DNA of 35,722 nt. Source: Actinomycetota bacterium (GTDB lineage Bacteria > Actinomycetota > Thermoleophilia > RBG-16-64-13). The stretch is taken from the NCBI GenBank assembly GCA_016278725.1, contig JADQBG010000017.1:1-35722 (forward strand), in the 5' to 3' direction. Position numbers and translations under genes: made by a program. Below the pieces are notes generated by a model. The model was given only the letters and a program-made list of their open reading frames with translations. It was not told where the DNA came from and did not search any database. Shown here piece after piece: positions 1 to 35,722 of the stretch (positions within the stretch are counted from its first letter, which is position 1; each line of letters starts with the position of its first letter).

Positions 1-1226
1 CCGACCCCGCCCGCCACGAGCGCGGGGGTGGCGGCGGGCAGCAAAGCCGCCCACTCCCGGCGCCGCCACCTGAGAAAAAGGAACAAGGGCAATGCCGTCG
101 CCAGGTAGAGCACTCCCCAGCCCAGTCCGAAGACGAAGGCCGGCGGCGCCATCAGCCCGAGCGCGACCAGACCGCCACCGAATGGCCAGAGCAGCGCCAG
201 GAAGGCGGTCCCCGCCACCAGGGCAAAGGTCAGGTCGGCGGCGTAGACGTCGGTTCTGGGCAAGACGTAGGCCAGCGACAGCAGAGCGAGCAGGGCGGCC
301 GTCAGGCGACGAGCCATGTAACCCGCCCGCGGACCGAACCGAACCGGAGAGACCACCGAGCCCACCGAAGAGCGCACCCGGGTGGGAAGCGTGGGCTCTG
401 CGGCGGGCGGCTCGGGCACTTTGCGCATTGCCTTCTCCAGGCCGCCTCGCAGTCCCGCCGCATCCAGGCGGGCCTGAGGCTCGGGATGGAGCGCCGCGTC
501 CAGCACCGCTTCCAGTTCCGCGGGCAGGTCGGGACGCGCTTTGCGCAGGCGCGGCACCCGCCGCTCGCCAGAGGCGCGCAGCAACTCGCTGACGTCCTGA
601 CCGCGGAGGGGATTTTGGCCGGTCAGGCCCTCGTAAAGCGTCAGGCCCAGGGCGTAGACGTCGGCTTTGGCATCCACGTCTCTGCCCGCCAACTGCTCCG
701 GGGCCATGTACGCCAGCGTACCCACGAGATCGCCTTCCATGGTGATCGCCGTATGGTCCTCCAGCCGGGCGACGCCGAAGTCCATCACTCTGGCGTCCAC
801 TTCCTCAGCCTCGAGCAGCATGACGTTCTCGGGCTTGATGTCGCGGTGGACGACCCCGCGCTTGTGCCCATGCTCCAAGGCGCGGCAGATCTGGATTCCC
901 GCCTCGAGCACGTCCTTGTCGCTCAACCGCCGCTTCGCGTAAAGGCTGCGCAGGGTTTCTCCCTGCACATACTCCATGAAGAGCAAGGTGCGGTCGGTCT
1001 CCTGGACGACCTCGTACACATGCAGAATATGGGGATGGCTGAGCTTGGCGGCCGCCCGAGCCTCGCGGAGCACGCGTCCGTCCAGGTCGCGTGCATCCTC
1101 GACCACCTTGACCGCCACCCGCCGGCCCATGGTCAGATCCTCGGCCAGGTACACCGTGGCGAAGGCGCCCCGCCCCAAGCGCTCGAGGATGCGATACCGG
1201 TCGTGCAGGAGGGGCGGTTCGGACAT
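1..1226 (-). CDS. Serine/threonine protein kinase with C-terminal membrane segments (partial)
   Basis: A Hanks-type Ser/Thr protein kinase that should phosphorylate proteins on the cytoplasmic face of the membrane. The frame is open from the ATG at 1226 to the window edge (408 codons), so the C-terminus is missing. Kinase landmarks are in order: glycine loop LGRGAFATV (about 17-25), VAVK lysine at 40, HRDIKPEN (127-134) with catalytic Asp129, DFG (149-151) and APE (175-177). After residue 270 comes a short Pro-rich linker, then at least three hydrophobic stretches between about 308 and 386. PASTA repeats, common in PknB-type kinases, are not seen in the part present. No Shine-Dalgarno precedes the ATG; a TATACT box ends 7 nt before it, suggesting leaderless transcription. 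The kinase fold is certain; substrate and full domain layout are not. Confidence 0.93.
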   Translation of the reverse strand, partial: MSEPPLLHDRYRILERLGRGAFATVYLAEDLTMGRRVAVKVVEDARDLDGRVLREARAAAKLSHPHILHVYEVVQETDRTLLFMEYVQGETLRSLYAKRRLSDKDVLEAGIQICRALEHGHKRGVVHRDIKPENVMLLEAEEVDARVMDFGVARLEDHTAITMEGDLVGTLAYMAPEQLAGRDVDAKADVYALGLTLYEGLTGQNPLRGQDVSELLRASGERRVPRLRKARPDLPAELEAVLDAALHPEPQARLDAAGLRGGLEKAMRKVPEPPAAEPTLPTRVRSSVGSVVSPVRFGPRAGYMARRLTAALLALLSLAYVLPRTDVYAADLTFALVAGTAFLALLWPFGGGLVALGLMAPPAFVFGLGWGVLYLATALPLFLFLRWRRREWAALLPAATPALVAGGV

Positions 1227-1233
1227 GGCGAGA

Positions 1234-1239
1234 AGTATA
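1234..1239 (-). promoter_or_regulatory. -10 box (TATACT) of a leaderless-type promoter for the kinase gene
   Basis: On the minus strand TATACT ends exactly 7 nt before the kinase ATG, and no ribosome-binding sequence lies between. This is the geometry expected when transcription starts at the A of the ATG. No convincing -35 was found. Confidence 0.4.
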
Positions 1240-1352
1240 GCCGCCGGGGTTGTGGCGGCGAATCTCGTCCAAGAACATGTATACTCGGGCGGGTCCGAGA
1301 CAGGGACCCGGGATGTGTGGAAGGGGCCTGAACGAGGGCAGCGGGGGTGTGC

Positions 1353-1380
1353 TTGGCACACTATGGACAGGTGCTATAAT
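1353..1380 (+). promoter_or_regulatory. Promoter of tRNA-Leu (TTGGCA, 16 bp, TATAAT)
   Basis: TTGGCA at 1353-1358 and a perfect TATAAT at 1375-1380 are separated by 16 bp, and TGC directly before the -10 resembles an extended -10 element. The transcription start would fall near 1387, about 27 nt before the mature tRNA. This is one of the best sigma70-type promoters in the window, as expected for a tRNA gene. Confidence 0.8.
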
Positions 1381-1413
1381 CCACGTCCGCGCCGGTTACT
1401 CCGGCAAAAGCCC

Positions 1414-1497
1414 GGGCGAGTGGCGGAATTGGCAGACGCGCTAGGTTCAGGGTCTAGTGAGCTTACGCTCATGGGGGTTCAAGTCCCCCCTCGCCCA
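1414..1497 (+). tRNA. tRNA-Leu (anticodon CAG)
   Basis: An 84-nt type II tRNA with a long variable arm. The acceptor stem pairs GGGCGAG (1414-1420) with CTCGCCC (1490-1496), followed by discriminator A1497. The anticodon loop TTCAGGG gives anticodon CAG, which reads CUG leucine codons. The T arm is GGGGG-TTCAAGT-CCCCC. CCA is not encoded (the genomic sequence continues CCT), so it must be added after transcription. It stands alone, with its own promoter, between the kinase and a membrane-protein gene. Confidence 0.97.
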
Positions 1498-1544
1498 CCT
1501 CCATCTCCTTTTTATTATGTAGAACGACGACCTGCAGGAGAAGC

Positions 1545-2621
1545 ATGTCTTCTCACCTCGACGACGATACCTTCACAGAACTGGCCGACGAGGAGCGCCG
1601 CCGCAAGGAACGCCGCCGCTCGTCCGTGCCGGTGGTGCGCTTCTTCATCGCGGCCGGCGTGGCCATCGCCTTGGTGGTCCTCGCCATCATCTTCGCGCAG
1701 AACTGGTTGCACGACCGCCAGGTGGCGAGTTACGAGGAGTATATGCAGGGCGTGGCCGCGATTCTCGAGCCCTCGGACCGGATGGGCACCGAGCTCAGCG
1801 GTCTGCTGATGCAGCCGGGCGACTCCACTCGAAAAGACGTGCAGGGCAAGCTCGACGCCTACATCAGCAATTCGAGAGAGTTGGCCGAGCAGGCCAAGAA
1901 CTTGGAAGCACCCGACGAGATGATGGACTCCCACAAGTGGTTCGTCGCCACCATGCAGCTGCGGGCACGCGGGATGGAAGATCTAAAGCCCGCCCTACTC
2001 AATGCCCTCGAGGTCGAGGATGTCGAGGTGGCCTCGGAGCAGATCTCGAAAGCCCTGCAGAACCTGCTGCTTTCGGACGTGGCCTACGAGGAGTTCTTCA
2101 TGGATTCCGCCAGCCAGACGCTCAAGGAGCAGGAGATCACGGGCGTGAACGTTCCCTCGACCGATTTCATCCCCGATTCCGACCTGGCGGCCAAGTCGCG
2201 GGTGAAGACCATTCTGGCCACTCTCAAGGACTCGGAGAGCATCCAGGCGGTGCACGGGGTGGCCTTGACCAAGGTGGTGGTCCTGCCGGCTGAGACCACG
2301 GTGGAGGCCGGACAGACCTACAACCTCCAGGCGTCCGACCAACTTTCCTTCCAGATCACCCTGGAAAATCAGGGCAACGAACTCGAGAAGGATGTCCCCG
2401 TCACTGTGGAGCTCAAGTCCCCGGTGTCGCCGCAGCCGCAGATCAAGACGGAGAAGATCGCCGAGATCAAAGCCGGGGCACAGGCGACCATCAAGGTCAG
2501 CGGGATCAACCCCACCGAGTACGGCGAGAAGGCGTGGCTCCACGTGAAGGTCGGTCCCGTGCCCAACGAAAAGCTCACGAGCAACAACGAGATCGAGAGC
2601 TACGTCATCTTCACGCTCTAG
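1545..2621 (+). CDS. Membrane-anchored protein with C-terminal CARDB-like domain, unknown function
   Basis: A 358-residue protein I cannot assign to a named family. A charged N-terminus with an RRRKERRR stretch precedes one membrane segment (about 32-52, rich in Ala, Val and Ile), so the rest should lie outside the membrane. A mostly helical region (about 55-215) is followed by a beta-rich region (about 235-358) whose pattern (LENQGNELEKDVPVTVELK, then a gap and NEKLTSNNEIESYVIF) resembles CARDB/Ig-like adhesion domains with their typical SNNE-type ending. AGGAG at 1536-1540 supports the ATG at 1545, and a TATTAT box at 1513-1518 may give it its own promoter after the tRNA. The domain reading is by eye; function is unknown. 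Confidence 0.85.
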   Translation: MSSHLDDDTFTELADEERRRKERRRSSVPVVRFFIAAGVAIALVVLAIIFAQNWLHDRQVASYEEYMQGVAAILEPSDRMGTELSGLLMQPGDSTRKDVQGKLDAYISNSRELAEQAKNLEAPDEMMDSHKWFVATMQLRARGMEDLKPALLNALEVEDVEVASEQISKALQNLLLSDVAYEEFFMDSASQTLKEQEITGVNVPSTDFIPDSDLAAKSRVKTILATLKDSESIQAVHGVALTKVVVLPAETTVEAGQTYNLQASDQLSFQITLENQGNELEKDVPVTVELKSPVSPQPQIKTEKIAEIKAGAQATIKVSGINPTEYGEKAWLHVKVGPVPNEKLTSNNEIESYVIFTL

Positions 2622-2657
2622 GCCGGCGCGGTCCCTCCCCCATGTGTCGTTCTAGTC

Positions 2658-2663
2658 TAAACT
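2658..2663 (+). promoter_or_regulatory. -10 box (TAAACT) of a leaderless-type promoter for the DUF4446 gene
   Basis: TAAACT is followed by exactly 7 nt and then the ATG at 2671, and no ribosome-binding site lies between. The spacing matches the TATACT box before the kinase gene. No clear -35 is visible. Confidence 0.42.
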
Positions 2664-2670
2664 AGGTTTC

Positions 2671-3633
2671 ATGACCGCTGCCGAAATAGCCCAACTTGCC
2701 GCTGCCGGTGGCGTCATCCTGGCCCTTGCCGGCCTGGGCCTGATTTTCTCCCTGCGGCGCACCGTCCGCACTCTCCAACATAATCAACGGGTTATCTTCG
2801 GCACCCGGGGCGAGACCGATCTCGTCGGGCACGTGGCCGACCTCGACGAGCAGGTGGGGAATCTGCGCATGGCACTCGAGGATCTGGCCGTCACCGCCAA
2901 GGACCACGAGGTGCGCATCGACGGCTGCCTGGCGCGGGTGGGCATGGTCCGCTTCGACGCTTACGAGGATCTCGGCGGCCACCAGAGCACGGCCGTCTGC
3001 TTCCTGGACAGCAATCAGAATGGAGTGGTGGTCACCACGGTGGTGAGCCGCGACTTTGCGCGCATGTACGTCAAGACGCTCAAAGGTGGCGAGCCCGACA
3101 TTCCCCTGGCTCCCGAGGAAACCGAGGCCTTCGAACAAGCCAAGGCAAAAGGGGCCGCTCCCTTCACCGTCCGTCCGCGGCTGGAGAAGCTCCGGCAGGA
3201 CCGGGGCATGGAGTACGAGCAGCTCGAGGCGGACCCGGAGTCAGAGACCGAGGACGAGGACGAACAGGGCATCGCCTTGCGGGCTCTGGAGCGGGAGAAC
3301 CGCCGCCGCGTCCGCCGCGGTCTGCCCCCGCTGGAAGCGCTTCCGCCCGCTCCCTCGACCCTGGGCTGGGACGGGTTGCCCACCGCCTCGCGACCGGGCA
3401 ACGGTGCCGGGGCACCGGAGGCGGAGGACGCGGAAGAACCGGAGAGCGGCGAGTCCGTGGCGGCCGCGCCGGGCTCTCCCGCCCAGCCGGAAGAGCCGGA
3501 GGCCTCCCGCGAGGCGGAACAATCCCGGCGGTTCCAAGCCGAGGAAACTTTCGAGTTCGAGTGGGAGCCCGGATACCGGGAGGCCCGGCGGTACCGCGGG
3601 ACGGCTCGCGATGACGATGCGGCGGGACGGTAA
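2671..3633 (+). CDS. DUF4446 family protein with long acidic C-terminal extension
   Basis: A 320-residue protein. The N-terminus has one membrane segment (about 9-27) followed by a short coiled region (about 30-75). Residues about 80-150 match my recollection of DUF4446: GMVRFDAYEDLGGHQSTAVCFLD, a QNGVVVTTVVSR strand and a YVKTLKGG segment, with EETEAFEQA near the end. This family is found next to chromosome-segregation or cell-envelope genes in Gram-positive bacteria, but its function is not established. From about residue 175 the chain becomes low-complexity, rich in Glu, Pro and Ala, and probably disordered; this tail is longer than usual for the family. The gene ends 5 nt before pheA, suggesting co-transcription. 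The family call is good, the function open. Confidence 0.85.
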   Translation: MTAAEIAQLAAAGGVILALAGLGLIFSLRRTVRTLQHNQRVIFGTRGETDLVGHVADLDEQVGNLRMALEDLAVTAKDHEVRIDGCLARVGMVRFDAYEDLGGHQSTAVCFLDSNQNGVVVTTVVSRDFARMYVKTLKGGEPDIPLAPEETEAFEQAKAKGAAPFTVRPRLEKLRQDRGMEYEQLEADPESETEDEDEQGIALRALERENRRRVRRGLPPLEALPPAPSTLGWDGLPTASRPGNGAGAPEAEDAEEPESGESVAAAPGSPAQPEEPEASREAEQSRRFQAEETFEFEWEPGYREARRYRGTARDDDAAGR

Positions 3634-3638
3634 TCGGC

Positions 3639-4577
3639 ATGGCCTGTGGTGATCGGCTCTGCGAACTGCCCGGCTGGCCCACCTCCACAGCGGGAGTCCC
3701 CCTGACCCTGCACCCCGGCAAGGTCGGCTTTCTCGGCCCCCGCGGCACCTTCACCGAGGAAGCGCTGCGCTCGAGTTTGGGTGTGGAAGTCGGCGAGGAG
3801 GCCGGCCGCGGCCTGGAACTCATTCCCTACCCCTCCCTGCAGGACACCATCGAAGCGGCTTCTCAGGGCGAAATACCGCTGGTCCTGGTGCCCATCGAGA
3901 ATTCCATCGAGGGCAGCGTCTCCATCACCGTGGACCTCCTGGCGCACGAGGTCGACAACCTGCAGATCGTGCGCGAGATCCAGCAGCCCATCCGTCACCG
4001 CCTGGTGGCTCGGCCCGGGGTCCGCTTCGAGGACATCGAGCGGGTGGTCAGTCACCCCCACGCGAACGCCCAGTGCCGTCAGTGGCTGCGCCGGCACCTG
4101 CCGGCCGTCGAGGTGGTCGCCGCCAACTCGACGGCCAGTGCGGTAGAGCAGGTGGCATCCAACGATCGCCCCTGGGCGGCAATCGGCACGGCGCTCGCGG
4201 CAGAGGCATTCGGCGGAGTCGTCCTGCGGGAGAACATCGAAGATCACGACGACAACCAGACTCGCTTCGTCTTCCTGTCCCAGGTGCGGGAGCGTCAGGA
4301 TCTGCGCGAGCCGTACAAGACCTCCGTGGTCTGTGAGATCTCGAAGGACCAACCGGGGGCTCTCCTGCTGATTCTGCAAGAGTTCGCCTACCGCTTCATC
4401 AACCTGACCAAGATCGAGTCCCGCCCCTCCAAGCGCATGCTGGGCGAGTACGTCTTCCTCATCGATATGGAGGGAAAGGTCAACGACCCGCAGATCGAGG
4501 ATTGCCTGCGCTGTCTAACCTGCAAGCTGCCCGGGCTCAAGGTGCTGGGAAGTTATCCGGTGGGTCGTCCCGTCTGA
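3639..4577 (+). CDS. pheA: Prephenate dehydratase
   Basis: Monofunctional prephenate dehydratase (312 residues), which converts prephenate to phenylpyruvate in phenylalanine synthesis. The catalytic domain starts with KVGFLGPRGTFTEEA (about 28-42), continues with the VPIENSIEGSV segment and an NSTASA loop, and ends with NQTRF, whose Thr-Arg-Phe is the family's signature catalytic motif. The C-terminal ACT regulatory domain (about 228-305) carries GALLLILQEFA and ESRPSK, the phenylalanine-binding elements, so feedback inhibition by phenylalanine is expected. There is no fused chorismate mutase domain, in contrast to the enterobacterial enzyme. The ATG at 3639 lacks a strong ribosome-binding site but lies 5 nt after the upstream stop, which fits translational coupling. 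No in-frame ATG occurs close to the conserved start. Confidence 0.95.
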   Translation: MACGDRLCELPGWPTSTAGVPLTLHPGKVGFLGPRGTFTEEALRSSLGVEVGEEAGRGLELIPYPSLQDTIEAASQGEIPLVLVPIENSIEGSVSITVDLLAHEVDNLQIVREIQQPIRHRLVARPGVRFEDIERVVSHPHANAQCRQWLRRHLPAVEVVAANSTASAVEQVASNDRPWAAIGTALAAEAFGGVVLRENIEDHDDNQTRFVFLSQVRERQDLREPYKTSVVCEISKDQPGALLLILQEFAYRFINLTKIESRPSKRMLGEYVFLIDMEGKVNDPQIEDCLRCLTCKLPGLKVLGSYPVGRPV

Positions 4578-4587
4578 GCGGGGCGCG

Positions 4588-4863
4588 TCACTGATGACGC
4601 TGCTGAAACCCCAGCCAGAAGGCGCCGGCGCTCCCGGTGATCAAACCCACCGTCAGGCCGCGCTCCAACCAGTTGAGCCCGCCTTCGTCCGCTGTCGCCA
4701 AACCGTAGACAAAACCGAGCAGAATCCCGCCCCCCACGACGAGGACCAGGCCGCGCGGAGAAAGCAGGCCGCGGGGCCGCGTTCGGAGCGCTTCATAATC
4801 TATCGCGCGGAGCATACCCAGAAGGATGGCCGCGAAGAGTAAAACCAGGATAATGGAGAGCAA
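4588..4863 (-). CDS. Small membrane protein, unknown function
   Basis: A 91-residue protein, convergent with pheA and ending 10 nt from it. Two or three hydrophobic segments (about 2-18, 38-58 and 68-86) make it an integral membrane protein; I recognise no family. The start is TTG at 4863, supported by a GAGGAAAG ribosome-binding sequence 3-5 nt upstream. A 6-bp hairpin (4585-4600) overlaps its last codons and may help terminate both convergent transcripts. Composition and the ribosome-binding site support a real gene, although no homology is offered. Confidence 0.68.
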   Translation of the reverse strand: MLSIILVLLFAAILLGMLRAIDYEALRTRPRGLLSPRGLVLVVGGGILLGFVYGLATADEGGLNWLERGLTVGLITGSAGAFWLGFQQRHQ

Positions 4864-4901
4864 GCTTTCCTCGCTTCCGCGGGTTGGTGTTCGTCGCTAT
4901 G

Positions 4902-4929
4902 TTGACAGCAATCCCTGAGAACATAGAAT
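4902..4929 (+). promoter_or_regulatory. Promoter (TTGACA, 16 bp, TAGAAT) for the gene at 4955
   Basis: A perfect -35 TTGACA (4902-4907) and TAGAAT (4924-4929) are separated by 16 bp. The predicted start near 4936 leaves a leader of about 19 nt before the ATG at 4955. It lies in the divergent gap beside the small membrane-protein gene. Confidence 0.7.
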
Positions 4930-4954
4930 AAACTGACCGATTGAGACTGATGGG

Positions 4955-5668
4955 ATGAAAGAAAGAACCGCCAGCCACTTCTTCATGAGGCTACTTCCCC
5001 TGGCACTTCTGCCGGCGGGGTTCATGGTGGCCGGCCGCAGGGAATCGGCGCTGACCGCCGATCGAGAACGCGGGGTTCCCCAGGATTCACTCAGATCCTT
5101 GGGCGAGCCCGAGCCCGCCCCCGAGATCGCTGCCGTGGCGGACGAACCCGAGGCCGAGGCCGCGGCCCCGGAGAGCGGGTCCAAGCCCGAGATCGCTGCC
5201 GTGGCGGACGAACCCCCATCCGAAGACCCTTCCGCGCGGGGCACCACCGTCAATCTGCGGAAGCTCGTGGTGGAGACGCGGAGGCAGATCGCCGAGCAGC
5301 TCGACGCTTCCTTCGAGAGATTGGCCGAACCGGGGGACGCCCCCGGGACCGCTCCTCCCGAGGCGGCCCGCGAAGAGTCCATCTACTGCGTGGTCCTGAA
5401 CGAGGAAAGCCCGGCGCCCCCCGAAGCACCGGGCGAATCCACCGAACATTCTCAGTCGTTCGAGTCCCTCGACCTGAATTGGGACCCGGCCGAGGAAGAC
5501 CTGCTCTCCCTCTATCGCCGCGACTACCGGGCTTCGCAGCCGCGGCCCGACCAGCTATCTCTGGAGCTCAATCCCTGGTGGAAACGGGAGGCGGCCCACG
5601 CCGTATTCGGTGCAATTCTCGCCGGCCTGGCGATTCTCGCGTTGCTCGGGGCCTACTTCGTCCTCTAG
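4955..5668 (+). CDS. Acidic protein with terminal hydrophobic segments, unknown function
   Basis: A 237-residue protein I do not recognise. It begins with a short charged stretch and a hydrophobic segment (about 10-27) that could be a signal peptide or anchor, and ends with a clear membrane segment (about 216-237) after NPWWKREA. The middle is acidic and rich in Pro, Ala and Glu. It holds a duplicated PEIAAVADEP segment (see the 30-bp repeat) and a more ordered patch (about 92-118, VNLRKLVVETRRQIAEQLDASFERL). The C-terminal anchor with a long acidic region suggests a membrane-tethered, mostly disordered protein. A strong promoter precedes it and serS follows 94 nt downstream. Existence is likely; function is unknown. 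Confidence 0.8.
   Translation: MKERTASHFFMRLLPLALLPAGFMVAGRRESALTADRERGVPQDSLRSLGEPEPAPEIAAVADEPEAEAAAPESGSKPEIAAVADEPPSEDPSARGTTVNLRKLVVETRRQIAEQLDASFERLAEPGDAPGTAPPEAAREESIYCVVLNEESPAPPEAPGESTEHSQSFESLDLNWDPAEEDLLSLYRRDYRASQPRPDQLSLELNPWWKREAAHAVFGAILAGLAILALLGAYFVL
5120..5215 (+). repeat. Exact 30-bp direct repeat inside the gene at 4955
   Basis: The 30 bases at 5120-5149 recur without change at 5186-5215, a period of 66 bp, in frame. Each copy encodes PEIAAVADEP. Exact identity at the DNA level points to a recent in-gene duplication. Confidence 0.9.
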
Positions 5669-5762
5669 CCCCTCTGATAATCTGAGGTCTGCCCGGGCCG
5701 CATAGCTCCTCGCGCGCTTTTCGGGCTCGTCGCTTTGATCAAGCCGCCCGACGAGGAATGAC

Positions 5763-7052
5763 ATGCTCGACATCAAGCTCATACGCAATCAGCCCGAGAT
5801 GGTGCGTGAACGCCTGGCCCGCCGGGGTCCCGGGGCCACTCACTCGCTGGACGAGCTCTTACTCCTGGACGAGCGCCGCCGCGGGATTCTGGTCCAGGTG
5901 GAGGAGAAGCGCAGCCTGCGCAATACCGTGAGCGAAGAGATCGGGCGGGCGAAGAAGGCCGGAGAGGACGCCGAAGAGAAGATCCGCGCCATGCGCGAGG
6001 TCTCGAGCGAGATCAAAGGGCTCGAGGAGCAGCTGAGGGCGATCGAAGAGCAGCTGGAGCAAGAGCTGTTGCAGGTGCCCAACCTGCCCGATCCCACCGC
6101 CCCCGTGGGCGGCGAGGACAGCAGCGAAGTCATCGCCTCTCACGGGGAGCCACGGAAGTTCGCGTTCGAGCCGCGGGACCACGTCGATCTCGGCGCGAGC
6201 AGCGACACCATCGACCTGGAGCGGGCGGCCAAGGTCTCCGGGGCGCGCTTCGTCTACCTGAAGGACGAGCTCGTCTTCCTGCAGTTCGCGCTCGTGCAGT
6301 TCGCGCTTCGCAAGCTTGCCGGCAAAGGATTCCGCCCGGTGGTGCCCCCGGTGCTGGTGCGGGACGAGGCCATGTACGGCACCGGCTTCTTCCCCACCGA
6401 TATGCAGCAGGTCTACCACATAGATTCCGACGACCTGAACCTGGTGGGCACCGCCGAGGTACCCCTCGCGGCCATGCACATGGAGGAGGTCCTGGACGAG
6501 TCGGCGCTCCCGGTGCGCTACGTGGGCTACTCCTCCTGTTTCCGCCGGGAAGCCGGGGCCGCCGGCAAGGACACCCGAGGCATGCTGCGGGTCCATCAGT
6601 TCGACAAGGTGGAGATGTTCAGCTTCTGCCACCCGGACCGGTCCCAGGAGGAACACGACTTCATGAGGAGCATCGAGGAGGAGGTCTTCCGCGAGCTGGG
6701 CATCGCCTACCGGGTGGTCAACATCGCCGCCGGCGATCTGGGCGCTCCGGCCGCCAAGAAGTACGACCTCGAGGCCTGGATTCCCACCCAAGAGCGCTAC
6801 CGCGAAGTCACCTCCTGCTCGAACTGCACCGACTATCAGGCGCGGCGGCTGCGCGCCCGGGCCAAGGGAGACCAAGGCGGGCCCTACCTGGTCCACACGC
6901 TGAACGGCACGGTGGTGGCCATCGGCCGTACGCTGATCGCGATCATGGAGAACTACCAGCAGGAAGACGGGACCGTGGTGGTGCCGGAGGTACTGCAACC
7001 ATTCATGCCCGAGGGCATGACCGTGATCGGTGGGGCCTCGCAGGGGGAATAA
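5763..7052 (+). CDS. serS: Seryl-tRNA synthetase
   Basis: A 429-residue class II synthetase that charges tRNA-Ser with serine in the cytoplasm; tRNA-Sec, if the cell has one, is also first charged by this enzyme. The N-terminal MLDIKLIRNQPEMVRERLARRG and the following coiled-coil arm (about 35-105) grip the tRNA. The catalytic core has TAEVPL (about 225), motif 2 GYSSCFRREAGAAGKDTRG (about 256-274) and motif 3 LNGTVVAIGRTLIAIMENYQ (about 380-399). Length and layout are standard. GAGG at 5753-5756 precedes the ATG at 5763. I saw no T-box in the 94-nt leader. Confidence 0.98.
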   Translation: MLDIKLIRNQPEMVRERLARRGPGATHSLDELLLLDERRRGILVQVEEKRSLRNTVSEEIGRAKKAGEDAEEKIRAMREVSSEIKGLEEQLRAIEEQLEQELLQVPNLPDPTAPVGGEDSSEVIASHGEPRKFAFEPRDHVDLGASSDTIDLERAAKVSGARFVYLKDELVFLQFALVQFALRKLAGKGFRPVVPPVLVRDEAMYGTGFFPTDMQQVYHIDSDDLNLVGTAEVPLAAMHMEEVLDESALPVRYVGYSSCFRREAGAAGKDTRGMLRVHQFDKVEMFSFCHPDRSQEEHDFMRSIEEEVFRELGIAYRVVNIAAGDLGAPAAKKYDLEAWIPTQERYREVTSCSNCTDYQARRLRARAKGDQGGPYLVHTLNGTVVAIGRTLIAIMENYQQEDGTVVVPEVLQPFMPEGMTVIGGASQGE

Positions 7053-7153
7053 CCCCGAGGAATAGTCAGTTCGCGGTGCCGCGGCCGCGGCGCCGCGCAG
7101 TCCCCCGGGCGCGCGCCCGAAGGCCCGAAGGGCCCGAAGAGAAGGTGATCGGA

Positions 7154-7909
7154 TTGGCGGCTTCGCCTCGACAGATAGACACGGGGCTTTATCGCTGGAC
7201 CGCGCCGCACCCGGAATGGGACCCGGTGGCCGACCAACTAGACGTAAGCTACCAGGAGGTCGCCTCTCACCTGATCGTGGGCTCCGGTTCGGCGGTCTTC
7301 GTTGACCCCCTGGCCCCTTCCGCACCGGCTGAGCCGGCCGAGACGTTCTGGCGCAAACTCGACGACCTGGTCGCCCCGGTCCGCGGCTCACTCGCGGTGG
7401 TGCTCACCCTGCACTGGCACGAACGCTCCGCGGCGCAATTCGCCGCACGCTACGCCGCCCCGGTCTATGCCCCCGCTGGGGCCGCGAGCGACATCGAGCA
7501 CCGCCCGCTGGAGACCTACGTCCCCAAGCGCACTCAGCCGGCAGGGGAAGCAGAGGAACCAGAGAGGGCAGCAAAGGCGGGAGCGACGCGCCAAGCCATC
7601 CGAGAGACGGTCGCGGCACTGCCCCTCGGGCTCGAGCCCTTCTACGTCGGCCGGGATTTCGAAGCCGCGCTCTGGCTCCCCTCGCACCGCGCCCTGCTTT
7701 TTGCCGACGTCATACTGGGCACCGAGCAGGGCCTGCGCATGTGCCCCGAAGACTGGGTGAGAAAGTCGGCGGGTGGGCTGGAACCCGTGCGGCAACAACT
7801 TCGCCCTCTGCTCGAACTCCCCATCGGCAAGGTCCTGACCGCGCACGGCCCGCCCGTCCTTAGCGGAGGGCAGGAGGCTCTGCGGCGGGCGCTGAGGGCC
7901 GGAGTCTGA
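7154..7909 (+). CDS. Metallo-beta-lactamase-fold-like protein lacking part of the metal motif
   Basis: About 251 residues from the TTG at 7154; the frame is open further upstream, from 7076, but that extension is almost all Arg and Pro and unlikely to be coding. AGAAGG eight bases before the TTG supports this start, and GTG at 7145 is an alternative. The segments SHLIVGSGSAVFVDPLAP, VVLTLHWHERSA, FADVILG and VLTAHGPPV follow the order of a metallo-beta-lactamase fold. The usual HxHxDH motif reads HWHERS, so the Asp and last His are missing and normal two-metal hydrolysis is doubtful. It could be a non-catalytic relative or a variant hydrolase. The substrate is unknown. It follows serS in the same direction. 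Confidence 0.8.
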   Translation: MAASPRQIDTGLYRWTAPHPEWDPVADQLDVSYQEVASHLIVGSGSAVFVDPLAPSAPAEPAETFWRKLDDLVAPVRGSLAVVLTLHWHERSAAQFAARYAAPVYAPAGAASDIEHRPLETYVPKRTQPAGEAEEPERAAKAGATRQAIRETVAALPLGLEPFYVGRDFEAALWLPSHRALLFADVILGTEQGLRMCPEDWVRKSAGGLEPVRQQLRPLLELPIGKVLTAHGPPVLSGGQEALRRALRAGV

Positions 7910-7960
7910 GATCACGAGAAGGGCCTATCAGGGGAAGGCCTGACACGAGAAGGGCCTGAC

Positions 7961-7997
7961 TTCATCTCCCGTTCATCCGGGCTCCGTAGACTGTAAT
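7961..7997 (+). promoter_or_regulatory. Direct-repeat operator and promoter upstream of the PepSY gene
   Basis: TTCATC occurs at 7961-7966 and again at 7972-7977, an 11-bp period. The second copy is followed after 14 bp by a -10-like TGTAAT (7992-7997). OmpR/PhoB-family regulators bind direct repeats with about this period, over or just upstream of the -35 region. The OmpR-type regulator encoded at 8520 is the obvious candidate. This is inference from sequence geometry. Confidence 0.45.
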
Positions 7998-8042
7998 CAT
8001 CGAAAACACGCGAGACACGCAATTGGAAGGAGGACCCGAAAC

Positions 8043-8408
8043 ATGAAGCGCTCTTGGATGATCGGCTTGGCCGCAGCTCTCGTGGTGCTCGCGCTTGGCG
8101 TGGGTGTAGCCGCGGCGACCGGCAACGCGCCGGCCCTCACCGGGGACGACGAGGCCGTGTCCGGAACGGACGCCGATCGCGCCGCCCAAGTGGCCCAGGA
8201 CTACGTGGCGAGCCAGGGCATCGACGCCCAGTACTCGCACGTCGAGTCCGGCGACGAGGACGGAGTGGCGTACGAGGTCGAGTTCAAAGCCCCGAACGGT
8301 GAAGTCGAGGTTCAGGTAGACAGCCGGTTCCAGGTGATCAAGTCCTCGACCGAAGGCCCGGATGACCAAGCCGAATCGGACGACCAGGGGAACGCGGACG
8401 ACGACTAG
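8043..8408 (+). CDS. Secreted PepSY-domain-like protein
   Basis: A 121-residue exported protein. A signal peptide (about 1-26; Lys-Arg, then a hydrophobic core and AAAATG) leads into a PepSY-like domain (about 40-105) with ADRAAQVAQDYVAS, a YSHVESGDEDGVAYEVEFKAPNGEVEVQVD core and QVIKSS. The tail is very acidic (DDQAESDDQGNADDD). PepSY domains are found in peptidase propeptides and in small periplasmic proteins that often sit beside two-component systems, as here. A strong AAGGAGG ribosome-binding site lies at 8027-8033, 9 nt before the ATG. It may be a signal modulator or a target of the adjacent regulator. The family call is fairly sure; the role is inferred. Confidence 0.85.
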   Translation: MKRSWMIGLAAALVVLALGVGVAAATGNAPALTGDDEAVSGTDADRAAQVAQDYVASQGIDAQYSHVESGDEDGVAYEVEFKAPNGEVEVQVDSRFQVIKSSTEGPDDQAESDDQGNADDD

Positions 8409-8447
8409 TAGTCTCGCCGCGATTCATGCCCCATAGCCTCATATCCT

Positions 8448-8478
8448 GGAGAAGCCCCGGCCCCCGCGGGGCTTCTCC
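8448..8478 (+). terminator. Strong hairpin after the PepSY gene
   Basis: A perfect 12-bp stem (8448-8459 with 8467-8478) encloses a 7-nt loop, 40 nt after the PepSY stop codon. The following bases (CGTCTCTG) are only weakly T-rich. It probably ends or attenuates the PepSY transcript before the response-regulator gene. Confidence 0.6.
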
Positions 8479-8507
8479 CGTCTCTGCCGTCAGAGGCGAT
8501 CGCGGAG

Positions 8508-8513
8508 GATAAT
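8508..8513 (+). promoter_or_regulatory. -10 box (GATAAT) of a possible leaderless promoter for the response regulator
   Basis: GATAAT is followed by 6 nt and the ATG at 8520. A GGAGG at 8504-8508 overlaps the box but lies 11 nt from the start, longer than is ideal for a ribosome-binding site. Either leaderless initiation or a normal transcript from upstream is possible. Confidence 0.33.
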
Positions 8514-8519
8514 CGGAAC

Positions 8520-9194
8520 ATGCGTCTGCTGATCGTCGAAGACCGACCCAAGATGGCCTCCCTGCTGGAGCGCGCCCTCGAGGAGGAGGGTCATGCCTGC
8601 GACGTGGCCGCCTCGGGGGAGGACGCCCTCTGGATGGCGGCCTCGACGGAGTACGACGTGATCACGCTGGACGTGATGCTGCCCGGTATCGATGGTTACG
8701 AGACCCTGCGCCGGCTCCGCGCCAACGCTGTGGACGCTCCCGTTCTCATGCTGACCGCACGCGATGCGCTCGACGACCGGGTAACCGGACTGGACACGGG
8801 TGCCGACGACTACCTCACCAAGCCTTTCGCCCTGGACGAGCTCTTCGCCCGGGTCCGGGCCCTCTCGCGGCGCGGCCCGGTGGAGCGCCGCCCCATCCTG
8901 CAGGTGGGCTCGCTCCGCCTGGATGCCAAGAGCCACCGGGTGTGGCGGGGCGAACAGGAGGTGGAGCTGTCGAGCAAGCAATTCTCCCTGCTCGAGACCT
9001 TCATGCGCCACCCCGGACAGGTGCTCTCGCGCTTCGACCTGATCGAGCACACCTGGGACTACGACTACGAGAATCGCTCGAACGTGGTCGACGTCTACGT
9101 GCGGCAGTTGCGGCAGAAGATCGACCGTCCCTTTGGCCTCCAGTCTCTGGAAACCGTGCGCGGGGCGGGCTACCGCCTGCGCGACTCCGAATGA
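8520..9194 (+). CDS. OmpR/PhoB-family response regulator
   Basis: A 224-residue DNA-binding response regulator. The receiver domain (about 1-115) has the acidic pair E7/D8, phosphoacceptor D51 in ITLDVMLPGIDG, T79 and K101 in LTKPF. The C-terminal winged helix (about 128-222) carries VELSSKQFSLLETFMRHPGQVLSR, VVDVYVRQLRQKID and the closing ETVRGAGYRL, all typical of the OmpR group. The RPKMAS stretch after the acidic pair is slightly unusual but not disabling. Its stop overlaps the start of the kinase gene (ATGA at 9191-9194), so the two are translationally coupled. The likely target is the direct-repeat site upstream of the PepSY gene. Confidence 0.96.
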   Translation: MRLLIVEDRPKMASLLERALEEEGHACDVAASGEDALWMAASTEYDVITLDVMLPGIDGYETLRRLRANAVDAPVLMLTARDALDDRVTGLDTGADDYLTKPFALDELFARVRALSRRGPVERRPILQVGSLRLDAKSHRVWRGEQEVELSSKQFSLLETFMRHPGQVLSRFDLIEHTWDYDYENRSNVVDVYVRQLRQKIDRPFGLQSLETVRGAGYRLRDSE

Positions 9195-10585
9195 ACCGGG
9201 TTCCCATCCGCCTGCGCCTGGCGCTGGCCTTCACCCTGGCCATGGCGCTGGTGCTCGTGGCCCTGGGAGGCTTTCTCTACTGGCGCCTGGCAACCACCCT
9301 GGACAACTCGCTGAACGACCAACTCGAGGTCAGCTTCGACGCCCTCGCGCAGGTGGCGCAGGAGAATCCCGGGGGGCTGAATTCGGCCGAGCCGGCTGCG
9401 GGCGCGCGAGAGGAAGGGGCCATCCAACTGCTCTCCCCCGACGCGCGGGTACTCTTCCACAACGGACTCCGCGAACCACTGCTTGCCGGAGACCGGCTGG
9501 CTTCCGCCTCGGAACGGACTCAGTTCTTCAAGGAAGTCACGGTGCCCCAGTCCGATGAGCCTTTTCGGCTGCTCGCGGGGCCGGTTTCGACGCCCTCGGG
9601 ACCTGCGGTGCTGGTGGTGGCCGGCTCTACCGAAGACCTGCGGGAGGCTTTGAGCGGATTCGCCGCGCAACTCTCGCTGGGTGGCCCGCTGCTTCTGGCC
9701 GCAGGCTTTCTCCTGGCTTACATGCTGACCGCCACCGCCCTCCGTCCCGTCGAGTCGATGCGGAAGAAGGCCGAACAGATCGAAGCCGAAGATTCCTCCG
9801 GCCGGCTGCCGGTCCCCGCCGCAAAAGACGAGATCGGGCGGTTGGGGACCACGCTCAACGAACTGCTCGGCCGGCTGGAAGAATCGATCGAGCGGGAGCG
9901 TGCCTTCTTTGCCGACGCCAGCCATGAGCTGCGCACGCCACTCGCCATGCTGCGAATGGAGCTCGAATTGGCGCTTCGCCAGGGGCGGACGCGCGAGGAG
10001 CTCGAAGCCGCCCTCAGATCGGCCTCCGCTGAAGCAGAACGCTTGAGCCGCCTGGCCGAAGACCTGCTGGTCCTGGCCCGAGCCGAACAGGGTCAGCTGG
10101 CGCTGGAGCCGATGACCTTCTCCGCGGGAGAGGCATTGGAGGCGGTGGCCGAGCGCTACCGCACGCGGGGCCGGGCCGAGCAGCGAGACCTCGTGGTGGA
10201 AGAAGCCGGTCGGGAGCTCACCATCTACGCCGACCGCCACCGGGTGGAGCAGGCTTTGGGAGACCTGGTCGACAACGCCCTGCGCCACGGCGCGGGAAAG
10301 ATCGAACTGCGGGCGGCACGTGGCACCGACACCGTCGAACTGAAGGTCAGCGATCAGGGAGCGGGCTTCGCCGCGGATACCCTGGCCCGGGCCTTTGACC
10401 GCTTCACTCAGGGAGACACCGCCCGCGGAGGCCAAGGGGCGGGCTTGGGCTTGGCCATCGTGAAGGCCATCGTCGAAGCTCACGGCGGAAGGGTGCGGGC
10501 GGAGAACCTCCCCGAGGGGGGAGCCGCCGTCCGCCTGATTTTCACCCTTCCGCAGACGACAGAGGCGCAGCAGCCCGATTCATAG
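9191..10585 (+). CDS. Sensor histidine kinase, partner of the preceding regulator
   Basis: A 464-residue membrane sensor kinase. The first membrane segment (about 10-30) is followed by an extracytoplasmic sensor region (about 32-160), a second segment (about 161-180) and a HAMP linker (about 181-234). The dimerisation domain has H245 in FFADASHELRTPLAMLRMEL. The ATPase domain follows, with an N box (GDLVDNALRHG), G1 (VSDQGAGF), an F box (FDRFTQGD) and G2 (GAGLGLAIVKAI). All catalytic motifs are intact. The ATG at 9191 overlaps the regulator stop. The signal is unknown; the adjacent exported PepSY protein is a plausible partner. A T-tailed terminator at 10606 ends the unit. Confidence 0.96.
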   Translation: MNRVPIRLRLALAFTLAMALVLVALGGFLYWRLATTLDNSLNDQLEVSFDALAQVAQENPGGLNSAEPAAGAREEGAIQLLSPDARVLFHNGLREPLLAGDRLASASERTQFFKEVTVPQSDEPFRLLAGPVSTPSGPAVLVVAGSTEDLREALSGFAAQLSLGGPLLLAAGFLLAYMLTATALRPVESMRKKAEQIEAEDSSGRLPVPAAKDEIGRLGTTLNELLGRLEESIERERAFFADASHELRTPLAMLRMELELALRQGRTREELEAALRSASAEAERLSRLAEDLLVLARAEQGQLALEPMTFSAGEALEAVAERYRTRGRAEQRDLVVEEAGRELTIYADRHRVEQALGDLVDNALRHGAGKIELRAARGTDTVELKVSDQGAGFAADTLARAFDRFTQGDTARGGQGAGLGLAIVKAIVEAHGGRVRAENLPEGGAAVRLIFTLPQTTEAQQPDS

Positions 10586-10605
10586 CACCCGCGGATTAGC
10601 TCGTT

Positions 10606-10635
10606 GACCGCCGACATTCAGGGTGGTCTTTTTTT
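10606..10635 (+). terminator. Rho-independent terminator after the histidine kinase gene
   Basis: A 7-bp stem with one G-T wobble (10606-10612 with 10622-10628) and a 9-nt loop is followed at once by seven T residues (10629-10635). It starts 20 nt after the kinase stop codon. This is the clearest intrinsic terminator in the window. Confidence 0.8.
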
Positions 10636-10698
10636 GTTCTCTTTCGCGAAAAATTGGGTAACCGCCGAGATATCGGTCGAAAGAGAGAGGTGAAGGAA

Positions 10699-11061
10699 AT
10701 GGCTGGAATTCTCTCAGTGGCCACCAACGGCTCTAACGACCCCACAAAGGCCAGTCTGGCCTTCATCACCGCGGTAGGCGCAATAGACGCGGGAGAAGAT
10801 GTGTCCATCGTGCTTCTCGCCGAGGCGGCCTACCTGGCAAAGCCGGGTGTGATCGACTCGATCCACGGAGTGGGCTTTGCCCCGCTGAAGGAGTACGTGC
10901 AGAAGGTCGTGGACGCCAAAATAGACGTCTACGTGTGAGGACCCTGCGGCAGCGCCCGTGGGGTGACCGAAAGTGATCTGAAAGAACTGAACGCCTCGTT
11001 CATCGATTCCAAGCGCTTTGCTCAGTTGATCGCCGAGGCGAAGAACGTCGTGTCTTTCTAA
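10699..11061 (+). CDS. DsrE-family protein, probable selenoprotein (in-frame TGA = Sec80)
   Basis: The frame from the ATG at 10699 meets TGA at 10936-10938 (codon 80) and then stays open to TAA at 11059-11061, giving 120 residues if the TGA is read as selenocysteine. Before the TGA are GILSVATNGSNDPTKASLAF, VSIVLLAEAAYL and VDAKIDVYV, typical of DsrE-like sulfurtransferase or redox proteins. After it come GPCGSARGVTESDL and FIDSKRFAQLIAEAKNVVSF, which continue the same family. In the relatives I recall, a cysteine sits at the TGA position, so the site would be Sec-Gly-Pro-Cys, like the CGPC of thioredoxin. A GAGAGG/GAAGG ribosome-binding region precedes the ATG. A palindrome, TTTCGCGAAA (10642-10651), lies upstream. 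The alternative is a nonsense-mutated gene. No sel genes are in the window. Confidence 0.8.
10936..10968 (+). other. UGA codon with candidate bacterial SECIS hairpin
   Basis: Directly downstream of the UGA, 10941-10949 can pair with 10956-10964 in nine consecutive base pairs (two G-U) around the 6-nt loop CAGCGC. The GG at 10939-10940 can add pairs with 10967-10968. Alternatively CGCCC (10953-10957) pairs with GGGUG (10961-10965) around a GUG loop 20 nt after the UGA. The second option better matches the spacing and loop G known for bacterial SECIS elements. Both foldings were made by eye. Confidence 0.5.
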
Positions 11062-11078
11062 GCCCGAGCAGGCTCGGC
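11062..11078 (+). terminator. Weak hairpin after the DsrE-family gene
   Basis: GCCCGAGC can pair with GCTCGGC through a 7-bp stem with one bulged C and a very short loop, immediately after the TAA at 11061. It lacks a T tract, so it is only a possible terminator. Confidence 0.3.
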
Positions 11079-11100
11079 CTCGCCGCGTAGTGCGGCCTCT

Positions 11101-11150
11101 GCGTCCGTCCCCGCTTTGCCCGTCGGCGTCCGTCCCCGCTTTGCCCGTCG
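11101..11150 (+). repeat. Perfect tandem duplication, 2 x 25 bp
   Basis: Bases 11101-11125 are repeated exactly at 11126-11150. The pair lies between the DsrE-family gene and pncA and ends two bases before a -10-like TATTAT (11153-11158). Exact identity indicates a recent duplication or a maintained pair of binding sites. No clear -35 lies at the usual distance. Confidence 0.9.
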
Positions 11151-11230
11151 GCTATTATGGGAAGGTCGCTCAATAGCGAGTACGGCCGCGAAGCGCTCCG
11201 CAATGCGCTCGAGCAACGAGGTTAAGAACC

Positions 11231-11833
11231 ATGAAGACCGACGTCACCGACGCCCTCATCGTCGTCGATGTGCAGAACTGCTTCCTCCCCGGCGGCTCGC
11301 TTGGAGTCGAAGAGGGAGACCAAGTGATTCCCGTCATCAACCGGTTGGTGCCGTTGTTTGAGCACAAGGTCTACACCAGAGACTGGCACCCCCCGGACCA
11401 TGTCAGCTTCGCCGCCGAATCTCCGGAGTACCACGACCTGTCCTGGCCGCCTCACTGCGTGCAGAACACCGAGGGTGCCGAATTCTCCACTGCGTTGGAC
11501 GTAGTGCCCGACGCGCTCGTGGTCAGCAAGGGTGACGATCCCGACAGGGAGGCATACAGCGGATTTCAGGCATCGGGCATCGACCTGGCCGCGGAGCTGC
11601 GGGGCCGCGGAGTCGAACGCGTTTTCGTCACCGGACTCGCCACCGACTACTGCGTGCGCGCCACCGCCTTGGACGCCAAGAAGGCCGGCTTCGAGGTGGT
11701 TCTGGTGCGGGACGCCGTGCGCGGGGTGGCGCCGGAAACCACCAAGAGGGCCCTCGCCGAACTCGACCAGGACGGGGTCGACAGCACGATCTCCGAGGAA
11801 ATACAGCCGGGCGACATGGTCGGGAGCCGATGA
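11231..11833 (+). CDS. pncA: Nicotinamidase
   Basis: A 200-residue isochorismatase-fold amidase that hydrolyses nicotinamide to nicotinate, the first step of NAD salvage. The catalytic triad is visible as D13 (VVDVQNCF), K100 (VVSKG) and C141 (LATDYCV). Metal ligands D51 and H53 (RDWHPPDHVSF) and H75 (WPPHCVQ) are present. Length and motif order are standard. GAGG at 11218-11221 serves the ATG at 11231. Its TGA overlaps the start of pncB (ATGA), so the first two salvage enzymes are translationally coupled. Confidence 0.96.
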   Translation: MKTDVTDALIVVDVQNCFLPGGSLGVEEGDQVIPVINRLVPLFEHKVYTRDWHPPDHVSFAAESPEYHDLSWPPHCVQNTEGAEFSTALDVVPDALVVSKGDDPDREAYSGFQASGIDLAAELRGRGVERVFVTGLATDYCVRATALDAKKAGFEVVLVRDAVRGVAPETTKRALAELDQDGVDSTISEEIQPGDMVGSR

Positions 11834-13308
11834 GCCCGGACGTCCCGACGCGCTGGGCTCTGCGCGAGAACCTCTCCCTGCTGACTGATTTCTACGAGCT
11901 CACCATGATGAACGGCTATTGGCGCACCGAGCGCCAGTCCATCACCGCCTGCTTCGAGTACTTCTTCCGCAGCCTGCCGCCGCACGGGGGTTTCGCGGTG
12001 TTCGCCGGTGTCGAGCAACTCGCCGACTACCTCGAGCACTTCCGCTTCACCCAGGACGACCTGGCGTATCTGGACTCGCTGGGCGTGTTTGGCGACGACT
12101 TCCTCGAATACCTGGCCGACTTTCGCCTGCAGGGAACCATCCACGCCGCCGAAGAAGGCAGCCTGGTCTTCCCCCACGAACCGTTGCTGCGGGTGGAGGG
12201 CCCGCTATCCGAAGTCCAGTTCCTGGAGACCTTCGTCCTCAACGCCCTCAACTATCCGACCCTGGTGGCCACGAAAACCGCGCGCATCTGCCAGGCCGCC
12301 AACGGAGACCCGGTGGTGGAGTTCGGACTGCGTCGGGCCCAAGGGCCCGACGGCGGTCTCTCCGGGGCCCGCGCCTCCTTCGTCGGCGGGGCCTCGGGAA
12401 CCTCGAACGTGCTCGCGGGCCGCCTCTTCGGCATTCCGGTGCGCGGGACTCACGCTCATTCCTGGGTGATGAGCTTCCCGGATGAGCTCACGGCCTTCCG
12501 CGCCTACGCCGAAGCCTACCCCGAGAGCTGCCTGCTCTTGGTGGACACCTACGACACCCTGCTCAGCGGGCTTCCCAACGCCCTGACCGTTTTCGAGGAA
12601 CTGCGCAAGCAGCACCCGCAAACCCGTGCCGCTGTCCGCCTGGATTCCGGCGACCTGGCCCGTCTGAGCAAAGCCGCCTACCGAATCTTCACCGAGGCGG
12701 GTTTCGAAGATCCGCTGATCATGGCCTCGAGCGAACTCGACGAGGACCTGATCGCAGACATGAAGCGGCAACAGGCCAAGATCAACGCCTGGGGAGTGGG
12801 CACGCACCTGATCACCTCTTCCAACTGGCCGGCTTTGGGCGGGGTCTATAAACTGGTAGCCATGCACGACGAGCAAGGCGACTGGGAACCCCGCATCAAG
12901 ACCTCCTCGACTCCGGAGAAGACCACCGACCCAGGGCGCAAACGGGTGGTGCGTTATCGGGACGAGGGGGGGCGGCCACTGGGTGATTTGCTCTACCTGC
13001 ACGAGGAAGAGCCGGTGACCGAGGGCCTCATTCCCCATGCCTCACGCACCGAGCTCTCCTTCGTCCGAGGGTTGGAGGGCGCCGCTTCGGTCGAGCCGCT
13101 TCTGAAGCCCATACTGCTGGACGGCGTACGGGTTCACCAGCGCGAGCCGCTGACGATCATCCGCGAGCGAGCTCAGCGCGAGATCTCCCTGCTACCCGAC
13201 GAATACCGGCGGCTCCGCAATCCCGAGCGCTACACCGTGGGACTCTCCCCCCAACTGGCCCGGGTGAAGGCGGATATGATCCGGCATTCTCCCGGAGTGC
13301 TGGAATGA
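11830..13308 (+). CDS. pncB: Nicotinate phosphoribosyltransferase
   Basis: A 492-residue enzyme that joins nicotinate to phosphoribosyl pyrophosphate with ATP to give nicotinate mononucleotide. It uses the product of the preceding gene. Visible landmarks are LTDFYELTMMNGYW (about 14-27), YFFRSLPPHGGFAVFAGVEQ, FGLRRAQGPDGG (about 164-175), ASFVGGASGTSNVLAG, and GTHAHSWVM (about 206-214) with the histidine that is phosphorylated in this family. VRLDSGDLARLS and the WGVGTHLITS phosphate-binding segment follow. Length is normal. It starts inside the pncA stop and its own stop overlaps the next ATG, giving a tightly coupled three-gene unit. Confidence 0.97.
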   Translation: MSPDVPTRWALRENLSLLTDFYELTMMNGYWRTERQSITACFEYFFRSLPPHGGFAVFAGVEQLADYLEHFRFTQDDLAYLDSLGVFGDDFLEYLADFRLQGTIHAAEEGSLVFPHEPLLRVEGPLSEVQFLETFVLNALNYPTLVATKTARICQAANGDPVVEFGLRRAQGPDGGLSGARASFVGGASGTSNVLAGRLFGIPVRGTHAHSWVMSFPDELTAFRAYAEAYPESCLLLVDTYDTLLSGLPNALTVFEELRKQHPQTRAAVRLDSGDLARLSKAAYRIFTEAGFEDPLIMASSELDEDLIADMKRQQAKINAWGVGTHLITSSNWPALGGVYKLVAMHDEQGDWEPRIKTSSTPEKTTDPGRKRVVRYRDEGGRPLGDLLYLHEEEPVTEGLIPHASRTELSFVRGLEGAASVEPLLKPILLDGVRVHQREPLTIIRERAQREISLLPDEYRRLRNPERYTVGLSPQLARVKADMIRHSPGVLE

Positions 13309-13817
13309 GTCCGGGACAGACCGACAAAGTCCGCCTCCCGCGCGGGACCGCTTTGCGAAGGTGGCTCGACCGGAACAAGCCGCGGCTCGGCCAGCGCGGC
13401 CAGCTGCTCGTGGCCGAGATGATGTGGGGCCTCGTGGGGAGCTCGCTGCTTGCGGTCGGACTCTTCTGGGTCCTCGGGCGCTGGGGCGGTGCCGGCGTGA
13501 CCTACGCCCTGGTCTTCGTATGCCTGGGCTTGGTCAAAGGGCTCTTCGTGCTCGATCGTGCCGCTCTGCGCTCCATCGAACGCATCGCCGCACGCGGCCG
13601 CAATGCCTGCGCCGGCGGCTTCTTCTCCAAGTGGTCCTGGTTTCTGGTTCTCGGCATGATGGCCTTCGGTCAGCTTGCCCGCCACAGTTCCATCCCCCGG
13701 GCAGACATCGGCCTGCTGTACGTGGCCGTGGGGACGGCTCTCCTCTTCAGCAGCCGCCGCTTTTGGCGAAGATGGTGGGCGCTGCGGTTCGCCGCTGAAG
13801 GCGGATTCGAAGCCTAA
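13305..13817 (+). CDS. Integral membrane protein, unknown function
   Basis: A 170-residue protein with about four hydrophobic segments (roughly 35-57, 64-82, 108-124 and 135-147). The N-terminus is basic and the C-terminus rich in Arg and Trp (SRRFWRRWWALR). I do not recognise the family. Its ATG overlaps the pncB stop (ATGA at 13305-13308), so its synthesis is tied to nicotinate salvage. A transporter for a pyridine compound or a simple accessory membrane protein are both conceivable, but nothing in the sequence decides this. Confidence 0.82.
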   Translation: MSPGQTDKVRLPRGTALRRWLDRNKPRLGQRGQLLVAEMMWGLVGSSLLAVGLFWVLGRWGGAGVTYALVFVCLGLVKGLFVLDRAALRSIERIAARGRNACAGGFFSKWSWFLVLGMMAFGQLARHSSIPRADIGLLYVAVGTALLFSSRRFWRRWWALRFAAEGGFEA

Positions 13818-13834
13818 AAACAGATCCGATCCGC

Positions 13835-13840
13835 TATTCT
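13835..13840 (+). promoter_or_regulatory. Possible -10 box (TATTCT) of a leaderless promoter
   Basis: TATTCT lies 8 nt before the ATG at 13849, with no ribosome-binding sequence between. This resembles the -10 positions before the kinase and DUF4446 genes. Confidence 0.3.
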
Positions 13841-13848
13841 TGGCGTCG

Positions 13849-14628
13849 ATGTTCTCTTCGATCACTCCACAAAACAAGCGCGTCCTCGCCTTTACCGTGG
13901 CCTACATGGTGATCTTCAGCGTTCTCGCCGCCCTGCGTCAGAACGTGGAATTCCTTTACTACATGGTTCTCATGGTGGGTCTGATCATCTTCGTGATCGC
14001 CTATCACCGCGACCTCAAGATGAGTACCGCCGTGCTGATTGCCCTCTCGTTCGTGGGCCTGCTGCACCTGATGGGTGGGCACCTCTACGTCGACGGCACC
14101 AGGCTATACGACGTCTATTTGATCGGAAACATCATCCGCTACGACAACTTCGTTCACGCGGTCGGAATATTCGTGATCACGCTGGTTCTGTACAGCGCCT
14201 TGGTTCCCCACGTCGACCGCTCCGTGCGCGGCAGCGGTTGGGTGCTCTCTGTGGTCCTGGTTTTGATGGCCATGGGAGTGGGTGCCATCATCGAGATCGT
14301 CGAGTTCGGAGCAGTCCTTTTTTTGGATGCCGACGAGGCCGTCGGAGGGTACCGCAACAACTCTACGGATTTGCTGTTCAACCTGGCCGGATCCTTGGTG
14401 GGTCTGGTCGGCATCCAGTGGCACCGGCGGCGGATTCGCGCCGGCGCGGCCGACGACCAAGAACTGGAGAGTGAGGCCATCCCCCCGCGGCCGGTGCCCC
14501 CAGACCGCATTCGCTTCGCCGGCGGCATAATGGAAGAGCGGCCGGTCACGCAAGAAGACAGCAGAACCGAGGGCCCCGCTGTCTCCCGCATCCTTCCCGA
14601 GCCGCCGCCCCGAGAATTGGGTCGATGA
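13849..14628 (+). CDS. DUF2238/YjdF-like multi-spanning membrane protein
   Basis: A 259-residue membrane protein with about six hydrophobic segments in the first 190 residues. The spacing and motifs recall the DUF2238 (YjdF) family: NIIRYDNFVHAVGIF in the middle, an acidic motif in a later helix (AIIEIVEFGAVL) and NSTDLLFNLAGSLVGLVG near the end. Family function is not known. The last 60 residues are hydrophilic and rich in Pro, Glu and Arg. The open frame extends upstream to 13675, but that part overlaps the previous gene and is unlike a protein, so the ATG at 13849 is chosen. The family assignment is from pattern memory, moderately sure. Confidence 0.82.
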   Translation: MFSSITPQNKRVLAFTVAYMVIFSVLAALRQNVEFLYYMVLMVGLIIFVIAYHRDLKMSTAVLIALSFVGLLHLMGGHLYVDGTRLYDVYLIGNIIRYDNFVHAVGIFVITLVLYSALVPHVDRSVRGSGWVLSVVLVLMAMGVGAIIEIVEFGAVLFLDADEAVGGYRNNSTDLLFNLAGSLVGLVGIQWHRRRIRAGAADDQELESEAIPPRPVPPDRIRFAGGIMEERPVTQEDSRTEGPAVSRILPEPPPRELGR

Positions 14629-14640
14629 TGAATCGAACCC
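14619..14640. terminator. Hairpin between convergent genes
   Basis: GGGTCGAT (14619-14626) can pair with ATCG-A-ACCC (14632-14640), eight pairs with one bulged A and a 5-nt loop. It spans the end of the DUF2238-like gene and the 17-nt gap before the convergent lipoprotein gene. A T tract is absent on both strands, so terminator function is uncertain. Confidence 0.35.
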
Positions 14641-14645
14641 ACGCG

Positions 14646-15497
14646 TCAACTCGTGGAGGTCGTTCCCCCTTCCGAGGCGTCGTCGCCCATTTCTGAACCC
14701 ATGGTTCCGGTGGAGCCCCCGAGACCGTCGGTGGTCGAGGTGCCCCCGAGCGACCCCATTCCCAGCATGCCCATCACGTTCTGCAGTTCGGGGAAAACCA
14801 CCTGGCCGCGCAAAGCCCCATCCGGATACTCCTGGGTGTGGATCTGCACGTAGGTATTGCCCTGTGCCAGCATCACCAGGAGCTCTTGGAGGCTCATTGG
14901 AGAATCCATTTGCTGCAGGCCGGTTTGAGTCAGGCGGCCCCTCACCAGCAGGTCACCTTCTGCTGCGGACGAACCGCCGCCGCTCGACGTGGTGGAGGTG
15001 TCGTCACCCGATCCGTCGCCTTCACTGGTCGAGGTGGAATCCATCTCGGAGCCCATCTCGGAGCCCATCTCGCCTTCGCTGCTCGAGGTCGAGTCCATCG
15101 ACCCGGCGCCGGGAGCCCGCTCGGCCGGGTAGAGCCATATGATCGGCGGGCCGTTCTCGCCCATGGCACCCGCATGGATATGGGCCGCAGTGATCTCCCC
15201 TGCGCCCTGAGTGTAGATCTCGTATTCGATTGCGGGCTCACCTTGAGGATCGACCCGGAACACAGCCGAGCCCGTCGCATCGAGATCTACCGGCGGAACC
15301 ACTTCATCGGGATTGAGCGGTACCACCAGCTCCGTCATCAGAGATTCGGTGGTCGCAGTGGATTCGGTCAACGCCTGCTCGGTGGTTGAAGGCTCAAATG
15401 CCTCCGTTTCCTCGGTCGTCGTCTCATCGTCGCCGCCGCAGCCGACGATCACGAAGATAGCGATCACGACAAGTAGCACCAGAGAGATCTTCCGCAT
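14646..15497 (-). CDS. CHRD-domain lipoprotein
   Basis: A 283-residue exported lipoprotein. The signal peptide (about 1-19) ends in the lipobox IVGCGG, with Cys20 as the lipidated residue. A Thr/Glu/Ser-rich linker follows. The CHRD domain (about 55-240) begins near VVPLNPDEVVPPVD and has ITAAHIHAGAMGENGPPIIWLYP and a closing YVQIHTQEYPDGALRGQVVFPE; these His-Ile-His and Thr-x-Glu-x-Pro-x-Gly patterns are characteristic. The domain is interrupted by a low-complexity insert (about 133-180) with GSEM and DSTS repeats, and a Gly/Ser/Thr-rich tail closes the protein. CHRD domains are found in chordin and in bacterial surface proteins of unknown role. It runs convergent to the gene ending at 14628. 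Confidence 0.88.
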   Translation of the reverse strand: MRKISLVLLVVIAIFVIVGCGGDDETTTEETEAFEPSTTEQALTESTATTESLMTELVVPLNPDEVVPPVDLDATGSAVFRVDPQGEPAIEYEIYTQGAGEITAAHIHAGAMGENGPPIIWLYPAERAPGAGSMDSTSSSEGEMGSEMGSEMDSTSTSEGDGSGDDTSTTSSGGGSSAAEGDLLVRGRLTQTGLQQMDSPMSLQELLVMLAQGNTYVQIHTQEYPDGALRGQVVFPELQNVMGMLGMGSLGGTSTTDGLGGSTGTMGSEMGDDASEGGTTSTS

Positions 15498-15581
15498 TCT
15501 GTTTCCCTCCCCCTCCCGCGCCGCGGTTGCCGAGCTTGGTCCGTCTCCCGGTCTATCCGCGCGGGTTGCGCTTTGTTACGG

Positions 15582-15598
15582 TTCCATTACTTTCCATT
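15582..15598 (-). promoter_or_regulatory. Short direct repeat upstream of the lipoprotein gene
   Basis: Read on the minus strand, AATGGAA occurs twice with a 10-bp period, about 85 nt upstream of the lipoprotein ATG. It could be a regulator-binding site. I saw no convincing -10/-35 pair next to it. The remainder of the 283-bp gap 15498-15780 shows nothing definite. Confidence 0.22.
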
Positions 15599-15780
15599 CT
15601 GAACCCCTTCGAAACCGTGGAGAGGCAAGTGACGGAAGTCTCCAGACAGCCCGGTTGTAGGGAATGTGTGCCCCCGCCGCGCCCCCGGGTAGGGGTTCAA
15701 TATCAGGTTCATCGTCAAGCCTTCCCGCCGGCCTCCAAAGAGGGCGGCAAGCCAAGCCCGCCAAGGCCACCGCGCCCGAT

Positions 15781-17032
15781 ATGAGTACCGAACGACAAGC
15801 ACGTAGACTTCCGGAGAGCCCGCCGGCAGAGGCCTTAGGCCGTTGGAAAGCGCTGACCGCTCTATCCGCGGTTCTGGTGCTCGGGATGTCGCCGTGGTTC
15901 TCGGTGTCAGCGGCGATCCCCGAACTTCGGGACCTGTGGAACCTGAGCGGGGGGAGCGCCGCCTGGTTGACCATCATGGTGCAACTTGGCTTCATGGCGG
16001 GGGCCCTTCTCTCCGCGATATTGAATCTGGCCGACATCCTCAGCGCGCGGCACGTAATCTTCGCCGGCGCCCTCGGGGCAACCATCGCCAACGGCCTGAT
16101 CCTGCTTGCCGACGGCTATGCCCTGGCCATCCCGCCGCGCTTCGCGACCGGCTTCTTCCTCGCCGGAGTGTATCCGCCGGCACTCAAAGCTGATCGCCAC
16201 CTGGTTCGTGCGCGGCCGCGGCCTCGCGCTGGGTACTCTGATCGCCGCCCTGACGGTTGGGACCGCCGGGCCTCACTTGGTCAACGGCCTCGGGGGATTG
16301 GATTGGCGGATCGTCATCGCGGTGACCGCGGCCTCCACCTTGCTGGCCGCGGTGCTGGTCGAGGTCGCCGTGAGCGAAGGACCCTTCCCCTTCCCCACGG
16401 CGGTCTTCGATCCCCGGCAGATCGGGCAGGTCATCCGCAACCGAGGGGTGCGTCTGGCTTCTCTCGGCTACTTCGGGCACATGTGGGAACTCTTCGCCGC
16501 CTGGGCGTGGTTCCTGCCCTTCTACACCGCCTCACTCGAGGCCACCGGACGCTCGGTGGGCAGCAGAGCCGCCTTCGCCACCTTCGCCTTCATCGCCGCC
16601 GGCGCCCTCGGCTCTTGGGCGGGAGGTGCGCTCGCCGACCGCTGGGAACGCACCACCGCCACTTCCCTGATGCTGGGAACGTCCGCGGCCTGTTCGCTCG
16701 GAATCGGCTTCTTGTTCGGAGGATCGCCCTGGCTGCTTCTCGCCGTCGCCTTGTTGTGGGGAGTGGCTGTGGTCGGAGACTCGGCGCAGTTTTCGGCCAT
16801 CGTCACCGAGACGGCGAGTCAGGCCTACGTGGGAACGGCGCTAACCGTGCAGTTGGCGCTCGGCTTCCTGCTCACCGCGTTCAGCATCCGGCTGATCCCC
16901 TTCCTCGAAGAGACAGTCGGGTGGCGCTGGGCCTTCACCTTCCTCGCACCCGGGCCGCTCCTCGGTCTCGCGGCCATGCTCTATCTGCGCACCCTGCCCG
17001 AAGCCCGCAAGATCGCCGGAGGCAGGGGCTGA
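15781..17032 (+). pseudogene. MFS transporter interrupted by a +1-base frameshift
   Basis: Two frames together make one major-facilitator transporter of about 416 residues. The first frame, from the ATG at 15781, gives an N-terminal half with hydrophobic segments and ends in sense at GVYPPALK (about 16188). The family sequence continues in the next frame as LIATWFVRGRGLALGTL and runs to TGA at 17032, with more membrane segments and an AGGALADRWERT loop between helices. The join is at CTCAAAGCTG: removing one base restores Leu-Lys-Leu-Ile. The rest is intact and shows no decay. A sequencing or assembly error in the A run, a fresh mutation, or ribosomal slippage are the options; the first is simplest. 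The substrate is unknown. No ribosome-binding site is evident. Confidence 0.8.
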
Positions 17033-17038
17033 CGACGC

Positions 17039-17044
17039 TATAAT
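17039..17044 (+). promoter_or_regulatory. -10 box (TATAAT) of the tRNA-Ser promoter
   Basis: A perfect TATAAT begins 7 nt after the transporter stop codon and about 78 nt before tRNA-Ser. No good -35 lies at the 16-18 bp distance, so the promoter is incomplete by sequence. Confidence 0.5.
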
Positions 17045-17121
17045 TGGGTCCGGATCCGTCGATTCACGGTTTGGCGGATCAGCCCGCGCCGCCGGCCGAG
17101 CGGCCGTCGCGCGGGCAGCGT

Positions 17122-17210
17122 GGAGGGGTGGCGGAGTCCGGTTTAACGCACCAGTCTTGAAAACTGGCGGGCCCGCGAGGGTCCCGAGGGTTCGAATCCC
17201 TCCCCCTCCG
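17122..17210 (+). tRNA. tRNA-Ser (anticodon TGA)
   Basis: An 89-nt type II tRNA. GGAGGGG (17122-17128) pairs with CCCCTCC (17203-17209), followed by discriminator G17210, usual for serine tRNAs. The anticodon stem-loop is CCAGT-CTTGAAA-ACTGG, giving TGA, which reads UCA and related serine codons. The variable arm is long and the T arm is GAGGG-TTCGAAT-CCCTC. CCA is not encoded. It is not tRNA-Sec: the anticodon is TGA (reads UCA), not TCA (reads UGA), and the acceptor stem has the normal 7 bp. Confidence 0.97.
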
Positions 17211-17317
17211 CCTTATCTTTGCGGGATGGCCGCGCGCCAGTGCCTCCACCGCCACCCACACGTCCGTACCCGTCGCTGGCCGAGTACGCCGGCCATACGG
17301 GCGGGTATGCCCAGGAG

Positions 17318-18559
17318 ATGATGAGAAAAGCGGTGGTCGTCATCCCCACCTACAACGAGCGGGAAAACGTGATCCCCGTGGTTCGGGCTCTCCTTGCCGT
17401 GTTCGAGGAGGTCGAGGGCTGGGAGATGGAGATCCTCTTCGTGGACGATACCAGCCCCGACGGCACCTTTGAGGTGGTGGCGCGGTTGGCGGCGGAGCAG
17501 GAAGCGGTGCATCTTCTGGTCAACGAGGAGAAGGCGGGGCTGGGGGTGGCCTACCTCAAGGGCATGAACCATGCCTTCGGGAAGATGGGGGCAAATGTTG
17601 TTTTCGAGTTCGACGCAGACCTCTCCCACGACCCCGCCAAGTTGCCCGCCTTCCTCGCTGCTCTGGAGGCGGGGGCCGACCTGGTGCTCGGCTCTCGCTA
17701 CACCGCCGGAGGGAGCATCCCTGACGACTGGAGGCTTCACCGCAAGCTCCTCAGCCGAGGCGGCAACGCCTTTATCCGCCTGGTGTTCGCGAGACGCGAC
17801 GGGGTGAGCGACTGGACTACGGGCTACCGCGCTTTGCGCCGGGAGGTCTACGAGTCCGTGGCTCCCGCAATGGCGACCGCCACCTGCTCGGGCTACACCT
17901 TCCAGATCGGTTTTCTCCACGAGGCGCTGGCCTGTGGTTTCCGCGTAGCCGAGGTGCCTTTTCACTTCGTGGACCGCGAGAGGGGCGAGTCTAAGCTGAC
18001 CTCGGAGTACATCTTCAATTCCCTGATCTTCGTCGCCCGGACGCGGTTCCGCGACCTCGGCCGCTGGCGTTTCTTCAGATTCTCCGCAGTGGGCTCCACG
18101 GGGGCACTAGTCCAACTGCTGGCCCTCAACCTCTGGTGGCGCTTCCTGCCCTACCAGCTCGCCTTCTTCCTCGCCGTGGAGACCGCCGTCGTCTCCAACT
18201 TCACCTTCAACAACCTCTGGACCTTCTCCGACCGCCCGCTCCGGACCCGGCAGCTGCCGCTGAAGTTCATCCAGTTCAACGCGGCTTCGGGAGCGTCCAT
18301 TGGCTTGCAGCAAATGGTGGCCCTCGTGGGTCAGTTCGCCGTCGGGCTTTTCCCGCTCTTCTCGCTGCCCCTGCTGCCCTTCCGGGTGAGTACCGGTCAC
18401 CTCTACGCGGTGGTCGGCATCCTCCTGGGCATGGCCTGGAACTTCTTCTTCTACAATCGCCTGGTCTGGAGACCGTCCGGGCTCGCGGGGAGCGACCGGT
18501 CGTCGGGGTCTGTCGGGCGCTCTGGAGATGGGGCCGGGATCGAGCGGAGCCCGGAGTGA
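17318..18559 (+). CDS. Polyprenol-phosphate glycosyltransferase (GT2) fused to a GtrA-like domain
   Basis: A 413-residue fusion. The N-terminal GT2 domain (about 1-235) begins VVVIPTYNERENV and has VDDTSPDGT, FEFDADLSHDP (the DxD-type metal and nucleotide motif), LGSRYTAGG and DWTTGYRALRR. This matches dolichol/polyprenol-phosphate mannose or glucose synthases, which load a sugar onto a lipid carrier at the inner membrane face. The C-terminal GtrA-like domain (about 245-395) has four membrane segments and the family-type VSNFTFNNLWTFSDR, thought to help flip the lipid-linked sugar. Starts at 17318 or 17321 (adjacent ATGs) are both possible, with AGGAG just upstream. The following membrane glycosyltransferase overlaps its stop, so the donor maker and user are coupled. 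Confidence 0.93.
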   Translation: MMRKAVVVIPTYNERENVIPVVRALLAVFEEVEGWEMEILFVDDTSPDGTFEVVARLAAEQEAVHLLVNEEKAGLGVAYLKGMNHAFGKMGANVVFEFDADLSHDPAKLPAFLAALEAGADLVLGSRYTAGGSIPDDWRLHRKLLSRGGNAFIRLVFARRDGVSDWTTGYRALRREVYESVAPAMATATCSGYTFQIGFLHEALACGFRVAEVPFHFVDRERGESKLTSEYIFNSLIFVARTRFRDLGRWRFFRFSAVGSTGALVQLLALNLWWRFLPYQLAFFLAVETAVVSNFTFNNLWTFSDRPLRTRQLPLKFIQFNAASGASIGLQQMVALVGQFAVGLFPLFSLPLLPFRVSTGHLYAVVGILLGMAWNFFFYNRLVWRPSGLAGSDRSSGSVGRSGDGAGIERSPE

Positions 18560-20340
18560 GCCGCCGCTTGGCGCGGGTGCCGATTCCTCCGCGGTGGCGG
18601 CCGGCGGTTCTGGGGCTCGGGCTCTTCGTTCTACTGGCCGTGCAGTTCGCGGTCATGTTCTTCTCGGCCGCCGGGGACTCGGCCACCTATGACGAGGTAG
18701 CGCACCTGCCCGCCGGCTACGCCTACCTCGAGGTGGGGGAGTACCGGCTGAACCCGGAGCACCCTCCGCTGATCAAAGACCTCGCCGCCCTGCCCCTCTT
18801 GTTCATGGACTTGAACTTCCCGGCCGAGGCCTATCACTCTCCCTCCACCGCCGTGAACAATCAGTGGGAGTTTGGACAGCGCTTTCTCTTCGGTTCCGGC
18901 AACGACGCCGACCGCCTGTTGAGGTTCGGACGCCTCCCGATCATGCTGCTCTCACTGGCCACCGGCCTCCTGGTCTTCTCCTGGGCGCGGGAGCTCTTCG
19001 GGCGAGCCGCGGGTATCGTCGCTCTCCTGCTGTACGCGTTCGACCCCAACCTACTCGCCCACTCGCGCTACGTCACCATGGACCTGGGCATCACCTTCGC
19101 CCTGTTCCTGCACCTCTACTGCTTGTGGCGCTATCTGCAGAAGCCGGGGCGGGCGAGGGGGGCCTTGGCCGCGGTGACCCTAGCGGTGGCTCTCGTCACT
19201 AAGTTCTCCGCGGGCCTTCTAGCACCGGTCTACCTGGTGGTCGCCGGGCTCCTGTTGCTGGGTGAGCGGGGGAGTCCCTGGCCGCGCTCGGGACGCCGGC
19301 TGGGGGGACTGGCGGTCATCGGAGGACTCGGTCTCCTCCTCGCTTGGCTCTTCTACCTGCTGCACACGCTGCAGCTATCCCCCGAAACCCAACGGGCGCT
19401 GATCTCCCAGATGCTGCCCGAGGGGACCCTCGCCAATGTCCTAGCCGGGTTCTCGGACCATGTCCTTCTCCGTCCCATCGCTCAGTACGTGCTGGGCTTC
19501 GTCTGGATTGCCCAAAGCGTAGAGGCGGGACGAGTCGCCTTTCTCTTCGGCGAAACCTCGACCGCGGGCTGGTGGTACTACTATCCGGCGGCCATCCTGC
19601 TGAAGACTGCTCTTCCCCTGCTCCTCCTCGTGCCCCTCACCCTGGCTGTTTGGAAGCGCCTGCCGCGGCAGGACCGGTTCACGGAGATCTATCTCTGGCT
19701 CTTGCCCGCGGCCCTGCTTCTCGCGGGCACGCAGGCCTCGCTCAATCTGGGCATCCGCTACATGCTCCCGCTGTATCCGTTCGTCTTTGTTTTCGTCTCC
19801 CGGCTGGCCGGCCTCTGGGGGACCGGCGGTGCCCGCCTCGACCTCGGCCCGCGGGTCGCGCGGTTGGCATTGCCCGTCCTGCTGGTCTGGTACGCCACAA
19901 CCTCATTGACGGCGTACCCCAACTACCTCTCCTATTTCAACGAGCTGGCAGGCGATCGAGGTTACCGGTATCTGGCCGACTCCAACGTCGACTGGGGCCA
20001 GGATCTCAAGCGTCTCGACGCCTGGCTGGAGCAGACGGGGCTCGAGGAAATCCGGCTGGACTACTTCGGGCGCGCGCTGCCCGAGTACTACCTGGGGGAG
20101 AAGTATCGTAAGTGGACGGTCCAGGACGGACGACCTCAGGGATGGTTCGCGGTCAGCGTCACGCGGTACCAGCTCTCCCGGTTGAGCGAGCCGAGCTACA
20201 GCTGGCTCGACGGGCTGCGCCCGGTCGAGGTGGTGGGGGGCTCCATCTTCGTCTACTACCTCGCGGACTCGAGTCATCGAACCGCCCTCGTGATTGGAAC
20301 ACGCGATGAGGCAATGTTGAGGAGGTGCCCGATTGGCTAA
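18556..20340 (+). CDS. PMT/ArnT-like phospholipid-carrier-dependent glycosyltransferase
   Basis: A 594-residue membrane enzyme with about ten hydrophobic segments. The first outer loop has GDSATYDEVAHLPAGYAY with the Asp-Glu pair expected as catalytic, followed by LNPEHPPLIKDLAALP, typical of the GT39/GT83 (PMT/ArnT) families. LGIRYMLPLYPFVFVF lies in the later membrane part and a soluble domain (about 465-580, SNVDWGQDLKRLDAWL) closes the protein. It should transfer a sugar from the polyprenol-phosphate made by the preceding enzyme to a protein or cell-envelope acceptor outside the membrane. The start is GTG at 18556, overlapping the upstream TGA (GTGA). The acceptor cannot be told from sequence. 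Confidence 0.92.
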   Translation: MSRRLARVPIPPRWRPAVLGLGLFVLLAVQFAVMFFSAAGDSATYDEVAHLPAGYAYLEVGEYRLNPEHPPLIKDLAALPLLFMDLNFPAEAYHSPSTAVNNQWEFGQRFLFGSGNDADRLLRFGRLPIMLLSLATGLLVFSWARELFGRAAGIVALLLYAFDPNLLAHSRYVTMDLGITFALFLHLYCLWRYLQKPGRARGALAAVTLAVALVTKFSAGLLAPVYLVVAGLLLLGERGSPWPRSGRRLGGLAVIGGLGLLLAWLFYLLHTLQLSPETQRALISQMLPEGTLANVLAGFSDHVLLRPIAQYVLGFVWIAQSVEAGRVAFLFGETSTAGWWYYYPAAILLKTALPLLLLVPLTLAVWKRLPRQDRFTEIYLWLLPAALLLAGTQASLNLGIRYMLPLYPFVFVFVSRLAGLWGTGGARLDLGPRVARLALPVLLVWYATTSLTAYPNYLSYFNELAGDRGYRYLADSNVDWGQDLKRLDAWLEQTGLEEIRLDYFGRALPEYYLGEKYRKWTVQDGRPQGWFAVSVTRYQLSRLSEPSYSWLDGLRPVEVVGGSIFVYYLADSSHRTALVIGTRDEAMLRRCPIG

Positions 20341-21013
20341 GGGGCAAGACAACCGACATCAGGGGGACATGGGTCCCGCGGGGGGTGACCCCCGCCCTGA
20401 GCCTGCGTCCGCGGTCTTGACAACGAGGTTCGACGAGGCCGTCCTGTACGCAACCCTCGTGCACGGTGGGCAGTTGCGGAAGGGCACCCCCATTCCCTAC
20501 CTGTCGCACCTTCTCGCGGTCGCCGCTCTGGTGCTGGAGGATCGCGGAGATGAGCACGAGGTGATCGCCGCGCTCCTGCACGACGCTGTCGAGGACCGTG
20601 GGGGCAGGGATCGCCTCGAAGACATCCGCGCCCGATTCGGTGAGCAGGCGGCGGATATCGTCGAGGGCTGCAGCGACTCCACCCTGGGCGATGGCGAGGA
20701 GAAGGCGCCTTGGCTTGACCGCAAGAAGGCGTACATCCACCACCTGAAGACCACGAAGAACCGCTCCGTCCTGCTGGTGAGCGCGGCCGACAAGCTGCAC
20801 AATGCGCGGTCAGTTCTGGCCGACTATCTGGACATCGGTGAGGAACTCTGGCCCCGATTCAAAGGCGGAGGCAAGGGCACTCTCTGGTACTACCGCGAGG
20901 TCTCCGCAATTCTCGCTGATCGTCTGCCCGGATCGGCGAGCACCCGCCAACTGTCGGACACTATCGACCGGCTCGAGAGCGCGGTCTTCGAACGGGAAGG
21001 GTGGCGCCTCTGA
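20333..21013 (+). CDS. HD-domain (SpoT hydrolase-like) phosphohydrolase
   Basis: A 226-residue protein resembling the stand-alone HD hydrolase domain of RelA/SpoT. It has H44 in ATLVHGGQLRKGTPIPYLSHL, H83-D84 in AALLHDAVEDRGG, and D153 in SAADKLHNARS, the four-part metal site of that group; the EDR and DKLHN motifs match small (p)ppGpp hydrolases. It may degrade (p)ppGpp or another nucleotide; no synthetase domain is present. The start is TTG at 20333, decided by GAGGAGGTG at 20319-20327, a near-perfect ribosome-binding site 5 nt upstream. It overlaps the end of the glycosyltransferase gene by 8 nt. The first 30 residues are hydrophilic and unconserved in appearance. Confidence 0.9.
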   Translation: MAKGQDNRHQGDMGPAGGDPRPEPASAVLTTRFDEAVLYATLVHGGQLRKGTPIPYLSHLLAVAALVLEDRGDEHEVIAALLHDAVEDRGGRDRLEDIRARFGEQAADIVEGCSDSTLGDGEEKAPWLDRKKAYIHHLKTTKNRSVLLVSAADKLHNARSVLADYLDIGEELWPRFKGGGKGTLWYYREVSAILADRLPGSASTRQLSDTIDRLESAVFEREGWRL

Positions 21014-21029
21014 GTCTGGGGACTCTGTC

Positions 21030-21863
21030 ATGATCGTGCACCTGGTCGACGGCACCTATGAGCTCTTCCGCCACTATCACGGCCTGCGCCGGGCCAAAGA
21101 TGGCAGGGAGGCCGCCTACGGGGCCGTGCTCGGGGTGACCCGCACGGTTCTGGGGATGCTCGAGGGAGGCGCCACCCACCTGGGGGTGGCCACCGACCAT
21201 GTGATCGAGTCCTTCCGCAACGAACTCTGGCCCGGATACAAATCCAGCGAGGGAATGGATCCGGCGCTGCTCGCCCAATTCGAGCCGCTGGAGGAAGCGC
21301 TCACAGCCATGGGGGTCTTGGTTTGGCCCATGGTCGAATTGGAGGCGGACGACGCCCTTGCCTCCGCCGCCCGTATCGCCGAGCGGGATCCCCGCGTGGA
21401 CATGGTGAGCATCTGGACGCCCGACAAAGACCTGGCCCAATCGGTTCGGGGAGATCGGGTCGTGCAGGTCTACCGGCGAACGGGCAAAATCATGGATGCC
21501 GTCGCCGTGCGCGAGAAATACGGCGTCCCTCCCGCCCTGATCCCCGACTATCTGGCCCTGGTGGGCGACTCCGCCGATGGCTTCCCCGGCGTCAGGGGAG
21601 TCGGCCCGGTGACCGCGGCCAGGCTGCTCAACCGCTTCGGGCCGCTCGAGAACTTTCCCCTGGCCGAGCTTGGGCAGGAGCGTGAACGGGCGCTGCTCTT
21701 CAAAGACCTGGCCACGCTCCGGTCCCAGGTCGCGCTTTTCGAAAATGTGGACCGGTTGCGCTGGCGAGGACCAACGGAAGCCTTCGCCGAATGGGGCCGG
21801 CGCCTTGGTGATCCCGCATTGGTGGAGCGCTGTCGCCGGGCGGTCCAATCCCTCGATGATTGA
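21030..21863 (+). CDS. 5'-3' exonuclease (FEN/Pol I N-terminal-like)
   Basis: A 277-residue protein of the flap/5'-3' exonuclease fold, without a polymerase domain. It has D7 in HLVDGTYELFR, a helical-arch region with ELWPGYKSSEG, acidic metal ligands in VELEADDALAS (about 105-115) and WTPDKDLAQS (about 132-141), and GDSADGFPGVRGVGPVTAARLL (about 179-200), the last acidic ligands followed by a helix-hairpin-helix DNA-binding motif. This makes a structure-specific nuclease that trims 5' flaps or RNA primers. The open frame extends upstream to 20802 over the HD gene, but homology begins at the ATG at 21030. It lies 16 nt after the HD gene and overlaps the next start. Confidence 0.92.
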   Translation: MIVHLVDGTYELFRHYHGLRRAKDGREAAYGAVLGVTRTVLGMLEGGATHLGVATDHVIESFRNELWPGYKSSEGMDPALLAQFEPLEEALTAMGVLVWPMVELEADDALASAARIAERDPRVDMVSIWTPDKDLAQSVRGDRVVQVYRRTGKIMDAVAVREKYGVPPALIPDYLALVGDSADGFPGVRGVGPVTAARLLNRFGPLENFPLAELGQERERALLFKDLATLRSQVALFENVDRLRWRGPTEAFAEWGRRLGDPALVERCRRAVQSLDD

Positions 21864-22828
21864 GCGCTTCCCCCGGCAGGAGTATTTGCCGCAGTGTGGA
21901 AAAGCAGTCGAGAGGTCGCCAACCGCCCCTGCGAAAGGACCCGTTCACCATCGCGCGAGCCCTATACCACGAGCACGGCAAGGACTGGGCGAGGGTTATG
22001 GAGACCCCCGTCCGGAATCCCGTACTGTTACGCAGGGTTATCGGGGAGCAGCCCAGCTTCCTGCCCTTGGCGGGCGACCCCGAACTCCGCATCACCCGGC
22101 GCAACGTCCGCCTGGGATTGGGCGCGGCCGAGGTTCGTATCGATCTGCTGGCGGAGGAGGCCGATCAGACCCGGGTGCTCATCGCCATCGAAGAAGGCCG
22201 GCGCCGGCCGGAGGTCCTGCTCACGCATCTTCTGGCCGCGGCGCGTTCCCTGCAGCCCGCAGCCCGCTACCGGCTGGTCTTCGTGTTGATGGATAGCTCC
22301 CCTGTGCTTCACGAAGCCGCCGCCCAACTCGTGCACATCTGTCCACGAGTGAAGATCGACCTGGTGGTCGCCTCCTCCTACATGATGGCCCAGGGCGAAC
22401 TGCTGTTGGCCAGGCGCCTCGGTCCCGGAATGGATGGAAGCGATGCCGAGCGCCATGATGGCCTGCGCGAGTGGCTACGCTCGGTAGAAAGCAAGCCGGG
22501 GCCCTCGCTCACCCGGATGCTGGCCTGGGCGGTGGAGTTGGAAAGCGAGGGGCTCTGCCGGTTGGTGAGGCAACCCGACTCGGCAGGAAACCCGACCCTG
22601 CTGTTGGCTTTGCCGGGGATGGACAAGGGGTTCGTGGCTCTAACCCACACGCCCTCGCCCAACCTGGAGATCTATCCCAAGTTGCTGCTCGAAAGGGCGC
22701 CTCACGTGTTGGAACCCTTGCGGATGCTTTTGGCGCCGGGGAGCGGGCGGCAGGAAGCGGTCCGGGGCGACTCGCTCGATGCCACCCTGAGCATTCTCCG
22801 GCGGGCCTACACGGAGGCCAACTGGTAG
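21860..22828 (+). CDS. Unrecognised protein with possible PD-(D/E)XK-like core
   Basis: A 322-residue protein if started at the TTG at 21860, which overlaps the exonuclease stop (TTGA). The first 25 residues look poorly conserved, so a later start is possible. I recognise no family. Residues about 88-120 (VRIDLLAEE, then TRVLIAIEEGRRRPEVLL) show a beta-hairpin pattern with an Asp on one strand and an acidic pair on the next, loosely like the PD-(D/E)XK nuclease core, but the Lys is replaced by Gly-Arg. The rest is an alpha/beta chain rich in Leu and Arg, and ends cleanly at TAG 22828. Being coupled to a 5'-3' exonuclease supports, but does not prove, a nucleic-acid role. Confidence 0.8.
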   Translation: MSASPGRSICRSVEKQSRGRQPPLRKDPFTIARALYHEHGKDWARVMETPVRNPVLLRRVIGEQPSFLPLAGDPELRITRRNVRLGLGAAEVRIDLLAEEADQTRVLIAIEEGRRRPEVLLTHLLAAARSLQPAARYRLVFVLMDSSPVLHEAAAQLVHICPRVKIDLVVASSYMMAQGELLLARRLGPGMDGSDAERHDGLREWLRSVESKPGPSLTRMLAWAVELESEGLCRLVRQPDSAGNPTLLLALPGMDKGFVALTHTPSPNLEIYPKLLLERAPHVLEPLRMLLAPGSGRQEAVRGDSLDATLSILRRAYTEANW

Positions 22829-22858
22829 ACCGCTGTAGTAGACCGCCCCAAGACCGCC

Positions 22859-22930
22859 CTACTCGGCGTCCTTCATCGCCGGGGGCTGCTGGATGCCGAT
22901 CTGATTGCCTTCGGTATCCGTGCGCGCCTC
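22859..22930 (-). pseudogene. Remnant tail of a glyoxalase/VOC-family gene
   Basis: On the minus strand the last residues before TAG (22859-22861) read RTDTEGNQIGIQQPP and KDAE. DTEGN-x-IG is the usual ending of vicinal-oxygen-chelate (glyoxalase/bleomycin-resistance) domains. Upstream in this frame the match stops at once and a stop codon follows within about 20 codons, so only a C-terminal fragment survives. Confidence 0.45.
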
Positions 22931-23012
22931 AAGACATCGAAGAGCGCGCGCGCCTCCTCGTAGCCGGAGAAAAACTCAGCGAGATCAAGGCCGTCTCTCT
23001 TCGCTTCGTTGC

Positions 23013-23270
23013 TCACGAGGGGTTCGACAGATCCGGAGGGGCCGGTGCTCGTCCAGGACTGGTTCTGATCCCCTCGCGGACCTTCTCCGTGGGCAGCCCG
23101 AAGGCCAGAACCGGCGAGCCTGCGACCAACAGCTCCGCGCCCTCGATCGCCTCCATCGTGGCTTCTCCGGTACTCAGCGCTCGAGCCTCCGGTCCCAATC
23201 CCTCCGCGACGGCCCGAGCGATGGCCGCGGTGTTTCCCCAGAGCGATTCGAATACGACGACGGACTTCAT
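23013..23270 (-). pseudogene. Truncated flavodoxin gene (N-terminal half)
   Basis: The 85-residue product starts MKSVVVFESLWGNTAAIARAV, the FMN phosphate-binding loop of flavodoxins, and has ELLVAGSPVLAFGLPTEKVR, the next conserved strand and loop. Flavodoxins of this type are about 150-170 residues; this frame ends at TGA just after PAPPDLSNPS, where relatives normally continue into a Trp-Leu helix. The second half is not found in another frame. AGGAGG, 5 nt before the ATG, is intact, so a truncated protein could be made. Between this fragment and the VOC tail (22931-23012) I see no recognisable sequence. The strip looks like the result of a deletion joining two genes. Confidence 0.7.
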
Positions 23271-23433
23271 GATGCCTCCTAGGATTCGCCGAACATCCCA
23301 CATCCCGAGATTACTGCGGCAAAGAGGGCGGCACACTGGTCTTCCGGCCGGTTCTCGGCCGCGGAGAAGCACGCTCAAAGCGACGTGGTCATCCGGCCAT
23401 CTGACCGGTTCACGGACGGATTGGAAACCTGCG

Positions 23434-23451
23434 TGATTGAGGACGGAATCA
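23434..23451. promoter_or_regulatory. Inverted repeat upstream of the nitric oxide reductase gene
   Basis: TGATT (23434-23438) and AATCA (23447-23451) form a perfect 5-bp inverted repeat with an 8-bp spacer, centred about 56 bp before the reductase ATG. It does not match the 14-bp FNR-type site. A local regulator-binding site is possible. Confidence 0.25.
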
Positions 23452-23498
23452 ACCTGGAATAACCGGCAGTCAGGTCTGGCAGCCACCATGGAGGGAAA

Positions 23499-25784
23499 AT
23501 GAGCACGACACCAGAACGACGCCCCCTGCTCGTCTCTCGACGCTGGCTGCAGGCTTCGGCCTTTGTCTTCGTGCTCGGTTTCTTTCTCCTCGGACTGCTC
23601 GGCGCCCTGAACTATCGCGACAAGCCTCCCATCCCGGAGGAGGTGCGGGTCGATGGCGAGGTCCTTTTTACGGAAGCGGATGTGATGGCCGGACAGCAGG
23701 TCTTCCTGAGAAACGGCCTGATGGAGTACGGGAGCGTGCTTGGGCATGGAGCCTATCTCGGCCCTGACTTCACCGCTGACTACCTTCATCGGGAGATCGC
23801 CTATCTGGATGAAGCCCTCGCCGGCCGGGGAACTGCGGATCCGCAGGGGGGGCTTCGTGAGATCCTGAGGACCAACCGCTACGATCCCGATTCCGGCGTG
23901 CTCGAGTTCACCCCGCTGCAGGCGGAGGCCTTCGCCGAACTCACGGATCATTACGCCGGCTTCTTCGGCACCCCCTCCACCGAGAACGGCCTGCGCCGCG
24001 AAGCGATCACCGATCCGGAGGAGATCCGGCAGCTGACCGCCTTCTTCGGCTGGACCGCCTGGGCGGCCGCGGCCCAGAGGCCGGACAAGGACTACTCCTA
24101 CACGAACAACTGGCCCCCCGAACCCTCGATCGGCAACACCGCCACCGGCGACGCGCTGGTCTGGAGCGCGCTCTCCATCATCGCCCTGCTCGCGGGAACC
24201 GGTTTCCTGCTCGGCCTCTTTGGACGCTACAACTGGCTGGGCTGGCACGGCCGCGAAGGTGCGAACCTGCGGTTCCGCCGCCCTGACGAGGTGCGGTTGA
24301 CCCCGGCGCAGCGGGCAACCGCCTGGTTCTTCCTGGTCATGGGCCTGCTCTTCCTGCTGCAGACCCTGGTCGGCTCGCTGACCGCCCACTACCGCGCGGA
24401 TCTCTCCAGCTTCTTCGGGTTGGATCTGGCTCAACTGATCCCCTACACCATCTCGCGCACCTGGCATGTGCAGCTCTCCATCTTCTGGGTCTCCACCTCG
24501 TTCCTGGCGGCCGGGATATTCCTGCTGCCCTTGATCTCGCGGCGCGAGCCTCGCGGTCAGAACGTGCTTGCCTACCTGCTGCTCGCCGCACTTGCCGTGG
24601 TGGTTTTCGGCAGCCTGGGCGGCGAATGGCTCGGCCAGAGAGGCATGCTCGGGGATCTGTGGGCCTGGTTCGGCCACCAGGGATTCGAGTATCTGGACCT
24701 CGGGCGGGTATGGCAGGTGCTCCTCACCCTGGGTCTCTTCTTCTGGGTGGCCATTCTCTTCCGGGGGCTGCGCACCCGACTGCGCTCCGAGAGCTACGGC
24801 AACATGCCCTGGCTCTTCTTTTACGCGGGACTTGCCATCCCCGTCTTCTACGCGGTGGGCCTTCTGGCCACGCCAGACACCCACTTCACCATCACGGACT
24901 ACTGGCGCTTCTGGGTGGTTCACCTCTGGGTCGAGGACTTCCTCGAGCTCTTCACCACGGCGATGGTGGCCTTCATCTTCGTCCTCTTGGGCGTGGTCGC
25001 CATGCGGACCGCGCTTATCGTGGTCTACCTAGACATCATCCTGTACTCGATCGGCGGGGTGGTCGGCACCATGCACCACCTCTACTTCTCCGGCACCCCG
25101 GCAGCCACGATGGCCATGGGCGCCTTCTTCAGTGCGGCGGAGGTCATCCCGCTCACCCTGCTCACGGTGGAGGCTTGGAGCTTCCTCCGCCTTGGAACCG
25201 CCCAGGGGATCGGCCGCGGTCACTTCCCCCACTACTGGGCGGTCATGTTCCTGGTCGCCGTGGGCTTTTGGAACTTCCTGGGCGCCGGTGTCTTCGGCTT
25301 CTTGATCAACTTGCCAATCGTCAGCTACTACGAGATCGGCACCGCCCTTACCGCCAACCACGCACACACCGCCATGATGGGTGTCTACGGCATGCTCGCC
25401 GCGGGACTCGCCCTTTTCTGCCTCCGCTACCTCATGCCGGAGAAGCGCTGGTCCGAGAGGATGGCGAAGACCTCATTCTGGTCCCTCAACATCGGTCTCG
25501 CCTGGATGAGCTTCGTCAGTCTTTTCCCGCTGGGTGTGCTCCAACTCTACGAGTCGGTGAACCAGGGCTATTGGGAAGCGCGCACGCTCCAGTATCTGAC
25601 CTCGACCACGAACACCGTGCTCGAGTGGTTGCGGCTGCCGGGCGACGTGCTCTTCATCGTCGGGGGAGCTCTGCCCTTGCTCTGGCTCACCTGGCTTGGG
25701 GTGCGCTACTGCCGGGCATGCGGCGTGGACGGCGAAGCGGGCACCACCGATCTCTTCATGGAGGAGAGCGAAGCGGAGGCTTAG
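23499..25784 (+). CDS. norB: Quinol-dependent nitric oxide reductase (qNOR)
   Basis: A 761-residue single-chain NO reductase of the heme-copper oxidase superfamily, reducing 2 NO to N2O with electrons from quinol. An N-terminal membrane segment (about 19-38) is followed by a long outer domain (about 40-220), as in qNOR, and then about 12 helices. Residues H475, H526 and H527 fit the FeB ligands, E479 (HLWVED) the FeB glutamate and E548 the second conserved glutamate; all five show the same offset of 33 from the numbering I recall for the Geobacillus enzyme. Heme histidines H621 and H623 lie in ANHAHTAMMG. No His-to-Asn change of the NO-dismutase kind is seen. GGAGG precedes the ATG. No other denitrification gene is nearby, so NO detoxification is likely. 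Confidence 0.95.
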   Translation: MSTTPERRPLLVSRRWLQASAFVFVLGFFLLGLLGALNYRDKPPIPEEVRVDGEVLFTEADVMAGQQVFLRNGLMEYGSVLGHGAYLGPDFTADYLHREIAYLDEALAGRGTADPQGGLREILRTNRYDPDSGVLEFTPLQAEAFAELTDHYAGFFGTPSTENGLRREAITDPEEIRQLTAFFGWTAWAAAAQRPDKDYSYTNNWPPEPSIGNTATGDALVWSALSIIALLAGTGFLLGLFGRYNWLGWHGREGANLRFRRPDEVRLTPAQRATAWFFLVMGLLFLLQTLVGSLTAHYRADLSSFFGLDLAQLIPYTISRTWHVQLSIFWVSTSFLAAGIFLLPLISRREPRGQNVLAYLLLAALAVVVFGSLGGEWLGQRGMLGDLWAWFGHQGFEYLDLGRVWQVLLTLGLFFWVAILFRGLRTRLRSESYGNMPWLFFYAGLAIPVFYAVGLLATPDTHFTITDYWRFWVVHLWVEDFLELFTTAMVAFIFVLLGVVAMRTALIVVYLDIILYSIGGVVGTMHHLYFSGTPAATMAMGAFFSAAEVIPLTLLTVEAWSFLRLGTAQGIGRGHFPHYWAVMFLVAVGFWNFLGAGVFGFLINLPIVSYYEIGTALTANHAHTAMMGVYGMLAAGLALFCLRYLMPEKRWSERMAKTSFWSLNIGLAWMSFVSLFPLGVLQLYESVNQGYWEARTLQYLTSTTNTVLEWLRLPGDVLFIVGGALPLLWLTWLGVRYCRACGVDGEAGTTDLFMEESEAEA

Positions 25785-25850
25785 GGAGAACCGAGAGCGG
25801 GCCCGATCGGGAACCGGGGTTGGGGAACCCGCGAGGCGCCCCCTAAGGCG

Positions 25851-25882
25851 GGGGCTCCGCCGGCGCAGTCCGGCGGAGCCCC
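25851..25882. terminator. Perfect 13-bp hairpin between convergent genes
   Basis: Bases 25851-25863 pair without mismatch with 25870-25882 around a 6-nt loop. It lies between the reductase stop (25784) and the end of the convergent secreted-protein gene (25928), where it could serve both transcripts. There is no T tract on either side. Confidence 0.6.
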
Positions 25883-25927
25883 GACAAGGGCCTGCTCAAT
25901 CAACTCGGTCTAGCCGATCTTCTCGAA

Positions 25928-27856
25928 CTACTCGACCGCGGTAGCCGGTATCGCGAAGTTGTGGATGAACTCGATGACGCTCAGGTCATCGTCGGCCATC
26001 TGCGTGAAGCCCAGGATGTCGTTCGCGGCAACCTCATTGGTGGGCGCGTTGCTGCCCGGGTCGCGGCCTAGCTGGTCAAAAGCGATCGTCCCGTCCGCAA
26101 GGGGAACCGCCAGCTCATACCACACGCCCTCGTATGGCATCTCCGGCTGGATGACCCAGGCCTCACCGGAATAAATGGGAGCGAACCCATTCCCGCCTTC
26201 GGTCACCACAGCACCGCGTGCGCCGAGCGTGGCGACACGGTCGTAGCCCGCCGCACCCGCAAAGTCCAGATACACCGGATTCTCTTCGTAGTTCACGGTG
26301 CCGTCCTCGCTCGTCCCCACGACCTGATTGAGGCCCAGGATCGAGTTCAGATAGACCACCATGTCGACGGTGATGTCTCCGGTCTTGTCGGCGGCGGCGG
26401 CAAAGAAGGCGGCGGCGAAATCAAAGTCGCTACCCTGCGCCGCGCCTCCATCGTCGGTGAGGAGTCCAGTATAGAGTTCAGCGCCCACCGGCAGCGTCAA
26501 CGGGTCGACCACGTCGGCAGCCGGCACCACCATGTACTCGGGCACCACCGCCGGATCCTGGTCGGGCTGACCCTCTCCGTCGATGGCGCTATCCACGGTT
26601 GTGTAGTAGGCGTAGTAGGCGACTTCCTGCACGTCGACCAACCCGCCCAGCCCCCACTGCCTCATCTTGTCTATATCGATGGTCGGGCGCAGATCTGCGG
26701 AGGGCCCGTCCTCCAGCCCGATCTCCTTCCACAAGGGCATGCCCCCGTTGGGCGAGCGCTCGATGGGCTCTCGCTCGTCCGCGGGCGTCACCAGGTGGCC
26801 GTCGCGCATCAACTTGACGTAGAGCGCCAGATTCTCGAGCGGCGAGTCGATCGCCTTTTTCACTTCCCCCACCAGGAGTGGTTCCCCGGTGAGCGGGTCG
26901 ACCAGGAACTCGTCGTAGACGTTCTTGGTCAGCAGCAGGCGGCCGGCGCTGTCGATCTCGAGCTTGGTCGTATCCGGGCTGTTGATGTTGTTGATGGCTT
27001 CGTCGAAGGCCGCCTGAAGGACGTGCTCGGGTGAGCGGGCGATGTTCATGCGGCCAAAGGAGACCTCCTGGACCAGATCGGTCCAGAGCACTCCCTCAGG
27101 GTAGGTCACAAGACCGTTGTTCGGGTCCTCCCACGCGCCCCCGGGGGGGACGAAGTAGGGGTCTATGACCAGGTTGAGCGTACCGTCGGCATTTACCGTC
27201 GGCGTCTCGGTCAGCAGGCCCACCTCGGCTTCGGTGCGGTCCCAGGTGGCGTCGTAGGTAAAGACCAGCGGGATCCGGTTCTGGCTAAGGCCCTGCTCGT
27301 AGCCGGTCAGCAGTTGGTCAAGCGGAATCCACGAGATCTCGCCCTGCTCATCGAGCACCTGGTGACCGTGCTCCCAGATGTCCCCCCAGCGCTCGTAACT
27401 CGCCACCGGCTGTACGCAGCCGCTTGGGATTTCGCTTTGCATGACCTCGTAGGTCACGTCCTCGCCTTCGCCGACCTCAGCCGCGTACCAGCCAGGCGCC
27501 TGAGACAACACCGGCTCGCCGCCGACGGCGATGGCGTCGCTCCCGTCAACCTTAGCCTCCCCGCCCTGATAGCGCAGGACGACGTAGAGGTCACCAAAAA
27601 GGCTGCCCACCGTGGATGAGCCGGATCCCGGCCCCGCTTCATCAGGGCGCGTGGTGGTGCTGGTCGTCGGGTCGGTGGATTCCGTGGTGCTCGTGGTGGT
27701 GGTCGGGTCGGTGGATTCCGTGGTGCTCGTGGTGGTGGTGCGTCCGAACCTGCCTCCCGGCCCCGCGGCCCCCGCGGCGGCCGGCAGTAGGACCAGGGCC
27801 GCGAGCAGCACAAGCACTCCCGCCACTGGCGCAGTTCTTCTTGCCCCGTTCGCCAT
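25928..27856 (-). CDS. Large secreted protein, unknown function
   Basis: A 642-residue exported protein I cannot place. The ATG at 27856 is preferred over the upstream start at 27886 because GGGAGGAGAAG lies just before it. A signal peptide (about 1-30: ANGARR, a Leu/Val/Ala core, AAAGAAG) is followed by a Thr/Ser linker with a duplicated 12-residue unit (TSTTESTDPTTT). The body has no membrane segment and is acidic, with beta-type patterns (VLRYQGGEAKVDG, WYAAEVGEGEDVTYEVM) and few cysteines. IARSPEHVLQAAFDEAINNIN is a helical segment in the middle. An extracellular or wall-linked role is likely. It is driven from the promoter at 27969-27997 with a leader of about 105 nt. Confidence 0.85.
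   Translation of the reverse strand: MANGARRTAPVAGVLVLLAALVLLPAAAGAAGPGGRFGRTTTTSTTESTDPTTTTSTTESTDPTTSTTTRPDEAGPGSGSSTVGSLFGDLYVVLRYQGGEAKVDGSDAIAVGGEPVLSQAPGWYAAEVGEGEDVTYEVMQSEIPSGCVQPVASYERWGDIWEHGHQVLDEQGEISWIPLDQLLTGYEQGLSQNRIPLVFTYDATWDRTEAEVGLLTETPTVNADGTLNLVIDPYFVPPGGAWEDPNNGLVTYPEGVLWTDLVQEVSFGRMNIARSPEHVLQAAFDEAINNINSPDTTKLEIDSAGRLLLTKNVYDEFLVDPLTGEPLLVGEVKKAIDSPLENLALYVKLMRDGHLVTPADEREPIERSPNGGMPLWKEIGLEDGPSADLRPTIDIDKMRQWGLGGLVDVQEVAYYAYYTTVDSAIDGEGQPDQDPAVVPEYMVVPAADVVDPLTLPVGAELYTGLLTDDGGAAQGSDFDFAAAFFAAAADKTGDITVDMVVYLNSILGLNQVVGTSEDGTVNYEENPVYLDFAGAAGYDRVATLGARGAVVTEGGNGFAPIYSGEAWVIQPEMPYEGVWYELAVPLADGTIAFDQLGRDPGSNAPTNEVAANDILGFTQMADDDLSVIEFIHNFAIPATAVE
27666..27737 (-). repeat. 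Tandem repeat, 2 x 36 bp, encoding the Thr/Ser linker
   Basis: Bases 27666-27701 are repeated exactly at 27702-27737. In the secreted-protein frame each unit encodes 12 residues rich in Thr and Ser with Glu and Asp-Pro. Such linkers usually act as extended, often glycosylated spacers. Confidence 0.88.
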
Positions 27857-27886
27857 TGCTTCTCCTCCCTCTCTCCTCAAAAGCAT

Positions 27887-28331
27887 CCCGCTCCCTCAAG
27901 TCTTTTTGCTCACAGCCACCCCCGTTTTTCGTAGTTTCTCTACGCTTAACTTATGCTTAGTTATCCTTATTATGTGAAAAGTCTCATAGTCAGTCAACAC
28001 ATATGTTTACTAAGAAATTTCACATGCAAATAGCTTAGTTTATCTACATTGCACTATTTATTTACTCTAAAGCAAAGATTCACAGCGAGATACGGTCGGC
28101 CCGCATTCCTCAGGATCCAGCCCCGTCCGTCTGCCGTCTGGCCGCGTGGCTTTAGCTCACAGAATGGGTAGCCTGATGGCCTCCGGGGCGGGCTCCCGAC
28201 TCAGGGGATGTAAACTGCGTCCTGATTAAATGGGAGCCGTTTCTCGACATGCGTGGAGCGCCGGGCCCGCGTGATCTCGTGCGGAAGAAAACCGATCGTC
28301 CCATAGGAAAGCGCCAGCGCCGCAGGGAGCC
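27887..28331. other. AT-rich intergenic island (445 bp without a gene)
   Basis: Bases about 27900-28090 are strikingly AT-rich against a GC-rich background. No open frame of interest was seen. The stretch holds a strong minus-strand promoter (27969-27997), a GTGAAA...TTTCAC inverted repeat (27974-27979 with 28018-28023), and similar GCTTAGTT(A/T)ATC-like words at about 27955 and 28032. From 28090 the base composition returns to normal. I see no ribosomal, tRNA or transposase remnants in it. Confidence 0.6.
27969..27997 (-). promoter_or_regulatory. Promoter of the secreted-protein gene (TTGACT, 17 bp, CATAAT)
   Basis: On the minus strand TTGACT (27992-27997) and CATAAT (27969-27974) are separated by exactly 17 bp. 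The start would lie near 27962. One arm of a GTGAAA/TTTCAC inverted repeat overlaps the spacer and -10, so a repressor could act here. Confidence 0.7.
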
Positions 28332-29495
28332 ATGAACCGAAATATCGTCATCATCATCGCCTCCGCTCTTGCCATGGTGCCCGGACTCTGGATCCGGCTG
28401 ACCCACCCGGAGCTGCCACACTGGACCGACGCGGCCCTTTTCGGATTGGCCATCGTGGGCGGCGCCTTTCTGCTCAGTTGGGCGGCGGAGGTGGCGCAGC
28501 TCGAAATCTCGCAGGGACTGGCCCTCGCGCTGCTCGCACTGATAGCCATCCTCCCCGAGTACGTCGTGGACGCCTCCTTCGCCTGGCTGGCGGCTGAAGA
28601 CCCAACCTACGCCTCATACGCGGTGGCAAACATGACGGGGGCCAACCGGTTGCTCATCGGTATCGCCTGGCCTTTGGTGCTCGTGATCGCCTACATACGT
28701 TTCCGCAGGACCACGGTTTCTCTCGAGAAGGGGCACGGCCTCGAACTAGTCATCCTGCTCGCCGCTTCGCTCTACGCCCTGGTTCTCCCCTTGAAGGGCA
28801 ACATCTCTCTGATCGACTTCGCGGTGCTGTTGGCGCTCTATGTCTACTACATCTACCGCATCGCCCGCCTGCCCGCCGACCCGCCGCACCTGGTCGGCCC
28901 CGCCCAAACCGTCGGCGACCTGCCCAAAGGCCGACGCCGAGTGGCGACGGCCGTGATGGCACTGGCGCCCGCGGCGGTCATCCTGCTTGTGGCCGAATCC
29001 TTCGCGGAAGCGCTGGTGGAGACCGGGATCGAATTCGGCATCGACGAATTCCTGCTGGTGCAGTGGTTGGCTCCCCTTGCCAGCGAGGCGCCCGAATTCG
29101 TCGTGGTTTCCCTGTTCGCCTGGCGAGGACTGACCACGCCCGCTCTGGGAGCTCTGGTTTCCTCCAAGATCAACCAGTGGACCTTGCTGGTCGCCATGTT
29201 GCCTCTGATCTACTCCATAGCCCTCGGCGCGCCCGAGGCCTTGCAGTTGGACGACCGGCAGAAGGAGGAGGTGCTACTGACGGCGGCGCAGAGCATCTTT
29301 GCCGTCGTTCTGCTGCTGGACCTGCGCCTCTCGCTGTACGGGGCGGGTGCGCTCTTCGGCCTTTTCGTCACGCAGCTGGCCTTCCCCGATACCCGGGGCA
29401 CGATCACCGTCGTCTACTTTGTGCTGTCGGTATTGGTGTTGTTCCGCACTCGGCGGTTGGTGTTCGACACGGTCCGCCACGTCTTCCGGCGGTGA
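28332..29495 (+). CDS. CaCA-family sodium/calcium (cation/proton) exchanger
   Basis: A 387-residue membrane antiporter with about 10-11 hydrophobic segments. The two inverted alpha repeats that form the ion path are visible: ALIAILPEYVVDASFAWLA followed by NMTGANRLLIG (about 70-115), and LAPLASEAPEFVVVSLFAW followed by SSKINQWTLLVA (about 246-290), each with the acidic Pro-Glu pair. The family exports Ca2+ or related cations in exchange for Na+ or H+. The ion actually carried cannot be told. CAGGGAG two bases before the ATG at 28332 is a close but usable ribosome-binding site. It is transcribed alone, downstream of the AT-rich island. Confidence 0.9.
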   Translation: MNRNIVIIIASALAMVPGLWIRLTHPELPHWTDAALFGLAIVGGAFLLSWAAEVAQLEISQGLALALLALIAILPEYVVDASFAWLAAEDPTYASYAVANMTGANRLLIGIAWPLVLVIAYIRFRRTTVSLEKGHGLELVILLAASLYALVLPLKGNISLIDFAVLLALYVYYIYRIARLPADPPHLVGPAQTVGDLPKGRRRVATAVMALAPAAVILLVAESFAEALVETGIEFGIDEFLLVQWLAPLASEAPEFVVVSLFAWRGLTTPALGALVSSKINQWTLLVAMLPLIYSIALGAPEALQLDDRQKEEVLLTAAQSIFAVVLLLDLRLSLYGAGALFGLFVTQLAFPDTRGTITVVYFVLSVLVLFRTRRLVFDTVRHVFRR

Positions 29496-29642
29496 GCCTC
29501 TGGGCTGATTGGCCTTAACCGAATCGCAAGATCCAGGAGAGTATCTCCGGCGCGCCTGGGTATCTTTGATTTGGGTGGCGAATAATGTACGACAGCTAGA
29601 CCACTGTTCGAGGGCTGGAACTACTGAAGGTGGATCGGGAGG

Positions 29643-29831
29643 ATGTTCCCCCAAAACCTGACAATCGAGGAATACGAAGCCCGCTTCGAGAGATACGGCG
29701 AACGCGCGGCGAACGAAGCGGCGCGTTGGCTATGGCTGCTCGATCTCTTGCCGGCGCAGGAGGTCTTCGCTTTCTTCCTGCTGCCGCACGAGGTGTTTGC
29801 CGCCAAGACCACCGAGGGCGAAAAATGGTAG
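29643..29831 (+). CDS. Small protein (62 residues), unknown function
   Basis: A short protein starting MFPQNLTIEEYEARFERYGERAAN, with a helical, charged first half and a hydrophobic second half (about 30-52, WLWLLDLLPAQEVFAFFLLP). GGGAGG lies immediately before the ATG. GC-rich third positions and coupling to the next gene (its last codons overlap the next ATG by 7 nt) support reality. No family was recognised. Confidence 0.6.
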   Translation: MFPQNLTIEEYEARFERYGERAANEAARWLWLLDLLPAQEVFAFFLLPHEVFAAKTTEGEKW

Positions 29832-30127
29832 CCGACCTTATGCCCAGCCTGGTGCTCCTCGCCGGTGTCGGCCTGCTCTTTCTCTTGGGAATCGACCGGA
29901 ACCGGAGCGAGAAGCGGCTGGCCGTCCGTCTGCGTCGAGACGGCCGCCGCGAAGTGGTCAGCGAGATGCGGTTTCGGGAAGAGGCCGGGGCCACGGATGG
30001 CGATCCCTGTCGGCCAGACTCTTTCGATGAGCCGTGCGAGCCCGACCGGGAAGGCGAACCCCTGCTGCTACCGCTGGCACTGCTGACGGCCCCGCCAGTG
30101 TTGGTGGCGGTCGCGGTCCTCACCTAG
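29825..30127 (+). CDS. Small membrane protein (100 residues), unknown function
   Basis: Starts at the ATG at 29825 inside the end of the preceding small gene. One membrane segment near the N-terminus (about 6-22, PSLVLLAGVGLLFLLGI) is followed by a strongly charged middle (RNRSEKRLAVRLRRDGRREV, then an acidic stretch) and a second hydrophobic segment at the C-terminus (about 82-100). The last 4 nt overlap the end of the convergent sbcC gene. No family was recognised. Being coupled to the 62-residue gene suggests the two act together. Confidence 0.62.
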   Translation: MVADLMPSLVLLAGVGLLFLLGIDRNRSEKRLAVRLRRDGRREVVSEMRFREEAGATDGDPCRPDSFDEPCEPDREGEPLLLPLALLTAPPVLVAVAVLT

Positions 30128-33100
30128 GGCACGACAAAGCGGGTGCGGCTCCCTTCCGGGCCGCCGCTCACCTCGAGGCGCGCGCTGATCACCTGTCTGA
30201 GTTCGGGGACGTGCGAGATTACGCCGACCAGCCGGCCGTCGCCCTGCAGATCCATCAAGGCATCGATGGACAACTCGAGCGCGTCCGGATCCAGGGCCCC
30301 AAAGCCTTCGTCCACGAAGATGGTTTCGAGCCTTGTGCCCCCAGACCGCTCTTGGACGGTTTGCGCAAGACCGAGGGCCAGTGAAAGGGCGGCCAAGAAA
30401 CTCTCTCCCCCGGACAAGGTGACGGCCGAGCGGGTGCTGCCCGAGAATTCGTCGAAAACGGCCAAGCCCAGACCCGAGGCCCTTCTGCCATCGTCGGCCG
30501 CCCGTTGACGGACGAGGCGGTACCGCCCCCGGCTCATGCGGTAGAGCCGACGGCTCGCCGCCACCAGGACCTCATCCAAGTAGACCCCGAGCACCCAGCG
30601 CTGAAAGGAGATCTTGTCCCCCCCTGCCTGGCCGTTGGCGACTTCGGCCAGGCGGCCGGCAGTCTGAAAGGCCGCCTCTACCCTCTCAGCCGAGGCATCC
30701 AATTCCGCCAGCCGCTCCGTTGCGTCCTGCAGCTTGCCCAGCTCCGCCTTGGCCATGGAACAGACGTCCAGCAGCCTCTTGAGTTCCGCCTCCGCCTCCT
30801 CGCAGGAGACCTTGGCCGGATCGACCGCGTCGACCGGGGGCAGATCCTGCACCTCTTTTTCCGCCTGTTGCAACCAACCCCGCGCCTGCTGGAGTTGTTC
30901 CTGATAGTCCGACAGCTCCCGGGCGAGCGTTCGCGATTGTTCCTCCTCGAGCAGGGCGGCGTACCACTGCGCCTCGTCGACGAAACCCAGCCCGTTCAAA
31001 GTGTCGGCAAAGGCGGCTTGGGTGAGACCGAGCCGCTGACGGGCTCCAAGCCGGGCTTTCTCGGCGTCGGCGGCAGTGGTCTGCCACTTGACCAAATGCT
31101 CGCGGGCATTCCGGTGTCGGCCGGACGCCTGGTCGAAGGCCTCCTCCAGTTGCGCAAGCTCGGTCTTTGCCTTTTCCAGACTTGCCTCCAGGGCGCCGGA
31201 AGGGCGCATCTCGGCCGGCACCGAGCTTTCGAGGAAGCCCCGACGGTCGTCGGCCCGCTCAAAGACCGCGGTCGATTTCTGCAATCCCAGTAATGCCTGG
31301 GCAGCCCGCTCTTCGGCCGCCTGCCGGCGGCGAAGGGCCTCGGCCGCCGCCGCCTCCAGGCGTCCGAGGCCCTTCGCCTCGGCCTCTCCCCTTTCGTGCT
31401 CGAGCCTGCAGGCCCGCTCGTACTCCCGAGCCTCCTCGGACGACAGATCTCGGCGCTCGTCCAGCGCATGCAGCAGGCCGGCCTCGCGCTCCCCCGCCAG
31501 ATCGACTTCGCGCTCGGCGGCATTTACCCGTTCTCGGGCCCGGCGCTCCGCCTCCCCGGCCGACTCGAGCGCCTGTCTTGCCTCCTCCAGTCGGGCGTCG
31601 TCGCAGCCGTCGGCCGAGGCTCGCGCCGGTGAAGGGTGCTCCTCGGAGCCGCAAACCGGACAGGGGCCCCCCGGAGTCAGGCTCTGAGCCAGGGTGGCGG
31701 CGCGACCCAAGCGCCAGGCCGTCTCGGTCCGGCCGCAAATCTGCCTGGCCAGAGCCAGGTCCCGCTCAGCCTGCTCGATGTCCTGCTCGGTGCGCCGAAG
31801 CACTTGCTCGGCCTGCGTTCGGCTCTTACGAGTGTCTTCCAGTTTCAGGCACAGGTCCGCTATCTGTTTGGCCTGTTGCAGACGCGCCTCGGTGCCGCTG
31901 AGGCGCTCGGCCGCCTGGCGCGCCCGCGCGGTGGCTTCGGTCGCTCCTTCGAGTTCCTCCCCGGCCAGAATGAGTGCGGACGCCGCGGACTCATGGTCTG
32001 CCCGCGCCTGGGCCATGCCGATCTGCGCGGTCTCGCAGGTCTCCACCGCCGCCCGCCACTGCGCGATCGTCTCCTGCAGATCCTCCAACCGTTTGACGGC
32101 ATCCCGGGCATCCCGGCGCTCCTGTTCTCGAGCCTGCTCTGCGGCGAGACCGGCGGCGGCGTCCGCTTCGCTCCTGGCCGCCGCCTCCAACTCCGATGCC
32201 GCCGCCCGGCATTCCGCCTCCGCGCGCGAGACCTCCTCCCGAGCGCTGTCTCGCGCGACGGCCGCAGCCCGCGCTTTCTCGGCTCTGGCCGACTCGGCCA
32301 ACCGATCCTCCCGCGCTTTCATGAGCGCGGCCCGGTCCTCGAGTTCGGTGCACGCCTGCCGCGCCCGCTCCAATTTGCGGCGCGCCTCGTCCGCCGTTAC
32401 CGCCAGCTGCAGCCGGCGGCGGGCTTCTTCTGCTCGGCCTTCGGCCGCCGTGAGGTCCCTCTGCGCGGACTGGTGGAATCTGGCGGCCTGCTCGCGAAGG
32501 GCCGCCAGATGGGAGTCGTCCTCGGCCCCCGCGGCCGAGACCACCGCTCCGCGCTCAGCCTGCAGACGGTTCCAATCCTCCTTCACCTTCTTGGCGCGCT
32601 CGGCCAACCGTTGCTCGAGCGCCGCGTACTCCTCGGTGCGGAAAAGCTGGCGCAGAATGTCCTCGCGCTCGTCGGAACCCGCCGCCAAGAGATCGCGGAA
32701 CCGTCCCTGCGGCAGCATGACCACCTGCCGGAACTGATCCGAGGAGAAACCCAGCAGGGAGCGGACCAGGGAGTCGACCTCTCGTGCCTTGGAGCCGAGC
32801 AGCTTCCCTTCCTGCCCGTCCTCGGCGCCGGTCCGCTCCCAAAGAACGCACTCCGCCGCCCGCCGGACCGTGCCCGAGCCTCTGAGCGCTGCGGTCTCCT
32901 GGGCGGGACGTCGGCGCAACCGGTACTCCCGCTCCCCCAGAGCGAAGTCGAACACCACCTCGGTCGCCAACCCCGGCGAGGCCGATTCGCACCGCATTTG
33001 CCGACCAGAGCGCTCACCCCCGCTGGTGTCGCCGTAGAGGGCGAAGACCATGGCGTCCAGCACCGTGGTCTTGCCGGCCCCGGTCTCGCCGTGGATGAGG

Positions 33101-33192
33101 AACACTCGATTGGGACCGAGCTCCCCGAAATCCACGTGCTCGACGTCGCGGTAGGGCCCGAAAGCCGTCATCGACAGGCTGACGGGCCTCAC
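30124..33192 (-). CDS. sbcC: SbcC, SMC-like ATPase of the SbcCD nuclease
   Basis: A 1022-residue partner of SbcD. Together they form a DNA-end-processing nuclease that opens hairpins and cleaves blocked ends. The N-terminal ATPase lobe has the Walker A motif GETGAGKT (35-42). Long coiled-coil arms, rich in Glu, Ala and Arg, fill the middle and meet at a zinc hook, GPCPVCGSEEHPS (about 505-517). The C-terminal lobe has the ABC signature LSGGESFLAALSLALGLA and Walker B in IFVDEGFGALD, and ends near ISHVPEL. The start is GTG at 33192, overlapping the sbcD stop (GTGA), so the partners are coupled. The large plus-strand frames over this gene are shadows of its biased codons. Confidence 0.96.
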   Translation of the reverse strand: MRPVSLSMTAFGPYRDVEHVDFGELGPNRVFLIHGETGAGKTTVLDAMVFALYGDTSGGERSGRQMRCESASPGLATEVVFDFALGEREYRLRRRPAQETAALRGSGTVRRAAECVLWERTGAEDGQEGKLLGSKAREVDSLVRSLLGFSSDQFRQVVMLPQGRFRDLLAAGSDEREDILRQLFRTEEYAALEQRLAERAKKVKEDWNRLQAERGAVVSAAGAEDDSHLAALREQAARFHQSAQRDLTAAEGRAEEARRRLQLAVTADEARRKLERARQACTELEDRAALMKAREDRLAESARAEKARAAAVARDSAREEVSRAEAECRAAASELEAAARSEADAAAGLAAEQAREQERRDARDAVKRLEDLQETIAQWRAAVETCETAQIGMAQARADHESAASALILAGEELEGATEATARARQAAERLSGTEARLQQAKQIADLCLKLEDTRKSRTQAEQVLRRTEQDIEQAERDLALARQICGRTETAWRLGRAATLAQSLTPGGPCPVCGSEEHPSPARASADGCDDARLEEARQALESAGEAERRARERVNAAEREVDLAGEREAGLLHALDERRDLSSEEAREYERACRLEHERGEAEAKGLGRLEAAAAEALRRRQAAEERAAQALLGLQKSTAVFERADDRRGFLESSVPAEMRPSGALEASLEKAKTELAQLEEAFDQASGRHRNAREHLVKWQTTAADAEKARLGARQRLGLTQAAFADTLNGLGFVDEAQWYAALLEEEQSRTLARELSDYQEQLQQARGWLQQAEKEVQDLPPVDAVDPAKVSCEEAEAELKRLLDVCSMAKAELGKLQDATERLAELDASAERVEAAFQTAGRLAEVANGQAGGDKISFQRWVLGVYLDEVLVAASRRLYRMSRGRYRLVRQRAADDGRRASGLGLAVFDEFSGSTRSAVTLSGGESFLAALSLALGLAQTVQERSGGTRLETIFVDEGFGALDPDALELSIDALMDLQGDGRLVGVISHVPELRQVISARLEVSGGPEGSRTRFVVP

Positions 33193-34349
33193 CGAACCAC
33201 CTCGCGGCGAAGCCGCTCCACCTCGTCGATTGCCGCGGCCACCTCTTTCTCCTGAGGTTCGCTCAATTGTTCGCCGGTGACCTCTTCGAAAAACGCCCCG
33301 AAGAGTTCCTCCGGAGACTGCGCCTCCAGTCCGCCGACGCCACCCTGGCCCTCGAGCACCAACCGTTCGGTCTGCAGGCGCCGAAGGGAGAGCAGATGCG
33401 GAAAGACCTTGCGAAGCTTGTCCATCGGATCGAGCACGGGATCCTCGTCGGTGAGGACCACCTCGACGTAGGCGTCCCCGTCTTCCAGGGTAAGCGGCGA
33501 AGCCAGCAGCTCGGCCAGCGACCCCTGCACCCGCCGCAGATTGCGCCGCGGGGCAAGGTAATGCTCTCCCATGCTGAGGGCGCCGTCCCGGCCGAGATCG
33601 ATCACCGAAACGGACTTTTGGTGCTCCGCCTCTTCGAAGGAGTACTTGAGCAGCGAGCCGGCGTAGCGCACTCGCTCTCCGCCCACGCTCTGCGGCCGGT
33701 GGAGATGACCCAGGGCAACGTAGTCAAAGCCGGCGAAGATGCCGGCGGAGACCACCCCCGAGCCGCCGACCGACAGCGCCCTCTCCGATTCGCTCTCGGC
33801 GCCGCCGGCAACGAAGGCGTGAGCGAGCACCACCTGACGCGCGCCCTCGTCGAGCCGCTGGCGGACCAGTTCCAGTTGCGCGGCCACCACCGCCTCGTGT
33901 GAGTGGAGATCGTCGCGCCCCAACTCGGCCCGGCCCGTCTCGGGGTCTGTGTAGGCCAGAGGCCAAAACTCCACATCCACCCCGTCCCGGCCGGTGATCC
34001 GAGCCGGAATGGGTTGGCCGCCGACCTGTCCCACCACGTGGACGCCCGCACGTCTGGCCAGGCCGCTGAAATACTGCAGCCGTGCGGGGCTGTCGTGGTT
34101 GCCGGCGATCATCACCACGGGCACCTCGAGTTCGAGCGCCACCCGCGCGACGACGTCGTCCAGCAACTCCACCGCTTCGGTGGGAGGAACCGCGCGGTCG
34201 AACACGTCGCCGGCCACTATCAGGGCGTCCGCCTGCAGTTCGGCTATCAGCTCAACCAAACCGTCTAAGATAAAGCGCTGGTCCGCGGTCAGGTGGAGGT
34301 TGTGAAAAAGGCGGCCCAAGTGCCAGTCCGCCGTGTGAATCAAGCGCAA
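33189..34349 (-). CDS. sbcD: SbcD, Mre11-type nuclease subunit
   Basis: A 386-residue metallophosphoesterase nuclease. The motifs run in order: LIHTADWHLG at the N-terminus, VAGDVFDRAVP, IAGNHDSPARL, VLAHAFV and ALGHLHRPQ, giving the two-metal active site of Mre11/SbcD. The C-terminal part has a capping domain (about 270-386). The start chosen is TTG at 34349, because GAGGGAG lies 6 nt upstream and the family begins at RLIHTADWH; an upstream start at 34397 would add 16 residues without support. Its stop overlaps sbcC, forming the usual sbcDC order. Divergent from the PHP gene, with a TATTAT-like box near 34420 on the minus strand. Confidence 0.96.
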   Translation of the reverse strand: MRLIHTADWHLGRLFHNLHLTADQRFILDGLVELIAELQADALIVAGDVFDRAVPPTEAVELLDDVVARVALELEVPVVMIAGNHDSPARLQYFSGLARRAGVHVVGQVGGQPIPARITGRDGVDVEFWPLAYTDPETGRAELGRDDLHSHEAVVAAQLELVRQRLDEGARQVVLAHAFVAGGAESESERALSVGGSGVVSAGIFAGFDYVALGHLHRPQSVGGERVRYAGSLLKYSFEEAEHQKSVSVIDLGRDGALSMGEHYLAPRRNLRRVQGSLAELLASPLTLEDGDAYVEVVLTDEDPVLDPMDKLRKVFPHLLSLRRLQTERLVLEGQGGVGGLEAQSPEELFGAFFEEVTGEQLSEPQEKEVAAAIDEVERLRREVVR

Positions 34350-34478
34350 ACGGAGCTCCCTCGAGTGGTGCTGTTGACGACGTGGCTCCCCTAGCATGGG
34401 AACGCATCACAAGCATCATAATAACGAGTCTACCGAACGCAGCGGACAGAGAGTGTCGACCGGGAAAGATGCTGGTTG

Positions 34479-35273
34479 ATGGAAGCGATCAGAATGATCG
34501 ATCCTCATGTGCACGGGCAGGCTTCGGCCTGCTCCAACATAGCCGACGATATCCTGCTCGAGTGGTTCCTCGACCGGCCTCACCAGGCCGTGGTCGTGTC
34601 CGATCATGGTTCGTGGGACTTCTACCGGGCGGACTGGGCAAAGGACCTCGCCGGCCGCACCCTCTACGCCACGGAGATCACCATGGAGGGAACTCCTTTC
34701 GATTTTCTCCTGCATACCTGGGTCGAAGGGCTGTTCGAGGAGTACCGCGAGGAGCTTCGCGGGCACGCAGGGCGGCGCGTCCCTCCCCTGGCGGTCCTCG
34801 AGGACTCCCGCGTGCTCGTCACCTTCGCCCACCCGCCGCTTGATACGCCGGCCAGACGTGTGCGTTGGCCGGGATGGTTCAGCCGGATGCGTATCGACTT
34901 CCTGGAGTTCAATGCGGTCCGCCTCAGCGCTCTGCTGGGACGCCTGGCGGTCTCCCGCGAACCGGAAGAGCTGCGTAAGGCCGTACAGACGGTAAACCGG
35001 CGCATGCTCGAGCTGCGCGGGCATCTGGCTCCCGAGGCCAAGTTCATCACCGGCTCCGACGCACACGTCGTCCAAGGCCTGGGAGCCGCCGGACTGACTC
35101 TCGAGACTCCCGCCCCGGATGCGGAGACGGCCTGGCGGGAACTGCAGGCGGGCCGCTACCGGGGATGGCTCGAGCTGCGCAGACTGGGCAGGTACGCAAT
35201 CGATCCGGCGAGCGGCCTTGAGCCCGAGCCCAGCGCAGATCCGGCCGCGTCGCCCCCGCCCCCTACGAATTAG
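34479..35273 (+). CDS. PHP-domain metal-dependent phosphoesterase
   Basis: A 264-residue protein of the PHP superfamily, as in the N-terminal domain of polymerase III alpha and histidinol phosphatase. The metal-binding pattern is visible: MIDPHVHGQ (about 6-14), [11 protein letters not shown] (about 38-48), the glutamate of YATEITMEG (about 63-71), [16 protein letters not shown] and [11 protein letters not shown] (about 192-202). It should hydrolyse a phosphate ester or related substrate, not identifiable from sequence. Starts at 34479 and 34494 are both possible; GGAAG eight bases before 34494 favours the shorter form, by five residues. The tail is Pro-rich. It is divergent from sbcD and followed by nhaA after 41 nt. 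Confidence 0.9.
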
Positions 35274-35314
35274 GATCGTTTGGATTAGACCTTGAGTGGG
35301 GGAGCGGTTGGACG

Positions 35315-35722
35315 ATGACCGAATCAGGAGACAAGGCCAAGCAAACGCTGCTTCGCCCGTTTAGGAGCTTCGCTCAGGCAGAGGCCTCGGGGGGCTTGCT
35401 GTTGCTCGCGGCCACGTTTGTCGCCTTGGTCTGGGCCAACTCCCCCGAAGCCGGCAGCTACGACGGCCTCTGGGAGGCGAGGGCCGGCGTGAGGGTGGCC
35501 GGCCGCGCTCTCTCCTTCGACCTGCACCACTGGATCAACGACGGCCTGATGGTGATCTTCTTCTTCGTAGTGGGACTCGAAATCAAGCGGGAAGTCCTGG
35601 TGGGGGAGCTGTCGACCAGGGGCCAGGCGGTGCTGCCTGCCGCGGCGGCCCTCGGGGGCATGCTCGTTCCGGCCCTGATATTCGTGGCCTTCAATCTGGG
35701 GGGCGAGGGGCTGCGGGGTTGG
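35315..35722 (+). CDS. nhaA: Na+/H+ antiporter NhaA (N-terminal part)
   Basis: The first 136 residues of an NhaA-type antiporter, cut by the window edge; the family has about 390-440 residues. It shows [22 protein letters not shown] (first helix), then [33 protein letters not shown], the family's hallmark second helix, and [18 protein letters not shown]. The Asp pair of the ion site would lie beyond the edge. It exports Na+ in exchange for protons for pH and salt control. GGGGGAG upstream and the ATG at 35315 agree with family starts. Confidence 0.95.

What the first reader, a model, noticed from the sequence alone, without database searches (positions are those of the whole stretch)
10699..11061. 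DsrE-family gene with in-frame TGA read as selenocysteine (Sec-Gly-Pro-Cys)
The frame carries recognisable DsrE-family sequence on both sides of a TGA at codon 80, and the TGA sits where relatives I recall have cysteine. The following Gly-Pro-Cys makes a thioredoxin-like redox site with selenium in the first position. The second half (SARGVTESDL through AKNVVSF) would not stay in frame and family-like if the TGA were an old nonsense mutation. Standard gene callers would report only a truncated protein. I recall DsrE-like proteins listed among bacterial selenoprotein families but cannot verify this here.
Basis: partly seen in the sequence, partly recalled or inferred. Interest (0 to 1): 0.85.

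Follow-up and report, generated by a model that had tools for sequence, protein, structure and literature searches.

The report
DsrE-family selenoprotein gene
A small sulfur-handling-type protein in an uncultured actinobacterium is read straight through a stop codon by inserting the rare amino acid selenocysteine at its active site; this kind of protein was already known, but here it belongs to a widely spread branch in which no ordinary cysteine version was found.

Summary
Confirmed. Window 10699-11061 is one 120-residue DsrE-family (PF02635) gene with an in-frame TGA at 10936-10938 (codon 80). The genome (99.65% complete) carries the full bacterial selenocysteine machinery: selA, selB, tRNA-Sec(TCA) and selD, and selD itself has a TGA at its known Sec site. 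The same TGA is present in every close relative found: 30/30 named loci (at least seven phyla), 13/13 top hits in the class, 38/38 in Chloroflexota. Of 24 named host genomes tested, 21 carry tRNA-Sec. The RNA right after the TGA holds a hairpin at a fixed distance (GCCC-GUG-GGG[U/C]) with compensatory base changes and unusual codon choice: a SECIS element. More distant relatives, YchN and TusD have Cys at this position, the sulfur-relay cysteine. DsrE-like UxxC selenoproteins have been catalogued since 2005, so this is a new member of a known kind. What seems less known is that this branch looks Sec-only over at least seven phyla, and that the same genome has a second DsrE selenoprotein of YchN type. 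What the protein does chemically remains inferred: a Sec/Cys pair at the sulfurtransferase site, likely sulfane-sulfur relay or reduction.

The parts
10699..11061 (+). DsrE-family selenoprotein gene, 120 codons including one Sec (TGA), stop TAA
   Evidence: translation and PF02635 match 52.4 bits across the TGA; AlphaFold2 model pLDDT 96.5 with DsrE/YchN fold
10936..10938 (+). in-frame TGA read as selenocysteine 80, at the position of the DsrE/TusD/YchN active-site cysteine
   Evidence: TGA in 30/30 named relatives and all top hits of three surveys; aligned to Cys of YchN and TusD
10945..10947 (+). Cys83 codon, the partner (probably resolving) cysteine of the U-x-x-C motif
   Evidence: invariant among all 18 Sec-form sequences in alignment A3
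10953..10965 (+). SECIS hairpin: 5-bp stem 10953-10957 with 10961-10965, GUG loop 10958-10960, loop G 20 nt after the UGA
   Evidence: covariation, 93-96% of cells paired, 0/500 shuffles reach the score; GCCCGTGGGG nearly invariant across phyla, CGT codon 30/33 against 6.8% of Arg codons in window genes
10683..10698 (+). ribosome-binding-like purine-rich leader of the gene
   Evidence: purine-rich GAGAGAGGTGAAGGAA just before the ATG; inference

Best explanation
The gene encodes a full-length 120-residue DsrE-fold selenoprotein. During translation SelB, bound to the hairpin 10953-10965, delivers Sec-tRNA(UCA) to UGA 80 (inferred from the parts shown). Sec80 lies at the end of strand 4 and the start of a helix, where YchN, TusD and other DsrE proteins have their active cysteine; Cys83 lies one helical turn on. 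Most likely mechanism (inferred): Sec80 is the nucleophile that takes up sulfane sulfur (as DsrE-Cys78 does) or attacks an oxidised or persulfidic substrate. Cys83 then resolves the intermediate as a selenenyl-sulfide, which is re-reduced by cellular thiols. The protein would thus be a stand-alone redox-active sulfur relay or sulfane-sulfur reductase, not a subunit of a Dsr or Tus operon. The confidence given is for the selenoprotein claim; for the sulfur-relay chemistry alone I would say about 0.5.
For: Shown: full-length DsrE match across the TGA; complete Sec machinery in the same genome, selA 556 bits, selB 344 bits in total, tRNA-Sec with TCA anticodon, selD 401 bits with its own Sec site GSGUACK; the TGA conserved in all close orthologues over at least seven phyla; tRNA-Sec in 21/24 named host genomes and 11/13 host genomes of the class against 185/399 of the class overall; covarying SECIS hairpin at fixed spacing and codon bias in it; dN below dS after the TGA in most close pairs; confident DsrE-fold model with best matches 3mc3 Z 16.6, YchN Z 15.3, TusD Z 13.5; U80 aligned to YchN and TusD active Cys. 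DsrE-Cys78 is shown to bind and pass on sulfur in A. vinosum (PMC3397948).
Against: No protein-level or selenium evidence. The window's own hairpin is the weak form: 5 bp, because the two lower pairs are lost, and its folding energy is not below shuffles. Its congener G001 has the TGA but lost the last 25 codons, so the gene may be dispensable. 3 of 24 and 2 of 13 draft host genomes show no tRNA-Sec. The neighbourhood is not conserved, so the substrate and the sulfur-relay step are inference only.
Confidence: 0.95

Rival explanations
1. Pseudogene: an old nonsense mutation in a DsrE gene whose downstream frame happens to remain open.
For: The congener G001 has lost the C-terminal 25 codons, and 15 codons after the TGA in the window/G001 pair show dN 0.164 over dS 0.097.
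Against: The same TGA in 30/30 loci over at least seven phyla, dN below dS after the TGA in most other pairs, a covarying hairpin, and complete Sec machinery.
Confidence: 0.02
2. Sequencing or assembly error of a TGC/TGT cysteine codon.
For: Raw reads were not available.
Against: Dozens of independent assemblies have TGA at this codon, and none of the close orthologues found has TGC/TGT.
Confidence: 0.01
3. Regulated stop: the 79-residue product is the functional one, and the hairpin is a readthrough or regulatory device without Sec.
For: Bacterial UGA recoding is usually incomplete, so a short product will also exist (general knowledge); no tool result supports a functional short form.
Against: Truncation removes two strands and three helices of the fold. 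The invariant Cys83, Arg87 and Gly88 lie beyond it. Presence goes with tRNA-Sec.
Confidence: 0.02
4. The protein is a selenoprotein, but Sec80-Cys83 is a thiol-disulfide or peroxide reductase site rather than a sulfur-relay site.
For: U-x-x-C is a redox motif; the surveys list DsrE-like UxxC among thiol-dependent redox selenoproteins (PMC1088965; PMC2398784). Many Cys relatives keep C-x-P-C. TusD has no second Cys in the motif.
Against: DsrE-fold proteins with known biochemistry (DsrEFH, TusBCD) move persulfide sulfur on this very cysteine (PMC3397948).
Confidence: 0.4

Closest known systems
DsrE-like selenoprotein, UxxC, PF02635 (Sargasso Sea 2005; Desulfovibrio vulgaris 2006; GOS 'DsrE 1' and 'DsrE 2' 2008; listed example WP_014524487.1)
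   Same: Same Pfam family, U-x-x-C motif, TGA followed by a bacterial SECIS-like hairpin
   Different: Found here in Thermoleophilia and other phyla; whether the published sequences fall in this clade could not be tested because their sequences are not held
YchN (E. coli, 1jx7)
   Same: Same fold (Z 15.3, rmsd 2.7 over 115 residues) and C-x-x-C-x-x-x-R-G at the same place, stand-alone protein
   Different: Cys instead of Sec; 17% identity. The genome's second selenoprotein (C8) is the true YchN-type member
DsrE/TusD sulfurtransferase subunits (2hy5, 2d1p)
   Same: Same fold; the catalytic Cys78 sits in the Sec80 column
   Different: Single active Cys, no second Cys at +3, work in DsrEFH/TusBCD heterohexamers; no such partner genes beside this gene
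3mc3, DsrE/DsrF-like protein of Sulfolobus solfataricus
   Same: Best fold match (Z 16.6, rmsd 2.3) and best sequence-profile match (E 9e-15); Cys at the Sec position
   Different: No second Cys at +3; archaeal; no reported function found here

Membership tests
DsrE/DsrF-like family (PF02635) | profile match above the curated cut-off | tested here: met
   52.4 bits against 22.7, profile 4-116 of 116
DsrE/DsrF-like family (PF02635) | DsrE fold | tested here: met
   AlphaFold2 pLDDT 96.5; 3mc3 Z 16.6, 1jx7 Z 15.3, 3pnx Z 14.8, 2d1p_A Z 13.5
DsrE/DsrF-like family (PF02635) | active-site cysteine column | tested here: met
   occupied by Sec; aligned with Cys of YchN, TusD, 3mc3 and 3pnx
bacterial selenoprotein | in-frame UGA conserved among orthologues, with Cys in homologues | tested here: met
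bacterial selenoprotein | SECIS hairpin just downstream with G in a small apical loop | tested here: met
   covariation in 48 sequences, score 0.314 against 0.152 +/- 0.017 shuffled; slid controls at most 0.089; the window's own copy has 5 bp
bacterial selenoprotein | selA, selB, selC and selD in the genome | tested here: met
bacterial selenoprotein | selenium in the protein | not testable with these tools
   needs 75Se labelling or mass spectrometry
DsrE-like UxxC selenoproteins (Zhang and Gladyshev surveys) | PF02635 with U-x-x-C | tested here: met
   U80-G-P-C83; family definition in PMC1088965 and PMC13188914
DsrE-like UxxC selenoproteins (Zhang and Gladyshev surveys) | same clade as the published sequences | not tested
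   the published sequences are not in the collections used here
DsrEFH / TusBCD complexes | partner subunits encoded next to the gene | tested here: not met
   neighbours in the window are a two-component system, an isochorismatase-family gene and nicotinate phosphoribosyltransferase; no conserved neighbours over about 30 loci
thioredoxin family | thioredoxin-family profile match | tested here: not met
   only DsrE is matched at E up to 0.1; the CGPC-like motif is a resemblance only

The most novel reading that the evidence does not exclude
This gene belongs to a DsrE clade that is obligately selenocysteine-using. No Cys member of the clade was found in the searches made, although the search profile carries Cys at that site. 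The clade has spread between at least seven bacterial phyla with an almost invariant SECIS core (GCCCGTGGGG), which suggests a Sec-dependent chemistry that Cys cannot replace and SECIS-SelB compatibility across phyla. One genome can hold two different DsrE selenoproteins.
Probability: 0.5. Interest if true: 0.55.

Novelty: new member of a known kind. Interest (0 to 1): 0.42.

Why it matters
Gene callers cut this protein off at codon 79 or miss it, so a widely distributed redox/sulfur protein is probably misannotated in many genomes. The branch offers a test of why some selenoproteins never revert to cysteine, and puts selenium at the very residue that relays sulfur in DsrE/TusD, a site where Se-versus-S chemistry can be compared directly.

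Tried and rejected
NCBIfam gave no specific model, only TusB/DsrH below cut-off (21.5 against 49.2 bits). Rfam finds nothing in 10600-11240, so the hairpin rests on covariation, not on a catalogued family. Single-sequence folding of the 50 nt after the TGA is not informative: the window's minimum-energy fold is a different, longer hairpin that excludes the conserved one. A genomic-context clue was sought by clustering ORFs around about 30 loci; nothing recurs except among near relatives. Plasmid records hold only distant homologues of at most 35% identity. Genetic-code reassignment was rejected because TGA ends 7 of 16 other genes checked in the window.

Full report
OBSERVATION. The frame 10699-11061 reads MAGILSVATNGSNDP...KIDVYV-TGA-GPCGSARGVTESDL...AKNVVSF-TAA, with the TGA at codon 80. 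The read-through protein matches Pfam DsrE over the whole profile (52.4 bits, cut-off 22.7). The parts before and after the TGA match adjacent parts of that profile. TGA ends 7 of 16 other genes checked in the window and is internal to none, so it is a true stop elsewhere.

MACHINERY. The window is contig C17 of a 2.73-Mb, 26-contig, 99.65%-complete genome. It has tRNA-Sec with a TCA anticodon (C14:2172-2264, 74.9 bits), selA (C18:21560-22930, 556 bits), selB next to it (C18, 344 bits in total) and selD (C26:106754-107677, 401 bits). selD carries its own in-frame TGA, in SHGSGUACKLGP, which by general knowledge is the usual Sec/Cys site of SelD. The class is inferred to be Thermoleophilia, because genome G395, given as same class, holds the same contig stretch as a Solirubrobacteraceae MAG (L102).

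CONSERVATION OF THE TGA. The protein's relatives were sought in several ways. Among 61 relatives, the four best non-self hits (G001, G005, G057, G050) all have one TGA, at the same codon. In 399 genomes of the class, the 13 best hits all have TGA. A scan of genome contigs of about 85,000 species gave 30 relatives; all 30 have TGA. They come from Actinomycetota (including Aquicultor and Rubrobacter), Chloroflexota, Thermodesulfobacteriota, Myxococcota, Rokubacteria, Poribacteria and Armatimonadota. One of the two patterns used in that scan did not include the TGA position, and the other demanded Cys there, so the scan was not biased towards TGA. In 400 Chloroflexota genomes the 38 best matches, in 35 genomes, all have TGA (20 of them read). 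In 395 genomes of the phylum of L080 the three best matches have TGA. The profiles carry Cys at the site, so Cys members would have scored at least as well; none appeared. On a tree of 73 proteins, 34 Sec forms including the window are one side of a supported branch (96/92). Inside it phyla are mixed, which suggests horizontal transfer.

WHAT STANDS AT THIS SITE ELSEWHERE. More distant DsrE homologues have C-x-P-C or C-G-x-C (for example VCTPCIQER, YACTPCAKARQ, WACGACTKPRG), and an actinobacterial sister group has S-G-M-S with both cysteines lost. Some further TGA forms in the Thermodesulfobacteriota sample (L132, L169-L171, L173) have different sequence after the TGA, so Sec may have been gained more than once in the family.

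SECIS. The proteins align without gaps just after the TGA, so the DNA can be compared column by column. A stem of columns 16-22 with 26-32 and a GUG loop lies at a fixed distance; the loop G is 20 nt after the UGA. In 48 sequences 93.2% of cells pair, with 32 cells changed on both sides. The covariation score is 0.314 against 0.152 +/- 0.017 in shuffles (0 of 500 reach it) and at most 0.089 when the partner is slid (first set of 33). Column pair 18/30 takes C-G, G-C, U-G and A-U, and 17/31 takes U-A, A-U and C-G. The Arg87 codon is CGT in 30 of 33 sequences although CGT is 6.8% of Arg codons in window genes; Gly88 is GGG in 31 of 33 against 23%. Shuffle counts lean on related sequences, but the slid controls keep relatedness. 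The window's own copy keeps only the upper 5 pairs (10953-10957 with 10961-10965), and its energy alone is unremarkable. Downstream of the TGA, dN is below dS in most close pairs; the window/G001 pair over 15 codons and one very close pair (L096/L097) are exceptions.

CO-OCCURRENCE. Of 24 named host genomes held, 21 have tRNA-Sec above the Rfam cut-off. In the class 11 of 13 hosts have it, against 185 of 399 genomes overall. The exceptions G050 and G304 are drafts in 170 and 490 contigs.

STRUCTURE AND MECHANISM. The AlphaFold2 model (pLDDT 96.5, pTM 0.90) has the DsrE fold, with best matches 3mc3, YchN, 3pnx, DsrH and TusD. Sec80 (modelled as Cys) ends strand 76-80 and Cys83 lies in helix 81-86. 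A profile of the family aligns the Sec column with the Cys of YchN (LCKTC), TusD (ICVAAALRRG) and 3mc3 (YVC). In A. vinosum DsrE that residue, Cys78, binds sulfur and hands it to DsrC (PMC3397948). The likely mechanism is therefore Sec80 as nucleophile for sulfane sulfur or an oxidised substrate, with Cys83 as resolving thiol. This step is inference. The gene has no conserved neighbours and no Dsr/Tus partners beside it, so it probably works as a homo-oligomer like YchN.

COMPARISON WITH THE KNOWN. DsrE-like UxxC selenoproteins were found in the Sargasso Sea (two sequences; PMC1088965), in Desulfovibrio vulgaris (PMC1794560) and in the GOS data as DsrE 1 and DsrE 2 (2 and 19 Sec forms; PMC2398784), and a 2026 review lists the family among selenoproteins whose functions remain largely uncharacterised (PMC13188914). 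The case is thus a new member of a known kind. The papers available here do not describe a DsrE selenoprotein in Thermoleophilia, the near-invariant SECIS across phyla, or the apparent absence of Cys forms in this clade; subscription papers were not searched.

SECOND CASE IN THE SAME GENOME. A search for DsrE proteins in the genome found another with an in-frame TGA at C8:149509-149850 (66.4 bits)...VGLUGSCMDARGLASH..., a YchN-type protein (1jx7, E 5.5e-25). Its TGA falls on YchN's first cysteine (LCKTC), and GACGCC-CGUGGUCU-GGCGUC can pair just after it. Two other DsrE paralogues, on C1 and C19, have Cys.

LIMITS. No protein evidence, no raw reads, mostly draft genomes. The congener G001 lost the last 25 codons of the gene. 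The Sec-only statement holds only for the collections and sensitivities used.

Noticed in passing
own genome G000 C8:149509-149850 (-), locus L174: A second DsrE-family gene with an in-frame TGA (VGLUGSCMDARGL), YchN-type, with a possible hairpin GACGCC-CGUGGUCU-GGCGUC after the TGA: a second likely DsrE selenoprotein in the same genome.
   Followed up: partly
own genome G000 C26:106754-107677 (+), locus L044: selD carries an in-frame TGA in SHGSGUACKLGP and is itself a likely selenoprotein.
   Followed up: yes
L074 5001-5381 (same-genus genome G001): The congener has the same TGA and hairpin but a deletion removes the last 25 codons and joins the frame to the downstream repeat region.
   Followed up: partly
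window 11101-11152: Two perfect tandem copies of a 25-bp unit GCGTCCGTCCCCGCTTTGCCCGTCG just downstream of the gene; the congener has one copy, and its deletion in the DsrE gene ends close to this spot.
   Followed up: partly
L125 1501-1836 (-) (genome G633): A Cys-type DsrE homologue with TGA at a different cysteine (THGULQHV where a close relative has THGCLEHV): either a sequencing error, a decaying gene or another Sec site.
   Followed up: no
L167 (genome G420 C74:21671-22060): A DsrE Sec form with two in-frame TGA, one at the usual Sec site with the usual hairpin and one inside a local insertion (IPUWREAAIE).
   Followed up: no
L132, L169, L170, L171, L173 (Thermodesulfobacteriota sample): DsrE proteins of other branches with TGA at the same column but unrelated sequence after it: possible independent gains of selenocysteine.
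   Followed up: partly
L014, L058-L066, L069, L154, L156, L161, L165: A DsrE sister group in which the U-x-x-C pair is replaced by S-G-M-S-S, so both redox residues are lost while the fold and ARG motif mostly stay.
   Followed up: partly
window 23499-25784 (+): Nitric oxide reductase-type gene (NorB with fused cytochrome c-like domain, COX1 family) in the same window.
   Followed up: no
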